Below, one piece after another: positions 1 to 64,000 of a DNA stretch of 64,000 bases. Made by a program: the position numbers and the translations under genes. The stretch is from positions 62,001-126,000 of the forward strand of contig CACZCK010000002.1 of NCBI GenBank assembly GCA_902779675.1, read 5' to 3'. Source of the stretch: an uncultured Coriobacteriaceae bacterium (GTDB lineage: Bacteria; Actinomycetota; Coriobacteriia; Coriobacteriales; Atopobiaceae). The notes under the pieces were generated by a model. It was not told where the DNA came from, made no database searches, and was given only the letters and a program-made list of their open reading frames with translations. How positions within the stretch are numbered: the stretch's first letter is position 1; every line of letters starts with the position of its first letter.

Positions 1-1226
1 ACCAGGTCATCATCGGGCCGTCCGTGCCCGAGGTGTACGACGAGCTGACCAAGCTCGGTGTCGGTGGCGGCGGCTCCATCGACGAGAACCTCGACGACGC
101 GCCCGCCAAGTTCGAGTGGACTCCCAAGAACGTGCTCGATGCCGTGCTCAACTACCTCTCCGGCTCGGTTGTTCCTCTGGTCCCTGTCCTGATGACCGCC
201 GGTCTCTTCAAGACCCTCGGCGCCGTCTTCGGCCCCACGTTCCTCAACCTGGTGCCCGCTGACAGCCCGCTCGTGTTCCTCTGCGACATGATGTACAACG
301 CCGGCTTCTACTTCATGCCCATCCTTGCCGGCTTCACGGCTTCTCAGAAGCTTGGTGCCAACCCGTACCTCGGTGCGATGCTCGGCGCAGCCCTGCTTGA
401 GCCGAGCTTTGCGGCCTTCGTGGGTGGCGAGACCGGCCTCTCGTTCTTCGGCGCCCAGGTCCCGATGCCGCTCTTTGGCTATGGCCAGACGCTCATCCCC
501 ATCCTGCTGTGCATCCCCGTGTTCGCCTTCCTTGAGAAGAGGATCAACGGTGTCATGCCCAACGCCGTACGTACCGTCTTTGGTCCCTTCCTCACCGTCC
601 TCCTCATGATCCCGCTGGAGCTCTACATCCTGGCTCCTCTGGGCAGCATGCTCGGCAACGGTGTGGCAAGCCTCTTCGAGATCATCGGCAACTCCCCGCT
701 CGGCTTCCTCGCCATCGCAATCTTTGCTGCTACCTATCCCATGCTCGTCCTCACCGGTATGCACATCGGCATCATGGGCATCGCCATCGCCAACTTCGGC
801 AACGTCGGCTACGACACCATGTTCCTCATGGCTTCCACGGTTCAGGCCTTCACGGCCTCCGGTGTTGGTCTCGCTGTCGCCCTCAAGATGAAGGACCCCG
901 AGAACAAGAGCCTGTGCTGGGGCTACTTCCTGACCCAGTTCCTCGGTGGCGTGGGTGAGCCCCTGCTCTACGGCGTGTTCCTGCGCTACAAGCGTCCCTG
1001 GGTCGGCACCCTCTGCGGTGGCGCTGCTGCCGGCCTCTACGCCGCCTTCACCCACCTGACCCTCTACACCATGGCTTCCGGCATCTTCTCGCCTCTCGCC
1101 TTTGCCGGCGGTGACCAGGCCAACTTCATCAACGGCTGCATCGCCATGGCCATCGGCTTCGTCGTCGCCTTCGTGACCACCTGGCTCTTCGGCCTCACCA
1201 AGGAGCAGGCTGAGGGCAAGGAGTAA
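1..1226 (+). CDS. PTS permease, beta-glucoside-type EIIBC (5' end missing)
   Basis: This is the C-terminal part of a PTS membrane permease that imports and phosphorylates a sugar. The reading frame is open from base 3, and the first residues (QVIIGPSV) resemble the end of an EIIB domain, so the true start and the EIIB cysteine lie before the window. A GTG at 24 is probably internal. The rest is an EIIC domain of the glucose/beta-glucoside/sucrose superfamily with many hydrophobic segments and a GGVGEPLLYG motif typical of that superfamily. The protein stops after EIIC, so no EIIA domain is fused at the C-terminus. A strong hairpin follows the stop. The substrate cannot be told from the sequence; the downstream esterase and GH43 genes suggest a plant-derived sugar. 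Confidence 0.85.
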   Translation, partial: QVIIGPSVPEVYDELTKLGVGGGGSIDENLDDAPAKFEWTPKNVLDAVLNYLSGSVVPLVPVLMTAGLFKTLGAVFGPTFLNLVPADSPLVFLCDMMYNAGFYFMPILAGFTASQKLGANPYLGAMLGAALLEPSFAAFVGGETGLSFFGAQVPMPLFGYGQTLIPILLCIPVFAFLEKRINGVMPNAVRTVFGPFLTVLLMIPLELYILAPLGSMLGNGVASLFEIIGNSPLGFLAIAIFAATYPMLVLTGMHIGIMGIAIANFGNVGYDTMFLMASTVQAFTASGVGLAVALKMKDPENKSLCWGYFLTQFLGGVGEPLLYGVFLRYKRPWVGTLCGGAAAGLYAAFTHLTLYTMASGIFSPLAFAGGDQANFINGCIAMAIGFVVAFVTTWLFGLTKEQAEGKE

Positions 1227-1261
1227 GGACTCCTGGCAAGGTAAGACAGCCTTCCTTTCCC

Positions 1262-1290
1262 AGCGCCGCTCTCCCTAGGAGAGCGGCGCT
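1262..1290 (+). terminator. Hairpin terminator after the PTS gene
   Basis: There is a perfect 12-bp inverted repeat (arms 1262-1273 and 1279-1290) with a 5-nt loop, starting 36 bp after the permease stop. The T-tract is weak (tctatc), so termination is likely but not certain. Confidence 0.7.
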
Positions 1291-1308
1291 TCTATCAAAA
1301 AGACTCGA

Positions 1309-1335
1309 CCATTGGGGACGGTTCCTTTTGGTCGG
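1309..1335. repeat. Dispersed intergenic element, GGGGACGGTTCC type (copy 1)
   Basis: The core GGGGACGGTTCC recurs as its reverse complement just after the rhaD stop (21705-21730). A related GAGACAAA stretch lies nearby at about 1350-1358, and a third related copy is at 2314-2344. These look like a family of short non-coding elements between genes. Confidence 0.5.
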
Positions 1336-1395
1336 GTGCTCCGAGAACAGAGACAAAGGCGCAATCACACTTACTAGATGACGAGGAGGATTCAC

Positions 1396-2313
1396 ATGCG
1401 TTACGAAGAGGTCTGCCTGAGCGAAGACGGAAGAACTCGGCTCGACTGCTACCTTCTGGATCCTGAGGTCACGACGGGTGGCTACAAGACCCGTCCTGCG
1501 GTGCTGGTAACGCCGGGGGGAGCGTACCTCAGCCTGGCGCACCGCGAGGACGAGCCGGTTGCGGCACGGTTCCTGGGCTTGGGCTATGACGTCTTTGTCC
1601 TGCGGTACCACGTGTATGTGACAGCGCCACCTACAGATCCGAATGGCCTGCTGCAGGTTGACGACTCGTCGCACTATCCCGTGCAGATCGTGGATGCCAT
1701 GCGTGCCATGGCGTATGTGCGCGATCATGCCAGCGAGTGGGACGTCGATGCGAGCCGCGTATACGCGCTTGGGTTCTCTGCGGGGGCACATGTGGCGGGA
1801 TCGCTCGCGGAGCACTTCGACGATGCGGAGCTGCTTGCGTTGGCCGGCACGATGGCCGAGGCCGCGCGTCCTTCCGGCCTCGTGCTCTGCTACCCCATGG
1901 TTTCGGCTGAGAAGCTCTGCCGAGTGGAGCCTGGTGCCACGCCCGAGCAGGCACGGGGGGCGAGGTTGGTAACCAAGGCAGTCTTTGGCAAGAACGATCC
2001 CTCCGGCGAGGACTATGCGCGCGTTGACCTGCGTCGTCACGTGCGACCCGACATGCCGCGCACCTTCATATGGCAGACCAGCGAGGATGAGGTCGTGGCG
2101 TCGTATGAGACGACCGAGTTGGTGGCGCTGCTCCAGCGCGCGGGCGTGCCCGTGGAGTATCACCTCTATGAACGGGGGATTCATGGCCTGGCGTTGGCGG
2201 ACCGCAGCACGGCCAGCCGCGAGGATCTCGTGAACGATGAGGCCGCTACATGGGTTGGCCTGTGTGCGAGCTGGCTCGCCCTTGACGATGGGGGAGAGCT
2301 GAGCCACCGCTAG
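1396..2313 (+). CDS. Alpha/beta hydrolase, acetylesterase-like
   Basis: This is a cytoplasmic alpha/beta-hydrolase of about 305 residues resembling carbohydrate acetylesterases of the BD-FAE/Aes type, which remove acetyl or similar acyl groups from sugars. It shows an oxyanion motif (TPGGAY), the nucleophile elbow GFSAG, and late Asp (SEDEV) and His (GIHGL) residues that would complete the triad. There is no signal peptide. I chose ATG 1396 because an AGGAGG box sits at about 1384-1389; an in-frame ATG at 1378 has no such box. It precedes a GH43 gene, so it probably deacetylates xylan- or arabinan-derived oligosaccharides taken into the cell. That substrate is an inference. Confidence 0.75.
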   Translation: MRYEEVCLSEDGRTRLDCYLLDPEVTTGGYKTRPAVLVTPGGAYLSLAHREDEPVAARFLGLGYDVFVLRYHVYVTAPPTDPNGLLQVDDSSHYPVQIVDAMRAMAYVRDHASEWDVDASRVYALGFSAGAHVAGSLAEHFDDAELLALAGTMAEAARPSGLVLCYPMVSAEKLCRVEPGATPEQARGARLVTKAVFGKNDPSGEDYARVDLRRHVRPDMPRTFIWQTSEDEVVASYETTELVALLQRAGVPVEYHLYERGIHGLALADRSTASREDLVNDEAATWVGLCASWLALDDGGELSHR

Positions 2314-2344
2314 GTGAGACAAAGGGACAGGTCATTTGTCTCCC
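2314..2344. repeat. Palindromic GAGACAAA/TTTGTCTC element (copy 2)
   Basis: It starts directly after the esterase stop codon. GAGACAAA (2316-2323) and TTTGTCTC (2335-2342) form a perfect 8-bp inverted repeat around GGGACAGGTCA. It resembles the elements at 1309 and 21705 and could fold into a hairpin in the transcript. Confidence 0.5.
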
Positions 2345-2421
2345 TCCCCACCTGATACTGAGAGCCGCTAACAGCCTTTAGAATTGTGACAAACTCGTTC
2401 CGCGCCTCCCCAGGAGAACCA

Positions 2422-3885
2422 ATGAAACGCCCTGCCTACAACCCCTACCTGCCCAGCTGGGAGTACGTTCCTGATGGAGAGCCACATGTCTTCGATGGTC
2501 GCGTGTACGTGTACGGCTCGCATGATGCAGCTGCTGGCGGGAGCTATTGCCCGGGCGACTACGTATGCTGGTCGGCACCTGAGACCGACCTTGCAGACTG
2601 GCGCTTTGAAGGGGTGATCTTCCGCAAGACTGATGACCCCTCGAACCCTGCCGGTGATGCGCCGCTCTTCGCACCGGATGTCGTGCAGGGCCCCGACGGG
2701 CGGTTCTACCTGTACTACGCAATCGCGTCCATGCTCGTGGGCAGGCCGTGTCACATCGGCGTAGCCGTGTGCGACGAGCCTGCGGGGCACTATCACTTCC
2801 TTGGCGACGTGACACTTCCTGGCGGAACGCCGCTCGACTCGGACAGTGGATACGGCATGGTGTTTGATCCTGCCGCCTACGTCGAAGGCGATGCGGTTTG
2901 GTTGTACTGGGGCTTCGGCATGCCCAAGGCAAGCCCTCGCATGCCTGCCGCGGTGACTGAGGGTAGCTGGGTGGTGCGCCTTTCGTCCGACATGGTCACG
3001 ATGGCGGAGGCGCCCCATCGCTTGGCTCCGGCCAAACTGCAGGCGGATGGCACGAGCTTCGAGGAGCATCCCTTCTTTGAGGCGTCGAGCTTCCGGCGCA
3101 TCAAGAGCCGTTACTACTTTATCTACTCGAGCCTGCAAGGCCATGAGTTGTGCTGGGCGCATGCGGAAACGCCCGAGGGGCCGCTCACATACGGTGGCGT
3201 GCTGCACTCCAACGGCGATGTGGGGATGCCTGGCAAGCCCACTGAGGCGGAAGCCACATACTATATGGGCAACAACCACGGGTCGCTTGTGGAGCTGTCG
3301 GACGGACGGGTCTTCGTGTTTGGCCACCGTCACACCCATGGCCACCAGAACTCGCGGCAGGGCGTGGCGGAGCCCGTTGTCATTCATGAGGACGGCTCTA
3401 TCGAGCAAGCCGAGATGACCAGCTGCGGCCTCAACGGCGGACCACTTGCCGCCGTGCACGAGACGCCCGCCTATACCTGCTGTCACCTGCGCAGTGTCGA
3501 AGGCGTGCTGCACTATAGCGGCTCGGTGAAGATCGATGAGGCCCATCCCTTCGTGAGCCAGGATGCCGATGCGGGGGCGGCCACCTCGGCCTATGCCTAC
3601 ATCCACAACCTTCGCGATGGAGCAGAGGCGGGCTGGAAGTACCTGGAATTTGATGGTTCGGAGCGCACTGTGCGGCTCGAAGTGCGTGGTACGTTTACGG
3701 GCTCGGTCAGCGTGCGAATCGATGCGCCTGATGGTCCCGAGGTTGCTCGAGTGCTCGTGAGTCCATCGGAAGGCTGGAGGTGGGCCGAAGCTCGCATCTC
3801 CTCACCTGTCGCGGGCGTACACGCCGTCTATCTCGTTGCCTGTGGATCGGCGTCCCTTGATCTGCGCGCTCTAAGCTTCGCCTGA
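2422..3885 (+). CDS. Glycoside hydrolase family 43 (xylosidase/arabinofuranosidase-like)
   Basis: The product is a 487-residue GH43 enzyme expected to remove xylose or arabinose from oligosaccharides. The N-terminal two thirds read as the five-bladed propeller: an early catalytic Asp (VPDGEPHVF), the middle Asp (FAPDVVQGPDG) and a later Glu (FFEASSF). The last ~120 residues (YLEF... VSVRIDAP) resemble a beta-sandwich accessory domain of the CBM6 kind. No signal peptide is seen, so it should act inside the cell. ATG 2422 is preferred because AGGAG lies at 2412-2416; an upstream in-frame GTG at 2386 lacks a ribosome site. It lies downstream of the esterase on the same strand. The exact sugar cannot be read from sequence alone. 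Confidence 0.8.
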   Translation: MKRPAYNPYLPSWEYVPDGEPHVFDGRVYVYGSHDAAAGGSYCPGDYVCWSAPETDLADWRFEGVIFRKTDDPSNPAGDAPLFAPDVVQGPDGRFYLYYAIASMLVGRPCHIGVAVCDEPAGHYHFLGDVTLPGGTPLDSDSGYGMVFDPAAYVEGDAVWLYWGFGMPKASPRMPAAVTEGSWVVRLSSDMVTMAEAPHRLAPAKLQADGTSFEEHPFFEASSFRRIKSRYYFIYSSLQGHELCWAHAETPEGPLTYGGVLHSNGDVGMPGKPTEAEATYYMGNNHGSLVELSDGRVFVFGHRHTHGHQNSRQGVAEPVVIHEDGSIEQAEMTSCGLNGGPLAAVHETPAYTCCHLRSVEGVLHYSGSVKIDEAHPFVSQDADAGAATSAYAYIHNLRDGAEAGWKYLEFDGSERTVRLEVRGTFTGSVSVRIDAPDGPEVARVLVSPSEGWRWAEARISSPVAGVHAVYLVACGSASLDLRALSFA

Positions 3886-3918
3886 CGGAATTCTTGAACT
3901 GCCCGTGTGAACCAATGT

Positions 3919-3968
3919 GCAGGGCATTCGACCCGTTCGCGCTCTCGCGTTCGAGTCGAATGCCCTGC
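3919..3968. terminator. Bidirectional terminator between convergent genes
   Basis: A perfect 14-bp inverted repeat (3919-3932 and 3955-3968) with a 22-nt loop lies between the GH43 stop on the plus strand and the acetylesterase stop on the minus strand. It is well placed to end transcription from both sides. Confidence 0.7.
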
Positions 3969-3985
3969 TTATGTCGTAGGCCAGC

Positions 3986-5578
3986 TCAGCAGCTCATCGC
4001 AAACGGCAGGGCAGGAATCTCAGCGCCGTTGTAGAGGTTGGTGCGGAACCAGTTGCTCCAGGCGAAGCGCACCTCGAGCGGGCCAGACGGGTTCCCATCA
4101 AGCATGATGACCAGGGTGTCGCCCCTCGCAGCGGCCCGGAAGGGCAGGGGTGAGCCGTCGCAGAGGACCTCGAGCGCGTTGCACTCGGCACCCTCTAGCA
4201 GCATGCCACCGGCGGCGTTCTCAAAGTGCAGGATGACGAACGAACCCTTGCGCTCAGCGCTTGTGCAGCGCGGCGCATCCGCAGGCACGGGCATCCCTAA
4301 CAGGTGGTTCATCACCAAAAGGGCCAGGCGCTCGCCGATGGGCTTCTTCTCCTTGGGGTGAATGTCGTGCTTGTCGCCCATGTCGCTGGCCGAGCAGAGC
4401 CACACGTGCTCGTCGGTGTCGGCAACCTTCTGCTGGCAGGCGCGGATGGTCACGTAGTCATTCGGACCGAGCCCCATCCACTCACCAAAGCCTGGGATCT
4501 GAACAACGAGGAAGGGCAGGTCGGGACGCTTCCACGCCTCGCGCCAGTCGGCAATGACGGTGCGTAGCGCCTCCTCGTGGCGCCACTGGGTACCGTCGAT
4601 CTCGTCGTCGCTCTCGCCCTGATACCACAGCACGCCGCGCGCGGCAAAGCCGGCGATGGGCTGCACCATATAGGTGAAGAGAGCACCCGGGGCCTCCTTG
4701 GTGGGGGTCATCATGCCGGGGTGGATGTGCAGGTCGGTGCTGCTGGCCTGCAGACCGCCGATCTCGAGCCCGCCCACGTCGGCCGGCCCCGGCCCCTTCG
4801 CCGCCTCGGCCGCGAAGAATGCCCCGGCCTCGTCCATGGTCGGCGTCCTCGGCAGGAAGAACTCGTTCCATGCGGGCCAGGTGGCGTAGCCCTTGTCGTT
4901 CTTGGCGGCATTGACGCGCCCATTTGCCAGCAGCTCCTCGTACGGCAGTCCCTGGAGCTTTGCGTCAAAGGCCGCCGCGAGCTCGGGCTGCACGGTACGC
5001 GCGTGCTCGGGCGTCATCCATGCGGCAGACGTGGTGCCGCCGTAGTTACAGCCCACGATGCCCACGGGCATGTCGAGCACCATCTCGAGGCCGCGCGCGC
5101 AGTAGTAGCCCACCGCCGAGAAGTAGTCGAGGTCCTCGGGCGTAGCCTTGCGCCAGATGCCCACCTTGGAGTAGTCGAAGTCTTCCGTCTGGCCAGGATA
5201 GGAGCACTTGGGCTGGTCATAGAAGCGGATGCGCGGGTTGTCGCAGGTGGGACGGTAGTCCTCGACCTCCTTGTCGTAGCGCATCCAGAACTCCATGTTG
5301 GACTGGCCGCCCGCGATGAAGACCTCGCCCACGGCCACGTCAGCAAGGGTGATGCGCTCATCACCTCCGACCACCTCAAGCGTCTCGCTGTCGGAGGCGG
5401 TGAGCGGCGCGAGCGTACAAGCCCAGTCGCCAGCCTCGTCAGTCGTAGCCGCGGCGCTCTGCCCCTGAATGCGCACTTCAACGCATACGTCAGGATCGGC
5501 CGTCCCCCACACCGTCACGGGCAGCTCGCGCTGCAGGACCATACCGCTGGCAAAGATGGGGGCGAGTGAGAGTGTCAT
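3986..5578 (-). CDS. Sialate O-acetylesterase-like SGNH hydrolase
   Basis: This 530-residue protein resembles the sialate 9-O-acetylesterase family, SGNH hydrolases that remove acetyl esters from sialic acids or plant sugars. The nucleophile block GGQSNMEF, the WYQGESD block and the HDIHPKEK block carrying the catalytic Asp and His are all present. The N-terminus (LAPIFASGMVLQRE) is typical of the family, and that fixes the start at ATG 5578 with AAGGG upstream on the minus strand. No signal peptide is seen. It sits among glycosidases, so a xylan or pectin acetyl substrate is as plausible as sialate. Confidence 0.82.
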   Translation of the reverse strand: MTLSLAPIFASGMVLQRELPVTVWGTADPDVCVEVRIQGQSAAATTDEAGDWACTLAPLTASDSETLEVVGGDERITLADVAVGEVFIAGGQSNMEFWMRYDKEVEDYRPTCDNPRIRFYDQPKCSYPGQTEDFDYSKVGIWRKATPEDLDYFSAVGYYCARGLEMVLDMPVGIVGCNYGGTTSAAWMTPEHARTVQPELAAAFDAKLQGLPYEELLANGRVNAAKNDKGYATWPAWNEFFLPRTPTMDEAGAFFAAEAAKGPGPADVGGLEIGGLQASSTDLHIHPGMMTPTKEAPGALFTYMVQPIAGFAARGVLWYQGESDDEIDGTQWRHEEALRTVIADWREAWKRPDLPFLVVQIPGFGEWMGLGPNDYVTIRACQQKVADTDEHVWLCSASDMGDKHDIHPKEKKPIGERLALLVMNHLLGMPVPADAPRCTSAERKGSFVILHFENAAGGMLLEGAECNALEVLCDGSPLPFRAAARGDTLVIMLDGNPSGPLEVRFAWSNWFRTNLYNGAEIPALPFAMSC

Positions 5579-5654
5579 GGGGGGTCCCTTCCAACGTTTC
5601 TCGATTATCCAAATCATGATACTCGACCGTGAGATGAGGTGCCGTCCTGTGTTA

Positions 5655-5699
5655 TCCCATTGTGATAGGATACTGTCTAGAAGTCCTATTGTGATGGGA
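5655..5699 (+). promoter_or_regulatory. Twin dyad operators before the DUF3990/XRE pair
   Basis: Two 16-bp imperfect palindromes of the form TCCYAT-TGTG-ATRGGA lie at 5655-5670 and 5684-5699, 29 bp apart, just upstream of ATG 5705. The second overlaps the ribosome-binding site. This is the layout expected for autoregulation by the HTH protein encoded downstream; binding itself is inferred. Confidence 0.55.
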
Positions 5700-5704
5700 G
5701 GTCC

Positions 5705-6403
5705 ATGGCAACAATCAGTCTCTATCACGGATCATCTCGCGTGATCGCCCATCCGAGTCTCTCGCTAGCACGTCCGCATAATGACTATGGCCGAGGCTTC
5801 TATACAACGCGCAAGCGCGACCTTGCAGGCGAGTGGGCTTGCCAACGTGGAAACGATGGCTTCGTTAATGAGTACACGCTTTGGAGGGATGGTCTTGTGG
5901 TGCTCGACCTGCTCGATGGTACTCATGGCACGCTCGAGTGGGTCGCTCTGCTCCTCAAGAACCGTCACTTTGACCTGCGACTTCCCACGGCGGCGCTGGC
6001 GCGCGAGCAACTTGTCAAACGATTCTGCCCAAACCTTTCGGGCGTTGATGTTGTGGTGGGGTATCGTGCGGACGATTCCTATTTCAGCTACATCCGCTCG
6101 TTTATCGAGAATGCCCTGCCGCTCTCGGCGCTCGAGGAGGCGCTTGTTCTGGGGGACCTTGGGGAGCAGACAGTGCTTGTCTCAGGGAAGGCCTTCAGCC
6201 AACTCGCCTTTGAGGGTTACGAGATCGCGCCTGCAGAGCGCTACTATCCTCGGTTCACCAGCCGCGACGAAAAGGCTCGGACTGGCTTCTATGAGCTGCT
6301 TGAACGTCAGCAACCATCACTGTCTGATTTGTTCGTCCTCGATATTCTACGAGAGGAAATGACCTCCGATGACCCACGCTTACAACCGCGTATATCTCGC
6401 TGA
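5705..6403 (+). CDS. DUF3990 protein, ADP-ribosyltransferase-like putative toxin
   Basis: The 232-residue product matches the DUF3990 family, small proteins thought to have an ADP-ribosyltransferase-like fold. The N-terminus has LYHGSS followed by DYGRGFYTT, the two usual signature blocks, and the C-terminal part has the LGEQTVLVSGKAF-GYE block. No enzymatic activity is proven for most members. ATG 5705 follows GGGAGG. The stop overlaps the next gene by 35 nt, so the two are almost certainly made together. The pair splits an otherwise glycan-related region, which suggests a mobile or defence-type insertion. A toxin role is inference from the paired arrangement with an HTH gene. Confidence 0.7.
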   Translation: MATISLYHGSSRVIAHPSLSLARPHNDYGRGFYTTRKRDLAGEWACQRGNDGFVNEYTLWRDGLVVLDLLDGTHGTLEWVALLLKNRHFDLRLPTAALAREQLVKRFCPNLSGVDVVVGYRADDSYFSYIRSFIENALPLSALEEALVLGDLGEQTVLVSGKAFSQLAFEGYEIAPAERYYPRFTSRDEKARTGFYELLERQQPSLSDLFVLDILREEMTSDDPRLQPRISR

Positions 6404-7049
6404 TGCCGAGGTCTGCCTTGCCAACGCCTTCGACTATGCAGTCTATGACTGCGCTGTGTCTGGGAGCATGTTTGCTCATGCCTTCGTCCAGTCGGGGCTT
6501 GCGCAACAGTTCGAGCGAGGCAACCCTCGTGTCGTGGCGGGCATGTCGGGGCTCGATGTGGCTTGTGAGGCGCTTGGGTACTGTGGTCTGCTTGACGAGG
6601 AGTCCAATCCCACCTATGGGCGGGGCTTGTCGCCAGAATACTGGGCCGGCCAGATGCTTGCGCGCTACCAGTGGGAACGAAGGTGTCGCTTTGTCGATGT
6701 GTTTTCGCATGTACCATTCGACCGCATTGCGGGTCTCTATTACCCTCTGCACGAGGCGGATTCCGATCTCTTTATGGAGCAGCTCGACCGGCTTCTGATG
6801 GAATCCAAGCTGCCAAAGACCAACCTTGCGCGTCTCCGTGCGTTGCATGGTCTCTCACAGAGCGAGCTTGCACGCGTCTCAGGCGTGGGTCTTAAGTCAA
6901 TCCAAGCCTATGAACAGCGCGTAAACAGCATTAACAAGGCGAGTGGCCAGACGTTGAGACGGCTGGCCATGGCGCTCAACTGTCCTATCGAAAGCTTGCT
7001 GGAGTTCGAGCCTGAAGTGGCTGTGGAGTATCTTCCACGAGAGCTATGA
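6369..7049 (+). CDS. XRE-family HTH protein paired with DUF3990 (putative antitoxin)
   Basis: The 226-residue protein ends in a Cro/CI-type helix-turn-helix (about residues 151-211: NLARLRALHGLSQSELARVS ... YEQR). The middle part (LSPEYWAGQMLARYQW ... YYPLHEAD) belongs to a family region usually found attached to this HTH beside DUF3990/DUF3791 genes. The N-terminal ~75 residues may correspond to the DUF3791-like part. It starts inside the DUF3990 gene, implying translational coupling, and its end overlaps the convergent GH1 gene by 6 nt. It probably neutralises or regulates its partner and represses the promoter through the twin dyads at 5655-5699. Confidence 0.68.
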   Translation: MTHAYNRVYLADAEVCLANAFDYAVYDCAVSGSMFAHAFVQSGLAQQFERGNPRVVAGMSGLDVACEALGYCGLLDEESNPTYGRGLSPEYWAGQMLARYQWERRCRFVDVFSHVPFDRIAGLYYPLHEADSDLFMEQLDRLLMESKLPKTNLARLRALHGLSQSELARVSGVGLKSIQAYEQRVNSINKASGQTLRRLAMALNCPIESLLEFEPEVAVEYLPREL

Positions 7050-8405
7050 ATCCTGCGCTTTGGCAATGATCTGCTGATACGCGTAGAAGCTGTCCTTGGG
7101 CACGCGGCGGCACTCCTTCTCGTCGAAGTCCGTACGGTCGACGAACACCAGGCCATAGCGCTTGTTGAACCCGTCCGAGCTGGACAGCAGGTCCACGAAG
7201 CTCCAGTGCTGGTAGCCGACGAGGTCGATGCCGTCCTCCAACGCCAGTGCCATCTCGCGCACGTGATCGCGCAGGTAGTCGACGCGCTTGGGGTCGTGCA
7301 CGCAGCCGTCCTCGGCGATCTCCTCGCGCTCGCTCCAGCCGTTCTCGCAGATCATGATGGGCTTACGGAAGCGTGCCCAGCACTCGTGGAGCGCGATGTG
7401 CAGGCCGCTGGGGTCATAGCTCCAGCCCCACTCGGTGTACTCGAGGTAGGGGTTGCGAGTGCCCATGGCCGTCCCCATGTTGAGGACGCTCCCTGACCCT
7501 GCAACGCTCACCACGTTGGTCTGATACCAGTTCACACCCAAGAAGTCACAGCTACCGGCCTTGAGGATGGTGTCGTCACCAGGCTCACGCGCAGGCATTG
7601 TCCCAGCCGCCTCCCACTTGTTGAGTAGCCACTTTGGGAAGGTGCCGTAGACGTAGGTCTCCATAGGAGCGTAGGCAACCTCCTCCTCGATGTCGTAGGC
7701 GGCTCGCACGTCCTCCGGAGCGCAGGTCATGGGATAGAGCGTAGGGTACGACACGTCTGGACCGATCTTGGCGGCAGGACACATTTCGTGGCACGCGGCA
7801 ACGGCACGCGCGTTGGCAAGGTACATGTGATAGTTTGCCTGCACCGACTTGCGTGCAAGGTCCGGGTCATCATCCTTGAGACCCAGCATCGAGGTGGCAA
7901 AGCACATCACGCTCTGTTCGTTGATGGTGATCCACCAACGTACGAGGTGCCCAAAGCGCTCGAAGCACACGCGACAGTAGCGCTCGAAGGCGTCCACGGC
8001 ACGGCGGTCCACGAATCCTTCGTAGCGCTCCACCAGCGCCCACGGGATGTCGAAATGCAACAGCGTGACGACGGGCTCTATCTGCGCTTCGTTCAGCAAC
8101 TGGAGAAGTCGCAGGTAGTAGGCAACGCCTTCCTCGTTCACAGCTCCGTCACCGTCAGGGATGACGCGGCTCCAGCAGATGGAGAATCGGTACGACGTGA
8201 GCCCCAACTCACGCATGAGGGCTACATCCTCCTCAAGATGGTGGTAGCCGTCGGCGGCTACGCTTGCGTCGGCCTGGTTGGCCGCGCGAAGCCTGCAGCG
8301 CTCGTCTGCGGTGTTCCAGCCCTTGCCACCTTCGGTGGCTGCGCCTTCGTACTGGAACGCACTCGTTGCTGCGCCCCACAAAAAACCCTTGGGAAATGCC
8401 GACAT
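7044..8405 (-). CDS. GH1 6-phospho-beta-glucosidase-like enzyme
   Basis: This 453-residue GH1 enzyme should split beta-glucosides after import, probably the 6-phosphorylated forms made by the PTS. It shows the GH1 start (FPKGFLWGAATSAFQYEG), the acid/base glutamate in TINEQ and the nucleophile in ICENG. Near the C-terminus it has SSSDGFNKRYGLVFVD, where Ser, Lys and Tyr occupy the places that bind the 6-phosphate in phospho-glucosidases, unlike the W/E pattern of plain glucosidases. The TINEQ motif replaces the more common TxNEP, as seen in some phospho-enzymes. It lies downstream of the GH35-like gene on the same strand, separated by 41 bp, so the two are probably cotranscribed. Confidence 0.83.
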   Translation of the reverse strand: MSAFPKGFLWGAATSAFQYEGAATEGGKGWNTADERCRLRAANQADASVAADGYHHLEEDVALMRELGLTSYRFSICWSRVIPDGDGAVNEEGVAYYLRLLQLLNEAQIEPVVTLLHFDIPWALVERYEGFVDRRAVDAFERYCRVCFERFGHLVRWWITINEQSVMCFATSMLGLKDDDPDLARKSVQANYHMYLANARAVAACHEMCPAAKIGPDVSYPTLYPMTCAPEDVRAAYDIEEEVAYAPMETYVYGTFPKWLLNKWEAAGTMPAREPGDDTILKAGSCDFLGVNWYQTNVVSVAGSGSVLNMGTAMGTRNPYLEYTEWGWSYDPSGLHIALHECWARFRKPIMICENGWSEREEIAEDGCVHDPKRVDYLRDHVREMALALEDGIDLVGYQHWSFVDLLSSSDGFNKRYGLVFVDRTDFDEKECRRVPKDSFYAYQQIIAKAQDS

Positions 8406-8446
8406 GGCGGGTCTCCTTTCAATCGGTCCCTCGGCAACGTCTGACG

Positions 8447-10036
8447 CTAGGCGTAGCAGAGCACCTTGATGCGCAGCAGCGTAGGCGCGTCAGCACCAAG
8501 CGACATGACCTCGTCGCCATTGAGGCGACGGTCACGGACCCAGACTCCGTCGACGAATGCACCGTCTTCGCACGCAAGCAGGTCAACGAACGGCAGCTCC
8601 GCGTTCTTTGACCGCGGCTCGAAGGAGGCTCCCATCGCAAGCACAAAGGCCTCGTCCGCCGCCACCGGTAGCGCTGCGACCACACCGGGCGTATCGGCAA
8701 ATGTCACATCGAGCGTCCAGTCTCCCATGTCGAGCGTCTGCTGACGTCCCTGCTCCTCGATCACTGCATCAAGCGAACCGTATCCGCCTGCTGCGGTAAA
8801 GAGCCCGGCCATTGCCTTTGCGACTGCTGCGTAGGCCACAGGGTCCTGCGGTGTGCGCAGCGCGGGGTCTGACGTATCCATGCCAAAGAGCATGCCGATG
8901 TCATCGGAGAAGGGCTCGCCCATCCCCTCAAAGCCGAAGGGCGAGAAGCAGAGCGCGTGATGGTGGGCAATGGACCAAGCAAGACGCGGCGCAGCGTGGG
9001 CATGGGTTGCCGTCTCGGGGATGAGCAGCGCGTTGTCCAGCTTACGATATGAATCACACACCTCGCAGAAGTTGCGTACGTAGATGTCGGGCGAGCATAC
9101 GTCGATGGATGGCGCGGCATAACGCCAGATCTCCATCACGCGGGCGTTGGGACCACCAGTGGGAAAGAGGCCAGGGCGATCACCTTTGTCGAGCCACGCG
9201 TTGGAGAAGAGCGGCAGAGCGTACTGAGCGCGGCCTGCGGCGGCAACAGCCTCGACGTATGCTGCGGTGTGGTACGTCTGGAAGAGCTCCTCTGCGCAGG
9301 GGCCAAACACGTCAGACCAAGAGCCTGTGCCAGCACCCGAGGCGAGTGCCTCGGCGATGTCTGGTGCCAGTCCGTCCGCATGCTCGCGAAGGAACGAGAT
9401 GAGCCCTTCGGGTACGTCTTGGGCAAAGGCGGTCTCCGCTGCGTCACAATGGTCGCGCGCAGCACCCATGAGTCCACACTCGTTCTCGACCTGCACGGCA
9501 AGCACGGTCCACTTTCCCTCATCATACGTGCGAATGTGGGTCATGAGCTGGGTAAAGGCACGTGCATCTGCCTCACGCGTGGCTTCGCAGAAGGCTGATA
9601 GCGTTGTATTGGGCATGTCGTAGAAGTCATGCAGCACGAGCTTGTGTGCTCCGCGTACGGCCTCGGCCCGCCAGAAGCGTTTTGTGTCGCGCTTGACCCA
9701 TGCAGGCGCATAGGTGCACGAGGCATTCTTCCACGCGCCAAACCAGAGGGGAACGAGGTGTCCGCCCCGCTTGCGTGCTTGGTCGATGAGCGCATCGACC
9801 AGCGAGAAGTCGTACGCGCCTTCCTCGGGTTCCGTCAACTCCCACGTTACGGGGACGAGTAGCGTGTTGAGTCCTAGTTCCTCCGCCTTGTCCCATGCCC
9901 GCTCCATCCAGGCAACGCTTGAGGAGGTGGAATTGTGCACTTCGCCACCTATCATGAGGTAGGGCTTCTCCTCCACCATGAGGGTGGGTGCACCGTTGAC
10001 GATGCATATCTGAGGCATGCAAGGATTCTCTGTCAT
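8447..10036 (-). CDS. GH35/GH42-like beta-galactosidase
   Basis: The 529-residue product looks like a TIM-barrel beta-galactosidase of the GH35/GH42 clan with a short C-terminal domain (DUF5597-like). YLMIGGEVHNS near the N-terminus, VPVTWELTEPEEGAYDF, the acid/base block VQVENECG and a later IPETA block with the probable nucleophile are visible. There is no signal peptide, so it is cytoplasmic. ATG 10036 has AAGGAGAG ahead of it; an in-frame ATG nine codons upstream is less likely. It is divergent from the RpiR regulator at 10267, which probably controls it together with the GH1 gene downstream. Confidence 0.75.
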   Translation of the reverse strand: MTENPCMPQICIVNGAPTLMVEEKPYLMIGGEVHNSTSSSVAWMERAWDKAEELGLNTLLVPVTWELTEPEEGAYDFSLVDALIDQARKRGGHLVPLWFGAWKNASCTYAPAWVKRDTKRFWRAEAVRGAHKLVLHDFYDMPNTTLSAFCEATREADARAFTQLMTHIRTYDEGKWTVLAVQVENECGLMGAARDHCDAAETAFAQDVPEGLISFLREHADGLAPDIAEALASGAGTGSWSDVFGPCAEELFQTYHTAAYVEAVAAAGRAQYALPLFSNAWLDKGDRPGLFPTGGPNARVMEIWRYAAPSIDVCSPDIYVRNFCEVCDSYRKLDNALLIPETATHAHAAPRLAWSIAHHHALCFSPFGFEGMGEPFSDDIGMLFGMDTSDPALRTPQDPVAYAAVAKAMAGLFTAAGGYGSLDAVIEEQGRQQTLDMGDWTLDVTFADTPGVVAALPVAADEAFVLAMGASFEPRSKNAELPFVDLLACEDGAFVDGVWVRDRRLNGDEVMSLGADAPTLLRIKVLCYA

Positions 10037-10174
10037 ATGGCTCTCCTTCACGTTGTGCGGCACTCGGTTTCTGCTTCAAATCTTATTCCTGATGCCTACT
10101 GCCATGAGTTGCCCTGATTTGCGCCTGTCGCACGATTTGGCAACACCGCAGTTCGTGGATTTATTAACCGAGTG

Positions 10175-10187
10175 TTGCGAGTCGCAA
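10175..10187. promoter_or_regulatory. Candidate RpiR operator
   Basis: TTGCGA-G-TCGCAA is a perfect palindrome in the 230-bp divergent gap between the GH35-like gene and the RpiR regulator. A weaker related dyad (TTGCG...CGCA) is at 10119-10132. The rest of the gap holds only promoter-like AT-rich stretches. Confidence 0.45.
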
Positions 10188-10266
10188 GACTGTCGTAACA
10201 ACATCGGAGTCACCGCGCGCTGCTAACATGTGAGTCGGATGGAGCTATAGCACCTAGGACATTGCC

Positions 10267-11058
10267 ATGAAGTCACTCAACGACATGATCGCCTACCTCG
10301 ATACCGAGACCGAGCATGACACCCGCTACGAGGTGGTCTCCTACCTGCTCGCACATCTGCGTGAGCTCGATGCGATCTCGCTCTCACGGGTGGCACGCGA
10401 GACCTACGTCTCGAAGTCGACGGTATCGCGTGTTGTACGACGCTTTGGCTTTGAGAGCTACGACGAGTTCCTGTCGGTTGCACGGAGGCTCGTCCACCAG
10501 GATCCCTCGGTAACGCTACGTATCACCCCTGATGAGATGGAAGCGCTTCAGAACGATGTCGGGAGCTATATCGGCATCTACGTAGATGGACTGTGCGCGG
10601 CGCTGCAAGACCTTAAGTGCTCCGTGAGCGACGAGACCATTGACTGGTTCATTAACCAGGTGGCGACGAACGAAGCCGCGTTCTTTGCCACCGATCAACC
10701 GCTCATGATCGCACGCGACACGCAGGTTGCCTTCCTCGCCGCCGGTCATCTCGTACATGTTGGCGAGACGGAGGCAAAGCGCCAGCAGATTGCGGAAGAG
10801 CTTCCAGCAGGCTCATTTGCCGTTGTGCTGACTAACTACGGACGTTACCTTGAAGACCATCGTGACGCACTCGAGGCCTTGAAGGGCCGCGGGGTCACGC
10901 TCTGTCTGGTAACCCTTTGCTATGACGGGCCGAGTTGCCTCTTGTTTGACCGTGTCATCCGGCTGTCGGCTCATGGCTACTCCGGCATCGGCTCGTTCCC
11001 CCTAAAAGCGTTCTTCAAAATCGTGATCCGTCGCCTGCTGACCAGTGTGGCCAACTAA
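10267..11058 (+). CDS. RpiR-family transcriptional regulator
   Basis: The 263-residue protein has an N-terminal RpiR-type HTH (about residues 20-80, with VSKSTVSRVVRRFGFESYDEF) followed by a SIS-like sugar-phosphate sensing domain. The SIS part is recognisable (LTNYGRYLEDHRDALEALKGRG) but less conserved than usual. It should sense a phosphosugar in the cytoplasm and control the divergent GH35-like/GH1 operon. A strong terminator follows 27 bp after the stop, so it is a single-gene unit. Confidence 0.8.
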   Translation: MKSLNDMIAYLDTETEHDTRYEVVSYLLAHLRELDAISLSRVARETYVSKSTVSRVVRRFGFESYDEFLSVARRLVHQDPSVTLRITPDEMEALQNDVGSYIGIYVDGLCAALQDLKCSVSDETIDWFINQVATNEAAFFATDQPLMIARDTQVAFLAAGHLVHVGETEAKRQQIAEELPAGSFAVVLTNYGRYLEDHRDALEALKGRGVTLCLVTLCYDGPSCLLFDRVIRLSAHGYSGIGSFPLKAFFKIVIRRLLTSVAN

Positions 11059-11084
11059 CCGCAAGTCGTTCTCGACCCATGACG

Positions 11085-11125
11085 AGGCCCGCCGTTGCAC
11101 ATTCCTGCAACGACGGGCCTTTATT
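11085..11125 (+). terminator. Rho-independent terminator after RpiR gene
   Basis: A 15-bp stem with one mismatch (11085-11099 and 11106-11120) and a 6-nt loop is followed by TTATT. Confidence 0.8.
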
Positions 11126-11189
11126 GAAACGGGCGGTCCCGCCCCTGGCTGCTAGGCTTAGAGATGGACGGACACTGGAATACGAGTGA

Positions 11190-11238
11190 TACACATATTG
11201 TTAGTCAATAGCACATCAATCGACATAGTACACATATT
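11190..11238 (+). promoter_or_regulatory. AT-rich promoter with direct repeat TACACATATT
   Basis: TACACATATT occurs at 11190-11199 and again at 11229-11238, 39 bp apart, in an AT-rich stretch directly upstream of the secreted esterase. It may be a regulator site or part of the promoter; no cognate regulator is obvious next door. Confidence 0.35.
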
Positions 11239-11296
11239 TAATCAAACCTATATTTGTTGGCAATGGTGGCAGGACTAGTGCGAAAGGAAGCAGGTC

Positions 11297-13036
11297 ATGA
11301 CAGGACGCATCAACATCTCAAGGAGAAGCTTCGTGGCGGGACTTGGTCTGGTTTCGGCGGCTGCGCTGGCCGCATGCGGAGGCAATGCGAGCGGTGACGC
11401 TGCTCCTGTGGCGGATGCGCCTGCCACAGAGCCCTTCGACAAGCTGGTCGAAGCGGACGGTAACTTTGCCTACAACGCTGTGGATGACGGCGTCGAGCTG
11501 CACTACTCCAACGTGCTCTCCCCCGCCTACTACGTGTTTGGTGGCGCGCTCGATGCCGACGGCGCGGCAGAGCTGGTTGGCCAGCTGGGCCTGGCGCAAA
11601 GCATCGAGACCTACGTGGGATCAGTAGTCGTAGTGAACCCCGCCGACGGCAAGGCATACACCGATGCTGATGCTGAGAAGTTCGTTGAGCTGGCAGCCGC
11701 TGCCGGCCCTGCCAACAATGTTAAGATCATTGGCGTGGACGAAGGCGCCGACTTCGTGCTTGGTCCTCTGGCCTCCAAGCTGTACTTCGCAGCTGGCATT
11801 ATGACCTACGGCGGCACCGAAGCCGATGCGGCTGGCGTGCCCTTCGTGCCGGCGTATCTCTGCAACGCCCCGCAGGCTGCCGTCGACGCGATCATCGCCG
11901 CCAACGGTGCTGCTGAGGTGGGCGACGGCGTCTACGAGAACGCCGACGACCCGCTGAAGCGCGTGGTCGTAGCCTCCGACGCCGACCTCGCCACGGCCGC
12001 CGCCAACGCCTGGGATCAGGTCTTCTCCAAGAACTACCGCCAGCACAACGAGGTCACCGAGTTCTATATGGCCAGCATCGCGGACTTCACCGACCCCTAT
12101 CCGCTGTACTCCATCCCCGACTTCACGCAGTTTGACTACGTGGAGAACTACAACGCCGAGGTCGAGGGCCTCGAGGGCGCCTACACCTGGTTCGAGTACG
12201 TGCCCACGCGTCTGGCTGACGCTGCAGCTGGCAGCGTGCCCTGCATCGTCACCCTGCATGGCAACCTCAACGACACCCGCGTCCAGGCGGAGTCCAGCGG
12301 CTGGCTCGAGCTGGCTTGCACCGAGGACCTCATCGTGCTTGCTCCCGAGTGGCAGGACGTGGTGTACGAGTCCGGCTCCGACGAGCCCCAGCCCAACTTC
12401 TTCGGCTGCGACGGCCTGCAGAACGACCGCATCGTCACCTGGCTCGACACGATGTTCGCCAAGTACCCGCAGATCGACACGCACCGCGTGTACGTGACGG
12501 GTCTCTCCGCCGGCTCTTCCGCCTCCGAGCTCTACGGTGTCAAGTACGCGGACACCTTCGCAGCCGTGGGCGGCGTCTCCGGCCCTGGCATCGACAAGGA
12601 AGAAATTGCCGAGCTGGCAAAGGACTGGGACGGTCCGACGGTGCCCTTCACCTACCTCTGCGGCGACCACGACTTCTTTGGCATGATCCCGGTGGACCTC
12701 TCCAGCAAGAACGCCTTCCCCGTGGACGAGAATGGCACCACCATCGCGCAGGTCGACCCGCGCGTGCCCATCTTCCCGCTGCTCCAGGCTTACATGAAAA
12801 TTAACGGCCTCGACGTGCCTGAGGACATGGACATGAGTGCCAACGAGTGGTACGGCATCAAGTTCGACGAGACCAACGACATCATGCTGGGCGAGAAGAG
12901 CGCCCAGGAGAACGTGCTCAACGGTGCCGACGGCAAGCCGATCATGAAGCTCGTGGCCATCAAGGACCAGGCACACTGGAACTGGAAGCCCGAGGCGGCC
13001 TACCTCTGGGAGTTCTTCAAGGGCTTCACGCGCTAA
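11297..13036 (+). CDS. Secreted lipoprotein esterase (PHB-depolymerase-like)
   Basis: The 579-residue product carries a twin-arginine motif (SRRSF, R9-R10) and a lipobox (LAAC, Cys27), so it is probably exported by Tat and anchored as a lipoprotein. The C-terminal half is an alpha/beta hydrolase of the PHB depolymerase/feruloyl-esterase kind: TLHGNLNDT (oxyanion region), GLSAGS with Ser404, an Asp region (CGDHDF) and a late His (DQAHWNW). The segment between about residues 30 and 290 is not a domain I recognise. It likely works on esterified material at the cell surface. It is monocistronic, with a terminator just downstream. Confidence 0.75.
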   Translation: MTGRINISRRSFVAGLGLVSAAALAACGGNASGDAAPVADAPATEPFDKLVEADGNFAYNAVDDGVELHYSNVLSPAYYVFGGALDADGAAELVGQLGLAQSIETYVGSVVVVNPADGKAYTDADAEKFVELAAAAGPANNVKIIGVDEGADFVLGPLASKLYFAAGIMTYGGTEADAAGVPFVPAYLCNAPQAAVDAIIAANGAAEVGDGVYENADDPLKRVVVASDADLATAAANAWDQVFSKNYRQHNEVTEFYMASIADFTDPYPLYSIPDFTQFDYVENYNAEVEGLEGAYTWFEYVPTRLADAAAGSVPCIVTLHGNLNDTRVQAESSGWLELACTEDLIVLAPEWQDVVYESGSDEPQPNFFGCDGLQNDRIVTWLDTMFAKYPQIDTHRVYVTGLSAGSSASELYGVKYADTFAAVGGVSGPGIDKEEIAELAKDWDGPTVPFTYLCGDHDFFGMIPVDLSSKNAFPVDENGTTIAQVDPRVPIFPLLQAYMKINGLDVPEDMDMSANEWYGIKFDETNDIMLGEKSAQENVLNGADGKPIMKLVAIKDQAHWNWKPEAAYLWEFFKGFTR

Positions 13037-13062
13037 AGGTTGACTAGCATCGTCTCTCCCTA

Positions 13063-13090
13063 ACGCCCCAGATCCGCTCTGGGGCGTTTG
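13063..13090 (+). terminator. Rho-independent terminator after secreted esterase
   Basis: Perfect 10-bp stem (13063-13072 and 13078-13087) with a 5-nt loop, followed by TTGCCTT. Confidence 0.75.
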
Positions 13091-13121
13091 CCTTAGACGG
13101 CCGTGCTCTTGGTATGACGAT

Positions 13122-13174
13122 GGGCACCAGGCTCGCGCGGAGGTGAACCAACCTCACGTGCGGGCCCGGTGCCC
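13122..13174. repeat. Long imperfect hairpin between convergent genes
   Basis: GGGCACC (13122-13128) pairs with GGTGCCC (13168-13174). Pairing continues inward through about ten more bases with two G-T wobbles and closes on AGGT/ACCT around the loop GAACCA. There is no T-run on either side, and the upstream gene already has its own terminator. It may end transcription of the minus-strand DJ-1 gene or be an unclassified palindromic element. Confidence 0.45.
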
Positions 13175-13227
13175 ACGTGATGCCTGGGTACCTTGGATGC
13201 CCATGCCGCTTGCTGCTGACAGAGAGC

Positions 13228-14424
13228 CTACCTGCCGCCCGCCTTGTCATAGAGCAGACGGTCCTTGATGGGCTGCGGGTCTATGCCCAGAGCCTCCATC
13301 ACTTTGAAAGCAAAGGGGTACGGGGCGCATGGGCCCTGCGAGGTCACGATGTTGGCGTCCCACACGGCCACCTCGTCCGCCACGAACTGCGCACTCGCAA
13401 GCTTGGCGCCGTAACCGGTGTAGCCCGTGGCGCGCCTTCCCGCCAGCACGCCCGCGGCCTCCAGCACCGTGGTGCCCGAGCACAGGCCGCCCACCAGCTT
13501 GCCCGCCGCATCGAAGGCGCGAAGGGCGCCCATGACCTCATCGCTGGCGATGAGCGCCAGGTTGGCACCGCGGCCACCAGGAACCACGATGGCGTCATAG
13601 TCGGCCACAGCTTCGGCCGAGAAGAGCTGGTCTGCCTTGACGGTCATGCCCTGCATGGTGTGCACCCACTCGCTGCCACCCGTGGCAAAGCTCGTGCAGG
13701 TAAGGCCGGCACGCATGAGCAGGTCCATAATCTGTACGGTCTCGCTCTCCTCGCAACCCTCGGGCATGAGGACGGCGACCTTCTCAGCGTGGAGTGTCTG
13801 CGGGGTAGCAGCCTCGCCCTCGGGCGCGGACCAACGGCCAGCCTCGGTCTCCCACGAGGGAACGCCGCCCTCCACGTCGAAGACGTTGTAGTAGATGGTG
13901 CGGTTCTTGACGGCCTGGGAGTCGACACCCAGCAGGTCGATCAGCGCGAAGGCAAAGGCGTAGGCAAACGCAGGACCCTGGCCAGTGACGACGTTGCCAT
14001 CACGCACGACCGGCGCATCGACCCACGTGCCGGGGTTCTCGATCTGGTCGCGCACACCGGGATAGCAGGTAAACTGCCTGCCCTCGAGCAGTCCGGCGCG
14101 ACCGAGCGCCTCGGGCGCGGCACAGATGGCGCAGACCCAAGCACCGCGATCGCTGGCTGCACGCAGGGCGGCAATGAGCTCGTCGCTATCGCGCATGGCG
14201 TCGGAGCCGCCGTAGCCACCAGGCAGCACCACCATGTCGTACGCGTCGAGCGAGCCGTCGAACACGGTGTCGCAGCGCACGGCGATGTGATGGGTGCCGG
14301 CAATCTCCTGGGCGCCAAGGCCCACCATGTCGATCTCGATCTCCGCACGGCGCAGCATGTCGACGATCGTGAGGGTCTCGCCCTCCTCGCATCCAGGAGC
14401 CGTGATGAGTGCCACCTTTGCCAT
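13228..14424 (-). CDS. Tandem DJ-1/PfpI-family protein
   Basis: The 398-residue protein consists of two complete DJ-1/ThiJ domains in a row (about 1-185 and 214-398). Each has the conserved acidic start (GCEEGE, GCEESE), the glycine-rich VLPGGYGG or VPGGRGA loop and a nucleophile-elbow cysteine (C101 in AICAAPE; C315 in LCSGTT). DJ-1 proteins act as deglycases/glyoxalases or redox chaperones; which applies here is unknown. ATG 14424 is preferred over an upstream start because AGGAAG precedes it and homology begins there. It stands alone between convergent and divergent neighbours. Confidence 0.8.
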   Translation of the reverse strand: MAKVALITAPGCEEGETLTIVDMLRRAEIEIDMVGLGAQEIAGTHHIAVRCDTVFDGSLDAYDMVVLPGGYGGSDAMRDSDELIAALRAASDRGAWVCAICAAPEALGRAGLLEGRQFTCYPGVRDQIENPGTWVDAPVVRDGNVVTGQGPAFAYAFAFALIDLLGVDSQAVKNRTIYYNVFDVEGGVPSWETEAGRWSAPEGEAATPQTLHAEKVAVLMPEGCEESETVQIMDLLMRAGLTCTSFATGGSEWVHTMQGMTVKADQLFSAEAVADYDAIVVPGGRGANLALIASDEVMGALRAFDAAGKLVGGLCSGTTVLEAAGVLAGRRATGYTGYGAKLASAQFVADEVAVWDANIVTSQGPCAPYPFAFKVMEALGIDPQPIKDRLLYDKAGGR

Positions 14425-14613
14425 GACGCTTCCTTTCCTCGTGGTCGTTGAGCTCATGGTAGGTGCGCGGTCGCTGCCACAAAAGTCGGTTCCAGACTTT
14501 GGAAACGCCGGCGAGGCGCTAGGCTCGCTGGAGGGGTATTTGGCCGCCATGCAGCCACATCGGGCATATGATATGAAATCAAACTACGTACGACCGCGGC
14601 ACGGGGGCAGTCC

Positions 14614-15204
14614 ATGAACACGACCATCGCCTACTTTGACGAGAACGCCGAGCGCTGCTTTGCCGATGCGTTCACCATCACCGAACGCTCCAACCAAGAC
14701 CGCTTTCTGGCCGAGCTGCCAGCGGGCGGCAGCATTCTTGACCTTGGCTGCGGCTCGGGACGCGACACGGCCTACTTCCGCGAGAAGGGCTTCCGCGTCA
14801 CGCCAACGGATGGGTCAGCGCGTATGTGCACGCTTGCCAGCGACTATCTGGGCACGCCCGTCCGGGTGCAGGAGTTCAACGAGCTTACCGACGAGAGCCT
14901 CTACGACGGTATCTTTGCCTCGGCCTCGATCATGCACCTCGAATACGACCGGCTGACAGAGCTCATGCCCAAGATCGCGCGTGCCCTCAAGCCTGGCGGC
15001 GTGCTCTACGTGTCGTTCAAGTACGGTGATCAGGACGGCTATCTGGGCAAACGCTACTACACCTATATGACCGAGGAGCGGTTTGAAGCGCTGGTGGCAC
15101 CAGTCCACGAGCTCGAGATACAACAGACGGGCACCTTTGGCAACGAGCATCCAGGCCAGCCCGACTTCCGCTGGCTCTGGGCACTCCTGCGCAAACGCGG
15201 CTGA
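14614..15204 (+). CDS. Class I SAM-dependent methyltransferase
   Basis: This 196-residue protein has the Rossmann-type SAM site ILDLGCGSGRD (about residues 41-51), an acidic motif II (TPTDGS) and a motif IV region (IFASASIMHL). The substrate is not deducible. It is convergent with the AraC gene, with only 1 bp between the two stops and no terminator visible between them. It is divergent from the DJ-1 gene; the 189-bp gap holds an AT-rich promoter-like stretch around 14567-14585. Confidence 0.8.
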   Translation: MNTTIAYFDENAERCFADAFTITERSNQDRFLAELPAGGSILDLGCGSGRDTAYFREKGFRVTPTDGSARMCTLASDYLGTPVRVQEFNELTDESLYDGIFASASIMHLEYDRLTELMPKIARALKPGGVLYVSFKYGDQDGYLGKRYYTYMTEERFEALVAPVHELEIQQTGTFGNEHPGQPDFRWLWALLRKRG

Positions 15205-15205
15205 C

Positions 15206-16135
15206 TTATTCCGCTCCGACAATCTCGCGCGCCGCGAAGGAACGATAGGCCGCCGGCGTAATGTGATACACCTGCTTGAAGATGCGATTGAAGTGGCTGT
15301 AGCTCCCGTACCCCACTGCGGCCGCCACGTCATGCGCCGCAAAGTCGGTGGTAAGCAACAGCTCACGAGCCCTGCGCAGGCGCGCCGCCACAATGAGCTC
15401 GCGCGCCCGCACGCCACAGCGTCGGTGCACGAGCTGCGAGAAGTACGTCTCGCTGTAGCCAAAGTGCTGTGCCAGTGAAGCCACGCTTGCCGTTGCACAG
15501 TGCTCACGTAGGTACGCGACGACTTCCATCATGTGCTGGTCAAGGCCGTAGAAGCTGTAGGTGTCAATCTCTGCGAGCTGTGCCAGAAGAAGCAGGACGC
15601 GCGCCTTCACAGCCAGGTTTGCGGTGTGTCCTGCGTGCGCGTACTCTTTGAGCAGCGTACGGAAGGACCGGTAGAGGATGCGTCCGTAGGTGTCGGAAAG
15701 TACCAGGTAGTCAGAGGACTCATTGCTCCGCAAGATGCGCGAAACCGCCGTGTCGCTGGCGAGGAACTCCTCGAAGACCCCCGAAGCAAAGAGTGCTGGC
15801 CGCAGACAGAGCACCACGACGATGGCCTGCTTGTCTGTGGCCACGAGCCCATGGAGGCACGAAGGGGGAGCCACCAAGAGGCTGTCGGGCAGCAGGTGTA
15901 CCTCCTTCTTGCCGATCCGGGCGACAGCGTGTCCCTCCACCACGTACGTGAGCTCGTAAAAGGGCCTCGGCCCATACGGCGTGTCGCGCAGCATCTGGTG
16001 CGCGACCATGAAGACGTCGTCGGTGGGAAGCTCCGCAAAGCCACTGCCAACCATCTCGTCAAAGAGCGTGTCGTCTCCAGCCACCTGATTGAAGCGGTCG
16101 AAGTGGGGAAGCTCTGCATAGGGAACTGCTGCCAT
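15206..16135 (-). CDS. AraC-family transcriptional regulator
   Basis: The 309-residue product has an N-terminal cupin-like sugar-sensing part and a C-terminal AraC HTH pair (about residues 205-305, with ASVASLAQHFGYSETYFSQL and AAVGYGSYSHFNRIFKQ). It is transcribed away from the EIIB/GH78 genes, which it most likely controls. The 126-bp divergent gap holds short direct and inverted repeats that could be its sites. The ligand could be rhamnose or a rhamnoside, by context only. Confidence 0.82.
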   Translation of the reverse strand: MAAVPYAELPHFDRFNQVAGDDTLFDEMVGSGFAELPTDDVFMVAHQMLRDTPYGPRPFYELTYVVEGHAVARIGKKEVHLLPDSLLVAPPSCLHGLVATDKQAIVVVLCLRPALFASGVFEEFLASDTAVSRILRSNESSDYLVLSDTYGRILYRSFRTLLKEYAHAGHTANLAVKARVLLLLAQLAEIDTYSFYGLDQHMMEVVAYLREHCATASVASLAQHFGYSETYFSQLVHRRCGVRARELIVAARLRRARELLLTTDFAAHDVAAAVGYGSYSHFNRIFKQVYHITPAAYRSFAAREIVGAE

Positions 16136-16149
16136 TGGTTACCTTAGAT

Positions 16150-16196
16150 AATCACCCATTTATCACTCCTTAGAAGCTTACCAAAACAGCTGGTAA
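16150..16196. promoter_or_regulatory. Candidate AraC sites upstream of EIIB/GH78
   Basis: The gap contains a direct repeat of the type ATCACYC (near 16151 and 16162) and an inverted repeat TTACC (16178-16182) / GGTAA (16192-16196). Both lie between the divergent AraC and EIIB genes. Binding is inferred. Confidence 0.35.
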
Positions 16197-16261
16197 TCAG
16201 GACAATAGAGATAGCAAACGCGTAGTAGGAAGCGCGTAAATCAAAGCGAAGGGAGTCCGCC

Positions 16262-16594
16262 ATGCTTCACGTTCGTCTGTTCTGTGGTGCCGGTATGTCT
16301 ACGAGCCTGCTTGCCAAGAAGATGCAGGACTACGCCAACGAGAAGGGCGTGGAGGTGCTGGTTGACGCGCGGTCGGTCGCCGATATCCGCAATGCCGCGA
16401 TCGAGCAACTGCGAGAGCTCGACTGCGCGCTGCTTGGTCCCCAGGTGGCCTTTGAGCGCCACCTGCACGAGCCCAAGTTCCAAGAAGCGGGCGTGCCTTT
16501 CGACGTTATCCCCATGCAGTGGTATGGCATGGTGCGCGGTGACCTCGTAATGCAGAAGGCTCTTGATATGATCGCCGAGGCCAAGGGCGAGTAA
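16262..16594 (+). CDS. PTS EIIB, lactose/cellobiose family (orphan subunit)
   Basis: The 110-residue protein is a free-standing EIIB with the phosphorylated cysteine Cys8 in LFCGAGMSTS. It would pass phosphate from an EIIA to a sugar held by a membrane EIIC. Neither EIIA nor EIIC is adjacent; the only EIIC of this family in the window is at 44981. It lies between an AraC gene and the GH78 rhamnosidase, with a hairpin after its stop. It may serve a distant EIIC, or its phosphorylation may be a signal. Confidence 0.85.
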   Translation: MLHVRLFCGAGMSTSLLAKKMQDYANEKGVEVLVDARSVADIRNAAIEQLRELDCALLGPQVAFERHLHEPKFQEAGVPFDVIPMQWYGMVRGDLVMQKALDMIAEAKGE

Positions 16595-16611
16595 ACACGA
16601 GATCTGATGGC

Positions 16612-16647
16612 TTGCGGGGCATCGAGCAGGAGCTTGATACCCCGCAA
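16612..16647 (+). terminator. Intercistronic hairpin between EIIB and GH78
   Basis: TTGCGGGG (16612-16619) pairs with CCCCGCAA (16640-16647), extended by ATC/GAT after a one-base mismatch. No T-run follows, so it may be an attenuator or a partial terminator. Confidence 0.5.
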
Positions 16648-16667
16648 CGCTTGGCAAGGGGCTTTCG

Positions 16668-19091
16668 ATGGGTGCGTTGGTCGATACGTGGACCGGTAGG
16701 TGGATTGAGCCAAAGCAGGAGCCGGTGACCGAGGAACCTGAGTTCTCGCTGGCGCAGATGTTTGGCGGGGCGCCAATGCCAGAGCAGGCTCCTGTTGAGG
16801 AGCGACTGCATCCCACGCAGCTGCTACGACGTGCCTTCGAGACGCATGGGCAGGTGGAGCACGCGACGCTGCGCATGACGGCGCGTGGCCTCTATCAGAC
16901 ATGGATCGACGGGCGACCCGTGACCGAAGCCGTACTGCTGCCAGGGTTCACCTCATACCACAAGGACCTGCGCTATCAGGAGTTTGACGTGACGGCACTT
17001 CTGACCGAGCCGGGCGGCCATGTGTGGGCAGCCGAGCTTGCGGACGGCTGGTGGGCCGGACGCGTGGCGGTACAGGGGCAGTCGGCCCAGTGGGGCGACC
17101 GCTTGCAGCTGCTAGGCGAGCTGGTGGTGCAGTACGCGGATGGGACACGCGAGGTTGTAGGGACAGATGGGTCGTTTGTCGCGGCTCCCGGCTCGCGCGT
17201 GTATGCCGACATCCAGATTGGCGAGAAGCGCGACCTACGGCTGGAGCAGGAGAGCTGGCAGCTGCCGGAGTTTGACGATGCCGGCTGGATACCGGTTATG
17301 GTGACCGACGAACTCCCTGGTACAGGAGAGCCGGCGCTGCTGCCGCAGGAGGCACCGCTCGCCCGTGTGCAGGCGGCATTCTCTCCCGTCTCTTGGTGGC
17401 GTGAGGACAACGCAATCGTGGTGGACTTTGGGCAAGTCATTGCTGGACGCGTTGCGCTGGAGTGCCTCCTTGGCGACTGTCAGGAGCTGGTACTGCGCCA
17501 CGCCGAAGCGCTGGACGCGAGTGGCCGTTTCTTTGAGAACATCGTCGGTCGCAACAAGGACCAGCGTGACGTGTTTGTGGGGCGTGGGCAGTGCGAGTGC
17601 CTCGAGCCCGCGTTCACCTTCCACGGCTTCCGCTTCGTACGCATCGAGGGCTGGGACGAGGCGCTGCAGGGTCCCTTTGACCCCACATGCATTGAGGCGC
17701 ACGCCATCTGGGCGGGCATGCGGTACACGGGCCGTATGATCACGAGCGACGCACGTCTCAACCGGCTTTTGGAGAACGTGCTCTGGTCCGCGCGTGGCAA
17801 CCTCATCAACGTACCCACCGACTGCCCGCAACGCGAGCGCATGGGCTGGGTGGGCGACGCGCTCATCTTTGCGCCGACGGCGAGCTTCCTCTACGACGTG
17901 GATGCGCTCATGCGGCAGTGGTTGGCCTCCGTCCGCGCGGACCAGCTGGCGGACGGCCAGATCCTGGACTACTCCCCCGCCCCGCGTGCCATCATGGGCA
18001 GCGCCGAGTTCCTCGGCGCGCTCTCGTCTGCTGGCTGGGGAGATGCCATCGTGCTCGTGCCCTGGACGCTGTGGCAGCGCTACGGCGACCTCGACGTGCT
18101 GCGCGACAACTACGAGGCCATGTGCGCCTGGCACGACTTCTCCGTGGCAAGCGCCGCAGGCGAGATGCCCGCCATTCCCGGCGGCGAGGCGCCAGGCGCC
18201 AAGGAGGGCGACGACCGCTACATCTGGGACACCAAGTTCCACTACGGGGACTGGATATTCCCCAGCTACATGATGGGTCCAGACGCACCAGGGCCAGTGG
18301 CAACCGCCAAGGCGACGGCAGACCTCTGCGCCACCGCCTACCTTGCGCACACGAGTGACGTGTTGGCGCAGGTGGCTGAGCTGCTTGGTGACGCTGCACG
18401 CGCCGATGAGTGCCGTACGTATGCGGCAAACGTGCGACGTGCGTTCCAGGCGCACTTTGTGCGCGGAGACGGTCTCCTCGATCGCGAGTTCCAGGGCTGC
18501 TACGTGCTCGCGCTCGCCTTCGACCTGCTGCCGGAGGAGCAGCGACAGGCCGCGGCGGACCACCTCGCACAGATGGTGGTGAGCAACGGCAACCGCCTGG
18601 ACGTGGGCTTCCTCGGCATGCCGCACCTCATGGACGTACTCTGCCGGTGGGGTCACGCCAACGTGGCCGAGGCACTGCTCTATCAAGACGTATGTCCCAG
18701 TTGGCTCTATGAAGTTGACCGTGGTGCCACGACCATCTGGGAGAGCTGGGCAAACGTCGCGCCGGACGGCACGGTGGGCACCTACTCCTTCAACCACTAC
18801 AGCTTTGGCTGCGTGGCAGACTGGATGGCGCGGTATGTGGGAGGTTTAGCGCCTGCAGCCCCTGGTTACGAAATGATCCTTGTGACGCCGCACCCTGTGG
18901 GTGACCTGCGCTTCTGTCACACGAGCTTTGAGAGCGTGCGCGGTCCCATTCGCGTGGACTGGGAGCGGGTAGAAAGCGACCGCCTCCGCGTAGAGGTGGA
19001 GCTGCCAGCTGGCGTGCGCGCTCGCGTGCAGCTGCCCAGCTGGAGTGAGCCACGCACCGCTGGTGTCGGCTCCCACGTGTTCTTTGGCTAG
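16668..19091 (+). CDS. Alpha-L-rhamnosidase, GH78
   Basis: This 807-residue enzyme should release L-rhamnose from plant glycosides or pectin fragments. It has the GH78 order: N-terminal beta domains, then an (alpha/alpha)6 barrel with the signature DCPQRERMGWVGDA, whose acidic residues include the catalytic acid, and a later TTIWESW block, then a C-terminal beta-sandwich. There is no signal peptide, so it works on imported rhamnosides. AAGGGG precedes ATG 16668. The rhamnose catabolic genes follow directly, which supports the call. Confidence 0.88.
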   Translation: MGALVDTWTGRWIEPKQEPVTEEPEFSLAQMFGGAPMPEQAPVEERLHPTQLLRRAFETHGQVEHATLRMTARGLYQTWIDGRPVTEAVLLPGFTSYHKDLRYQEFDVTALLTEPGGHVWAAELADGWWAGRVAVQGQSAQWGDRLQLLGELVVQYADGTREVVGTDGSFVAAPGSRVYADIQIGEKRDLRLEQESWQLPEFDDAGWIPVMVTDELPGTGEPALLPQEAPLARVQAAFSPVSWWREDNAIVVDFGQVIAGRVALECLLGDCQELVLRHAEALDASGRFFENIVGRNKDQRDVFVGRGQCECLEPAFTFHGFRFVRIEGWDEALQGPFDPTCIEAHAIWAGMRYTGRMITSDARLNRLLENVLWSARGNLINVPTDCPQRERMGWVGDALIFAPTASFLYDVDALMRQWLASVRADQLADGQILDYSPAPRAIMGSAEFLGALSSAGWGDAIVLVPWTLWQRYGDLDVLRDNYEAMCAWHDFSVASAAGEMPAIPGGEAPGAKEGDDRYIWDTKFHYGDWIFPSYMMGPDAPGPVATAKATADLCATAYLAHTSDVLAQVAELLGDAARADECRTYAANVRRAFQAHFVRGDGLLDREFQGCYVLALAFDLLPEEQRQAAADHLAQMVVSNGNRLDVGFLGMPHLMDVLCRWGHANVAEALLYQDVCPSWLYEVDRGATTIWESWANVAPDGTVGTYSFNHYSFGCVADWMARYVGGLAPAAPGYEMILVTPHPVGDLRFCHTSFESVRGPIRVDWERVESDRLRVEVELPAGVRARVQLPSWSEPRTAGVGSHVFFG

Positions 19092-19126
19092 GGTCCGATT
19101 CCTCCAAGCCGCATCGACCATCTTCT

Positions 19127-19163
19127 CATGATGCGCATATTTCGAAAGTCATGGCGCATCATG
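19127..19163. promoter_or_regulatory. 10-bp inverted repeat upstream of rhaB
   Basis: CATGATGCGC (19127-19136) and GCGCATCATG (19154-19163) are perfect inverted repeats 17 nt apart in the gap between the GH78 gene and rhaB. They could be a terminator for GH78 or an operator. Confidence 0.45.
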
Positions 19164-19194
19164 GGCATGGTTTTCCCTTGTTATACCTCATAAA

Positions 19195-19207
19195 CTGTCA
19201 ATGACAG
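19195..19207. promoter_or_regulatory. Palindrome CTGTCA-A-TGACAG upstream of rhaB
   Basis: This is a perfect 13-bp palindrome 38 bp before the rhaB start, in the likely promoter. It is a candidate operator for rhamnose control. Confidence 0.4.
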
Positions 19208-19244
19208 ATAGGTTAGTAAGAGTAAAAGGTCGAAAGGAGTGAGC

Positions 19245-20675
19245 ATGGGCGCGTGTCATGTCGCAGTGGACATCGGAGCGTCGAGCGGGCGGCATATCGT
19301 GGGGCAGGTAGTCGATGGCCGCATGGAGCTGACCGAGGTCTACCGCTTTGAGAACGGGCTGACCCACAAGGACGGACACCTGTGCTGGGATATCGACGCA
19401 CTGGCCGAGAACGTGATTGCCGGCCTCGCCGCCGCCAAGGAGGCGGGCTTCGAGCCTCAGACCGTGGGCATCGACACCTGGGCCGTTGACTACGTGCTGC
19501 TCGACGAGAGCGACCAGCGTCTGGGCGAGTGCGTGGGCTACCGCGATGCCCGCACCGACGGCGTGCGTGACGCGCTCGAGCTGGCAGGCATCCTCTCCTT
19601 CTCCGAGCACTACGCGCGCACCGGCATTCAGTACCAGCAGTTCAACACCGCCTACCAGCTCTGCGCCCTCTCCCGTGAGAACCGCGAGGCGCTCGACACG
19701 GCAGCCGCCTTGCTCATGGTGCCCGACTACCTGAACTTCGTGCTCACGGGCGTCAAGGCGCAGGAGTACACCAACGCGAGCACCACGGCACTCGTGGGGG
19801 CTGAGTCCTGCGACTGGGACTGGACACTCATCGATCGTCTCAACTTGCCGCGTCGCATTTTCCAGCCCATCAGCATGCCTGGCGAGAGCCTGGGGCGCGT
19901 GAAGCCCGAGATTGTCGAGCGCATTGGCTTTAAGCCCGAGGTCGTGCTGGTGGCGAGCCACGACACCGGCAGCGCCTGGCTGGCTGTGCCCGCACGCGAC
20001 GAGCAGGCCGTGTACTTCTCCAGTGGCACCTGGAGCCTAGTGGGCGTGGAGAACCGCAAGCCCATCTGCACACCCGCGAGCGCGGCGGCCAACCTCACCA
20101 ACGAGGGTGGCTACGAGCGGCGCTACCGCTACCTCAAGAACATCATGGGCCTGTGGATGATCCAGAACGTGCGCCGCGAGCTGGGCGAGAAGACTGGCAC
20201 GGCACCGACGTGGGACGAGCTGGTCAAGGCCGCAGAAGGCGCGCGAGCTGCGGGATTCCATGCCGTGGTGGACGCCGACGACCAGGAGTTCCTAGCTCCT
20301 GCGAGCATGCTGGCGGCCCTGCGCACGGTGTGCGAGCGAAGCGGCCAGCCAGTGCCCGAGACCATGGGCCAGTACGCGCTCTGCGTGTACGACTCGCTGG
20401 CGGCCGACTATGCCCGCACGGTAGCGCAGCTCCACGAGCTGACGGGCGTGGACTACACGAGCATCAACATCGTGGGCGGCGGCTCCAACAACGGCTACCT
20501 CAACCAGGCCACGGCCGATGCCTGCGGGCTGCCCGTCTTTGCCGGCCCCACCGAGGGAACGGCGCTCGGCAACCTCATGGTGCAGTTCATCTTTGCCGGC
20601 GAGTACAGCTCGCTGGAGGAGGCCCGCGCGGCAATCAAGCAGAGCTTCAAGATCGAGGAATACCTACCCCGCTAG
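19245..20675 (+). CDS. rhaB: Rhamnulokinase
   Basis: The 476-residue FGGY-family kinase phosphorylates L-rhamnulose to L-rhamnulose 1-phosphate in the cytoplasm. It begins with AVDIGASSGRHIVG, the rhamnulokinase form of the phosphate-binding motif. It also has VGIDTWAVDYVLLD, YRDAR, a SSGTWSLVG block and a late GGGSNN motif, all typical of RhaB. ATG 19245 is chosen because AAAGGAG sits 6 nt upstream; an in-frame GTG lies two codons earlier. rhaD and the sugar isomerase follow, giving a near-complete rhamnose pathway. Confidence 0.9.
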   Translation: MGACHVAVDIGASSGRHIVGQVVDGRMELTEVYRFENGLTHKDGHLCWDIDALAENVIAGLAAAKEAGFEPQTVGIDTWAVDYVLLDESDQRLGECVGYRDARTDGVRDALELAGILSFSEHYARTGIQYQQFNTAYQLCALSRENREALDTAAALLMVPDYLNFVLTGVKAQEYTNASTTALVGAESCDWDWTLIDRLNLPRRIFQPISMPGESLGRVKPEIVERIGFKPEVVLVASHDTGSAWLAVPARDEQAVYFSSGTWSLVGVENRKPICTPASAAANLTNEGGYERRYRYLKNIMGLWMIQNVRRELGEKTGTAPTWDELVKAAEGARAAGFHAVVDADDQEFLAPASMLAALRTVCERSGQPVPETMGQYALCVYDSLAADYARTVAQLHELTGVDYTSINIVGGGSNNGYLNQATADACGLPVFAGPTEGTALGNLMVQFIFAGEYSSLEEARAAIKQSFKIEEYLPR

Positions 20676-20691
20676 GGCTTGGATAGATAGG

Positions 20692-20801
20692 CGGGTCGTG
20701 CACTCGACGTCTTCGGGGGACAGAAAGCATACGCCAGCAGTGGATCTACCTGCTGAAATGCAAATCGCAATCAACGAGCACATCGTCGAGTGTACGACCC
20801 G
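20692..20801. repeat. 18-bp inverted repeat flanking the rhaB-rhaD gap
   Basis: The arms 20692-20709 and 20784-20801 match at 17 of 18 positions. Between them lies a smaller hairpin (CAGCAG/CTGCTG near 20735-20755). The 11-mer GCAAATCGCAA occurs once inside (from 20760) and again just outside (from about 20829). The 195-bp gap has no gene I can support. It may be a structured leader for rhaD or a small mobile-repeat remnant. Confidence 0.5.
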
Positions 20802-20870
20802 GAGAAATGCACCGCATGTCCTGCGAGCGCAAATCGCAAGAGAAGGCCAAGAAAGGCAAAGGAGAGCATC

Positions 20871-21704
20871 ATGGCAATGGAAGAGCTGGGCTTTATCAAG
20901 GGCTTTACCCGCATGTGCGACGACGGCTGGCTGCAGGGCTGGCACGAGCGTAACGGTGGCAACCTCACCTACCGCATGACCGACGAGGAGGTCGAGGCGG
21001 CGCGCCCGTTCTTTGACGACGAGCCGCGCGCTTGGGTGCAGATGGGTGTTCGCGGCGAGAACCTCGCGGGCAGCTACTTCGTCACCACGGGTTCCGGCAA
21101 GTATATGCGCAACGTGGCTGGCGACCCCGCGCATAACATCGGCATCGTGCAGATCAACGAGACCGGCGACGCCTTCCGCATCGTCTGGGGCCTGCTCGAA
21201 GGCGCCCGCCCCACAAGCGAGTTCGAGAGCCACTACATGAACCACTGCGTCACCGCCGCACGCACCGACGGCACCAACCGCGTGATCTACCACGCTCACA
21301 CCCCCGGCATCATCGAGATGAGCTTCATCGTGCCGCTGACCGACCGCGACTTTACCCGCCGCCTCTGGCAGATGATGACCGAGTGCGTGGTGGTCTTCCC
21401 CGCCGGCGTGGGAGTGGTGCCCTGGATGGTGCCGGGCGGTCCCGCCATCGCCGAGGCCTCGAGCGCGCTGATGAAGACCTACGACACCATCGTGTGGGCG
21501 CACCACGGCCTGTTTGCCGCCGGTCCCGACTTTGACACCACCTTTGGCCTGGCGCACACCGTGGAGAAGGCCGCCCAGCTCTATGTGGCTGCCCGCGCGG
21601 CTAACGGCGGATCCGAGGACTGGCTCAACAAGATCGAGGACAAGGGCCTCATCGACACCTGCCACGACTTCAACATCGCCATCAACCAGGACTTCGTCAA
21701 CTAG
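20871..21704 (+). CDS. rhaD: L-rhamnulose-1-phosphate aldolase
   Basis: The 277-residue class II aldolase splits L-rhamnulose 1-phosphate into dihydroxyacetone phosphate and L-lactaldehyde. It matches the RhaD pattern closely: GWLQGWHERNGGNLTYR, TTGSGKYMRNV, the metal-binding HAHT, FPAGVGVVPWMVPG and WAHHGLFAAGP. Length equals that of known RhaD proteins. AAAGGAGAG precedes ATG 20871; an open frame continues upstream into the repeat region but is unlikely to be translated. A GGAACCGTCCCC repeat follows the stop. Confidence 0.92.
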   Translation: MAMEELGFIKGFTRMCDDGWLQGWHERNGGNLTYRMTDEEVEAARPFFDDEPRAWVQMGVRGENLAGSYFVTTGSGKYMRNVAGDPAHNIGIVQINETGDAFRIVWGLLEGARPTSEFESHYMNHCVTAARTDGTNRVIYHAHTPGIIEMSFIVPLTDRDFTRRLWQMMTECVVVFPAGVGVVPWMVPGGPAIAEASSALMKTYDTIVWAHHGLFAAGPDFDTTFGLAHTVEKAAQLYVAARAANGGSEDWLNKIEDKGLIDTCHDFNIAINQDFVN

Positions 21705-21730
21705 TGAGACAACGGGAACCGTCCCCGATG
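21705..21730. repeat. Dispersed intergenic element (copy 3)
   Basis: TGAGACAA followed by GGGAACCGTCCCC lies directly after the rhaD stop. Its reverse complement matches the element at 1309-1335, and its first part matches the one at 2314. Confidence 0.5.
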
Positions 21731-21759
21731 TCCGAACCCGCTCAGAGAAAGGACCCGCC

Positions 21760-23178
21760 ATGCTCGTGAACACCAAGGCCAAGGTCGCCGTCTTCTCCAT
21801 CGCGCTCGGCGCATACCTCCCGCAGTTCCCCGAGCTCGTGCCCGAGTTCGAGCAGCAGTACGCCGACTTCGTGAGCACCCTGCCCAGCACCGTCGAGGTC
21901 GTCGACGGCGGCCTGTGCACCACCAAGGAGGCCGCGGCCGCCGCAGGCGACAAGTTCCGCGCCGCCGACGTGGACCTCGTCTTCTGCCAGCTGCTCACCT
22001 ACGCCACGAGCTACAACATGCTCCCGGCCATCCGCGACCTCAACGTGCCCGTCGTGCTGGTCAACCTCCAGAAGGTGCGCTGCCTCGACTTTGCAACCGC
22101 CGGCACGGCCGACTGGCTGGGCGTGGGCTACGCGGGCGGCGCCGTGGGCGAGATGGTGGCCGACCTCAACCGCGCTGGCAAGCGACACGCCGTCATCACC
22201 GGCGTCGTGGAGGGCGGCGACCCCCAGGTTGCCGCTGAGATCGAGGACTGGTGCCGTGCTGCCCAGGTGCGCCGTCGCCTGCGCTACACCAACCTCGCGC
22301 AGATCGGCCGCCCCTACCCCGGCATGATGGACCTCTACATCGACGAGACCAACCTCTACCATCGCATGGGCCTCTACACCAAGCAGTTCGACTGGGAGAA
22401 GATGTGGGCCATCGCCGACGACGTCACCGACGAGGAGGTCATCGCCGCCAAGGTGGCCGACATCCACGACACCTTTGACATCAAGGGTGACTACGACGAG
22501 GCATCCATCCACGAGATGGCACGCTACGTGGTGGCCTTCGAGCAGTGGGTCACCGACGAGGAGCTGGGCTTCGTGGCCAGCCACTACGACGGCTTCGCGC
22601 AAGGCAAGGCAGGCGTGCTCGACTCCATGCTCATCCCCGCGTTCTCGATGCTCATCAAGCAGGGCATCGCCTGCGCCGTGGAGGGCGACATCAAGGTGGC
22701 CATGGCCATGAGCATATGCAAGACCCTCTCCGGCGCCTGCCAGCTCTCCGAGTTCTACACCTTCGACTTCAACGACGACGTGGTGCTCATCGGTCATTCC
22801 GGCTCGGGCGACGCGGACTTCTCCACCGCACGCAAGGCCTCCATGGAGATCGTGCCGGTGTTCCACGGCAAGGCAGGCGGCGGCTTCCTCACGCGCTTCT
22901 ACCCCAAGGCAGGACCGGTCACCTATCTGGGCATCACGCAGGACGCCGACGGTCACTTCAAGTTCGTGGTGAGCGAGGGCGTCATCGAGGACGGTCCCAC
23001 GCTGGGCAACGGCGACACCACCTTCCGCACGCGCTTCTCCATTGGCGCGCGGGAGTGGAACAACCGCTGGTGCGAGTGCGGCCCCACGCACCACTTTGCC
23101 GCGGCGCAGGGCAGCTGGACCGAGACCATCAAGAAGGTGGCCAAGATTCTGGACGTGCCCGTGGAGGTCGTCTGCTAG
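21760..23178 (+). CDS. AraA/FucI-family sugar isomerase, candidate L-rhamnose isomerase
   Basis: The 472-residue protein belongs to the L-arabinose/L-fucose isomerase family, metal-dependent aldose-ketose isomerases. The likely metal ligands of the family are present: Glu in AVEGDIKVA, Glu in LSEFYTFDF, His in IGHSGSGD and His in PTHHFAAAQG. It follows rhaB and rhaD where RhaA would be expected, and no RhaA-type gene is in the window. I infer that it supplies the missing L-rhamnose to L-rhamnulose step, though it could act on another deoxy- or pentose sugar. ATG 21760 is preceded by GAAAGGA. A strong terminator follows. Confidence 0.75.
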   Translation: MLVNTKAKVAVFSIALGAYLPQFPELVPEFEQQYADFVSTLPSTVEVVDGGLCTTKEAAAAAGDKFRAADVDLVFCQLLTYATSYNMLPAIRDLNVPVVLVNLQKVRCLDFATAGTADWLGVGYAGGAVGEMVADLNRAGKRHAVITGVVEGGDPQVAAEIEDWCRAAQVRRRLRYTNLAQIGRPYPGMMDLYIDETNLYHRMGLYTKQFDWEKMWAIADDVTDEEVIAAKVADIHDTFDIKGDYDEASIHEMARYVVAFEQWVTDEELGFVASHYDGFAQGKAGVLDSMLIPAFSMLIKQGIACAVEGDIKVAMAMSICKTLSGACQLSEFYTFDFNDDVVLIGHSGSGDADFSTARKASMEIVPVFHGKAGGGFLTRFYPKAGPVTYLGITQDADGHFKFVVSEGVIEDGPTLGNGDTTFRTRFSIGAREWNNRWCECGPTHHFAAAQGSWTETIKKVAKILDVPVEVVC

Positions 23179-23201
23179 GCAACTCTGATCCGTCAGCTTG
23201 G

Positions 23202-23237
23202 GAGGGGGCAGACCCGCGAGAAGCGGTCTGCCCCCTC
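23202..23237 (+). terminator. Terminator after the rhamnose operon
   Basis: A 13-bp GC-rich perfect stem (23202-23214 and 23225-23237) closes over a short loop and is followed by TGCTG. It ends the rhaB-rhaD-isomerase unit. Confidence 0.75.
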
Positions 23238-23475
23238 TGCTGTAGCGTGGGACAGTTAACTACCGGGCAGTTACGTGGACCGGTTCAGGTCCGGCGGCCA
23301 GGTAAGCCCGAAGCGATTCTGGTTCTTTGTGAGCGGAGGGCTCACCCAGGCGGTGATACACGGGCATACGTCCCGCATGCAGCTCTTCGACCGATTGGCA
23401 CCCTCCCTCTTGCCTTTCCGTCAACTTCAGGTTGTAAGCTAGAGTCGTAGGCCCAGCGCGCTGGAGGGAGCGTCT
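23238..23475 (+). other. GC-rich intergenic region with several small hairpins
   Basis: This 238-bp region before the MFS gene carries no supportable gene. It can form several local hairpins: GGACC/GGTCC near 23277-23292, GTGAGC/GCTCAC near 23329-23345 and CGGG/CCCG near 23361-23375. It could be a structured 5' leader or a small RNA. It does not match a riboswitch, SRP RNA or T-box pattern that I know. Confidence 0.3.
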
Positions 23476-24669
23476 ATGGAGCGATTGCTCGCCAAGTACA
23501 CGAACAGTTACGCAAGCTACGTCATCCTGTTCTTCTTCTACGACCTTGCCTTCGCCTTCTTCTCGGCGCTGATCTCGGTCTACCTGATTGGCAAAGGGTA
23601 CTCAGCCAGCCAAGTCTCGCTGCTCATTTCGGTGGCCGCACTCGCCAACATGGTCACACAGCCCATCATCGGCTCGCTCACGGACAAGTACGGCATGCGC
23701 CCGGTCAACATGGTCATGTTCGCCGCAACCTGCGTCTCCGCCGCCCTGTTTGTGGTCGCCCCGAACTTCGTAATCATCGTGGGCGCCTACGCCCTCATGA
23801 ACCTCCTGATGAACGGCGTGAACCCCACCGTGGAGCGCATGGCAACCTCAAGCCCGTACAGCTACGGCTCCATCCGCGTGTGGGGCTCCATCGGCTTCGC
23901 CGTCGGAACGCAGCTCACGGGCATCATCTACGACGTCATCGCGCCGGTCGCCCCGTATGTAGGCGTCATCATCGCCATGCTCATCGCCATCTTCGGCTTC
24001 TGGGGCACCAACCCCCGCCTGGCCGAGACCGAGGCGGCCAACATCGAGGCGGAAGAGTCCGAGGATGTGGAGCCCGTCTCCACCAAGGACCTGCTCACCA
24101 ACAAGAAGTTCCTCTACTACCTCGTGCTGCAGATCCTCTTCTCGGCGGTGACCGGCGCCGCCTACTCCTTCTGCCCGGCGTTCCTCACCGCAAAGGGCCT
24201 CGAGGCGTCCACGGCATCCACCTTCCTGGCCATCGCCACGCTGCTCGAGATACCACTGCTGCTCTTCTCGTCCAAGTTCATGGACAAGATCGCCAACAAG
24301 ACCCTGCTCATGGGCGTCTTCGTGCTGGTCGTCATCGAGATGGTCGTCTACGGCCTCAACCTGCCGCTGCCGCTCGTCATCGTGGCCACATTCCTGGGAC
24401 GCCATCCACCCGCGATCATCAATATCATGACCAACATGAAGGTGGTCAACACCATCGTGGACGCCCGCCAGCAGATTGCCGGCCTGGCGCTGGTCAAGAC
24501 CTGCCAGAGCTTTGGCACCATCATCTCCAACAACATCGGTGGGCGCATCGCCGATGCTGCCGGGTATCCGGCTATGTTCCTGTTCCTGCTGGCCATGATC
24601 GCCGTGGGCCTCGCAGGCGTCGTCTTCTTCCAGGTTCCCAGCGGCAACGACAAGAAGCTCTTCAGCTAG
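23476..24669 (+). CDS. MFS transporter, possible sugar permease
   Basis: The 397-residue protein has about twelve hydrophobic segments and a major-facilitator loop motif (GSLTDKYGMRPVN) between helices 2 and 3. It resembles the MFS_1-like/oligosaccharide:proton symporter group. It lies between the rhamnose operon and a decarboxylase-like gene on the same strand, so uptake of rhamnose or a rhamnose-containing compound is possible. This is inferred from position. The next gene starts 44 bp downstream, suggesting cotranscription. Confidence 0.78.
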   Translation: MERLLAKYTNSYASYVILFFFYDLAFAFFSALISVYLIGKGYSASQVSLLISVAALANMVTQPIIGSLTDKYGMRPVNMVMFAATCVSAALFVVAPNFVIIVGAYALMNLLMNGVNPTVERMATSSPYSYGSIRVWGSIGFAVGTQLTGIIYDVIAPVAPYVGVIIAMLIAIFGFWGTNPRLAETEAANIEAEESEDVEPVSTKDLLTNKKFLYYLVLQILFSAVTGAAYSFCPAFLTAKGLEASTASTFLAIATLLEIPLLLFSSKFMDKIANKTLLMGVFVLVVIEMVVYGLNLPLPLVIVATFLGRHPPAIINIMTNMKVVNTIVDARQQIAGLALVKTCQSFGTIISNNIGGRIADAAGYPAMFLFLLAMIAVGLAGVVFFQVPSGNDKKLFS

Positions 24670-24713
24670 ACGGACTCAGGGCCTCACCCTGCACGGCCCA
24701 GAAAGGATCACTC

Positions 24714-25412
24714 ATGGCAGAACTACAGCTCACCATGGACCACGGCAAGCGGCATGAGCTCATCCGTCTCGCAGACCAGATGGCCGACCACGTCGACATC
24801 ATCGAGATCGGCTACCCCGAGCTCATCACCTTTGGCCTCGACCTCGTGCAAGAGATTCACGAGGCACACCCCAACGTGAAGCTCTGCGTGGATGCCAAGG
24901 TCTTCCACGGTGGCTCGGGTGTAACCCGGCGCTGCTTTGAGGCGGGCGCCTCTATCGTCACCGTGCTGGCCTACGCCCCCGACCCCGTCATCAAGCAGAT
25001 GGTGCACCACGCCCACGAATACGACGGCGCCATCATGTGCGACCTCGACGGCGTACGCAACCTGGGCAAGCGGACCGCGCAGGTCGACACGATGGGCGTC
25101 AAGTACTGCCACGTCTCCACGGGCTTTCTCATGGAACACGAGTATGACCTCGAGAAGCCACGCCATGGCTCGATCTTCCAGCTCAAGCCGCTCGAGCGCG
25201 CCATGGCCGTCAAGCGCAACCTCATCCATGCGGGACTCGCGCTGGGCACCGGCATCAACGAGGACAACCTCGACCGGGTGCTCAAGTTCAACCCCTCCAT
25301 CGTGATGATCGGACGCGCCATCAACTCCGTCGACGGTGCATACAAAACCACGCCCGAGCGCCGGCAAGAGGTCGCCGACCGGATTCGCACCAAGCTGCAC
25401 GCGCAGGCGTAG
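24714..25412 (+). CDS. KGPDC/HPS-family (OMP decarboxylase fold) protein
   Basis: The 232-residue protein belongs to the group containing 3-keto-L-gulonate-6-phosphate decarboxylase and 3-hexulose-6-phosphate synthase. MADHVDIIEIGYPEL and the C-terminal ALGTGINEDNL ... IVMIGRAIN blocks fit the phosphate-binding TIM barrel. The usual DxKxxD motif reads DAKVFH, with the last acidic residue replaced by histidine, so the reaction may be altered. No partner hexuloisomerase is adjacent. ATG 24714 follows AGAAAGGA. A strong terminator comes next. Confidence 0.75.
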   Translation: MAELQLTMDHGKRHELIRLADQMADHVDIIEIGYPELITFGLDLVQEIHEAHPNVKLCVDAKVFHGGSGVTRRCFEAGASIVTVLAYAPDPVIKQMVHHAHEYDGAIMCDLDGVRNLGKRTAQVDTMGVKYCHVSTGFLMEHEYDLEKPRHGSIFQLKPLERAMAVKRNLIHAGLALGTGINEDNLDRVLKFNPSIVMIGRAINSVDGAYKTTPERRQEVADRIRTKLHAQA

Positions 25413-25424
25413 CGGCGCACACCC

Positions 25425-25461
25425 GGGCCGGGAGCAGCGCACAGGCTCCCGGCCCGCTTTT
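25425..25461 (+). terminator. Rho-independent terminator
   Basis: A perfect 11-bp stem (25425-25435 and 25445-25455) is followed by GCTTTTG. Confidence 0.85.
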
Positions 25462-25516
25462 GTCACAGCATCCAGAGACTCCTATAGACCTTAGGCCGAC
25501 GATGACACGCGTCTGT

Positions 25517-25565
25517 GGCCCGCGCGGTGCGGGCCAAGGTTGCATACGACTAAGGTTGTGTCGTA
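25517..25565. promoter_or_regulatory. Hairpin and dyad upstream of the EIIB-ROK gene
   Basis: GGCCCGC/GCGGGCC (25517-25535) forms a hairpin. TACGAC (25545-25550) and GTCGTA (25560-25565) form a second dyad that contains AAGGTTG, itself repeated from just upstream. These are candidate control sites 40-90 bp before the gene. Confidence 0.35.
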
Positions 25566-25604
25566 AGCCATCGCCACCAGACGACCCGATGCGAGGTAAC
25601 GCCG

Positions 25605-27095
25605 ATGAACCAGGCCAGCAGCGCCTTCCGCACATGGCTCGCGAGCCAGCGCGTCCGCGGCGTGGCCCCCGTCGCCGTCAGCGAGAGCAACTACCGCATC
25701 GACGTGGGCTCGGCTGTGGCCGAGGTCAACCTCTGGCCCTATGAGAACGACGTCGAGATCGCCGAGTACCAGATCACGCGCACGTCGGACGGCGAGGTCA
25801 TCTTCTTCCTCCATGTGCTGCTCGACGATCTGAGCCGCGCGCAGGAGCTCTTTGCCGAGATGACTGAGGCGCTCGAGGACGAGCGCCGCCACACGACCAC
25901 CCACGTGCTGCTCTGCTGCACCTCGGCCATCACCACCACCCTATTTGCGCACAAGATGAACGAGGTCGCCCAGGGGCTCTCGCTCGATTACGACTTTACG
26001 GCGATGTCCATCGACCGTGCCTTGCAGGAGGGCGATCGCTTCCAGGCAATCCTTCTGGCCCCGCAGGCAAGCCACATGCGCACCCGCATGGCCGAGACCT
26101 ACCCCGACGCCCTGGTCTTCGAGATACCGGGCAAGATCTTTGGCACCTACGACGCCGCCGGCGCCGTCAGGCTGCTGATGCATGCCTTCCGCGACGCCCA
26201 GATGCCCGCGCAGCACGGAAGCGTGCGCGTGGCCCGCGACCTCTCCAACGACAAGCGCATCCTCATCATCACACTGATCACCCTGCGCACCTCCTCGCGC
26301 CTGGGGTACCGCCTCTACGACCATGGACGGCCGACCGCCCAGGGCACCGTCCAAAAGCAGAAGCTCGACTATCGCGACGTGGAGGACCTGCTCGAGACCA
26401 TGAGCGCACGCGACGTACGGGTGGAGGACCTCGACATCATCGGGATCGCGGTGCCCGGCGTGGCCTATCACGGCGTGGTCAGCCTTCCGAGCCTGCTGCA
26501 CGACGACTACGACCTCGGCAGCCACATCCAGAAGCGCTTTGGCATCAGGACCTCGGTGGACAACAACTGCAACGCTGCTGCCGTGGGGTGCTATGTGGGC
26601 CAGGACACCTACGAGAGCGTGATGTTCTATCGGCACGAGTTCGGGCATGTGGCGGGAGGCCTGGGCACCGTCATCGATGGGACCCTGCTCAAGGGCAGGC
26701 ACAACCTCGCCGGCGAGCCCAAGTACTTTGAGAGCATGTTCTCATACAGCCAGAGCTATACCGATGCGCTCTGGAGCGACGAGGGCATGCTGCAGATCGC
26801 CCGCAACGTGGCGCTTGCGGGCATCTCGCTCATCTCGCCCGAGGCGTTCTACTTTGCGGTGGACACCGTCGACGACATGGACGAGCTGCGGCGCGCCATC
26901 ACCAGCACGGCCACCAACCCCAACGGCGAGTGCCTCCTCGCACCAAACGGCAAGCCGCTGCTTGGACTGCCCGACGACCTGGTTCCGTCACTGCACGTGG
27001 TCGACGACTACGTGGAGCGCGTCTACCTGGGCGAGATGGCCCTCTGCCTGCAAAAGCTGCGCGACCCCAACTACCGCTCGCTGGGCATCGCGTAA
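25605..27095 (+). CDS. EIIB-like domain fused to a degenerate ROK domain
   Basis: The 496-residue protein has three parts. Residues 1-95 are an unrecognised alpha/beta region. About 98-195 resemble a lactose/cellobiose-type EIIB, with Cys104/Cys105 in HVLLCCTSAITTT where the phosphorylated cysteine would be. About 215-496 resemble a ROK domain: VDNNCNAAAVG and GIAVPG are kept, but the N-terminal DxGGT ATP motif and the Cys-rich zinc motif are missing. It is therefore unlikely to be a normal kinase. No HTH is visible. I suggest a PTS-linked sensor or regulator; this is inference. Confidence 0.65.
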   Translation: MNQASSAFRTWLASQRVRGVAPVAVSESNYRIDVGSAVAEVNLWPYENDVEIAEYQITRTSDGEVIFFLHVLLDDLSRAQELFAEMTEALEDERRHTTTHVLLCCTSAITTTLFAHKMNEVAQGLSLDYDFTAMSIDRALQEGDRFQAILLAPQASHMRTRMAETYPDALVFEIPGKIFGTYDAAGAVRLLMHAFRDAQMPAQHGSVRVARDLSNDKRILIITLITLRTSSRLGYRLYDHGRPTAQGTVQKQKLDYRDVEDLLETMSARDVRVEDLDIIGIAVPGVAYHGVVSLPSLLHDDYDLGSHIQKRFGIRTSVDNNCNAAAVGCYVGQDTYESVMFYRHEFGHVAGGLGTVIDGTLLKGRHNLAGEPKYFESMFSYSQSYTDALWSDEGMLQIARNVALAGISLISPEAFYFAVDTVDDMDELRRAITSTATNPNGECLLAPNGKPLLGLPDDLVPSLHVVDDYVERVYLGEMALCLQKLRDPNYRSLGIA

Positions 27096-27099
27096 GACG

Positions 27100-27594
27100 C
27101 TACGGCATGACGCCGAGCAGCTGCACCATCTTTGCCGGCGTCACCGCCGCAACCGGCGCGTGTCGCAGAAGGTTCTCGTCATTGGTCACCAGATAGTCTG
27201 CCTTGATGCGCATGCATGCGGCAACGATGAGGTTGTCCTCGATCTCGGCATGCTGGTCGCGTAGCTTGCCAGCCAGCCAGAGGTCAGCCGTCGCCGAACC
27301 GACCGCCGTCGCCTGCTCCTGCATACTCTCCATGAAGTCCCAGGCATGCGAGGCTATGGCCTTGGCATACGCATCTGGCAGCGAGCCCTTGTCCTGGCGC
27401 ACCCAACGCTTTGCCTCATGCGAGACGATGCGATACACCGCACGGGCGATGTCTACCGTAAAGGTCAGCTCGACATCGTCGCGTTGTGCAACCTCGAAGA
27501 AGGAGAGCGAGGCCTCACGCAGGGGCCTGCCAGGAACGTAGAGGTCAGCCCACACATTCGTGTCAACCATGATGATCTTGACGCGTTCGGTCAT
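27100..27594 (-). CDS. PIN-domain toxin
   Basis: The 164-residue protein has a PIN RNase pattern: an early acidic motif VDTNVWAD, a central IEDNLIVAAC and a late DYLVTNDENLL, matching the acidic residues that bind metal. Such proteins cut RNA as toxins of VapBC-like systems. The start at ATG 27594 overlaps the stop of the upstream RHH gene as ATGA, so the two are translationally coupled. The gene ends 4 bp from the convergent EIIB-ROK stop. Confidence 0.78.
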   Translation of the reverse strand: MTERVKIIMVDTNVWADLYVPGRPLREASLSFFEVAQRDDVELTFTVDIARAVYRIVSHEAKRWVRQDKGSLPDAYAKAIASHAWDFMESMQEQATAVGSATADLWLAGKLRDQHAEIEDNLIVAACMRIKADYLVTNDENLLRHAPVAAVTPAKMVQLLGVMP

Positions 27595-27953
27595 GCCAGC
27601 CCCCGCTCCTCGAACAGCTCCCATTCGATGTCTTCGAGCACCTCCGAGGTTGGCCTGGTGTCGGGGACAAAGCTTGCGGGATCGAGCCCCAGAGTGGTGC
27701 CCAACTCCTCGAAGAGGGTCGACGCCTGGAGCAACGACGTGTCTGCGGCATCCGCCTCCTCAGCCACATCGGCTTTGGCCAGTGCGCGCATGATGCGTTG
27801 GTATGCCTCGCCACCCTCTGCCAGCGCCTGCCAGAGCTGGCGAATGATGACCGCCGGTGAGCTGCCCACGAGAGCAAGTGTCGCATCGCCACGCTCCTTG
27901 AGATCGCGCTGCATGCGAACGTTGACCTGTGCCATTGCCGCAGAAGTCGACAT
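27591..27953 (-). CDS. RHH antitoxin of the PIN module
   Basis: The 120-residue protein begins with a RelB/DinJ-like ribbon-helix-helix (AQVNVRMQRDLKERGDATLA) and has an acidic C-terminus suited to binding the toxin. GGAGG precedes ATG 27953. It is the first gene of the pair and probably represses its own promoter. Confidence 0.75.
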   Translation of the reverse strand: MSTSAAMAQVNVRMQRDLKERGDATLALVGSSPAVIIRQLWQALAEGGEAYQRIMRALAKADVAEEADAADTSLLQASTLFEELGTTLGLDPASFVPDTRPTSEVLEDIEWELFEERGLA

Positions 27954-27969
27954 GTGGGCCTCCTTGCCA

Positions 27970-27997
27970 GCACTGTTAGCAATGTGCGGTCATTATA
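27970..27997 (-). promoter_or_regulatory. Promoter of the RHH/PIN pair
   Basis: On the minus strand a consensus -10 TATAAT lies at 27997-27992. The imperfect dyad GCAC...GTGC at 27970-27987 lies between it and the start codon and is a possible RHH operator. Confidence 0.45.
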
Positions 27998-28011
27998 TGC
28001 TAGCCGCCTCC

Positions 28012-28866
28012 TTATACCAGGGATTCGATGGGCTGTAGCGGCTGCGGATGCCCCCAGGCACCGTGCATGGTGCAGGTGATGGCAGCGCGCTTGGCAGCAA
28101 AAGAGAGCGCGGCCTCTGCGTCATGACTCTCGAACCAGCGCACCAAGAAGGCTGCCGCAAACGAGTCGCCCGCGCCCATGGTGTCGGCAACCTCGACAGG
28201 CACGATGCCGGTGTGGCTCAGGTCGCCTGCATAGAAGCAAAGGCTACCCCGCGAGCCGAGCGTACACACCACCAGCTGCGGACCCAGCTCGTGCAGGCGC
28301 CGTGCAAAGGCGCAGATGTCCTTCTCGTCAAGGAGCGTCCCGTCCTCTCGCTCGCCCGAGAGAAAGGCGATGTCGATGTGAGGGGCCGTCGCAGTTACCC
28401 AAGACTCGTCGTCCCACGCATAGACCGAGTAGTCGTAGCTCACGGGCAGCGTCTTGTGCAGCCGCTCCAGAGAGGCGTCCACACCAGCCTCGTTGGTGGT
28501 GTGGCACACGTCGAAGCACCCGAGCCACGTGCGATCGGCACCAGAGATGCGCAGACCATAGAGCTCGTCGAGGCACTCCTCAGAGCGGTCCTCAAACTGG
28601 CGGTCGCCGTCGACGATGCGCACGCCCCAGTACGACGTGGGCTCTTGCACCACGCGACAGCGCGAGAGGTCGACACCCTCCCCCGCCGCAAGCTCGCGCA
28701 GCACCTGGCCACGCTGGTCGGCTCCCACGATGCCAAGAAACCCAGCCGCCTCCGCCCCGTCATGCAGGGCGTTCACCGCCACGTTGAGCGCCTGGCCACC
28801 CGGATACCATACGCCCTCGTCCAGGTAGCAGTCACAGCAGGCGTCGCCCACAGTTGCGATTCTCAT
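28012..28866 (-). CDS. frlD: FrlD-like fructosamine 6-kinase (PfkB family)
   Basis: The 284-residue PfkB kinase closely follows the FrlD pattern: MRIATVGDACCDCYL at the start, YPGGQALNVAVNA, the catalytic block DTMGAGDSFAAAF and the ending HGAWGHP. FrlD phosphorylates fructoselysine at C6 so that FrlB can deglycate it. ATG 28866 is chosen for homology and an AAGGGGA box. It lies at the end of the Amadori operon, just after an MFS gene, which suggests it handles substrate that enters unphosphorylated. Confidence 0.75.
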   Translation of the reverse strand: MRIATVGDACCDCYLDEGVWYPGGQALNVAVNALHDGAEAAGFLGIVGADQRGQVLRELAAGEGVDLSRCRVVQEPTSYWGVRIVDGDRQFEDRSEECLDELYGLRISGADRTWLGCFDVCHTTNEAGVDASLERLHKTLPVSYDYSVYAWDDESWVTATAPHIDIAFLSGEREDGTLLDEKDICAFARRLHELGPQLVVCTLGSRGSLCFYAGDLSHTGIVPVEVADTMGAGDSFAAAFLVRWFESHDAEAALSFAAKRAAITCTMHGAWGHPQPLQPIESLV

Positions 28867-28894
28867 GGCATGTCCCCTTCGGTCAATGTCGCAA

Positions 28895-30124
28895 TCAGTC
28901 CTTGAGCAGGCAGTCCCGCGCCACAAACAGGGCCCCCACGCCCGCGATGACGCATGCGGCGCCAACGAGCACCGCCTGCGGGCCAACCATCTCGGCAAGG
29001 AACGGAGCTGCCAGGAGTGGCACCACGCCAGCCATCATGAGGCCAAAGCGCTGGAAGCCCATGATGCGTCCCAAGTGGCTTATGGGGGCCTCCTCCTGCA
29101 CGAGAGTCACTTCGATCGGCTCGAAGAAGCCCCAGCACAGGCCGTTTGTCGCCTGCCCCAGGCAGGCGCATGCAAGCCATGGCGTGCCCACGTAGAGCAG
29201 CGACGAGAGGCCGACAAGCAGCAGCGTGACCAGCAGCACGCGCAGGTTGATGCGCTCGGCCGGCCATTTGGTCACGATGAACGACCCCAAGACACCGGTG
29301 AATCCCGCCACGGCCGAGAGCCACCCCATCCAGTCCGGGCTCACCCGCAGCACATCGCGATAGTACAGGCTCTCAAGCGAGTCGAAGGCCCCAAAGGCGC
29401 AGAAGCCCAAAAAGCCCGCCACAAAGATGGTGCGCAGCGTCCTGTTGGCAAAGGTGAGGCGCGCGCCTTCGGCCATGCCACTCATCACGCCACCAGATGC
29501 GTCCAAATCCTTGTCGTCATCCTTCTGCGGGCTAAGCCGCTCGTGTGCGCCGAGGGCTGCGGGAATGGCCGTCGCCGTGACCGCTGCCATAAAGAGGAAC
29601 GTGGCGCGCGAGGGGGCATGCTGCACGATAATCCCGCCAAAGACCGGGCCCATCGCATAGGCAATGTTGGAGTAGAACACCAGCTGACTGTTGAGACGGA
29701 TGAGGCCCTCGTGATCATTGCGCAGGTAGGCCGGCCAGGCGCGCGTGGAGGTGTTGACGAACCCGCCCGTCAGTCCAAGCATCGCAGAGGCAAAGAACAG
29801 CAGGGGTGCCGTGGTGGAGGCAAATCCCACCACCAACGCGCCCGCCACCGTGACCGCAAGCGCCCACATGGCGGTCACACGGGGCCCGAGCCGGTCCACC
29901 ACCGGGCCAGAGACGGCGTTGCCCAGCGAGGTCGTCAGGTTGTGCACAAGCGTGATGCCCGCCACCAGAAAGGCGCTGCCTCCCAGGTCATAGGTCGCGG
30001 CACCGATCAGCCCCAAGAAGTAGACGGCATTGTGCGCCATCCACTGGAGGGACTCGACCAGGATGAGGCAAATCTCGGCCCGGCTCAGGCCCGCATATCG
30101 TTTCCACCAGCGCAGCAGCTGCAT
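28895..30124 (-). CDS. MFS transporter in the Amadori locus
   Basis: The 409-residue membrane protein has about twelve hydrophobic segments and MFS motifs (GPVVDRLGPR between helices 2 and 3). It may import Amadori compounds or export products such as lysine. The start at 30124 is preferred because a hairpin terminator (30161-30204) overlaps the alternative ATG at 30175. The kinase gene follows after 28 bp and is probably cotranscribed. Confidence 0.75.
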   Translation of the reverse strand: MQLLRWWKRYAGLSRAEICLILVESLQWMAHNAVYFLGLIGAATYDLGGSAFLVAGITLVHNLTTSLGNAVSGPVVDRLGPRVTAMWALAVTVAGALVVGFASTTAPLLFFASAMLGLTGGFVNTSTRAWPAYLRNDHEGLIRLNSQLVFYSNIAYAMGPVFGGIIVQHAPSRATFLFMAAVTATAIPAALGAHERLSPQKDDDKDLDASGGVMSGMAEGARLTFANRTLRTIFVAGFLGFCAFGAFDSLESLYYRDVLRVSPDWMGWLSAVAGFTGVLGSFIVTKWPAERINLRVLLVTLLLVGLSSLLYVGTPWLACACLGQATNGLCWGFFEPIEVTLVQEEAPISHLGRIMGFQRFGLMMAGVVPLLAAPFLAEMVGPQAVLVGAACVIAGVGALFVARDCLLKD

Positions 30125-30160
30125 AGAGCTATCAGTGTCCCTTCCCGAGCAGGCAGCGAT

Positions 30161-30204
30161 GGGCCCATCCCCCACTCCCAGACACGCAGGCGGGAGATGG
30201 GCCC
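30161..30204 (-). terminator. Hairpin after the lipoprotein gene
   Basis: GGGCCCATC and GATGGGCCC (30161-30169 and 30196-30204) form a perfect 9-bp stem just past the lipoprotein stop. It should reduce read-through into the MFS and kinase genes. Confidence 0.6.
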
Positions 30205-30220
30205 GTGCGAGCCATCGTAG

Positions 30221-31327
30221 CTACTCCACCACCGTCACAACAACCTCGGCCGTCTCGCCGCCCTGCGTCACGGTAATGGTAGCCTCGCCAGGGGCCACGG
30301 CCCAGATTTTGCCGTCGTCCGAGACGGTCGCCACACCCTCGTCGGAGGAGGCGTAGTCGGCATCCACCCAGGGGTTCTCCACCGTCAGCTGATACTCGCC
30401 ATCGCTGCGTATGGTGAGTGCGTCCACATATACGTTGAGACCTGCGTCAGAGGGCTCAAGCTCCGATGCGCTGAACCAGTAGGGTTCGCCCGCATCGCCC
30501 ACGATCTCGTACGTGAAGCTCACCGGCTCTTCGGCATCGGTGTACCAGTTAAGCATGTAGCTGTTTGCGGCATCAAACTCGTAGGTGAAGGAGCCGTCGA
30601 CCTCCAGCTCGTCCTCGGCCACCACGGCGCCGTCGTGGATGGTCGCCATGTAGAGGCAGACGGGACCCTCGGTCTCCGCAGCATCGGACAGCTTCACCTC
30701 GAAGGTGCCCGTCTTGTCGGTCGCAAAGGCAACGACGTCTCCCTCGGTGGTCGTACCCTCAGGGTCGAGCACGACGCCGTGGGCCTTGTTGGCCTCGACG
30801 TACTCCGGCATGGCCGAGAGGCAGAACCAGATGGACGAAATGTTGGAACGGCTGCCGTAGGAGAGGTCGGTCGCATCGGCGGGGAACATCGCCAGCAGGT
30901 ACTCGAGCTCGTCGTTGTCGTAGAGGTTCGCCTCGGTCACGCGGTCGATGGTGTAGCTTAGGCCGTTGGCCCCCTCGATGGGTACGTAGACGATCTCGCC
31001 CGTCTCGGCGATGTGCTGGCAGTAGTACCACTGGAACGCAAACTGCGAGAGGTCGACGTCTGCTGGCGTGACATTCTCCTCACCGGCATCGCCGATGGCC
31101 TCGGCCTCGAGATACTCAATGACCTTGGCCTCGAAGGTCACCGTGTCGCCCAGGTGGCACCAGCGGTCGCCATGCGCGCGATACAGGTCGTAGACGACAT
31201 CTTCTGGGGTGGAAGCCGTCGCCTCGGCACCACCCTCGGTGCTCGCCGACGGCGCCGCGGTACCGCAGCTGGCCAGGCCCAGTGACAGAACCAGTGCCAG
31301 GGTGGTGGCAACGCTCTTGCTATGCAT
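30221..31327 (-). CDS. Lipoprotein with C-terminal Ig-like (BIG2) domain
   Basis: The 368-residue protein has a Sec signal and lipobox (LASC, Cys21), so it should be anchored outside the membrane. The last ~60 residues resemble a bacterial Ig-like group 2 domain (SSDEGVATVSDDGKIWAVAP ... ATITVTQ). The central part is not recognised; it is rich in acidic and aromatic residues. It is encoded directly after EIID in the PTS operon, behind a small hairpin. It may bind substrate at the surface, which is a guess. Confidence 0.6.
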   Translation of the reverse strand: MHSKSVATTLALVLSLGLASCGTAAPSASTEGGAEATASTPEDVVYDLYRAHGDRWCHLGDTVTFEAKVIEYLEAEAIGDAGEENVTPADVDLSQFAFQWYYCQHIAETGEIVYVPIEGANGLSYTIDRVTEANLYDNDELEYLLAMFPADATDLSYGSRSNISSIWFCLSAMPEYVEANKAHGVVLDPEGTTTEGDVVAFATDKTGTFEVKLSDAAETEGPVCLYMATIHDGAVVAEDELEVDGSFTYEFDAANSYMLNWYTDAEEPVSFTYEIVGDAGEPYWFSASELEPSDAGLNVYVDALTIRSDGEYQLTVENPWVDADYASSDEGVATVSDDGKIWAVAPGEATITVTQGGETAEVVVTVVE

Positions 31328-31349
31328 ACGAGTTTCCTTTCATCAAAAT

Positions 31350-31380
31350 GGCGGCAGACGCCCACGCAGCGCCTGCCGCC
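31350..31380 (-). other. Intercistronic hairpin between EIID and lipoprotein genes
   Basis: GGCGGCAG (31350-31357) and CTGCCGCC (31373-31380) form a perfect 8-bp stem downstream of the EIID stop. It may attenuate transcription or stabilise the upstream mRNA. Confidence 0.5.
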
Positions 31381-31400
31381 ACCCTTTGGGAGGGCAGCCT

Positions 31401-32246
31401 CTAGCCCAAGAAGCCGAAGAAGGCGCCTATCACACCGAGCACCATGGTGCCCAGCACCAGGTACGACGGGTTGATCTTCTTGGACAGCAGCCAGTAGTAC
31501 GCCCAGAAGGCACCAAGGCCCAGGATGCCCGGCATGATCTCGTTGAGGATGTCCTGGATGGTGGCGGCATCCTCGGCGGCAGACAGGGCAACGGGGATCT
31601 CGGCCCAGAACATGTCGACCGTCATGGCGCCGATGACCATGGCGCCGATGATGGCCGCCGCGCTCATGACCTTGGCCATAAGGCCCGTGCGCTGCGCCTG
31701 CTCGAGGAAGTTGACACCCAGGTCGTAGCCCTTCTGCGCACCCCAGATGCGCAGCCAGAAGCCGGGAAGGTTGTAGATGAGCAGGAAGGCGATGGGGCCA
31801 AAGGGGTTGCCGGCCTGCATGAGCGAGATACCCACGGCAGCAGCGATGACGCGGATGGTGGCCAGGAAGATGGAGTCGCCCAGACCCGACAGCGGACCCA
31901 TGAGGGCAGCCTTGACGTCGTTGACCGCCTCGGGCTCGATCTCGCCGCGCTTGATGCGCTCCTCCATGGAGAGCGCGATGCCGCCCACGAACGGCGCAAA
32001 CTGCACCGTGATGTTAAAGAACGCGGCGTGGCGGCCAAGGGCTGCGGCATAGCCCTCGGGATCGTCGTGGTAGACCTTCTTGAGGACCTTGCCCATCATG
32101 ACGGCAAAGGCGAGGTTCATCTGCTTGTAGTAGGTCCAGGAGAACTCCATGCCCAGCGAGCCGTCGTTGAGGGCCATCTCCGTAAGGTCCTTCTTGGTGA
32201 TCGCGTACTGGTCGCCCGCGACCGGGGCCTGGACATCAGAAGTCAT
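31401..32246 (-). CDS. PTS mannose-family EIID
   Basis: The 281-residue membrane subunit belongs to the mannose (Man) PTS family. ALMGPLSGLGDSIFLATIR is a diagnostic EIID motif, and SWTYYKQMNLAFAVMM near the start also fits. Together with EIIC it forms the channel. ATG 32246 is preferred because AGGAGG lies 6 nt upstream; it overlaps the EIIC end by 11 nt, so the two are translationally coupled. Confidence 0.9.
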   Translation of the reverse strand: MTSDVQAPVAGDQYAITKKDLTEMALNDGSLGMEFSWTYYKQMNLAFAVMMGKVLKKVYHDDPEGYAAALGRHAAFFNITVQFAPFVGGIALSMEERIKRGEIEPEAVNDVKAALMGPLSGLGDSIFLATIRVIAAAVGISLMQAGNPFGPIAFLLIYNLPGFWLRIWGAQKGYDLGVNFLEQAQRTGLMAKVMSAAAIIGAMVIGAMTVDMFWAEIPVALSAAEDAATIQDILNEIMPGILGLGAFWAYYWLLSKKINPSYLVLGTMVLGVIGAFFGFLG

Positions 32247-33003
32247 CGTCATCCTCCTCAAGGGCGAGCTGGGCGTCCATGCCACCGCCAAGCAGGTTGA
32301 ACTTCTCGATCACGATGATGATGGCAAGCAGGGCCACACCAAGAACCGGCATCCCCACGTAGCTGCACAGCAGGAAGCCGAGGAAGAAGAAGGGCATGGA
32401 CTCCTTGTTGAGAATCATGCGGCCGAGCATGGCAAAGCCCATGGCAGGCAGCATGTTGGCGGCAATGCCAAAGCCATCGAGCACGAAGGAGGGAATCCAG
32501 TCGAGGATGCCCTGAACGGCATCGGCTCCCAGGAGGAACGCCCCGCCACAGAGCAGGAAGTACTCCAGGCAACCCCAAAGGCCAATGCCCCAGTGGGCGA
32601 TGCGGGTACTCCGAAGGTCGCCCTCGCCAGCCTTCTTCTCGCCCCAGTCGACGATGAGCGGCCAGATGGGCTGCAGCAGGTTGCCGATGGCCTGCGAGAG
32701 GATGGCGATGGGCATGGCCAGCGCGATGGCAGCCTCGGTGCCCTGACCCAGGCTGATGGCAAAGGCACAGGCCAACACGCCGCCAACCGTCTCGTTTGGC
32801 GGAACGTAGGCTCCGATGGAGATGGAGCCCATGAAGAGCAGCTCGAGGCTCGCACCAACGGCGAGGCCGGTCTGCAGATCGCCGAGCGCGATGCCCACGA
32901 GCGGGCAGAGCACGATCGGCCGGAACGCATAGAGGGTACCCAGCTGATAGTCGAAGCAACCGAACGCTGCAACGAGGCCTACCAGGATGGCTTGCATGAC
33001 CAT
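32236..33003 (-). CDS. PTS mannose-family EIIC
   Basis: The 255-residue integral membrane protein has the EIIC-Man hallmarks: an early FRPIVLCPLVGIALGDLQTG and GASLELLFMG. The C-terminus is strongly acidic (EEDDDDF). It forms the sugar path with EIID. GGAGG lies before ATG 33003, and a second in-frame ATG lies two codons on. A strong hairpin separates it from the upstream EIIB gene. Confidence 0.9.
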   Translation of the reverse strand: MVMQAILVGLVAAFGCFDYQLGTLYAFRPIVLCPLVGIALGDLQTGLAVGASLELLFMGSISIGAYVPPNETVGGVLACAFAISLGQGTEAAIALAMPIAILSQAIGNLLQPIWPLIVDWGEKKAGEGDLRSTRIAHWGIGLWGCLEYFLLCGGAFLLGADAVQGILDWIPSFVLDGFGIAANMLPAMGFAMLGRMILNKESMPFFFLGFLLCSYVGMPVLGVALLAIIIVIEKFNLLGGGMDAQLALEEDDDDF

Positions 33004-33080
33004 GTGTTCCTCCTTCCTTTCCTTGTCTGTAGCGATTGGCTACGATGAGTTCAGCCGTCGGACAGGCGCCGACGGGCAGA

Positions 33081-33120
33081 TGCGGGCGGGACGTACCGGA
33101 CCAGGGAGTGCCCGCCCGCA
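33081..33120 (-). other. Intercistronic hairpin between EIIB and EIIC genes
   Basis: A perfect 10-bp stem (33081-33090 and 33111-33120), very GC-rich, lies just past the EIIB stop. It resembles the hairpin at 34945-34970 and may set relative subunit amounts. Confidence 0.55.
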
Positions 33121-33128
33121 GCGATGCC

Positions 33129-33599
33129 TTACAAAACGCTTGCCGCGTCGATCTTGGGATCGTCGGCCAGCGGGCGAATCTCGACCTCGATGCCACGGTC
33201 GATCAGCTCGCGAATCATCTGCTCCTCCTCGGGCTCCAGGAAGACCTGGCGCGCCACGGTGCGTGTGGTGGGGCTGCTCTTGGTGTTGCCGAGGTTGATG
33301 GACGTGACGGCCGGGCAGTTGTCGGCCAACTGCTTGGCCTCGGCGATGGTCTGCACGCTGATGAGCATGCGGTACTTGTCGGTCACGCCAGAATTGATGG
33401 CCTCGATGGCGTGAGCCATGTCCTTGATGACAAGCTTGCAACCTGCAGGCTTGCCCATCTTGAGGGTGGTCTTCCACACCGGGTCGTTGGCAATGTGGTC
33501 GCCCACACAGAAGATGCAGTTGGCCTTGAGGCCCTGGGCCCAGGAGACGGCCACCTGGCCGTGCAGCAGGCGATGGTCAACGCGAAGCAACAAGATCAT
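33129..33599 (-). CDS. PTS mannose-family EIIB
   Basis: The 156-residue cytoplasmic subunit carries the phosphorylated histidine in RVDHRLLHGQV (His14) typical of Man-family EIIB. It transfers phosphate from EIIA to the incoming substrate. By context the product would be a 6-phosphorylated Amadori compound. Confidence 0.9.
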   Translation of the reverse strand: MILLLRVDHRLLHGQVAVSWAQGLKANCIFCVGDHIANDPVWKTTLKMGKPAGCKLVIKDMAHAIEAINSGVTDKYRMLISVQTIAEAKQLADNCPAVTSINLGNTKSSPTTRTVARQVFLEPEEEQMIRELIDRGIEVEIRPLADDPKIDAASVL

Positions 33600-33657
33600 G
33601 ATTTCCCTCCCAAAGGAATCGGTGGTACGTGCGTCGGGCCGAGTGACCCGTTAGTGC

Positions 33658-34077
33658 CTAGAACTCGTCGTCGTCATCGACACCTTCGGTCAAAAGGTCG
33701 TTGACGAACTTGACGCGCGCGTCGTCGGAAGATGCCAGCTCGCGCAGCAGGTCTGCCGTAGGCTGGTCGTCATCGGCAAACACCAGCTGCAAGAGCAGCG
33801 GCAGGTTCATGTTGGTGATTAGGTACACGTTGTCGTGGAGCTGCATCTGCTTGGTGAACTCGTTGTTGACCGAGCCGCCAAACAGGTCGGTGCAGACGAT
33901 CACGTCGCCCTCGCCGGCCTCCTCGACTGCCGTGGCACAGATGGTCTCGACGTCGTCGTTGCCGTCCACAAACAGGCATATGACACGGACGTTCTCATGG
34001 GGACCGGTCAAGAGCTCCAAAGCCTCGTTGATGCCGGCGGCAAAGTGCGCATGGCTTGCGATGATGATGTTTCTCAT
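33658..34077 (-). CDS. PTS mannose-family EIIA
   Basis: The 139-residue subunit has the EIIA-Man start MRNIIIASHAHFAAG, where His9 corresponds to the phosphorylated residue. VIVCTDLFGGSVNNEF also fits the family. GGAGGTGAG precedes ATG 34077, and the upstream epimerase gene ends 2 bp before it. The C-terminus is acidic (DDDDEF), like that of EIIC. Confidence 0.88.
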   Translation of the reverse strand: MRNIIIASHAHFAAGINEALELLTGPHENVRVICLFVDGNDDVETICATAVEEAGEGDVIVCTDLFGGSVNNEFTKQMQLHDNVYLITNMNLPLLLQLVFADDDQPTADLLRELASSDDARVKFVNDLLTEGVDDDDEF

Positions 34078-34079
34078 AG

Positions 34080-34913
34080 CTATCTCACCTCCGTCGCATG
34101 CTGGTAGATGCTCATCGTGCGGGCATCGGCTGCGGCGGGATCGGCCAGATAGCGCTCGCTGTACGTCTCGACCGAGCAGATGCCCTGGTACCTGTGGGCG
34201 ACAAGCGCGTCGAGATCGGCGCGCATCGAGCGGTGGCCGTCGCCCCATGCCACATGGCTCACGTCCGCATAGTCGGTAAAGTGGCAGTGGACGATGCTGT
34301 CGCCCAGCTCGTCGAAGTAGCCATCGATGGTCTCACCGGCGCGCTCCATGGCCCCGATGTCCAGGCACGCCAGAAGCGCAGGGTTGGCAACCTCGTCGAT
34401 CAGCTGCGCGATATCGGCCGCCGTGTTGGCGAGAACCGACTCCTCGGGCTGCAGCGCCTCGAGCACCAGCCGGACGCCTCGCCTGCCGGCTTGCTCTGAC
34501 AGCGAGCGCAGCATCTCGACGGATCGACCCCAAGCCTCCTCGCGCGGCTCGTCGAGAAACGCCCAGCCGGGCGTGACCACAACCTGCGGCGCGTCCAGTC
34601 CGGCCGCCACCTCGATGGCATTGCAGAAGTACGCATGGGTGCGTGCCTGGGCGCGCAACCCCCGCGCCGCGACATTGTGCGGCTTGGGGTTGTTCTGCTC
34701 GGGGCAAAGGCCCACAAGCGCAAGCCCGTGACGCGCAAGGCCATCGCGCAGCTCATTTAGCGGGTCATACCCGAACGCGCTAAGGAAGAAGTGCATGGGG
34801 CCTGTCCACAGCTCCACATGGCGATAGCCTGCGGCTTCCGAGCTGGCCAAGAACTCTTGTAGCGGGTAGAAGCTGTGGATGATGTTCATTGCAGCGAGCT
34901 GTGGATAGCGCAT
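34080..34913 (-). CDS. frlC: FrlC-like fructosamine 3-epimerase (TIM-barrel)
   Basis: The 277-residue protein is an AP-endonuclease-2-type TIM barrel close in length and pattern to FrlC, which interconverts fructoselysine and psicoselysine. Likely metal ligands are Glu in LVLEALQPEES, Asp in CLDIGAM, His in HCHFTDY and Glu in SVETYS. GYRHVELWTG and FDELGDSIVHCHF resemble FrlC. GGAGG precedes ATG 34913. It sits between the deglycase and EIIA genes. Confidence 0.72.
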   Translation of the reverse strand: MRYPQLAAMNIIHSFYPLQEFLASSEAAGYRHVELWTGPMHFFLSAFGYDPLNELRDGLARHGLALVGLCPEQNNPKPHNVAARGLRAQARTHAYFCNAIEVAAGLDAPQVVVTPGWAFLDEPREEAWGRSVEMLRSLSEQAGRRGVRLVLEALQPEESVLANTAADIAQLIDEVANPALLACLDIGAMERAGETIDGYFDELGDSIVHCHFTDYADVSHVAWGDGHRSMRADLDALVAHRYQGICSVETYSERYLADPAAADARTMSIYQHATEVR

Positions 34914-34944
34914 GTCCCCCTCCTTTCGCGCGTCTCGAAGCGAC

Positions 34945-34970
34945 GCCGGGCGGACGCGTGCCCGCCCGGC
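34945..34970 (-). other. Intercistronic hairpin between deglycase and epimerase genes
   Basis: A perfect 9-bp stem (34945-34953 and 34962-34970) lies just after the deglycase stop. It shares the GGGCGGGCAC string with the hairpin at 33081-33120 when read on the minus strand. Confidence 0.55.
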
Positions 34971-34978
34971 ACCGAAGC

Positions 34979-36040
34979 CTAGTAGTCGAACTGGTGGTAG
35001 TAGCGGCGGTAGGCGAGGTTGTGCTTGGTGTTGAGCTCGTAGTACGCAGACAGGCGGTCGGTCACGAGCGAAGAGAGGATCCACACCGAGGTGATGGGAC
35101 GGAACTCGGGATCGACGCCAGGCAGCGCATACTCAGCGGTGTCGATGACCACGATGTCCTGGTCGCCGGTGCGGCCGCTCTTTAGGAAGGCGTCAACGCG
35201 CTCGTCGAGCTTGCGGCACTCGTCCTCGCCCTTGAACAGGATCACAGGCACGCCAGGCTCCACCAGCTCGAGGGTGCCATGGAAGAAGTCGGCCGAGGTG
35301 ATGTAGCGGGTGCGCTTCCACTGCATCTCCTCGAGGATGCACATGGCAAACAGGATGGTCTCGCCCCACAGCGCGCCAGAGCCCACGAACATGGTGTAGG
35401 GGGCCAGAGCGTACTTCTTGGCGATCTGCTCGGCCTTGGGCTCGAACTGCTTGCGAATGTCGAGGAGGCTCGCCCAGACATCCTTGGTCTGATCGACGAA
35501 CTCACGGTACTTGGGGAAGCAGCCGCGACGCTCCAGGATCTTGAGACCAAAGCGATCGGCCAGGTAGTAACCCATCTCGCAACCGCCCTCACCATGGCTG
35601 GAGGCCATCTTGATGCAGTTGTCGGCACCCACGGCCTGGCCGATGGGCCCCTCGGGCTTGGTCATGGCAAAGACGCGGACACCCATCTCCTTGAGCTTGC
35701 CGATGGCCTCGAGCACCTCGGGGGTGGTGCCGCTCTCGGAGGCGGTGAGCACGACGGACTTGCTCGTCATGCGCTTGTGGCCGGCCACGTTCCACTCGGC
35801 GGCGTGGATGAGATAGACCTCAAGATCCTTGTCGCCGTACTTGTTCATGAGGTACTCGAGCTGCATGAACTCGTCCCAGGTGCCGCCCACGCCCATCAGG
35901 AAGATGGCGTCATAACCCTCGTCGGCAACGCGGTCGGCCAAGGCCTCCATCTTGTCGCCGGCCTCGACGGCTGCCTTTCCGTCTGCCAGATAGCCCTCCT
36001 GGTCGAAATGCATGATCTCGACCTTCTCCGTCTCCTTCAT
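34979..36040 (-). CDS. frlB: FrlB/GfrF-like fructoselysine-6-phosphate deglycase (SIS domains)
   Basis: The 353-residue protein has two SIS domains and the FrlB-type features: FLMGVGGTWDEFMQLEYL, SESGTTPEVLEAIGK, ITSADFFHGTLELVEPGVP and the ending RRYYHQFDY. FrlB splits fructoselysine 6-phosphate into glucose 6-phosphate and lysine. CGAAAGGAG precedes ATG 36040. It is the second gene of the operon. The exact amino-acid partner (lysine, asparagine or another) cannot be told from sequence. Confidence 0.75.
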   Translation of the reverse strand: MKETEKVEIMHFDQEGYLADGKAAVEAGDKMEALADRVADEGYDAIFLMGVGGTWDEFMQLEYLMNKYGDKDLEVYLIHAAEWNVAGHKRMTSKSVVLTASESGTTPEVLEAIGKLKEMGVRVFAMTKPEGPIGQAVGADNCIKMASSHGEGGCEMGYYLADRFGLKILERRGCFPKYREFVDQTKDVWASLLDIRKQFEPKAEQIAKKYALAPYTMFVGSGALWGETILFAMCILEEMQWKRTRYITSADFFHGTLELVEPGVPVILFKGEDECRKLDERVDAFLKSGRTGDQDIVVIDTAEYALPGVDPEFRPITSVWILSSLVTDRLSAYYELNTKHNLAYRRYYHQFDY

Positions 36041-36120
36041 GGGTACGCTCCTTTCGTCTGTCCTCTTCGGACCATGTACTGCGTGCTATCAACGAGCGAT
36101 GCTGTTCGCTGCGTTTGCGT

Positions 36121-37245
36121 TTAGGCGCCGTAGCGCTCCGCTGCCTGGGCCTCCAGCGCATGGATGGCATCGGCGTAGCCAACCGCCTTCGTGTTCATGC
36201 GGTCCGCCTGCGCCTCGAGAAGCGGGTGCACGTCCTCGCAGCGCAGTTCGTCCATCAGCTGGGCGCACATCCACTGGAAGGGCACCAGCGCAGGAATCGC
36301 CGCCATGAGCGGATTGCGGACCGATGGGAGGAGGAGGAGGGAAGGGCCCTCCCCCTCCCGATTGGGAAGGAAGGTGACCAGGGTGGTTGCACAGACCCGG
36401 GAGAAGCTATCGGCCAGAGTCGCCGTACGCTCGTCACCCTGGGCATCTTCGAGCAAGAAGAGCTGGTAGCGTGGGTCGATCTGCATCTCGGGACCATGGA
36501 CGAACTCCTCGGGCTCGTGCATCATGGCGGGACGCTTGAGACATTCGTTGAGCTTGAGGCAGGCCTCCATGGCCACTCCGTAGAGCGGGCCGGCGCCCAC
36601 GACCATCGTGGGAGCGCTCCGAACCAGCTCACGCCGCTGGGCAGCCATGAAGGCCTCGGTCGCATCCAGCGCGCCGGCATGAGCATCGATGGCCGCCCCA
36701 AGGTCGGCGAGTCCTACGGCAAGCGCCTCGTTGTCCAGACGCCCGACCGCGTGTGCCGCATGCAGGGCAAAGAGCATTAGGAACTCGACGAGCGTCTGCA
36801 TGCCCATGGTGACGAAGTCAACCGACTCCACGCCCACGCCCCAATCGATCACGAGGTCGGCATGCTCGCTCACCGGAGCCGCCGGGTTGCCGGTAAGGGC
36901 GACGGCCGTACGCCCCAGCGAACGGGCGAAGTCGAGCGCGGCCAACGTGTTGGTGGAATAACCGCTCTGGCTGACAAACACCTCGAAGGCGTCGGACGGC
37001 CAAGCATGATCGAACTTGACGTAGGACTCCGGCGTGACGATCACGACGGGCACCTCGAGGACCTCCTGCATGAGGTCGCGCGCGCAGAAGCTGGCGTTGC
37101 GCGAAGATCCGCATGCCACGATGCGCACGGAGGGAGCGCCGGCATGGGCATACGCGTCAACCAGCGAGGAGACCAGCTCTTTGCCACGGGCGACGTTCTC
37201 GCGCATGCGCGGGTTTGCCAACTTGACGTAGTCGAGCATCCTCAT
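36121..37245 (-). CDS. GlmS-like SIS protein, candidate second deglycase (GfrE-like)
   Basis: The 374-residue protein has two SIS domains of the GlmS/AgaS kind (IVACGSSRNASFCARD, VFVSQSGYSTNTLAAL, MVVGAGPLYGVAMEACLKL, HEPEEFVHGPE). It lacks a glutaminase domain. In Salmonella a man-type PTS locus encodes two such proteins, GfrE and GfrF, for glucoselysine and fructoselysine phosphates; this gene fits the GfrE role. It is the first gene of the operon, and the repeats at 37263-37385 lie upstream. It could also be an isomerase/deaminase of another amino sugar. Confidence 0.68.
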   Translation of the reverse strand: MRMLDYVKLANPRMRENVARGKELVSSLVDAYAHAGAPSVRIVACGSSRNASFCARDLMQEVLEVPVVIVTPESYVKFDHAWPSDAFEVFVSQSGYSTNTLAALDFARSLGRTAVALTGNPAAPVSEHADLVIDWGVGVESVDFVTMGMQTLVEFLMLFALHAAHAVGRLDNEALAVGLADLGAAIDAHAGALDATEAFMAAQRRELVRSAPTMVVGAGPLYGVAMEACLKLNECLKRPAMMHEPEEFVHGPEMQIDPRYQLFLLEDAQGDERTATLADSFSRVCATTLVTFLPNREGEGPSLLLLPSVRNPLMAAIPALVPFQWMCAQLMDELRCEDVHPLLEAQADRMNTKAVGYADAIHALEAQAAERYGA

Positions 37246-37262
37246 GTCCTGTCCCTCCCCTG

Positions 37263-37385
37263 CAATACCTGTTAGTTACTTTTCAATACCAATTTGTTGA
37301 GAGACAAGTTATCAGGTTTTTAAATCCAATTGTCCGCGAACAGCCGTCTGCGGGCGAGTGGTATCAAAACGTCGCTAAGTGGTAT
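37263..37385 (-). promoter_or_regulatory. Promoter region with two pairs of 21-bp-spaced repeats
   Basis: CAATACC occurs at 37263-37269 and 37284-37290. The near-complement GTGGTAT occurs at 37358-37364 and 37379-37385. Each pair is spaced exactly 21 bp, which places the copies on the same DNA face. The repeats lie upstream of the Amadori operon and recur at 39453-39478. Confidence 0.55.
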
Positions 37386-37424
37386 TTATTTCTAGCTTAG
37401 TTGTCTATGTTTGGCGATGGCTCG

Positions 37425-37451
37425 CGCGCAAGGGGTGCTCCCCTTTGCGCG
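37425..37451 (-). terminator. Terminator of the GntR operon
   Basis: CGCGCAAGGGG (37425-37435) pairs with CCCCTTTGCGCG (37440-37451) with a 4-nt loop and a one-base bulge, just past the end of the minus-strand GntR gene. Confidence 0.65.
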
Positions 37452-37463
37452 AAGGACCTGGTT

Positions 37464-38186
37464 TTAGAACTTGAAGGTATAGCCGGCAAAGTCCGCGCGG
37501 CTGATGTTGCGGGCATACTCGATCGCATTGCCCGAGATGTCGTAGCTCACGCCCTCCGAGACCATAGCCACGTCTCCCGTATCCACGTGCAAAAGGCCCG
37601 CCTCACGCGCCGTGAGCGCCAGCACGTCGAGTTTCTCCTGCACGCGCGCCACCTTGTGGCCCAGCAGCTCATACGTCTCGTACAGGCTGAACACCTGGAT
37701 GTCGACGTCTTCGATCGTCGGCAAGAGGCTCAGCGGGATCAGCGTGTTCTCAAGCGCCACCGGCTGGCCGTCAAGGCTGTTCAGGCGGCGCAACGAGTAG
37801 AGCAGGTCGTCCTCCGGAATGCCAAAGAGCCAGCCATAGTAGGCACCCGCCTTGCGCCTCCCGCTCGCAAGCAGGCGCACGGACGGCTCCATGCCGAGGG
37901 CCTCCGCCACCTTGCGGAAGCCACCCTGCGGGACGGATGTGCGGCTGATGTTATGGGAGGAGACGAACGCCCCCTTGCCCTGCACGCGCCGTATGCACCC
38001 CCGCTCGACCAGCGCATCCATGGCATTGCGCACGGTGAGGCGCGTCGTCCCAAACTCGTCCGCAAGCTCGTTCTCCGAGGGCAGGACCGAACCGGCAGGA
38101 TACTCGCCGCGATCGATGCGCTCTTCGATCTTGCGGCGTATGCGCAGGTATATGGGCTGTTCGTGCGAGCTTACGATCTGAGCCAC
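37464..38186 (-). CDS. GntR/UTRA transcriptional regulator (HutC subfamily), first
   Basis: The 240-residue protein has an N-terminal winged helix (YLRIRRKIEERIDRGEYPAG, LPSENELADEFGTTRLTVRN) and a C-terminal UTRA ligand domain ending in YARNISRADF. It is the last gene of a three-gene overlapping unit. GTG 38186 is chosen because GGAGG lies upstream and homology begins there; it overlaps the previous gene by 16 nt. It probably senses an Amadori phosphate, like FrlR, and controls the divergent-facing PTS operon. Confidence 0.78.
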   Translation of the reverse strand: MAQIVSSHEQPIYLRIRRKIEERIDRGEYPAGSVLPSENELADEFGTTRLTVRNAMDALVERGCIRRVQGKGAFVSSHNISRTSVPQGGFRKVAEALGMEPSVRLLASGRRKAGAYYGWLFGIPEDDLLYSLRRLNSLDGQPVALENTLIPLSLLPTIEDVDIQVFSLYETYELLGHKVARVQEKLDVLALTAREAGLLHVDTGDVAMVSEGVSYDISGNAIEYARNISRADFAGYTFKF

Positions 38187-38935
38187 GCGTCGCTCACCTC
38201 CGCTGCACCCGTGTCCCACACCTCGTCGCTGGCAAAGCGGAAGTGTGCCGGCAAGGTGACCGACTTAAAGTACTCGACCGGCTCCATCTGCTCCGTCCAC
38301 TCCTGGCCGCGCTCGTAGAAGGCGGGCTCCCCCTCCTCGACACCCAGGATCTCGGACTCCCACTCGTTGACGCGTGTGATGGAGATACGCTCGATGCTGT
38401 GCGCGATCGAGATGCCGTACTTTTGCTTGAGCACCTCGTACAGACTCTCGACCGCGAAGTCGTGACTCTCGATACCCGGGCAGATCTCACTGTTGACGTA
38501 CGTGGTCTCGATGGCGACGGGCACGCCGTCTGCCATGCGCAGGCGCCTGAGCTCCAGGACCGTGGCACCCACCTCAACACCCAGCTTTGCCGCAAGCGCT
38601 TCCCCCGCAGGGAGAAAGCCCTGTGAGAGCACGCGCGCAGAGGGAACGAGCCCCGCGTCGCGCACCGCCGCCGAAAAGGCTCCGGCGCTCTGAAACACGC
38701 TGAGAGGCTTGGGTGCGCACACATACGTACCCGACCCAACCCTGCTTTCGAGCACGTGCGCGCTCGTAAGCTGGGCGATTGCTCCACGCAGGGCAGTACG
38801 AGAGATGCCCAACCGCTCGCAGAGAATGCGCTCTGCCGGAAGGCGGTCGCCGGCAGCAAGCCCCTCGCTCTGGATGAGCCACAGGATCCCCTCGGCCGCC
38901 TTATCGCGTGGAGGTATGTCAAACGTCTCGGTCAT
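38171..38935 (-). CDS. GntR/UTRA transcriptional regulator, second
   Basis: The 254-residue protein has a GntR winged helix (AGDRLPAERILCERLGISRT) and a UTRA domain (VLELRRLRMADGVPVAIETT). It differs clearly from the neighbouring GntR, so this is not a recent duplication. Both ends overlap neighbouring genes (17 nt upstream, 16 nt downstream), so the three are coupled. Two regulators may respond to two related substrates or form a hierarchy. Confidence 0.78.
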   Translation of the reverse strand: MTETFDIPPRDKAAEGILWLIQSEGLAAGDRLPAERILCERLGISRTALRGAIAQLTSAHVLESRVGSGTYVCAPKPLSVFQSAGAFSAAVRDAGLVPSARVLSQGFLPAGEALAAKLGVEVGATVLELRRLRMADGVPVAIETTYVNSEICPGIESHDFAVESLYEVLKQKYGISIAHSIERISITRVNEWESEILGVEEGEPAFYERGQEWTEQMEPVEYFKSVTLPAHFRFASDEVWDTGAAEVSDAWLRS

Positions 38936-39428
38936 CTGGTGATATGTGCTCTCTCATGGCATCAAAGGTGGCCTTTAGCCGTTCTGCGTATTCTACCATG
39001 CGCCTAAACGGCACAGAGTCGCGCTTGGTCGCACGAGTGATGACGGGAAGCTGCAGATGCCCGACGCCACCCTCTGCATCATCCGAACGCACGGCAACCA
39101 CGACGCCCATACCCAGACAATACCCATGCCTCGCAGCATTGTCCTGTGTAGCCCGCGCGGGATTCTTGAGCAGTTCCTTGAGACGGTCTGCGTTGGTGTC
39201 CACGTCTTCCTGCGGCTTGGCCTCCACGATTTCGCAGGCAAGCACGTCATCGTATGAGAAGATGCGCGGACTCGCCCCTGGATACCGCACTGCCCAGCGC
39301 CGCAGGGGCTCATCGAGGCAGACGGTCGGTTCGAGCGCAAGCGGCGCCGCCTCGTAGACGACCTTGGTCGCTGTGAAGCCCGTCCCCTCAAAGAGCTTCT
39401 GAAGCCTTCGTGTCTTCCTGTCCGTCAC
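38919..39428 (-). CDS. Protein of unknown function leading the GntR operon
   Basis: The ~169-residue protein is not a family I can name. It contains RRWAVRYPGASPRIFSYDDV and an alternating pattern that could be a PH-like or beta-rich fold, with a charged helical C-terminus. There is no signal peptide or membrane segment. GTG 39428 has GGGAGG 6 nt upstream and is preferred over an in-frame TTG at 39458. It overlaps the next GntR gene, so it probably works with these regulators. Confidence 0.6.
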   Translation of the reverse strand: MTDRKTRRLQKLFEGTGFTATKVVYEAAPLALEPTVCLDEPLRRWAVRYPGASPRIFSYDDVLACEIVEAKPQEDVDTNADRLKELLKNPARATQDNAARHGYCLGMGVVVAVRSDDAEGGVGHLQLPVITRATKRDSVPFRRMVEYAERLKATFDAMREHISPDDRDV

Positions 39429-39452
39429 CGTGATCCTCCCGTTGTCCTTAAG

Positions 39453-39482
39453 ATACAACTATGCTAGTTTCTAATACCAATT
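39453..39482. promoter_or_regulatory. 21-bp-spaced ATAC repeat before the HAD gene
   Basis: ATAC at 39453-39456 and AATACCAATT at 39473-39482 place their ATAC cores exactly 21 bp apart, as at 37263-37290. They lie between the GntR operon and the HAD phosphatase gene, so both may be under the same control. Confidence 0.5.
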
Positions 39483-39524
39483 AAAACAAGTCTTGTTTTC
39501 CAAATAGCGAACGAGGGAGGACCA

Positions 39525-40196
39525 ATGGCTCCAAAGGCAGTCATCTTCGACATGGACGGTGTGCTCGTGGACACCGAGCCAGAAAACCAGCGCCACATTC
39601 AGGAGTTCTTTGCCGACCGCGGACTCGAGTTGCCCAAGGCCGCTACCGACGACCTCGTAGGCTGCACAGGTGCCTACTTTCTCGAGCGCATCAACGAGTG
39701 GTGGGCCGCAACGCCGCGCAAGCATGTTGACGAGCTCGCTATGAGCGCTGGCGAGGCCATGGACCGCCACTTTGCCAACATCCTCTACGACTATCCCTCG
39801 CTGCTCAACCCTGGGGTGCCCCAGACGCTCGACGGCCTTCGCGAGCGCGGCATACGCTGCGCCGTAGCCTCTTCAACCGAGCGGACGGGCATCGTGCGGG
39901 CGCTCGAGCCCTGCGGCATTCTCGACAAGTTTGCCTTCGTCCTGTCTGGCGAGGACTTTGAGCACGGCAAGCCGGCTCCCGACATCTACCTGGCAGCCGC
40001 CGTAAAGCTCGGACTCGATCCTACCGACTGCATCGCCATCGAGGACTCCGACCGCGGTATTTTGGCTGCTCGGCGCGCCGGCATGCGAGTGGCCGTCAAG
40101 CGCGAGAAGCGCTTTGGCTTTGCTCAGGAGGGCGGCAGCTGGTACCTCGACCGCATCGACGAGCTGCTGGGGATCGTGGACGGCGAGCTGCAGTGA
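39525..40196 (+). CDS. HAD-family phosphatase (beta-phosphoglucomutase-like)
   Basis: The 223-residue protein shows the HAD motifs in order: FDMDGVLVDTEP (motif I), VASST (motif II), KPAPDIYL (motif III lysine) and IEDSDRGILAA (motif IV). It resembles sugar-phosphate phosphatases or beta-phosphoglucomutases. The upstream site matches that of the Amadori operon, so it may dephosphorylate an intermediate or a stalled product. The substrate is unknown. Confidence 0.8.
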   Translation: MAPKAVIFDMDGVLVDTEPENQRHIQEFFADRGLELPKAATDDLVGCTGAYFLERINEWWAATPRKHVDELAMSAGEAMDRHFANILYDYPSLLNPGVPQTLDGLRERGIRCAVASSTERTGIVRALEPCGILDKFAFVLSGEDFEHGKPAPDIYLAAAVKLGLDPTDCIAIEDSDRGILAARRAGMRVAVKREKRFGFAQEGGSWYLDRIDELLGIVDGELQ

Positions 40197-40281
40197 CCAG
40201 GGCCACGCCCCAGCCGTCACGCACCCAAACCCACGATACAATCTTGGGGTGAGACTGGTCGTCCGGCACAAGGGGGCACTC

Positions 40282-40779
40282 ATGGCAGAGTCCGACTACC
40301 CGATGGGCATCAAGGAGGTGGGCTCGTCACTCAGCGTGGCAACCCACATGATCCGCCACGAGGACATCAACGGGTTCAACCGCCTGTTTGGCGGGCGCCT
40401 CATGGAGTGGATCGACGACGTGGCCGGCATCGCCGCGCGTCGGCATGCGGGCATCGACATCACGACCGCAGCCATCGACACACTGGAATTCAAGAGCGCC
40501 GCATGGCTCAACGACATCGTGGTCATCGAGGCATGGGTCACGCACGTAGGCCACACGTCGATGGAGGTGCGGGCCGACAGCTACGTGGAGGACCCAGCCA
40601 CAGGAGAGCGCACCATGATCAACCACGCCTACCTCACCGAGGTCTGCGTGGACAAGGACGGCTACCCCGTGCCCGTGCCGTGGGGACTGGTGGCCACCAC
40701 CGACGAGCAGCATGCGGAGTGCATCGCCGCGCGCAGGCGCGCCGAGATGCGCAAGGTTCGTCGCGCACAGGGGTTCTAG
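40282..40779 (+). CDS. Acyl-CoA thioesterase (hotdog fold)
   Basis: The 165-residue protein fits the YciA/BFIT-type acyl-CoA hydrolases: NGFNRLFGGRLMEWIDDVAG carries the catalytic Asp, and AWVTHVGHTSMEV fits the second strand pair. It cleaves acyl-CoA esters in the cytoplasm. ATG 40282 is preferred over a long upstream extension that overlaps the HAD gene in another frame. Confidence 0.82.
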   Translation: MAESDYPMGIKEVGSSLSVATHMIRHEDINGFNRLFGGRLMEWIDDVAGIAARRHAGIDITTAAIDTLEFKSAAWLNDIVVIEAWVTHVGHTSMEVRADSYVEDPATGERTMINHAYLTEVCVDKDGYPVPVPWGLVATTDEQHAECIAARRRAEMRKVRRAQGF

Positions 40780-40907
40780 GCACCATAAGCACCCGTGGCG
40801 TGCCTCTTCCCGAGGAGTTTCTGCGCCGCGGTCAGGTTTTGCCCCTCCCATTCGTGTTGTTGGCAGATGACGTCATCGCCCACAATGGACACGAAAGGAG
40901 GTGGGGC

Positions 40908-41408
40908 ATGAGGCAAACCCGTCCCCAGAGTCATGCGGATGCAAAGGCGCAGGCAGAACGCCTGGTTGGCACATACGCCGACACCATCTTGCGCCTGAGT
41001 TACACCTACCTGCATTCAACGGCCGACGCCGAGGATATCTGCCAGACGGTCCTGCTGCGCGCTATGACGAGCGCCCCCGCATTCTCCGGTCCCGAGCACG
41101 AGCGCGCGTGGATCATCCGCATCACCATCAACGCCTGCAAGGACCTGCTGCGCAGTGCGGCGCGTCGCACGACCGTTGCCCTCGAAGCGACGGGAGAGCC
41201 CGAAGCGCCCGAGGAATCCGACGGCACGGTCGCCGACGCCGTCGCGCGCCTGCCACACGACCAGCGCGAGGCCGTCTACCTGCACTATTACGAAGGCTAT
41301 CGCATCTCCGAGATTGCGAGCCTGGTGGGAGCCAGCGAGGCCGCCGTCACCAAGCGCCTCTCCCGCGCCCGCGCCGCCCTCCGTCACATGCTAGGAGACC
41401 AATCATGA
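40908..41408 (+). CDS. ECF-type RNA polymerase sigma factor
   Basis: The 166-residue protein has a sigma-70 region 2 (YADTILRLSYTYLHSTADAEDICQ) and region 4 (LPHDQREAVYLHYYEGYRIS, then SEAAVTKRLSRARAALR). AAAGGAGG precedes ATG 40908. Its stop overlaps the next gene as ATGA, the usual coupling of an ECF sigma factor with its anti-sigma partner. Confidence 0.87.
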   Translation: MRQTRPQSHADAKAQAERLVGTYADTILRLSYTYLHSTADAEDICQTVLLRAMTSAPAFSGPEHERAWIIRITINACKDLLRSAARRTTVALEATGEPEAPEESDGTVADAVARLPHDQREAVYLHYYEGYRISEIASLVGASEAAVTKRLSRARAALRHMLGDQS

Positions 41409-42577
41409 CTACCAACACCACCGACTCCATGCCCCGCGTGGACGAATACCGTACGAGCGTTGACCAACTGCACTTCTCGGACGAAGCCAAGGCACGCATG
41501 GTCGAGCGCCTTGCTGCCGCAGCCGTTGAGGACCAGCAGAAGAATGCCTACGTGACGCCGGTCCATCGCAGGCGGCATCTGCCACTAGCCGCAGCCGTAT
41601 CGGCTCTGGCCATCACGCTTGCCCTCGGTGGCGTAGCCTACGCAACTGGCGCACTGGTCAGCCTGCCCCAGTTCATTGCCCACCTGTTTGGCAACGAGCC
41701 CCAGGTCGAGATTGTCGACAAGATCGGGCGTCCTGTTGGCGTCGCACAGAGCATGAGCGGCGTTACCGTGAGCGCCGACGCCATCATCGGCGACAAGTCC
41801 AACGTGGCGGTGGTCTTTTCGGTCGCCAAGGACGACGGAACGCCCTTCGAGGGAATCGAACCGCTGGACGGAGGCCTGCTGCCCGTAGGATTCTCCGAGA
41901 GCATCGATGTCGACTTCCCGCTCGTCACAAAGATTGCCCAGGGCATGGGCGCCACGGGCAGCTCGTACTTCTACGACGCCGACCCCTCTGACAACGCCAT
42001 CCAGCTGGTCGAGACCCGCAGCTACGATGACCTTGGCAACGCCTCACTTGTTGGGCGAACCATGACGGCACGGTTCGAGGACCTCAAGCTCTATGGCGAA
42101 GGCGAACCGGTCGTGCTTGCCAAAGGCCGCTGGAGCCTCTCATTCCCGCTCAACTACGAGGATGCAAGCATCGAGCTTCCCATCGGCCAGGCCTTCGAGC
42201 TCGCCACCTTCCACGAAGATGATGTCGCCAACACGAAGGACGAGTTTGCTCCCATCCAGGCAACCATCGACAAGCTGAGCGTCTCCCCTATCGCGCTGCA
42301 CCTGAGCTACACGGCCAACCAGAAGGCGGCGTGGACCTCAGGCGAGAGCGGACAGATGTCCGAGCACGACAGCAAGCTCTCTGACGCGTTGCTGGGGGTA
42401 CGCGTTGCCGTCAGCCTTACCGACGGGACCACCGTAGAGGCAGAGAGCTACGGAGGAGGCGCCATCTCGGCGGACGGTGACGTGGCCCATTGCGAGACCA
42501 ACATCCTCTTTAGCCAGATCCTCGACCTGAGCGAGGTCGCCAGCATCACCATCGGCGGAACCACGATCGAGCTGTAG
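41405..42577 (+). CDS. DUF4179-type membrane anti-sigma protein
   Basis: The 390-residue protein has a short cytoplasmic N-terminus, one membrane helix (about 59-81) and a long extracytoplasmic part (VVFSVAKDDGTPFEG, then the GRWSLSFPL block) typical of DUF4179 proteins found with ECF sigma factors. It probably holds the sigma factor inactive and senses envelope conditions. The sigma gene overlaps it by 4 nt. A long terminator follows. Confidence 0.75.
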   Translation: MTTNTTDSMPRVDEYRTSVDQLHFSDEAKARMVERLAAAAVEDQQKNAYVTPVHRRRHLPLAAAVSALAITLALGGVAYATGALVSLPQFIAHLFGNEPQVEIVDKIGRPVGVAQSMSGVTVSADAIIGDKSNVAVVFSVAKDDGTPFEGIEPLDGGLLPVGFSESIDVDFPLVTKIAQGMGATGSSYFYDADPSDNAIQLVETRSYDDLGNASLVGRTMTARFEDLKLYGEGEPVVLAKGRWSLSFPLNYEDASIELPIGQAFELATFHEDDVANTKDEFAPIQATIDKLSVSPIALHLSYTANQKAAWTSGESGQMSEHDSKLSDALLGVRVAVSLTDGTTVEAESYGGGAISADGDVAHCETNILFSQILDLSEVASITIGGTTIEL

Positions 42578-42641
42578 GACAACAGTAAGAGCTGACAGGC
42601 TGGTCATAGCTACCTGCTTGTATCTCGTTAATGCCAGAGTC

Positions 42642-42711
42642 ATCCGGCAATAAGGCGATTCCGGGGCGTCGGTCAGATACCGAACGCCCCGGAATCGCCT
42701 TATTGCCGGAT
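42642..42711. terminator. 28-bp perfect inverted repeat, bidirectional terminator
   Basis: Arms 42642-42669 and 42684-42711 match perfectly over 28 bp around a 14-nt loop, between the convergent anti-sigma and ManA-ROK genes. The stem is much longer than in the other terminators here, so it could also be a repetitive palindromic element. Confidence 0.65.
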
Positions 42712-42778
42712 TTGTGCGGCATTTACGAGTCGTAGCCCCAAGTGACCCCAGAGGGCTCTCGACACCAACGCCCGAGCG

Positions 42779-44680
42779 CTATCGCACCAGCAGGCTTGCG
42801 CCAATCAGACCCGCATCGCCACCGCACTTGGCCAGCTCGATGCGCAGCGTGGACGGGTTGAGCACCAGCTTCTTGGCCTTCTCGCACACCAGGTCGATGA
42901 ACCACGGGTTGTTGAGCGCAACCGATCCGCCAAACACGAACACATCCGGGTCGACCACGCAGCTCACGTTATGGACGGCCTTGGCCAGCACGTCGGCTGC
43001 ATGGTCGATAACCTTGCGCGCAGTCTCGTCACCCTGCTCGTACAGGGCAAAGACCTCGGCTGGGTCGACCGTGCGCCCCAGACCCTTGGACGCCATACGC
43101 GCGATCGACGGTCCGCTCGCCTGTTCCTCGACCGAGCCGACGTTCATGCCCGGGCGAACGTCCTCGAACTCGTTGACCACCATGTTGAAGACCTCGGCCG
43201 CACACGAGTTGGCGCCGCCCACGATCTGGTTCTGGTAGATGTAGGCACCGCCCACGCCCGTGGACACCGTGAAGTAGAAGAGCGACTCGTAGCCCCAACC
43301 AGCACCGCTCAGCGACTCGGCCAGACCCGCAACGTTGGCGTCGTTGTTGAGGCGCACGCGATGCTTGGTCTCGCGCTCGAGGAAGCTCACGATGTTGAAG
43401 TTCTCCCAGCCAGGCAGGTTGGGCGGGTTGAGAATCTTGCCCGCCTTGAAGCTGAGCGGACCAGGCGCCCCCACACCGATGCCCATATAGCCGATGCCCC
43501 AGCCGTTGATGGCATCAACCAGGCGCTGCAGGTTGGCCGCAGGGCCGAGGTCGTGGTCGTTAGGCATGACCTCCTTGGCCAGCTCCTCGCCATCCTCGTT
43601 GTAGGCTGCCACACGCAGTTGCGTGCCGCCGATGTCGATGCCGATGCGGTTCTTGGTCGCGCCACCTGCAGATTTGGTCGTCGGATAGTCTCCCTTGCCC
43701 CAACCGCTTGCCGCGATGGTCGGCACGTAGCTGCAGATGAGCGTCATGTCGCCCGAGAGCGACAGCGCGCCCGACCCGTGGGGAGCCACGAAGTGCGAGC
43801 CCTTGTGCACGTCCCAGCTACCGGCGGGCGTCGACACCTGTCCGCCTGCGCCCGCAACGACCGACAGGCACATAAACGGATGCCGCTGCTCGAGCTCCAC
43901 GGGGGCGTCCGGCGTCACGCGCACACGCAGCACCTCAAAGTACTCGCAGCTCATGAGCTTGGTGACGCCGTCCACCTCGGGCGCGGTCACCTTACCGCTC
44001 ACGGGGGCCTTGGCGCCGTAGTCGATAACGTCCATGGCCTGCTGCAGGTGCAGCTCTCGCAGGCTGCCGTCGGCCTGACGGCGGTCAAAGTCGTAGACAC
44101 GGTAGGTCACATCGGAGGACTGCTGGGTCTCGAGGATCATCGTGCCGTCCATGATGGCATGCATGGTGCCAGGCCTGATGTCGAAGAAGTCGCCCGGATG
44201 GATGGGCACACGGTTCTCGAGGTCGTCCCAGCGACCCTCTGCGACCATCTGGGCAAACTCAGCGCGATCGTGGGCGTGCTGGCCCACGATGATCTGGCCA
44301 TCCTGCTTGGCATCCAGCACGTACCAGCACTCGGATTTGCCGAGCGAGCCGTCTTCGTGCTCGAAGGCGTAGTCGTCGTCGGGATGCACCTGAATCGAGA
44401 GGCTCTCGCGAGCGTCAAGCACCTTGACCAGCAGTGGGAAGCGGTCGCCCACCGCACCCTCAAACAGCTCGTGATGCTCGTACCACAACTGCGAGAGGGT
44501 CATGCCGTCGTATGGACCGCCATCGATCTCGCAATCCCCGTGCGGGTGCGCAGCGATGCCCCAGCACTCTCCCACCGGACCGTCCGGCAGCTCATAGCCA
44601 AACTCCGCGAGCCTCCGCCCGCCCCAGATGTTGTTGTGCAGGACCGGCTTCAGCATGATCAGACCCGGACGATCGCTCAT
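42779..44680 (-). CDS. Mannose-6-phosphate isomerase fused to a ROK domain
   Basis: The 633-residue protein joins a type I phosphomannose isomerase (about 1-320) to a ROK sugar-kinase-like domain (about 344-633). The isomerase part has Gln97 and His99 in QVHPDD, Glu117 in KSECWYVL and His174 in GTMHAI as zinc ligands. The ROK part keeps the ATP motif GIDIGGTQLR, GVGAPGP and NNDANVAGLAE, but lacks the usual CxCGxxGC zinc motif. It could convert mannose or another hexose to fructose 6-phosphate in two steps. It is last in the GH1-EIIC operon. Confidence 0.78.
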   Translation of the reverse strand: MSDRPGLIMLKPVLHNNIWGGRRLAEFGYELPDGPVGECWGIAAHPHGDCEIDGGPYDGMTLSQLWYEHHELFEGAVGDRFPLLVKVLDARESLSIQVHPDDDYAFEHEDGSLGKSECWYVLDAKQDGQIIVGQHAHDRAEFAQMVAEGRWDDLENRVPIHPGDFFDIRPGTMHAIMDGTMILETQQSSDVTYRVYDFDRRQADGSLRELHLQQAMDVIDYGAKAPVSGKVTAPEVDGVTKLMSCEYFEVLRVRVTPDAPVELEQRHPFMCLSVVAGAGGQVSTPAGSWDVHKGSHFVAPHGSGALSLSGDMTLICSYVPTIAASGWGKGDYPTTKSAGGATKNRIGIDIGGTQLRVAAYNEDGEELAKEVMPNDHDLGPAANLQRLVDAINGWGIGYMGIGVGAPGPLSFKAGKILNPPNLPGWENFNIVSFLERETKHRVRLNNDANVAGLAESLSGAGWGYESLFYFTVSTGVGGAYIYQNQIVGGANSCAAEVFNMVVNEFEDVRPGMNVGSVEEQASGPSIARMASKGLGRTVDPAEVFALYEQGDETARKVIDHAADVLAKAVHNVSCVVDPDVFVFGGSVALNNPWFIDLVCEKAKKLVLNPSTLRIELAKCGGDAGLIGASLLVR

Positions 44681-44980
44681 GTGAAATGCTCCTTTCCGTA
44701 ATCCTCGGATGGTAGGGCGCAGGAGAGATCCTTGTCCCACCATGTAAAGAGACACGCCGTGTTGACCTTCGGTGGTTTTGCTCTGCACCCATTCTAGATG
44801 CGAAAATGGTGCTGAGAGCGGTGCTTTGCGCATTCTCTCGCTCGGGTGGGAGGGGACGCATGGTTGGCGCCAGCCTCCTCCCACTGTCTGCGAAAGGAAG
44901 GAAGGGTGCCGTCTGGCCCTCGGGCGGGGGCTCCGTCACGTGGAGCGTGCGGAGGCATGAGGTGCCTCGTCCCCGCGCCT

Positions 44981-46309
44981 CTAGGCGGCGAGCTCCTCGG
45001 CGGCCTGCTTGGCCACGACGCGCTCGTGCACCTTCATGAAGGGCAGATAGATTGCCACGCCCAGAGCCACGAGGATGACCTGCAGGATGACGGCGCGGAA
45101 GTCGCCGGCCGTGGCGAGGAAGCCACTCAGAAACACCGGGGTCGTCCAGGGAACCATGACCACGCAGGGGTTGACGAGACCGGCCACGGTGGCAAAGTAC
45201 GTGATGATCATGAACAGGTCGGGCACGAGCACGAAGGGGATCATCAGCGGCAGGTTGTACACGATCGGGTAGCCGTAGATGACCGGCTCGTTGATGTTAA
45301 AGATGCCAGGGCCAAGAGCCAGCGAGCCAACCGTCTTGCTCGTCTTGTTCTTGGAGAACAGGAACGTGGCAATCAGCAGGCAGAGTGTGCAGCCCGAACC
45401 ACCGATGAGGCCAAAGGTGTTGACGATCTGCATGTTCATGTAGTGGTCGGGCTGGATGGCCGCGAAGCCGCCCGCAGCGTAGGCCGCCATGTTGTCGGTG
45501 ATGAGGATCGTAAGCATGGGCTCGGCAAGCACGCCCGAGATGGCGCTCTGATGGATGCCCAGGCAGAACAGCAGGTTGGCGAAGGTGTAGATGATCACGA
45601 CGCCCCAGATGTTGGAGTTGAGGCTCTGCAGGGGTGCCTGAACGAACATCTTAATGAGCGTGGGCACGTCGGTACCGAAGCAGACGTGCAGCACGGCGGC
45701 CACCAAGCCAAAGACCGAAAGCGTCAGCAACATGGGAATCATGACGTTGAAGGAGTCGGCGACCGCAGGCGGCACGCCCTCGCCCAGGTTGACCTTGAGC
45801 TTGTCGACGTTGGCCAGCTTGATGAAGAGCTCGGTGGCAAGCAGGCCGATGATGATGGCCGCAAACAGACCGCCGGTGCCGGTGCTGCCCGTGGAGAAGA
45901 GGCCGCCGGTCAGCTGCACCGCACCGGTCTCCTCGACGGTGACCTCGACGCTCTGCGGCAGCGTCACAAAGAGCGACGCCAAGGCCACCACGGAGCAGGC
46001 GATGTCACCAACGAAGCCCTTGTTGTGCGCATGACGGTAGCCAACCACCGCGCACAGCAGGATTGCCGAGATGCTCAGCGTGCCCTGCGTGAGCGCGTTG
46101 CCCCAGTACTGGGCGTTGGACAGGGCGTCACCACTCAAAAACAGCGGGAACACCACGTTGTTGATCAGCACGGCGATGCCTGCACCAATGTAGAGCGGCA
46201 TGATGGTGGCAAACGAGTCGCGCAGCGACCTCAAGTGCACCTCCGAGCCGATTTTGCCCGAGATCTCGGCGAACTTGTCCAAGAACGCCTGTCCCTTTCC
46301 TTCTGCCAT
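44981..46309 (-). CDS. PTS EIIC, lactose/cellobiose family (orphan)
   Basis: The 442-residue permease has the lactose/cellobiose EIIC pattern: IMPLYIGAGIAVLINNVVF, GIHQSAISGVLAEPM and the substrate motif IFNINEPVIYGYPIVYN. It imports a beta-diglucoside or similar sugar. No EIIA or EIIB is adjacent; the only free EIIB of this family in the window is at 16262. The 300-bp gap after it, before ManA-ROK, holds only weak hairpins (GCTCC/GGAGC and GAGGCA/TGCCTC, near 44925-44975). Confidence 0.88.
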   Translation of the reverse strand: MAEGKGQAFLDKFAEISGKIGSEVHLRSLRDSFATIMPLYIGAGIAVLINNVVFPLFLSGDALSNAQYWGNALTQGTLSISAILLCAVVGYRHAHNKGFVGDIACSVVALASLFVTLPQSVEVTVEETGAVQLTGGLFSTGSTGTGGLFAAIIIGLLATELFIKLANVDKLKVNLGEGVPPAVADSFNVMIPMLLTLSVFGLVAAVLHVCFGTDVPTLIKMFVQAPLQSLNSNIWGVVIIYTFANLLFCLGIHQSAISGVLAEPMLTILITDNMAAYAAGGFAAIQPDHYMNMQIVNTFGLIGGSGCTLCLLIATFLFSKNKTSKTVGSLALGPGIFNINEPVIYGYPIVYNLPLMIPFVLVPDLFMIITYFATVAGLVNPCVVMVPWTTPVFLSGFLATAGDFRAVILQVILVALGVAIYLPFMKVHERVVAKQAAEELAA

Positions 46310-46478
46310 GATTCTTCCTTTCCTCTCTTCCTATCGCACCCCGGGCCAGCCCCGGAGATGTCGGCATATGTGTGACCAATCCCCTGCTCACGCAGTGGTC
46401 CAAGTCGTTTGGTTCTCGTGGATGTGTCAGCTGTGGCGGTAGCCGTGGCTTAGGAGAAACCCCAGGCCACCACCGCGC

Positions 46479-47891
46479 CTAGGCGATCACGTGGGTGGCG
46501 GTTACCTCGCGCAGCCAGGAGGCAGAGGCCTTGAGGCGACGCTCGTAGTCGTGCGTGAGATCCACCTCCACGAAGCCGTAGCGGTTCTTGTAGGCGTTGT
46601 TCCAGCTCCAGCAGTCAATGACGCCCCAATAGTGGTAGCCGCGACATCTGGCGCCCTCGTCGATGGCACGGGCGATCCAACGCAGGTGGTCGCGCACGAA
46701 GGGCACGCGGTAGGCGGTGTCGTCAATCGCGCCGTCTGCCGTGCGAGCCGCGCGGTCCTCCTCGATGCCGATGCCGTTCTCGGAGACGAACCACTCCAGG
46801 TCGGGATAGTCGCGCGTCATGGTCATGGCAAAGTCGTAGATGCCCTTGGGGTAGATCTCCCAGCCGCGGCTCTTGTTCATCACGGCGTCCTTCCAGACGT
46901 ACGGGTCGGCAAAGCAGGGGTTACCGTACTCGTCGATGTCCTGCGCGGGAGCCTGCACGCGCCTGGGCTGGTAGTAGTTGAAGCCCAGCCAGTCCACCAC
47001 GCCCTGGGCGAGGATGGCATCGTCGCCCGGGCGCACGGGCATGGTCACACCGCGCTCGGCCAGCGTCTCCATGACATCCGCTGGCAGCGCACCCTTGGTA
47101 ACGAGATCGAGCCACCAGCGATTGCAGAGGCCATCGGTCATGCGCACGGCTTCGAGGTCGGCCTCGCTGGGGTCTTCGCGAGTATAGGGCGGGGCAAAGC
47201 AGTTGATGAGGCCAATCTTGGCATCGGGGCGCACAACACCAGACGCTTGCAGCTCTCGGAAGGCGCCCACGGCCAGCGAGTGGGCAAGCGAGATGCCGTA
47301 CTGCACGCAACGTGCGCGAGCGAAGTCGCGGACGAAGGGGTACCACGTACCATGCTCGTAGCGCTGCTCGGGCTCCACGATGGGCTCGTTGAAGGTGAAC
47401 CAGTGCTCGATCTCCTGGCCGAACTCGGCAAACGCAGCGCGAGCGTAGGAGGCGTAGGCTTCGATGGCCTCACGGCTCTCCCATCCGCCGCGGCGGAAGA
47501 GGTAGGCAGGCATGTCAAAGTGGTACAGGTTGACGAAGACCTCCACGCCGGCCTCGCGTGCCGCTGCAAAGAGCTTGTGATAGAAAGCCGCGCCCTCGGG
47601 GTTGAGCTGCCCGTCAGCATCCATCAGACGGCTCCACTGGATGGACGTGCGGCACGAGGAGAGCCCCAGATCGTGGAAGAGGGCAAAGTCCTGCTCGTAG
47701 CGGGCACCCATGTCGTTGCCGGCATACGAGCCGACGCGGTTGTGGAACGCACGGATGTCCTGGTTGGACCAGAGGTCCCAGAGGTTCTCCAGCTTACCCT
47801 GTGCCTGCCACATGCCTTCGGTCTGCGGACCAGAGAGGGCCGCGCCAAAGAAGAAGTCGTCGGGAAGCTGGTTGTGGGCCTGTGCGCTCAT
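46479..47891 (-). CDS. GH1 phospho-beta-glycosidase-like enzyme
   Basis: The 470-residue GH1 enzyme has the acid/base Glu in FTFNEP and the nucleophile in VSENG. The C-terminal block WSWNNAYKNRYGFVEVD keeps Ser, Lys and Tyr as in phospho-glycosidases. ATG 47891 has GGAGGA just upstream; another ATG lies four codons earlier. It heads an operon with EIIC and ManA-ROK and is divergent from a GntR gene that probably represses it. The 169-bp gap to EIIC shows nothing certain. Confidence 0.83.
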   Translation of the reverse strand: MSAQAHNQLPDDFFFGAALSGPQTEGMWQAQGKLENLWDLWSNQDIRAFHNRVGSYAGNDMGARYEQDFALFHDLGLSSCRTSIQWSRLMDADGQLNPEGAAFYHKLFAAAREAGVEVFVNLYHFDMPAYLFRRGGWESREAIEAYASYARAAFAEFGQEIEHWFTFNEPIVEPEQRYEHGTWYPFVRDFARARCVQYGISLAHSLAVGAFRELQASGVVRPDAKIGLINCFAPPYTREDPSEADLEAVRMTDGLCNRWWLDLVTKGALPADVMETLAERGVTMPVRPGDDAILAQGVVDWLGFNYYQPRRVQAPAQDIDEYGNPCFADPYVWKDAVMNKSRGWEIYPKGIYDFAMTMTRDYPDLEWFVSENGIGIEEDRAARTADGAIDDTAYRVPFVRDHLRWIARAIDEGARCRGYHYWGVIDCWSWNNAYKNRYGFVEVDLTHDYERRLKASASWLREVTATHVIA

Positions 47892-47928
47892 GTTCTCCTC
47901 CATGCGTCTGTATCAGCTTACGCCTTAT

Positions 47929-47957
47929 AAATTAGAAGCTTTTGCTTTGTAATGCAA
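47929..47957 (-). promoter_or_regulatory. Candidate promoter of the GH1-EIIC-ManA/ROK operon
   Basis: On the minus strand a -35-like TTGCAT (47957-47952) and a -10-like TAATTT (47934-47929) are separated by 17 bp. It lies in the AT-rich divergent gap next to the GntR gene. Confidence 0.4.
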
Positions 47958-48139
47958 GTACGTTTTCTTGTTAGTCATCAACGGTGTATATTTTGTGGTA
48001 AACGGTCATACTATGAGATGAGCCTTTGTGTCTCGGCATACGGAACACGTCCATGATACGAGAGGCACAGGGGGCCTTCGCTCACGGGTGGATTCTCCCT
48101 TTTGCGCGAACGGCTCGTCCAACTACCGGAGGAAACGTC

Positions 48140-48862
48140 ATGCTCAAGTACGAGGAACTGGTCAACACGCTGCTCGACGAGCTGGCGCGGGGCACCTACA
48201 AGAAGGGTGACCGGCTGCCCACCACGCCAGACCTCTGCCGCATCTACGGCGTGAGCAATACCACCGTCAAGCGTGCGATGGACGAGCTCGAGCTGCGCGG
48301 TCTGGTGGCTCGCAGGCGCGGGTCGGGCGTATACATCAAGGAGACTGCCGTTCCCAGCAGCACACTCACCCACCAAGGCAGCTCGTCCCAGCAGATGACG
48401 GGCATGTCGGCGGAGTACGCCGCCCAGAGCAAGCAGGTGCTCAGCGACGTGCGCGACTTCTCAGTGGTGCGCCCCTGCGCCGAGATTGCCGAGAAGCTGG
48501 CCATGGAGCCCGACGAGTTTGCCTATCGCATCTGCCGCGTGCGTGTGGTGGACGACCGTCCGCTGGTGGTGGAGTACACCCACATGCCCATCGCACTTAT
48601 CCCCGACCTGCGCGAGACCACCCTGCACGCCTCCATCTACGCTTACATCGAGCAGGATCTGGGCCTCAAGATCGGCAGCGCGCACCGCACGATCAAGGCC
48701 GTGATGCCTACGGACGACGAACGCGACTGGCTGGGCATTGGCACGGGCGAGCCCCTACTCGAGGTGCGCCAGGTGGCCTACCTCGCCGATGGACGGCCGT
48801 TTGAGTACTCTATCAGCCGCCACACGAGCGACTACGAGTTCTACAGCATCAGTACCCGGTAG
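48140..48862 (+). CDS. GntR/UTRA transcriptional regulator, third
   Basis: The 240-residue protein has a GntR winged helix (LPTTPDLCRIYGVSNTTVKR) and a UTRA sensing domain (FAYRICRVRVVDDRPLVVEY). It is divergent from the GH1 operon and probably responds to a phospho-glucoside. GGAGG precedes ATG 48140; an open frame upstream lacks a ribosome site. It is convergent with the next gene, with an 8-bp gap. Confidence 0.82.
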   Translation: MLKYEELVNTLLDELARGTYKKGDRLPTTPDLCRIYGVSNTTVKRAMDELELRGLVARRRGSGVYIKETAVPSSTLTHQGSSSQQMTGMSAEYAAQSKQVLSDVRDFSVVRPCAEIAEKLAMEPDEFAYRICRVRVVDDRPLVVEYTHMPIALIPDLRETTLHASIYAYIEQDLGLKIGSAHRTIKAVMPTDDERDWLGIGTGEPLLEVRQVAYLADGRPFEYSISRHTSDYEFYSISTR

Positions 48863-48870
48863 CACCAAGC

Positions 48871-50004
48871 CTAGGCTTGTGGCTGCACGTCCTCCTCGCC
48901 GTGACGGCGTCTGAGGTCGTCGCTTATCAGCTGGTAGGCCGAAGCCGCCACCGGCACGCTGAGCAGGATGAAGGGGATACCGCCCAGGCCACCGCCCACG
49001 GCCACCGCCGCAAGGACCCAGATGCCCGGCAGGCCCGTGCTCGACCCCACCACGCGAGGGAAGATCACGTTGGCGTCGAGCTGCTGCAGCACCAGGACAA
49101 AGACCACAAAGACGAGCGCATCGATGGTGGACGTGCTAAAGATGAGCAGCGTGCCAATGATGCCGCCCACAAAGGGGCCCACCACCGGCACGATGTTGGT
49201 GACGCCGACCACCGTTCCAATGGTCATGGCATACGGGAGCCTAAACAGCAGCATGCCCACCGTGCAGATGATGCCCACGATCAGCGACGAGATGCATCGT
49301 CCGATGATGAAGCTGCTAAAGGAGTGGTCCATCACTCTTCCTACGTAGATTGCACGATCGAGGACCTCGGGGCCGCAGTAGGTCTTGACGAGGCTGCCGA
49401 GCTGCGCGCCGAGCCGCTCCTTGCTCATGAGGATGTAGATGGCCAGAATCGCGCTCAGCAGCACCTCGAAAGTCGACGAGAGCACCGACGTCACGCCTGT
49501 CACGACCGAACCCATCACGTCGCCCGCACCACTCATGAGGTAGCTCGAGACCTGCATCTGGATCTTGTCCCAGTCGCTCAGCTGGTTGAGCTGCTCATCC
49601 ACCATGACCTCGAGATCGAAGTCGCGGAACAACTGCCGCACCACCTCAACGACCTGCGGAACCTTCTGGCTCATCATGCGCATGCTCTGCATGAGCTCGG
49701 GCATGATGAAGCGCAGCAGGAAGGCCGCCGCCAAAAAGCCGATAGCGGCACTAACGAGCAGGCTCAGCGGCCGCCGTGCCTTGGCGAGGCGGGGGCTCGA
49801 GGTCACCGGAGTAAGGACCTGCTCGAAGAAGCTCATGGGGACGTTGAAGACGTAGGCGATAACGCACCCCATCAGCACCGGCGTGAGGGCCACCAGCAGA
49901 AGCGACAGCATTCTCGAGATGCTACCCCAGTAGTAGATGCCCAGGTAGACCGCAAAGACGGCGAGGCCCATGCGGATGAGCTCTTCTCGATTCGGATAGC
50001 GCAT
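48871..50004 (-). CDS. AI-2E family membrane transporter
   Basis: The 377-residue protein matches the AI-2E exporter/PerM family with eight or so membrane helices and the family blocks SKERLGAQLG, DHSFSSFIIGRCISSLIVG and GVTNIVPVVGPFVGGIIG. The transported compound is unknown; many members have no link to autoinducer-2. It lies 14 bp downstream of a C69 peptidase gene and may be cotranscribed. Confidence 0.82.
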   Translation of the reverse strand: MRYPNREELIRMGLAVFAVYLGIYYWGSISRMLSLLLVALTPVLMGCVIAYVFNVPMSFFEQVLTPVTSSPRLAKARRPLSLLVSAAIGFLAAAFLLRFIMPELMQSMRMMSQKVPQVVEVVRQLFRDFDLEVMVDEQLNQLSDWDKIQMQVSSYLMSGAGDVMGSVVTGVTSVLSSTFEVLLSAILAIYILMSKERLGAQLGSLVKTYCGPEVLDRAIYVGRVMDHSFSSFIIGRCISSLIVGIICTVGMLLFRLPYAMTIGTVVGVTNIVPVVGPFVGGIIGTLLIFSTSTIDALVFVVFVLVLQQLDANVIFPRVVGSSTGLPGIWVLAAVAVGGGLGGIPFILLSVPVAASAYQLISDDLRRRHGEEDVQPQA

Positions 50005-50018
50005 GAGTCCCCCAACCC

Positions 50019-51545
50019 CTATCCGTCGGAGCGGGCGAAGGCATTGCGCATGCCCAGGCTCGCCGTGAACAGGACCTTGTCGAGCAGCGCGTCGGTCTCG
50101 CGGCGCAGGTCGGCAGCCATTTGCTCGTTTGCCTTCTCCAGCAGCTCGCAGGCTCCCTCGCGCGAGAGCCCCGCCTGGGCCACAGCCTCGTCGGTCGCGG
50201 CGAGCAGCGCGTGACCGAGCGCTCCCACACGCTGCTGGTAGTCCTCGATATGTGGCACGCACGGACTAAAGTGCGCGTCGGCGAGGGCCGCCACCAGGCG
50301 GTTCGACCAATAGAAGTTGTCGGTGGTCACCTGTGCGGCGGTATTGGTGAGATAGTCGGGCGTGACACGCACGTTGGCGTACAGCGCAACGAGCGCGTTG
50401 AACGCGTTGCAGCCGAAGGCCATCCACTGCACGGCACGGCAGCCCGCAGGCGCATACGGGCGCAGCTGCAGCACCGCGAGCTGGCCGTTGCGGTTGATGC
50501 CGATCGGCCGGTAGCATCCGCGTGTCGCATCGGTGCCCTTGCTGCCGTAGCAGTCGTAGGGCGTGCCCTGGTAGTGCAGCGACAGCACGTACTTGACGTC
50601 CTCGATGGTCAGCAGGCGCTCGGGGCGGCGGCACCAGGGGATGTCATCGCTCTCGGGGGTGTAGTCCGCCTGGGGGCCATCCCACGTGTTGTCGTGCGGG
50701 TTGAGATGGCGCTGCATGCTCCAGGCGCGCGGCGTGTTGTAGACGTGGTCGGCGTCGCTCGCGCTGCCAAAGGCCTCGCGCGGGTTGAAGACATCGCGCT
50801 CCGCGCCAGCGGCGCGCACGGTGAGGTCCAAATGATGGGCTTCCATCCAGGCGCGAAGGTCGGCGCTGCACAGGTACTCGCACCCCTTCCCCTCGGCGTC
50901 GGCCAGATCAAAACGATCGATGCCCAGCTGGTTGGGCATGGTCACATAGCAGTCGTCCGGGACGCGACGAGCGATCCAGTGGTGCCCACCGATCGTCTCG
51001 AGCCACCAGATCTCGTCGAGGTCGGAGAAGGCGATGCCGTTCATCTCGTAGGTGCCGTACTCGGTGAGCAGCGCGCCCAGACGCAGCACGCCCTCGCGGG
51101 CGGAGCGGATGTAGGGCAACACCAGCGTCACAAAGTCCTCCTCGCCCAAGCCGCCTGGCACCTCGGGCACAAATCCCGCCTGCCCCTCCGTGCCCACGGC
51201 CGGCTTCAGCTCAACCAGCGGGTCGGCGCCCAGCACACGCTCGTTTGAGGTGATCGTCTCGGTGGCTGTCATGGCCACATCGCACTCGTTGACGCCGGCG
51301 GCAGCCCAGATGCCGTCGATCCCCAAGGCGTCAGGCACGCTGGTGTAGCGCTGCGACTCGAGGCCCGTGAGGTCGATCTCGCGATGCGAAATCACGCTGC
51401 GGTAGATGCGCGGCTGGTCGGTGGGGAGCACCACCTGCATGCGCTTGGGCGTGAACTTGCCCGCCATCTCGTCTTCGTTGCGGGCAATGATGGTTGACCC
51501 ATCGTAGCTGGCGTTCTTTCCAACGAGAATGGTGGTGCAGGGCAT
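50019..51545 (-). CDS. Peptidase C69 (dipeptidase)
   Basis: The 508-residue protein is an Ntn-hydrolase dipeptidase of family C69. The nucleophile is Cys3 in [19 protein letters not shown], exposed after removal of the first residues. RNEDE and the later [15 protein letters not shown] block also fit. It cleaves dipeptides in the cytoplasm. It is divergent from msrA. Confidence 0.85.
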
Positions 51546-51621
51546 GGGACGCTCCCTTTTTAGTTGAGTCGGCAGACAAGGCTAACTATACCTGTTATGA
51601 CACCTTCGCGCTTCTGCGCTA

Positions 51622-51648
51622 TACCAAAAGGGGCTATCCCTTTTGGTA
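51622..51648. promoter_or_regulatory. 11-bp palindrome between divergent pepD-like and msrA genes
   Basis: TACCAAAAGGG (51622-51632) and CCCTTTTGGTA (51638-51648) are perfect inverted repeats around GCTAT. As the flanking genes diverge, it is more likely an operator than a terminator. The rest of the 179-bp gap shows nothing clear. Confidence 0.45.
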
Positions 51649-51724
51649 CGAAGGCCGCGACGCCATCCCTGCCTGCAAATGCCTAGAATGAACCCTACGA
51701 CCAGCGGCACGAGAGAGGGCTGCC

Positions 51725-52219
51725 ATGAACGAGATCTATCTTGCGGGCGGATGCTTCTGGGGCGTGGAGGAATACTTCTCGCGCATCCCCGGCGTAACCA
51801 ACACCGAGGTTGGCTATGCCAACGGGCACACCGCTGCCCCCTCCTACCAGGACGTCTGCACCGACACCACGGGCCACGCCGAGACGGTCCACGTCACCTA
51901 TGACCCAGACCGTGTGAGCCTCGAGACCATCCTCGAGCATTACTTCATGATCATCGATCCGCTCTCGCTCAACCGGCAGGGTGGCGACAGCGGCACGCAG
52001 TACCGCACGGGCGTCTACTACGTGGACGAGGCCTCACACGAGGTGGCCCGCCAGGTGTTTGCCAGTGAGCAGCTACGCTACCCTGCGCCAATGGTGGTCG
52101 AGCTCGAGCCGCTGACCTGCTTCTTCTCGGCAGAGGAGTACCACCAGGACTACCTCAAGAAGAACCCGGCGGGCTACTGCCACGTGAGCTTCGACACCCT
52201 CGCCGACCTCACGGAGTAG
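51725..52219 (+). CDS. msrA: Peptide-methionine (S)-S-oxide reductase
   Basis: The 164-residue enzyme repairs oxidised methionine in proteins. The catalytic Cys10 lies in GGCFWGVEEYF; GYANGHTAAPSYQDVC, SGTQYRTGVYY and EYHQDYLKKNPAGYC are family blocks, the last with the recycling cysteine. Length is typical. It has no fused MsrB domain. Confidence 0.95.
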   Translation: MNEIYLAGGCFWGVEEYFSRIPGVTNTEVGYANGHTAAPSYQDVCTDTTGHAETVHVTYDPDRVSLETILEHYFMIIDPLSLNRQGGDSGTQYRTGVYYVDEASHEVARQVFASEQLRYPAPMVVELEPLTCFFSAEEYHQDYLKKNPAGYCHVSFDTLADLTE

Positions 52220-52357
52220 GCTCGCGCGCCTGCGGATGCGCCACGAAACTCATCCAAGCTTAATTTTTGCCCAAGCTGACATTAATCTTGGGCTGGCATG
52301 ATGCTAGTCAACGGATGGAAGCAGATGCCATCCCCTCGTTTGAAGGAAGTGTCACTC

Positions 52358-52906
52358 ATGGATAAGCTCGAGAAGGTCGAACTGGTTCGCGCCAAGGCGG
52401 GCGTCAGCTACCAGGATGCCAAGGAGGCACTCGAGGCTTGCGAATATGACGTGCTCGACGCGATCATCTGGCTCGAGAACGCAGGCAAGGCCGACGTGCA
52501 GACCGCAAGCTACGAAACCACCAGCAACAGCTCCTACACCCAGGCCGCATCGCCCGAGATGCGCGAGGCGCAGGAGGAGTATCAGCGCACCAGCAAGAAG
52601 ACCAAGGTCGGCGAGGTGTTCTCCGGCTTCTGCGAGGAGTCGCGCAAGATCATTCGCGCCGGCATCGACATGACCTTCATCGCCGAGCGCAACGGGCATG
52701 CCGTCGTGTCGGTCCCGCTCATCATCGTGGTGGCCGGCATCCTGTTCTGGGGCGCCTCGATCTGGCTGCTCATCGTGGGCCTGTTCTTTGGCTTCCGCTA
52801 TCGCATCGAAGGCGCCAGCCCGCTGACCATCGACGTCAACGAAGCCATGGACAAGGCCGCCGACGCCGCCGAGAGCATCAAGAATGACTTTGGAAAGGAC
52901 GAGTAG
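52358..52906 (+). CDS. DUF4342 membrane protein with UBA-like N-terminus
   Basis: The 182-residue protein begins with a UBA/TS-N-like helical bundle (KVELVRAKAGVSYQDAKEAL, then CEYDVLDAIIWLE) and continues with the DUF4342 part, including one or two membrane segments (VPLIIVVAGILFWGASIWLL). AAGGAAG precedes ATG 52358. Function is unknown. Confidence 0.7.
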   Translation: MDKLEKVELVRAKAGVSYQDAKEALEACEYDVLDAIIWLENAGKADVQTASYETTSNSSYTQAASPEMREAQEEYQRTSKKTKVGEVFSGFCEESRKIIRAGIDMTFIAERNGHAVVSVPLIIVVAGILFWGASIWLLIVGLFFGFRYRIEGASPLTIDVNEAMDKAADAAESIKNDFGKDE

Positions 52907-52956
52907 TGCTGTGCACGCGGTAGGATATCAGTAGATGAAGCAAACCGCGTAACCGC

Positions 52957-52981
52957 GGGGCCGGGAGTGCATCCCGGCCCC
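52957..52981 (+). terminator. Hairpin terminator before the two-component operon
   Basis: A perfect 10-bp GC-rich stem (52957-52966 and 52972-52981) with a 5-nt loop lies after the DUF4342 gene. The T-tract is weak. Confidence 0.6.
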
Positions 52982-53012
52982 GTCCGTGCGCCTTGGACGG
53001 TTGGAGTCGCAG

Positions 53013-53720
53013 ATGGCACGCATACTGGTTGTCGAGGACGAGCCCAAGATCGCCCGCTTCGTCGAGCTCGAGCTCACGCACGAGGGCTACGAGGTCGACA
53101 AGGTGGCCGACGGGCGTGCAGGCGTCGAGACCGCCCTGGCCGGCGACTACGACCTCATCCTGCTCGACGTGCTGCTCCCCCAGCTCAATGGCATGGAGGT
53201 GCTGCGCCGCATCAGGCGCGAAAGTGACGTGCCCGTCATCATGCTCACCGCTCGCGACGCCGTCATGGACAAGGTAGCCGGTCTCGACGCCGGGGCGGAC
53301 GACTACATCACCAAGCCCTTTGCCATCGAGGAGCTGCTGGCGCGCATCCGCGTGGCCCTCAAGCGCCGCGAGTCGGCCTCCCCCGCAGCGGAGGCCTCGA
53401 TGCCGCCCGAGCCCGACCACCACGTGCTGTCGATCCGCGGCGTGACACTCGACGTGGAGCGCCACGAGGTCAAGGTGGGCGACGACCCCATCGAGCTCAC
53501 CAACCGCGAGTTCGAAGTGCTCAAGGCCCTCATGGAGAACCGCAACGTGGTCATGACACGCGAGAGGCTTGCCCAGCTGGCCTGCGGCTACGACTTTGTG
53601 GGCGAGACCAACATCATCGACGTCTACATCCGTCACCTGCGCTCAAAGATCGACGACCGCCACGGCATCAAGCTCATTTCGACCGTGCGAGGAGTAGGCT
53701 ATGTTATCCGAGAAGACTAG
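53013..53720 (+). CDS. OmpR/PhoB-family response regulator
   Basis: The 235-residue protein has a receiver domain with Asp52 (LILLDVLLP) and the late lysine in YITKPF, then a winged-helix DNA-binding domain (LTNREFEVLKALMENRNVVM, then VYIRHLRSKID). ATG 53013 begins the homology. Its last 20 nt overlap the kinase gene, so the two form one operon. Confidence 0.9.
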   Translation: MARILVVEDEPKIARFVELELTHEGYEVDKVADGRAGVETALAGDYDLILLDVLLPQLNGMEVLRRIRRESDVPVIMLTARDAVMDKVAGLDAGADDYITKPFAIEELLARIRVALKRRESASPAAEASMPPEPDHHVLSIRGVTLDVERHEVKVGDDPIELTNREFEVLKALMENRNVVMTRERLAQLACGYDFVGETNIIDVYIRHLRSKIDDRHGIKLISTVRGVGYVIRED

Positions 53721-55083
53721 CAGGCGACCGGTGGCGCTCGATGAGCGGCCCGCACACACCGCATTGCGCTCGCCGTCGCGTCCCACAGCCTCCATCGCCC
53801 GTTCCATCAGCTGGGGCTTTACCTGGCGCAAGCTCGTCCATTGGCTCCTTGAGGACGTGCTGGTGGTGTCGCTTTTAATCTGTGCCTTCGTGTGGCACTG
53901 CACGGCGATGCTACCCGCGGCGGCAGCCGACGGCATCACCGAGAACGTGCTGGGAACACCCATCGTCAAACCCTCCCACTGCGTGTTCACTGGCAACGGG
54001 GCCAACATCTCGACGTGGAAGTTCACCATCCACGGGGGCGATGGCGCCGAATACGCGACCATGATGGAACCCTACGTGCGGCTCCTCATACCGCCTGCAG
54101 CCTTCATGCTCTTTTGCCAGGTGCTCGACCTGTTTGACTTCTTCAGTGACACGCGGCGCGTCCGCCGCAAGCTGCAGCCCCTCAACGACCTCGCCATCGC
54201 CGCCGAAGCCATCGGACAGGTCACGGCCAGCCGCGATCCCATGACCGACGACGACAAGATGGCGACCCTCGAGCAGGCCATCGAGCGCGCCACCGTCGAC
54301 TCGCCCACCGTGTCTACCGGCGACAAGGACCTCCGCAGCATCGAGGTGGCCCTCAATGGCCTGCTGCGCCAGATGCAGGAGGCAAAGCTGCAGCAGATGC
54401 GCTTTGTGTCGGACGCGAGCCACGAGCTACGCACGCCCATCGCCGTGATCCAGGGCTACGTCAACATGCTCGACCGCTGGGGCAAGACCGACGAGAGCGT
54501 GCTCGAGGAGTCCATCGAGGCGCTCAAGGCAGAGTCCGACCACATGCAGGAGCTCGTGGAGCAGCTGCTGTTTTTGGCACGTGGCGACTCGGGCCGCAAC
54601 GCCCTCAACCGCACCGACGTCAACATCGCCCAGGTGGTGCACGAGGTGTGGGAGGAGTCCTGCATGATCGACGAGCAGCACGACTACCGCTGCACCGTGA
54701 GCGAGGATGACACACAGAGCGACCACCTGCTCACCGAGGGCGACCTTGCCATGCTCAAGCAGAGCCTGCGCATCATCGTGCAGAACGCGGAGAAATACTC
54801 CCCCACCGGCTCGACCATCACCCTCTCCGCACGGCGTGAGGGGCAAAGCGTCTGCTACAGCGTGCAGGACGAGGGCATCGGCATGTCGGAGGCCGACGTG
54901 CGCCACATCTTCGAGCGCTTCTACCGCGCCGAGGGCGCGCGAGACGGAGAGACTGCCGGAACCGGATTGGGGCTCTCCATCGCCAAGTGGATCGTGGACG
55001 CGCACGAGGGCTCGATCGAGGTGGTCTCGCGCGAGGGCGTGGGCACGCGCTTCATCGTGCGGCTCCCCGCCAAGCAGGTCTAG
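53701..55083 (+). CDS. Sensor histidine kinase (HisKA type)
   Basis: The 460-residue kinase has two membrane helices (about 52-72 and 125-145) bounding a ~50-residue outer loop. A HAMP-like linker follows, then the phospho-acceptor His241 in SDASHELRTPIAVIQG and an ATPase domain (NAEKYSP, DEGIGM, GTGLGLSI). It should phosphorylate the regulator encoded before it. The signal is unknown. Confidence 0.88.
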   Translation: MLSEKTSRRPVALDERPAHTALRSPSRPTASIARSISWGFTWRKLVHWLLEDVLVVSLLICAFVWHCTAMLPAAAADGITENVLGTPIVKPSHCVFTGNGANISTWKFTIHGGDGAEYATMMEPYVRLLIPPAAFMLFCQVLDLFDFFSDTRRVRRKLQPLNDLAIAAEAIGQVTASRDPMTDDDKMATLEQAIERATVDSPTVSTGDKDLRSIEVALNGLLRQMQEAKLQQMRFVSDASHELRTPIAVIQGYVNMLDRWGKTDESVLEESIEALKAESDHMQELVEQLLFLARGDSGRNALNRTDVNIAQVVHEVWEESCMIDEQHDYRCTVSEDDTQSDHLLTEGDLAMLKQSLRIIVQNAEKYSPTGSTITLSARREGQSVCYSVQDEGIGMSEADVRHIFERFYRAEGARDGETAGTGLGLSIAKWIVDAHEGSIEVVSREGVGTRFIVRLPAKQV

Positions 55084-55092
55084 GACGGCAGG

Positions 55093-56439
55093 CTACGCGA
55101 CAGCACCCGTCTCGTCGCTGCCATACATCAGAATGCTCACTGCAAACTCCCCGCCCTCGGCGTTGAGGTCGAACGAGCCGCCGTAGCGCTGCACGATGGT
55201 CCGCACCGACGCGAGGCCTATGCCGTGGTTGCGGCTCTTGGTACGAGGCAGACCGTTGCGACCCAGCCTGATGGTACCCTCGTAGGGGTTGCGCACCACA
55301 ATGCCCAGCATGCCCTCCGACATCAGTCGCGCCGTCACGCGCACCACACGGCGCTCTTCGGGCAGGTTGGCCACCGCCTGCAGGGCATTCTCGACCAGGT
55401 TGCCCAGCACCGAGCAGAGGTCGGACTCCTTGACAAAGACACGGCCGGGCACGTCGAGCGACCACTCGATGCGCGAGCCCTGCTGCGCGGCCTGCTGGTC
55501 GTAGTAGGAGTAGACCGCGTCGACGGCGCGGTTGGCGTACATCATGGTGGTCGCCTTGCCAGCCTCGCCCACCAGCTCAGACACGTAGCTGACCAGCTCG
55601 TCGCGCTGGTCCGAACGGGCAAGCTGGTCGATGACGCGCAGATGCTGACGGAAGTCATGCCGCATCTCGCGCGTCTTGTCCATGTAGTCCTTGAGCTGGC
55701 CGTAGCGGCGCTCCTCCATGGAAAGCATGCCGTTCTCCTGCCTGAGACGGGCGTTCTCCGCCAAGTGCGTCACGAGGCGGTACACCATGTCGAACAACAG
55801 CTGGAGGATAAGCGTGAACACCCCAAGTACGAGAAGGGCAATGACACGGATGCGGCCTTGCATGAGCACGTCGTAGCTGTAGGGGTTGATCCAGAGCAGC
55901 AACGCGCACATGAGGAAGATCGCGAAGGTCACGCTCGCCCACGACCCGCTGATTCCCTCGTGAACCACCAAAGCGGGCAGCTCATAGGTGAGCGTACGGT
56001 AGAACATGATGCCCACGGCCATCTCGCACCCCAGGCAAAGGATTGACGAGACGGGCAGGAAGACCTCCTGGTGCGGATTGGCCATCTCGAGAGGGGCTAC
56101 CAGAAAGTTGGCGAACATGCAGCCGATGGTGCAGAGCAGGGTGGCAAACAGAAAGCAGAAGATGACCTTGTCGACCCTGAGGTTGACCACATAGCTGTAG
56201 ACGGCAAGCATCAGCGGCATGAACGCGAACAGCAGCCAGTTGGACGGGCATTCGAGGTAGGCGCAAATGCCGGCGCCCACCAGAACGTAGGCAGCCATGA
56301 AAACGACTGCGGAGGCATAGACCGTCGACGAGCGGCGCCTCAGGCAGTCCCTGACAGGAAGGAGCGCAAACACGGCTCCCGGCACGGCGGAGGCCAGCTC
56401 GAGGGCATAGCATAGAGGCAGGATGGCATCGATGCCCAT
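55093..56439 (-). CDS. AgrC-like sensor histidine kinase (GHKL, HPK10 type)
   Basis: The 448-residue protein has six or seven N-terminal membrane helices, a coiled segment, the phospho-acceptor His261 in REMRHDFRQHLRV and a GHKL ATPase (NLVENALQA, then NHGIGLASV). This is the AgrC-type arrangement that often senses peptides. It pairs with the LytTR regulator encoded just upstream. No precursor peptide gene was recognised nearby. Confidence 0.85.
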   Translation of the reverse strand: MGIDAILPLCYALELASAVPGAVFALLPVRDCLRRRSSTVYASAVVFMAAYVLVGAGICAYLECPSNWLLFAFMPLMLAVYSYVVNLRVDKVIFCFLFATLLCTIGCMFANFLVAPLEMANPHQEVFLPVSSILCLGCEMAVGIMFYRTLTYELPALVVHEGISGSWASVTFAIFLMCALLLWINPYSYDVLMQGRIRVIALLVLGVFTLILQLLFDMVYRLVTHLAENARLRQENGMLSMEERRYGQLKDYMDKTREMRHDFRQHLRVIDQLARSDQRDELVSYVSELVGEAGKATTMMYANRAVDAVYSYYDQQAAQQGSRIEWSLDVPGRVFVKESDLCSVLGNLVENALQAVANLPEERRVVRVTARLMSEGMLGIVVRNPYEGTIRLGRNGLPRTKSRNHGIGLASVRTIVQRYGGSFDLNAEGGEFAVSILMYGSDETGAVA

Positions 56440-56443
56440 GCCC

Positions 56444-57184
56444 CTATCGCCCTTCCATCCGCGCGATCGTGTACCGCGAGAACTTGTTGACCAGCTCAGC
56501 ACGGCTGCGCACACGCAAGGGGAAGATGGTGCCGTCGCGCATCCTAAAGACATCCCCGTCGAGCCTGAGCACCTGATCCATGTTGACCAGAATGCCTCGG
56601 TTGCACCGCAGGAACCGCGGGTCGGCCGTAAGCAGGTTCTCGATCTCGGTGAAGGTCATGATGCTGCGCAGGGTCTGGCCGTCGGTAAGATGCACCTCGA
56701 CGGCGTGGCCGCGCGCCTCGACGGCGCACAGCTTACCCAGCGGTACATCGTGCACGCTGCGGGGCACGCGGATGGACACCACGGGCTCGTCGGCCGAAAG
56801 CGCACGCAGCGCCTCACCCAGCACCTCGTGCAGGCGGCTCTCCTCATAGGGCTTGATGAGGTAGTCGAAGGGGTGGATGGGAAAGGCGTCGAAGGCGTAC
56901 TCGCTCGAGGTGGTGAGAAAGACGATAAGCACCTTCTCGTCGACGGCGCGCAGGTGCCTCGCCAGCTCGATGCCATTGACGTCGCCCATGCAGATGTCCA
57001 AGAACACCAAATCGCTCTTGCCGGGTTCGTAGCTGGCCAGCATCTGCTCGGCATTCTCGAACTGTCGCAGGCGAAGCGTGATGTCGGGACGGTTGGCAAA
57101 GTAGGTACGCAGGCCTGCGGAGAGACGATTGCGGTCTATCTGCAGGTCATCGGTAATGTCGATGTGCAATTCCATCTCTCTCAC
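56444..57184 (-). CDS. LytTR-family response regulator
   Basis: The 246-residue protein has a receiver domain with Asp63 (DLVFLDICMGD) and a LytTR DNA-binding domain (IMTFTEIENLLTADPRFLRC, RGILVNMDQV). It starts the operon with the AgrC-like kinase 4 bp downstream. A TAGCCTAT direct repeat upstream may be its own binding site. Confidence 0.88.
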   Translation of the reverse strand: MREMELHIDITDDLQIDRNRLSAGLRTYFANRPDITLRLRQFENAEQMLASYEPGKSDLVFLDICMGDVNGIELARHLRAVDEKVLIVFLTTSSEYAFDAFPIHPFDYLIKPYEESRLHEVLGEALRALSADEPVVSIRVPRSVHDVPLGKLCAVEARGHAVEVHLTDGQTLRSIMTFTEIENLLTADPRFLRCNRGILVNMDQVLRLDGDVFRMRDGTIFPLRVRSRAELVNKFSRYTIARMEGR

Positions 57185-57236
57185 CCCCTTGCACCAAATT
57201 GCTACTTGCCCGGTCGCATTATAGGCGAAACAAATG

Positions 57237-57270
57237 TAGCCTATTCTTTATTTTACTACTATTAGCCTAT
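57237..57270 (-). promoter_or_regulatory. TAGCCTAT direct repeat and promoter of the LytTR operon
   Basis: TAGCCTAT occurs at 57237-57244 and 57263-57270, 26 bp apart, in an AT-rich stretch. On the minus strand a TATAAT-like -10 lies just downstream, around 57219-57225. The repeat may be a LytTR regulator site. Confidence 0.45.
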
Positions 57271-57336
57271 CGGTAATAAACTACAGTGAGTAATTGATGC
57301 AAATTGGAGCAATTGTCCAAAGCCAAAGACAAAAGA

Positions 57337-57371
57337 GTGGGGGCGCCGCAATCCAGTCGCGGCGCCCCCAC
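57337..57371 (-). terminator. Rho-independent terminator after the GH1 gene
   Basis: A perfect 13-bp GC-rich stem (57337-57349 and 57359-57371) with a 9-nt loop is followed on the minus strand by CTTTTGTCTTTGG. Confidence 0.85.
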
Positions 57372-57395
57372 CGAGCAGCTTTTGCTTGTTAGGCC

Positions 57396-58925
<1,530 letters not shown>

Positions 58926-59027
58926 TCAGCATTGATGATTTCAATTCTACGGGCGGGTGTCCCACCATTCGTGTTCGTCCTGTGGGCAACGGTAAGTGGC
59001 ACCCGTACGCCGTGAGCCACGTCCAAG

Positions 59028-59564
59028 CTAGGCGAGGCTGCATCCCAGCTCGTAGGCCTCGCGCGGGTACTGCGAGGCACGCGTCATGCCCGTGCTGCCG
59101 CACCCGTAACCCAGCACCATGCCGCAGTCGCGCCATTGCAGGTAGCGCACGAGCGTGTGGTAGTGAGCCACCAGCGCCTCGAAGGTCCAGTCGTCGGCGT
59201 TCCAGGCAACCGTGAGCAGCGCCGAGCGCAGATGCCTGCGTGTAATGCTCGAGTTGGCGCTACAAAAGCGGTCGATGACGCACTTGAGCTGCGCCGCCAT
59301 GCCGTAGTAGTAAAGCGGCGTGGCGAGTACCAACATGTCGGCCGCCAGGATCTGCCTGCGCAGCGCGTCCATATCGTCATGCTGCACGCAGGGTCCCTCG
59401 TACCCGCAGGCCACGCACCCCGTGCAAGGCGCAATGTCCAGGCGGTCCACGTCGACGCGCGTCACCGTGTGGCCCGCCTCGCGCGCGCCGCGCGCAAACT
59501 CGTCGGCCAGGATGGCGGTCGAGCCACGCAGGTTCGGGCTCGCCTGCAAGATGAGAACGTTCAT
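59028..59564 (-). CDS. NAD(P)H-dependent FMN reductase-like protein
   Basis: The 178-residue flavodoxin-fold protein has the FMN phosphate motif ASPNLRGSTA and a TPLYYYGMAAQLK block. The CTGCVACGYEGPC segment has four cysteines, as in iron-sulfur flavoprotein-like reductases. It probably reduces quinones or other small electron acceptors. It lies 24 bp downstream of a flavodoxin gene. Confidence 0.78.
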   Translation of the reverse strand: MNVLILQASPNLRGSTAILADEFARGAREAGHTVTRVDVDRLDIAPCTGCVACGYEGPCVQHDDMDALRRQILAADMLVLATPLYYYGMAAQLKCVIDRFCSANSSITRRHLRSALLTVAWNADDWTFEALVAHYHTLVRYLQWRDCGMVLGYGCGSTGMTRASQYPREAYELGCSLA

Positions 59565-59588
59565 CAGTCCCTCTCCCCTGCGTTGGGC

Positions 59589-60065
59589 CTACAGCCAGGC
59601 GCTCGCCCAGGCCTTCAGGTCTGCTGCCGAGACGGATGAGGCCAGACGCTCGCCCTCCACGACGCGTGCGCCATCGGCCAACGCCGCCATGTTGCTACCG
59701 GAACCGCCGATGCCGCTGCCGCCGGAGGTCGCAAAGGGCACCACCGTCTTGCCGGCAAAGTCGTAGCTTTCCATGAAGGTGTCGATAATGGACGGCTCGC
59801 GATACCACCAAATGGGGAAGCCCACGAACACCACGTCGTAGCCATCCATGCCAGCAATCTCAGATGCAATGGCCGGGCGGCAGGTTGGGTCGCCCATCTC
59901 GATGGAGCTGCGGCTCCGCTTGTTGCGCCAGTCGATGTCGGCCGAGGTGTAGGGCACCTCAGGCTCGATCTCAAACAGGTCGGCGCCGATCGCCTGTGCC
60001 AGGCGCTCCGCCACGCGCTCCGTCGTACCGCTCACGCTGAAGTACGCCACCAATGCCTTCGTCAT
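59589..60065 (-). CDS. Flavodoxin
   Basis: The 158-residue protein has the FMN-binding loop [16 protein letters not shown] and the aromatic block [12 protein letters not shown]. It is of the short flavodoxin type common in anaerobes and carries electrons in the cytoplasm. The C-terminus resembles that of similar proteins without a fused domain. Confidence 0.85.
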
Positions 60066-60101
60066 GTCAGTTCCTCTTTCTTATACCGAGCGTCCGCTCG
60101 T

Positions 60102-61436
60102 CTATACCACACGCTTGCTCTTCCATGCCCCGCTGCGCCATCGCCAGATCAGCGCGACCGCTCGGGCCAGCCAGTCGGCGCACATGGCCCACGCGATGCC
60201 CATTACGCCCATGCCCAGCAGCACGCCCAGCACATACGACAGCACGAGCCGCACCGCAAGCGTGCAGGCGATGGACACCCACATGGTAAAGGCCACGTCG
60301 CCAGTGGCGCGCAGGCCGTTGCCCAGGCAGCCGGAGAACGGGAAGACGAGTGCGTTGAACGTGTTGTGCAGTGCCACCAGCTGGATGACCAGCGCGATAG
60401 TCTGCGGTTCCAGCGCATAGAAGCGCAGGATGAGCGGCGTGGCGGCAAACACGGCAATGTTCCACGCCACGGAGAAGACCAGCGTGATGCGCATGAGCCG
60501 GCCAAAGTAGCGGCTCGCCGCCTCCACGTCGCCAGCGCCCATGCACTGGCCGATGACGGTGATGAAGACCGGCCCAAAGGCCGAGCCTGCCAGCGCAGCC
60601 AGGCTCCATATGCTCTGGGCCACGCCGTTCGCCGCAATCTGGTAGGTGCCAAACAGGGCCACGATGGACGAGAGGGCCACCTTGACCAGCTGGAAGATGG
60701 CGTTCTCGGCACCGTTGGGCACGGCGATGCCGCCGATCTTGGCAAGCATGGGCCCGTTCCAGCGGCCGATCCATCGTATGCGATAGCGCACGTCGCGCTC
60801 GCGGAAGGCCATCCAGGTGATGATCGCCGCAGAGGCCATGCGCGCCACCAGCGAGGGCCAGGCCACGCCTGCCACACCGGCATGCAGCACAAAGATGCCC
60901 ACGTAGTTGCCCACCACGTTGATCACGTTGGAGACTATCGACACCACCATGGTGATGCTCGTCTTGCCCACACTGCGGAAAAGCGCGGCACCTGCGTTGT
61001 AGACCGCCAGCGCCGGATACGAGAGCGCGGAGATGCGCAGGTAGGTGAGGCAGGCTGCCATGACGTCGGGCTCGACGCGGCCAAACATCAGCCCCAGCAG
61101 CTGCCGCGCGAACAGAAGCACTGCCACGCTCATGGCCACCGAGAATACCGCCGAGAACATAAGGAGCTGGCTTGCCGTCTCGCTCGCGAGGTCGCGGTCG
61201 CGCATGCCCACGTACTGCGACACCACCACGGCGCCACCGGCCGCCAAGGCCGTGAACAGAAAGATGAACACGGTGTTGAACTGGTTGACCAACGACACGC
61301 CAGCCACGGCGGCCTCACCCGCCTGGCTGATGAAGAACGTGTCGGCCAGACCCACGAGCATGACGAGCAGCTGCTCGAAGAACAGGGGCACGATCATGCG
61401 CGCAAGGTCGCGATTCGAGAAAGGCTCGACAGCCAC
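60102..61436 (-). CDS. MATE-family efflux transporter
   Basis: The 444-residue protein has twelve hydrophobic segments and MATE features near the start (PLFFEQLLVMLVGLADTFFI), with repeats of AGVAWPSLVARM and PFSGCLGNGLRATGD. It exports drugs or other compounds with sodium or proton exchange. It is near the flavodoxin gene on the same strand and may share its transcript. Confidence 0.87.
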   Translation of the reverse strand: MAVEPFSNRDLARMIVPLFFEQLLVMLVGLADTFFISQAGEAAVAGVSLVNQFNTVFIFLFTALAAGGAVVVSQYVGMRDRDLASETASQLLMFSAVFSVAMSVAVLLFARQLLGLMFGRVEPDVMAACLTYLRISALSYPALAVYNAGAALFRSVGKTSITMVVSIVSNVINVVGNYVGIFVLHAGVAGVAWPSLVARMASAAIITWMAFRERDVRYRIRWIGRWNGPMLAKIGGIAVPNGAENAIFQLVKVALSSIVALFGTYQIAANGVAQSIWSLAALAGSAFGPVFITVIGQCMGAGDVEAASRYFGRLMRITLVFSVAWNIAVFAATPLILRFYALEPQTIALVIQLVALHNTFNALVFPFSGCLGNGLRATGDVAFTMWVSIACTLAVRLVLSYVLGVLLGMGVMGIAWAMCADWLARAVALIWRWRSGAWKSKRVV

Positions 61437-61551
61437 GGGACTCCTCCAGATACTCGGTCCTTATCAACTACGAGTATGGAGGCACTCCGTCCATAGCTCA
61501 AATACCTAGAGTGATGCCCTGCCATTCATAGCGAGCATGATGCTCCAGACG

Positions 61552-62250
61552 CTAGCGCAGACCGATCCTTGGAGGCTCACCGGCACCGCCGATAGACCAC
61601 CTGTTGGGAACGCCCGAGCCGTCGAGGCCGCCGCAGTCCAGGCCGCTGTAATCCTGCTGGAGAATCTCAGCGCAGCTGAACGCGCCGTCCTCCCACTCGA
61701 ACACGTAGACCATGCAGTTGGAGTTGCGAATGGGCCTAAACGCGTTCTGGGGCTCGACGGTCATGAAGAAGTGCCTCAGTACGCCGCCCGAGCTCACCAC
61801 TAACACGTTGTGCGTGTCGGGGTCGGCCATAATCTGCCCGAGGCAGGCGGTCACACGAGCGTTAACCTCGTCGTCGGACTCACCGCCCGCAGCAGCCATA
61901 ACCTGCGAGCGGAGGGTCGGGTCGCCGCCGATGAAGTCGGGCTCGCAGAAGTCGTCCTTGGCCTCGAAGATGCCAAAGCCGCACTCGCGCAGGCCCTTCA
62001 TGCGCACATAGGGCTTGATCTCACCAAACGCCGACTGGCACACCAGCTCCATGGTGTCGCAGCAGCGCTCCGACGTGCTCGTGTAAAAGTGGTCGAACTC
62101 TACGCCGCGCTTCGCAAGCTCCTCGCCGGCGATCCGGCACTGCTCGATACCGCGCGGCGTTATGGGAGAGTCGCACCAGCCTTGGCTCTTGTGCTGCACG
62201 TTGAACAGGGTCTCGCAATGACGCATGGCGTACAGGAGCTTCTTTGACAC
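61552..62250 (-). CDS. Histidine phosphatase family protein
   Basis: The 232-residue protein has the phosphatase start YAMRHCETLFN (RHC in place of the common RHG) and a late SSGGVLRHF with the second His. It resembles phosphoglycerate mutase-like phosphatases. The C-terminal ~40 residues are unusual for the family. The substrate is unknown. Confidence 0.82.
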   Translation of the reverse strand: MSKKLLYAMRHCETLFNVQHKSQGWCDSPITPRGIEQCRIAGEELAKRGVEFDHFYTSTSERCCDTMELVCQSAFGEIKPYVRMKGLRECGFGIFEAKDDFCEPDFIGGDPTLRSQVMAAAGGESDDEVNARVTACLGQIMADPDTHNVLVVSSGGVLRHFFMTVEPQNAFRPIRNSNCMVYVFEWEDGAFSCAEILQQDYSGLDCGGLDGSGVPNRWSIGGAGEPPRIGLR

Positions 62251-62313
62251 GGCTGCCTCACTCTGGTCGACGCTTGGATACGGTCATCAATTGTACCGCC
62301 ACGTCATAGCAGA

Positions 62314-62354
62314 AGCCCGCCCTGCGCCGGAATTGCCGGTGCGCAGAGCGGGCT
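62314..62354 (-). terminator. Terminator after the DUF362 gene
   Basis: A 14-bp stem with one mismatch (62314-62327 and 62341-62354) also has an inner CCGG/CCGG pair. It lies after the DUF362 stop. Confidence 0.65.
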
Positions 62355-62398
62355 GTCGTCACCAAAACGAACGTCAACGCACGGACGCGAAGAGCTTC

Positions 62399-63535
62399 CT
62401 ACCCCTCGAACGGCACCACGTGGGCCACCGCATCGGACAGGCTGACCTCGGTCTCGCCGTTGTCAAGGTCAAGCAGCTGATAGCGCCAGTTGCCCATGCC
62501 CATCTCGTGCATGCACTCCAGCTGGCGGAAGCCATGGCGGGTGGTCATGCGCTCCTCGAGGTCGTGGTTGTGTACCAGACCGGCCTTGGTCATGGTCAGC
62601 ACGAGGTCGACGCTGGCGGTATCGATGGCACAGATGTCGGTGGAGACCAGGATGCCCACGTTGGGCGTGACCACGGGTGCGGCGGCGGTGCCCTCGCAGT
62701 CGCAGCTCACACTCATGTTGCGCAGCACGTTGATGTAGACCACGTGCTCGCCAAAGTGGTCGATGGTGGCCTTGGTCGACTCGGTGATCTTCTCCATCAG
62801 CTCCTCGTTGACCACGCTCCACTGACTGCCCCAGCTCTCGCCGTTGTCGGACGTCTGGGTGTGGATCCACTTCTTGCCCTCCTTACCGGAGGCGCAGCCA
62901 ATGCCGATGTTCTTGTTGGAGCCGCCGAAGCCGCCCATGGCATGGCCCTTGAAGTGCGTGAGCGTGAGCATGGAGTCGTAGTTGGCCAGGCTCGCGCCGA
63001 CGGCCATGGTGTCAAACCACTTGCCACCCTCGACGGGCCACTCAACATAGCCCTCGCTGTCGGTGATGTCCACTGGGCAGAAGGTCCAACCGTTGACCTT
63101 GAGGGTCTCGAGATGCTTCTCGGTGGTGTCGCGATCGCCAGCGTAGTAGGTGTTGGTCTCGACGATGGTCGCCTCGGGGAGGTCCTTGTCCACGAGCTCG
63201 GCCACCCACTCGCGCGGGATGATGTTGGGCCCGTGCTGCTCGCCGGTATGCAGCTTGATGGCCACCTTGCCATCGAGCTTGTCAGCCACCTTGGCAAAGG
63301 CCTTGCGCAGGCCGGCTGCAGAGAGGTCGCGCGTGAACCAGACGATGGACGCATCGCCGTCGCGCTGGTCAGCGGGAACGTAGACGTCTCCATTGGTTGC
63401 AGGTGTTGCGTTGTGAATGGCCATAGTGCCCTCCAGACTGGTCGATGGTGGCTCCGCGGTAGACGAACTCCGAGCGCAGGCCCCCAAGGCCAGCGCCTGA
63501 AGGCCCAAAAAGAAGGTCTCGCGACGCGTTAGCAT
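62399..63535 (-). CDS. DUF362 protein with secretion signal
   Basis: The 378-residue protein begins with TRRETFFLGLQALALGACA, a twin-arginine and lipobox-like signal. The rest matches DUF362, with blocks LTHFKGHAMGGFGGSNKNIG and DICAIDTASVDLV. DUF362 proteins are often linked to iron-sulfur or corrinoid redox chemistry, but activity is unclear; CDCEG could bind metal. Its start overlaps the small upstream gene by 7 nt. Confidence 0.72.
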   Translation of the reverse strand: MLTRRETFFLGLQALALGACARSSSTAEPPSTSLEGTMAIHNATPATNGDVYVPADQRDGDASIVWFTRDLSAAGLRKAFAKVADKLDGKVAIKLHTGEQHGPNIIPREWVAELVDKDLPEATIVETNTYYAGDRDTTEKHLETLKVNGWTFCPVDITDSEGYVEWPVEGGKWFDTMAVGASLANYDSMLTLTHFKGHAMGGFGGSNKNIGIGCASGKEGKKWIHTQTSDNGESWGSQWSVVNEELMEKITESTKATIDHFGEHVVYINVLRNMSVSCDCEGTAAAPVVTPNVGILVSTDICAIDTASVDLVLTMTKAGLVHNHDLEERMTTRHGFRQLECMHEMGMGNWRYQLLDLDNGETEVSLSDAVAHVVPFEG

Positions 63536-63759
63536 GCAGGCTGCCCTTTGGTGGCGCGCTCCAAGTCGTAGATAGCCCAGTCTAACACGTCGATGGGACG
63601 CTGCGCCTCATGGAGGGCGTCCACCAGCTCCGAACGGTGGCAGCGCAGCATGCGCACGCAGGCATCCACCTCCCCGCGCTGCTCGAGCAAGAGATATCGC
63701 TCTGTCTGGGCTGCCGAAAAGCCCGTCGCCGCAAGCATCTCCCGTGTGTTCTGTGCCAT
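63529..63759 (-). CDS. Small helical protein, MerR-tail-like
   Basis: The 76-residue protein resembles the effector-end coiled coil of MerR regulators (YLLLEQRGEVDACVRMLRCH, IDVLDWAIYDLE), without a recognisable HTH. AGGAGG precedes ATG 63759. It overlaps the DUF362 gene by 7 nt and is divergent from a LysR gene, so it may be a co-regulator. Function is unknown. Confidence 0.6.
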   Translation of the reverse strand: MAQNTREMLAATGFSAAQTERYLLLEQRGEVDACVRMLRCHRSELVDALHEAQRPIDVLDWAIYDLERATKGQPAC

Positions 63760-63862
63760 GTGGCGCCTCCTCTCACCCCACAGCATACGAGAGCAGCGCC
63801 ATCCATAGCCAATACCTTGCTACAATGGCTAGCGATAACCTTCGAGCATTGTGGGGTCCCAT

Positions 63863-64000
63863 ATGGAGCTTCGTCACCTGCGCTACTTTTTGGCCGTCGC
63901 CCGCGAAGGAAACGTGACCCGCGCCGCCACGGCGCTGCACGTGACGCAGCCCACGTTGTCACGCCAGCTCGCCGACCTCGAGCACGAGCTTGGACGCGAG
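63863..64000 (+). CDS. LysR-family regulator (3' end missing)
   Basis: The 46 visible codons form the LysR winged-helix start ([20 protein letters not shown], then [17 protein letters not shown]). The gene runs off the window. It is divergent from the small protein and DUF362 genes and probably controls them. A -10-like TACAAT lies at 63821-63826. Confidence 0.85.

Follow-up and report, generated by a model that had tools for sequence, protein, structure and literature searches.

We asked which compounds are taken up and split by the products of a run of genes in an uncultured Coriobacteriaceae bacterium, and how this run is related to the Gfr system of Salmonella and the Frl system of E. coli. 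The window analyzed is the whole stretch of 64,000 nucleotides; features of the locus are collected in Table 1. Heated food and infant formula are rich in fructoselysine, and Collinsella and its relatives are frequent members of the gut flora. In its description of the Gfr system, PMC12675984 assigns import and phosphorylation of fructoselysine and glucoselysine to gfrABCD, and cleavage of the fructoselysine and glucoselysine 6-phosphates to GfrE and GfrF. The locus probably encodes Gfr-type catabolism of lysine Amadori and Heyns compounds, which would be imported as 6-phosphates and split by SIS proteins. Most likely, about a dozen genes let this gut or rumen actinobacterium use the sugar-lysine adducts of heated food for carbon and nitrogen, and the locus would provide a defined set of genes for the use of Amadori compounds by Coriobacteriia. 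Two of its parts stand out: an epimerase subfamily that occurs only beside Gfr-type PTS genes, and orf179, a small protein of an undescribed family that travels with the locus.

Gene content and conservation

All of the genes from the FrlD-like kinase through GntR1 (28012–38935) are intact open reading frames on the minus strand in the ORF list of the window. Among them is the entire set claimed in an earlier reading of the DNA made from its letters (the sequence-only reading): EIIA through EIID of a Man-type PTS, two SIS proteins, FrlC-like and FrlD-like enzymes, two GntR regulators, and a lipoprotein. The MFS gene, orf179, and the HAD phosphatase gene, which were not named there, are also part of the picture. 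Intergenic gaps are at most 125 bp throughout the run from SIS2 to FrlD, and a single promoter-sized gap of 218 bp lies ahead of SIS2. About 20 species of the family, along with many other Coriobacteriia, keep the core gene order, which excludes a chance arrangement. The locus is carried by 21 of the 101 family genomes; in Coriobacteriia, deposited annotation does not go beyond “SIS domain-containing protein” and “hypothetical protein.” Genes for the general EI and HPr are located elsewhere in the genome, and their products would supply the phosphoryl groups for EIIABCD to import fructoselysine and phosphorylate it at C6. Glucoselysine and psicoselysine would probably enter by the same route.

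Table 1 Features of the locus (positions in the window)
Feature	Position	Strand	Basis or remark
Amadori-type locus (predicted)	28012–40196	minus except HAD	PTS, SIS, FrlC/FrlD-like, GntR, lipoprotein, MFS, orf179
FrlD-like PfkB kinase, 284 aa	28012–28866	minus	NF007321; GAGD motif at 231
MFS transporter	28895–30124	minus	Pfam MFS_1; start taken at ATG 30124
Lipoprotein, LASC lipobox, beta-rich, C-terminal Big_2 domain	30221–31327	minus	sequence and low-confidence model
EIID, Gfr-type	31401–32252	minus	41% to Citrobacter GfrD vs 33% to AgaD
EIIC, Gfr-type	32236–33003	minus	40% to GfrC vs 30% to AgaC
EIIB, Gfr-type	33129–33599	minus	HGQV phospho-histidine motif; 50% to GfrB vs 26% to AgaB
EIIA	33658–34077	minus	PF03610; 29% to GfrA
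FrlC-like 3-epimerase, PTS-linked subfamily	34080–34913	minus	NF007360; clade; CPEQNNPKP motif with P77/K78
SIS1, GfrF-type deglycase (predicted)	34979–36040	minus	structure-profile score; GfrF clade; E-x15-H motif
SIS2, GfrE-like SIS protein	36121–37245	minus	tree; identity; NCBIfam profiles; E-x15-H pair
Promoter region ahead of SIS2	37246–37463	minus	TTGGTAT at 37286
GntR/UTRA regulator 2	37464–38219	minus	27% to E. coli FrlR
GntR/UTRA regulator 1	38171–38935	minus	profile match
orf179, undescribed family	38919–39458	minus	PH-like fold predicted; overlaps GntR1 start by 17 bp
Intergenic region orf179/HAD	39459–39524		TTGGTAT at 39474
HAD-family sugar phosphatase, beta-phosphoglucomutase/HxpB-like	39525–40196	plus	divergent from rest of run

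The PTS and the SIS proteins

The EIIB, EIIC, and EIID proteins were compared with the Citrobacter Gfr and E. coli Aga subunits, and EIIA with GfrA alone. Judged by sequence identity, the PTS is nearer to Gfr than to Aga.

SIS1 scored 258.7 bits against the structure of Salmonella-type GfrF (2a3n) and 102.5 bits against the 3eua deglycase, and its match to GlmS was only faint. Its identity is 42% to GfrF over the full length and 26% to FrlB. In the tree it lies within the GfrF clade with support of 100/99, beside proteins of the Citrobacter and Oceanobacillus gfr operons, and apart from FrlB and from GlmS/AgaS. Residues E238 and H254 correspond to the E-x15-H pair that GfrF, FrlB, and GlmS have in common. 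From fructoselysine 6-phosphate, SIS1 would release lysine and glucose 6-phosphate.

SIS2 also carries the E-x15-H pair and is the sister of the enterobacterial/Bacillus GfrE clade, lying outside that clade. The sequence-only reading had suggested comparison of both proteins with FrlB, GfrE, and GfrF; SIS1 proved to be of the GfrF type, whereas SIS2 falls in a GfrE-like superclade as a sister of GfrE, and in the tree neither protein groups with FrlB. SIS2 would split a second adduct, for which glucoselysine 6-phosphate is the first candidate; because SIS2 is only a sister of the GfrE clade, glucoselysine is a guess.

Could SIS1 and SIS2 be ordinary enzymes of the GlmS, AgaS, or NagB-II type, in a PTS locus for sugars of the N-acetylgalactosamine or glucosamine type? 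The best NCBIfam model for SIS2 is GlmS (79 bits against a cut-off of 381), with NagB-II third and AgaS absent from its NCBIfam hits, and the top models for EIIA and EIIC are AgaF and AgaW, both under cut-off. A best alignment with GlmS or AgaS had been named in the sequence-only reading as a result against it, and SIS2 does score best with the GlmS model, but SIS1 is nearest to GfrF. The GlmS-best score of SIS2 does not discriminate, because known-type GfrE likewise has GlmS as its top model, at 124.6 bits. With the Gfr subunits clearly outscoring those of Aga against the window PTS, the strong match of SIS1 to the GfrF structure, and no aga or nag genes within the gene run, we regard this explanation as highly improbable.

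Because SIS1 groups with GfrF, the PTS is nearer to Gfr than to Aga, and SIS2 is sister to GfrE, the locus classifies by sequence as Gfr-type with Frl-type additions, which makes it a variant of the Gfr system known from Salmonella. Loci of this kind are common in Coriobacteriia.

A different substrate for the same GfrF-type chemistry, such as a fructosamine of another amino acid or amine or an amino-sugar phosphate, would be compatible with the identity of only 42% between SIS1 and GfrF. Many bacteria have several PTS plus SIS loci with divergent SIS proteins; E. faecium is one, and thus a PTS and a SIS protein alone do not fix the substrate. We consider a non-lysine substrate unlikely, however, since SIS1, the PTS, and the FrlC gene independently indicate gfr/frl systems. 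In addition, Collinsella intestinalis has a locus whose SIS1 is 81% identical to that of the window, and the compound degraded by this species in the 2019 work of Wolf and colleagues is reportedly epsilon-fructoselysine. Breakdown of dietary glycation products by C. intestinalis is described in PMC10255453.

The FrlC-like epimerase

For the epimerase, the best NCBIfam model was NF007360 at 109.5 bits (cut-off 305), with the runner-up at 46. The FrlC-like and FrlD-like calls of the sequence-only reading agree with these top models of epimerase and kinase, though both scores are below the equivalog cut-offs. The window protein is 26% identical to E. coli FrlC, and E153, D186, H212, and E250 are invariant in the alignment that includes E. 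coli FrlC; E, D, H, and E are the metal ligands of the ketose 3-epimerase fold.

In the tree, the PTS-adjacent FrlC homologues form one clade (support 99/97). The P-K pair of the NPKP motif was present in 41/41 FrlC homologues beside a Gfr-type PTS and in 0/46 elsewhere. In a first set, P77-K78 was found in 28/28 PTS-linked proteins and 0/10 others. A second set consisted of fresh rows from 544 further genomes; here the pair was present in 12/12 PTS-adjacent rows and in none of 36 others, and also in one row (L220) whose neighborhood turned out to be a gfr PTS operon. The FrlC subfamily with the P-K motif thus occurs only beside Gfr-type PTS. R229, found in 27/28 of the first set, was rejected as a diagnostic residue because several second-set rows that are not PTS-linked also have it, and C71 was dropped likewise. 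K78 was also set aside as a direct sign of phosphate binding: the profile match to D-tagatose 3-epimerases, enzymes for free ketoses, aligns a Lys in the same loop, and K78 alone therefore proves no phosphate binding. P77-K78, being fixed within the clade, may reflect descent only.

Action of FrlC on unphosphorylated compounds was weighed against action on the phosphate. In such a route, the HAD protein would dephosphorylate psicoselysine 6-phosphate or the MFS protein would import the free form, FrlC would epimerize it, and FrlD would rephosphorylate the product for SIS1. HAD, FrlC, and FrlD do occur together in the window and, with a PTS, in two Bacillota loci (L101 and L111), and the title of Wiame and Van Schaftingen 2004, as cited in PMC4697335, names psicoselysine rather than its phosphate as the compound on which E. 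coli FrlC acts. Nevertheless, FrlD is missing from 20/23 PTS plus FrlC loci, and thus FrlC usually works without this kinase; the PTS-linked FrlC proteins are a separate subfamily; and dephosphorylation followed by rephosphorylation wastes a phosphoryl group. This route is accordingly doubtful.

We favor action on the phosphate: the FrlC-like enzyme would turn a 3-epimer of the psicoselysine type into a substrate of SIS1, most likely in its 6-phosphate form, since compounds that enter through the PTS arrive phosphorylated. As a tentative proposal, the PTS-linked FrlC proteins (CPEQxNPKP) could be psicoselysine 6-phosphate 3-epimerases that add 3-epimeric Amadori compounds to the Gfr-type PTS, with orf179 as a dedicated PH-fold accessory or regulatory protein of the coriobacterial version. 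The literature searched held no report of psicoselysine 6-phosphate 3-epimerase activity. With the NPKP-type motif, annotators can tell from the sequence whether an FrlC is PTS-linked or kinase-linked, and it becomes testable whether the epimerase works on the phosphate.

Kinase, MFS, lipoprotein, and HAD genes

The best model for the kinase was NF007321 (fructoselysine 6-kinase) at 172.6 bits, below the cut-off of 247, and the next model reached 79 bits. The protein is 34% identical to E. coli FrlD and is the sole FrlD-like match in the genome at E≤1e-15. It would serve as a side entrance for unphosphorylated fructoselysine inside the cell, which might come from glycated peptides, MFS import, or dephosphorylation by the HAD protein. 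HAD genes are present in 18/46 PTS loci.

Many Coriobacteriia and Erysipelotrichales pair a PTS with FrlC. The gene sets of L101 and L111 (PTS, FrlC, HAD, FrlD) contain a PTS of the same type and a kinase that scores 317 bits, above the NCBIfam FrlD cut-off. The PTS plus FrlD/FrlC combination is not particular to the window organism. Of the proposal that parts of both systems are combined, the mixture of Gfr-type and Frl-type genes stands, but it does not set this actinobacterium apart.

An MFS homologue (57%) is found at the equivalent position in C. aerofaciens, and MFS genes are present in 14/30 coriobacterial PTS loci. Only 1 of these 14 has FrlD; a specific link between the two is thus lacking, and a role of the MFS protein as an importer serving FrlD was dropped. 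The lipoprotein has orthologues in only two (G093 and G024) of the 101 family genomes, and its model was poor (pLDDT 64, three sequences).

Regulation and orf179

The sequence TTGGTAT lies upstream of both gene runs. It was present in 16/23 homologous regions versus 0.7 expected, by a k-mer count controlled with mononucleotide shuffles only. A search of the promoters for exact inverted repeats, which was swamped by an N run in one locus, yielded no more than a scatter of palindromes specific to single lineages. The TTGGTAT sites before orf179 and SIS2 are candidate operators, on which the GntR/UTRA pair probably acts.

The true start of orf179 is probably the GTG near 39428. The protein has no Pfam or NCBIfam match, and its distribution is exactly that of the locus among the family genomes. 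Its predicted structure (pLDDT 85) gave nothing in Foldseek at E≤0.001. In VIA-align, the top rows were nearly all of the PH/PTB type with Z about 8, as for 3ulc (Z 8.3, rmsd 2.4, 81 residues), values at the edge of the meaningful range.

Comparison with known systems

The locus shares with Salmonella gfrABCDEF the Man-type EIIABCD, a GfrF-type deglycase, and, immediately ahead of the gene for the latter, another SIS gene that is GlmS-like. It differs in that SIS2 is only a sister of GfrE, the SIS genes precede the PTS genes, and FrlC, the FrlD-like kinase, the MFS protein, the lipoprotein, and orf179 are added. Two other gfr operons (L121 and L125) have a large regulator of about 920 aa in front instead of GntR/UTRA regulators. 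The seven-gene fructoselysine PTS operon of Faecalibacterium prausnitzii, as outlined in PMC12136445, resembles the locus in having gfrABCDF and a gene without a Salmonella counterpart; it has no gfrE.

With E. coli frlABCDR, the locus has in common an FrlC-like epimerase, an FrlD-like kinase, and UTRA/GntR regulation, but it has neither the FrlA permease nor FrlB, takes up its substrates through a PTS, and has an FrlC of a different subfamily. The fructoselysine cluster of Intestinimonas AF211 (PMC4697335) and loci of relatives (L166–L172) share the logic of kinase plus deglycase; they import the free compound by an ABC transporter, whereas the window has a PTS. These relatives’ loci contain ABC, FrlB-like, and FrlD-like genes, and the window kinase is 47–52% identical to their kinases.

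Organization of the locus

Every gene named in the sequence-only reading was found, intact and on the minus strand. The order, 5' to 3', is orf179 (encoding a small protein), the GntR/UTRA regulators GntR1 and GntR2, a 218 bp gap, SIS2, SIS1, the FrlC-like epimerase, EIIA, EIIB, EIIC, EIID, lipoprotein, MFS, and the FrlD-like kinase. Because no intergenic gap downstream of SIS2 exceeds 125 bp and the EIIC and EIID reading frames overlap, the genes from SIS2 through the kinase look like a single transcription unit; orf179, GntR1, and GntR2 overlap each other and therefore look like a separate, second unit. A HAD phosphatase gene is oriented divergently to orf179. The host genome comprises 2.9 Mb in 45 contigs, and the closest locus, with proteins 98–100% identical, is that of MAG RUG12341 ("uncultured Coriobacteriaceae bacterium"). 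The locus is real, well conserved, and of the Gfr type (the PTS-type fructoselysine/glucoselysine system of Salmonella); what is new in this variant is its PTS-linked epimerase subfamily, kinase, and orf179. Its substrates are inferred.

Features of the window with their coordinates and strands
Feature	Position	Strand	Remark
PTS EIIB-like/ROK fusion, 496 aa	25605-27095	+	lactose/cellobiose-type EIIB-like segment 86-167, then ROK segment 272-371; unusual fusion
SIS1	34979-36040	-	GfrF-type deglycase candidate
SIS2	36121-37245	-	GfrE-like SIS protein
orf179	38919-39458	-	undescribed small protein family
Type I phosphomannose isomerase-ROK sugar kinase fusion, 701 aa	42779-44884	-

PTS and SIS proteins

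EIIB, EIIC, and EIID were 50, 40, and 41% identical to the Citrobacter gfr-operon proteins, versus 26, 30, and 33% for E. coli Aga. Genes for Enzyme I (593 bits) and HPr lie elsewhere in the host genome, so the PTS can be energised. The gfrABCD PTS of Salmonella takes up fructoselysine and glucoselysine with concomitant phosphorylation, and GfrF and GfrE cleave fructoselysine 6-phosphate and glucoselysine 6-phosphate, respectively (PMC12675984).

SIS1 scored 258.7 bits against PDB 2a3n, 102.5 bits against 3eua (putative fructose-amino-acid-6-phosphate deglycase), and 26.8 bits against its best GlmS match. We take 2a3n to be Salmonella STM4540, that is, GfrF. Kinship with GfrF was also shown independently by SIS genes that Citrobacter and Escherichia sp. 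carry inside gfr-type operons. A tree built from 51 SIS proteins placed SIS1 within the gfr-operon GfrF clade (support 100/99), separate from E. coli FrlB, GlmS, and AgaS; SIS2 formed its own clade (100/98) inside a larger GfrE-like group, adjoining the enterobacterial/Bacillus GfrE clade (96/95). A best alignment with GlmS or AgaS, which would have counted against an Amadori-product locus, was thus not seen for SIS1. GlmS was the top-scoring model for SIS2, but likewise for Escherichia sp. GfrE and an E. faecium homologue, which agrees with a published account that calls E. faecium GfrE a homologue of glucosamine-6-phosphate synthase (PMC12735817). Both SIS proteins have the Glu-x15-His pair common to GlmS, FrlB, GfrE, and GfrF.

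The same genome contains a second Man-type PTS locus (L141, G000:C11:43000-58000) with two FrlB-like SIS genes, HAD, and GntR. One of these SIS proteins is 67% identical to an E. faecium plasmid protein (L147), which suggests that the two loci share an Amadori or amino-sugar substrate different from that of the window locus. L146, L147, and L150 are conjugative-type E. faecium plasmids carrying several differing Man-type PTS and SIS loci near insertion sequences; such catabolic modules are therefore probably mobile.

The FrlC-like epimerase

The top model for the FrlC-like protein was fructoselysine 3-epimerase (109.5 bits, under the cut-off of 305). A tree of 38 homologues united every PTS-linked member in one clade (99/97) spanning Actinomycetota and Bacillota, with E. 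coli FrlC and homologues from loci without PTS genes outside it. Three positions on one loop separated this set completely: C71, P77, and K78 in 28/28 PTS-linked proteins, versus T71, no P77, and Y78 in 10/10 others. A mixed-profile search of 348 genomes (family of the Bacillota locus L111) and 196 genomes (order of L100) yielded a second set of 49 new alignable homologues. P77-K78 occurred in all 12 with PTS genes within 1.5 kb and in one of the other 37, L220, whose wider neighbourhood (L225) reads EIIA-EIIB-EIIC-EIID-SIS1-HAD-FrlC. Fisher's P for this set, calculated before L220 was reassigned, was 1.4e-10, a value that overstates independence because the rows are related and those of L111 and L100 themselves recur. 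C71 by itself failed to separate the second set, being present in five non-PTS rows. Overall, P77-K78 was found in 41/41 PTS-linked homologues versus 0/46 others.

Substrates taken up by a PTS arrive as 6-phosphates, so the simplest inference makes psicoselysine 6-phosphate the substrate of the PTS-linked subfamily. D-Tagatose 3-epimerases also align a Lys at the K78 place, so in these alignments P77-K78 marks the subfamily and is not proof of phosphate binding.

The FrlD-like kinase

The kinase, the only one of its type found in the host genome, is 34% identical to E. coli FrlD. Its nearest relatives (47–52%), in other Atopobiaceae genomes, have a FrlB-like SIS gene as neighbour; in L166 and L170, the loci read closely, genes resembling an oligopeptide-type ABC transporter are adjacent as well. 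Such loci are of the kinase type, like that of Intestinimonas (PMC4697335). The gene content of the window thus joins a Gfr-type PTS and SIS proteins to a kinase related to those of kinase-type loci, upholding the proposal that parts of both known systems are combined. Two Bacillota loci, L101 and L111, likewise pair this PTS and a PTS-type FrlC with a kinase that, at 317 bits, exceeds the NCBI FrlD cut-off, so the pairing has arisen or survived more than once.

orf179 and putative regulatory sites

The orf179 product had no match in Pfam or NCBIfam. The gene is strictly tied to the coriobacterial gfr locus: it was present in exactly the 21 of 101 family genomes carrying SIS1 at 70% identity or more, was absent from the other 80, and adjoins GntR1 in nearly all loci read. 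Its predicted model (pLDDT 85) resembles PH/PTB domains (Z about 8), with no significant Foldseek match, and the fold is predicted to be PH-like.

Of 23 distinct regions upstream of SIS genes, two of which are the window's own, 16 contained TTGGTAT, occasionally as ATTGGTATgaaATACCAAT; the expectation from shuffled sequences was 0.7, with no more than 4 in any of 200 shuffles. There are five copies across the whole 64 kb; one stands about 40 bp upstream of SIS2 and another immediately upstream of orf179, positions that would suit autoregulation by the GntR/UTRA pair.

Distribution

The locus core recurs across Coriobacteriia. Among 30 "coriobacterial" PTS loci, grouped by locus number and including a few Bacillota rows (L096, L098), FrlC occurred without SIS2 in 11, SIS2 without FrlC in five, both in eight, and neither in five; FrlC, SIS2, and FrlD occurred together in one, the near-identical RUG12341. 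The annotated C. aerofaciens record reads hypothetical-GntR-GntR-SIS-SIS-IIA-IIB-IIC-IID-MFS-SIS-epimerase. A related locus, L066, occurs in C. intestinalis DSM 13280, and the compound in the primary paper on this species (Wolf et al. 2019) is reportedly epsilon-fructoselysine. C. intestinalis degrades dietary glycation products, according to PMC10255453.

GfrF-type genes are present in two copies in the Collinsella loci L066, L067, L069, and L149, with about 80% identity to SIS1 of the window, and some of these loci have two Man-type PTS gene sets side by side. Erysipelotrichales gfr PTS loci end in a gene of about 211 aa (L100:15028-15666; L225:7177-7812) that by eye looks like a DeoC/LacD-type aldolase.

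Follow-up and report, generated by a model that had tools for sequence, protein, structure and literature searches.

GntR repressors are usually described as homodimers that bind palindromes. Among proteins of solved structure, the best sequence relatives of the two GntR/UTRA regulators studied here, R1 and R2, are the GntR/HutC amino-sugar repressors NagR/YvoA and DasR. The retrieved part of the NagR report describes an operator with a GTGG-type half-site, which is also found in the three repeats of our locus (S1 to S3), and base contacts in which Arg38 reads G-5 and Arg48 reads G-4 (PMC4333415). The half-sites of NagR, however, are inverted and bound by one homodimer, whereas those described here are direct repeats 20 or 21 bp apart that occur together with paired regulators. 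Being direct, S1 to S3 lack the one inverted GT-N4-AC repeat that defines a GntR/HutC operator.

Exceptions to the palindrome rule are on record. They include NagQ, with direct TGGTATT repeats, and NanR, with direct TGGTATAW repeats, according to the accessible text of a review of GntR motifs (PMC4494728), and NanR binds (GGTATA)3 as three dimers according to an excerpt of another (PMC8012715). As quoted in these partial sources, the repeats of both proteins are direct copies of a half-site nearly identical to that of S1 to S3 (PMC4494728, PMC8012715), and S1 to S3 have the direct TGGTAT repeats at the operator by which the same excerpt defines the NagQ/NanR type (PMC4494728). The original prediction that GntR/UTRA proteins usually bind a single palindrome holds as a rule, but it does not extend to NagQ and NanR, which take direct TGGTAT repeats in the portion of the source at hand (PMC4494728). 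Because such repeats are already known for these GntR proteins, a tandem arrangement is not by itself a sign of two regulators; what looks new here is the R2-R1 pair and the geometry of its operator. In the available extracts NagQ and NanR are described as single regulators without an obligate second one, whereas our locus encodes a pair, and the 20/21-bp spacing was not found in those extracts. A literature search over partial texts likewise returned no paper that describes an obligate pair of GntR proteins, or this operator in Coriobacteriia.

In gene content the locus resembles the frl and gfr operons, with which it has in common SIS deglycase-like and epimerase-like enzymes and a mannose-type PTS. 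Unlike in those operons, the fructoselysine equivalog models are reached here only far below their cut-offs (PRK11382, 83.1 against 430 bits; PRK09856, 109.9 against 305 bits), and the name 'Amadori' locus is a reasonable guess from gene content. The gfr regulator is a sigma-54 activator, unlike the GntR pair here. Within the window, by which we mean the whole stretch of 64,000 nucleotides that was analysed, the genes of the locus are as follows:

31401..34074, minus strand: mannose/sorbose-type PTS IIA, IIB, IIC and IID
34080..35006, minus strand: xylose-isomerase-like barrel protein, distantly like fructoselysine 3-epimerase (below cut-off)
34979..36040, minus strand: second SIS-domain protein, distantly like fructoselysine-6-phosphate deglycase (below cut-off)
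36121..37245, minus strand: SIS-domain protein, whose gene leads the operon that follows S1 and S2
37464..38219, minus strand: R1, GntR/UTRA regulator, whose start may be the GTG at 38198
38171..38935, minus strand: R2, GntR/UTRA regulator, Pfam families above cut-off
38919..39428, minus strand: DUF, which opens the regulator operon and matches no Pfam or NCBIfam family
39525..40196, plus strand: HAD-family hydrolase, divergent from the regulator operon

Both R1 and R2 have an N-terminal GntR winged helix and a C-terminal UTRA domain, each Pfam family scoring above its cut-off. S1 and S2 lie between R1 and the minus-strand SIS/epimerase-like/PTS operon, with S1 about 20 bp upstream of the first SIS gene start and S2 behind the R1 stop in the opposite orientation. 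S3 is as much upstream of the divergent operon that encodes both GntR regulators as it is of the HAD gene. The elements of the two intergenic regions are:

37265..37291, minus strand: S1, proximal operator-like direct repeat TGGTAT ... GTAT, 21 bp
37305..37329, minus strand: degenerate box, located between S1 and S2, that may include an extended -10 (TGATAACTT), a putative promoter recognized by comparing the window letters with other loci
37359..37385, plus strand: S2, distal direct repeat made of two GTGGTAT copies 21 bp apart
39453..39479, minus strand: S3, direct repeat within the divergent promoter region that separates DUF-R2-R1 from the HAD gene

The exact 21-bp spacing first proposed for three places was borne out when the letters were verified at all six positions: CAATACC at 37263 and 37284, GTGGTAT at 37359 and 37380, and ATAC at 39453 and 39474 ahead of the HAD gene. 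Together, the intergenic regions, which are 218 and 96 bp long, contain exactly six ATAC/GTAT words, all of them paired at 21 bp. The accompanying claim that such a threefold spacing is unlikely by chance also proved sound, since the three observed pairs compare with a mean of 0.004 in 20,000 dinucleotide shuffles of both regions, none of which (0/20,000) reached two pairs, and in 4,000 shuffles no single spacing from 10 to 40 had three pairs. Across the 64-kb window ATAC-N17-ATAC has four matches against 0.22 expected; the fourth, at 60083-60107 on the plus strand, is away from the locus and is without the remainder of the motif. A search of both intergenic regions found no consensus sigma-70 promoter, no terminators were found at the locus, and no Rfam match was found in 36900-39800.

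A genome-wide search for ATAC-N17-ATAC had been suggested as a check. In the 2.9-Mb genome it gave 29 matches against 37 for the reversed control, so the bare pattern means nothing outside the locus, and a genome-wide regulon based on it was rejected for want of any excess. A fuller motif, TGGTAT-NN-AAA-N6-TA-N4-GTAT with up to two mismatches allowed, has exact matches at S1 and S2 and a single further match, with two mismatches, while its control has no matches in the genome. S3 has three mismatches and is missed at this limit. Within its genome, then, this longer form occurs almost nowhere but at the locus.

The repeats had been put forward as shared regulatory sites, and their conservation across genera supports this. 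At E 1e-35, searches found R1 in 34 and R2 in 33 of 150 relatives; a search over 395 genomes of the order found R1 in 65, and from this larger search a second set of 20 stretches was fetched. The proteins of the window served to annotate the fetched loci. In 12 non-redundant Amadori-type loci (near-copies dropped), GGTAT direct repeats peak at a spacing of 21 (8, against 0.44 per other spacing), and a motif search that excluded the window's genome and near-copies recovered the same kind of box, with 4 of 22 sequences lacking a site. Over 55 loci from other genomes, with the near copy of the window's genome also left out, TGGTAT..GTAT occurs at 14 sites with a spacing of 20 and 20 sites with a spacing of 21, against 1.69 per other spacing; these counts are somewhat inflated by kinship among loci and include four apparent chance matches in coding sequence (L125 7108, L126 6663, L196 7659 and L189 13925). 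Three altered control words were flat across spacings in the same 55 loci, where inverted and everted TGGTAT/ATAC arrangements gave no comparable peak.

The DUF gene is present in 35 of 57 pair loci, always of the Amadori type by gene content. A site at 20/21 occurs in 26 of the 35 loci with DUF, the exact form being absent from the other 9, in 4 of the 22 loci without it, and in 12 of the 20 loci fetched last. In six regions from loci without DUF, a search for repeats of their own yielded one weak 21-bp repeat (TACCGTTCA, L137) and otherwise nothing telling. A looser pattern run over 150 genomes matches in 28, near the R2-R1 pair in 14; where a genome lacks the pair, its matches appear fortuitous. 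Judged by this sequence conservation, S1 to S3 are very probably real control sites that have been retained in distant relatives.

The placement of the sites recurs as well. At least nine other loci have a reversed S2-type site behind the stop of R1, and those of the other types are distributed as follows:

S2-type, after the R1 stop: L115, L117, L123, L125, L129, L180, L185, L192, L196
S3-type, before DUF: at 21 bp in L066, L178, L183; at 20 bp in L117, L123, L185
S1-type, before the SIS gene: L183, L189

Three further loci (L062, L188 and L193) have a reversed distal site, then two forward sites 35 bp apart, then the SIS gene. Several placed sites per region suggest a multi-site operator rather than a single promoter element. 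At about 8600-8625 of L129, a clean palindrome (TTGGTATGAAATACCAA) lies upstream of the SIS gene, adjoining the usual direct repeat; it is an inverted use of the same half-site.

The original prediction had also raised the possibility that two regulators are involved, and this gained support from the obligate R2-R1 pair and its conservation across genera. In the first set, R2 adjoins R1 at 38 of 38 loci, although contig ends truncate some of the R2 copies; R2 is immediately upstream of R1 in 36 (gap -49 to +143 bp), the exceptions being one R2-R1 fusion and one reversed gene order. The second set adds 22 strong pairs, every one of them adjacent (22/22), and two weak R1 matches (26 and 28% identity) occur without a partner in L190 and L192. 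The pairing is spread across the Coriobacteriia-type genomes searched. In an 81-row tree, from which the R2 fragment of G014 was left out, R1 and R2 are two separate clades, each forming one side of a branch, and the genome's six other UTRA proteins (of eight in all) fall outside both. With near-copies dropped, R1 and R2 distances correlate over 27 pairs (r 0.844; 0/2,000 permutations reached it), mirroring that is also expected of any co-inherited neighbours. R1 and R2 are paralogues that are co-inherited, adjacent and in one case fused, as would suit a heteromeric pair.

The fusion (L136 7618-9096, plus strand) comes from a second, different locus of a near relative, G003, and is a single case among about 60 pairs, from a metagenome assembly. 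It joins R2 and R1 in one ORF of 492 amino acids with two GntR and two UTRA stretches. Its predicted model (mean pLDDT 85.4, pTM 0.74) agrees with the two halves being held in a fixed arrangement; in the alignment behind it, the R2 rows were placed on the R1 half and the first half rests on 4 rows. The pair and the site do not always go together: the fusion locus has no 20/21 site, and of the loci without DUF only the four counted above have one. Upstream of the fusion lies a box loosely like S3 (TTGGTCTAGAA...TAGTTG).

The two regulators differ at a residue that corresponds to a base-reading position of NagR. After R1 and R2 were aligned with NagR-type relatives to place the two columns, the Arg38 column was Arg in 37/37 R2 sequences, and in R1 Asn in 25/38 and His in 5/38. 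The Arg48 column is Arg in 35/38 R1 and 36/37 R2 sequences, the remaining R2 having a gap. The sites are unequal too. We collected 29 distinct sites with no requirement other than GTAT..AA and a GTAT at 20/21. The left GTAT is preceded by G in 29/29 of them, the right GTAT by G in 15, T in 11, C in 2 and A in 1; when other spacings were tried with the same definition, 1 to 3 sites resulted. Since the residue asymmetry parallels the half-site asymmetry, the strict half would belong to R2.

On the evidence of the sequences, we lean towards the view that S1 to S3 are operators of the local R2-R1 pair, most likely bound by a heteromer that represses both operons until a ligand releases it. More tentatively, and at somewhat less than an even chance, the pair may be an obligate heteromeric GntR/HutC repressor whose Arg38 and mostly-Asn38 subunits split the base reading of an asymmetric two-turn direct repeat. 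In the scheme that we infer, which extends to binding, heteromer, subunit placement, repression and ligand, each site is an asymmetric direct repeat with a strict left half (TGGTAT followed by A's) and a relaxed right half (NGTAT), the two lying two helical turns apart on one face of the DNA. Within the heteromer, R2, with its Arg38, would contact the strict half, and the relaxed half would fall to R1, which mostly has Asn38. Bound behind R1 and before both operons, it could repress the uptake/deglycation operon and its own operon, and a sugar-phosphate ligand of the UTRA domains would lift this repression. As no consensus promoter was found, activation is an alternative to repression.

A less probable but serious reading is that one regulator binds the direct repeats as homodimers, in the manner of NanR and NagQ, while the other acts on a different element such as AAGT-N4-ACTT, perhaps with a second ligand. 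Single GntR proteins are known on direct TGGTAT repeats, as the consulted parts of two reports have it (PMC4494728, PMC8012715), and both R1 and R2 have an intact GntR domain. In several loci, moreover, the proximal boxes contain a GT-N4-AC palindrome that would suit a HutC homodimer. The heteromer is nevertheless favoured by the exceptionless adjacency of strong pairs, by the natural R2-R1 fusion and by the way in which the half-sites are unequal in parallel with the residues. AAGT-N4-ACTT or a near form of it lies inside the proximal boxes of G075, G062, G037, G067 and G030, where it resembles an ordinary HutC palindrome and is unaccounted for by the heteromer model.

We regard it as improbable that the boxes are a promoter element, or sites of a remote regulator, with R2-R1 nearby by coincidence. 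The boxes do stand at expected promoter positions in regions where no consensus sigma-70 promoters were found, yet S2-type sites are reversed and behind R1, several sites occur per promoter region, and the fuller motif's near confinement to the locus leaves the proposed regulator encoded elsewhere without support. Chance repetition in A+T-rich intergenic DNA is hardly credible; the bare pattern is no commoner in the genome than its reversed control, but a chance origin was rejected by the shuffles and by the conservation of the boxes in other genera. If the R2-R1 heteromer is obligate, it could be a bacterial GntR repressor that senses two ligands at once. An unequal pair with a matching unequal operator and a natural fusion would offer a test case for obligate heteromeric repressors, and the operator motif allows the regulon to be traced in this bacterial group.

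The DUF protein gave a confident predicted model, with a pLDDT of 88.1, and a fold search with it returned no match at E <=0.001, the best rows including weak PH-like domains. Two other ORFs were noted by eye. The fusion locus L136 also carries, at 2571-4067 on the minus strand, a 498-aa ORF resembling a sugar kinase plus a HAD hydrolase, and the window contains, at 42779-44884 on the minus strand, a 701-aa ORF resembling a mannose-6-phosphate isomerase plus a ROK-type sugar kinase.
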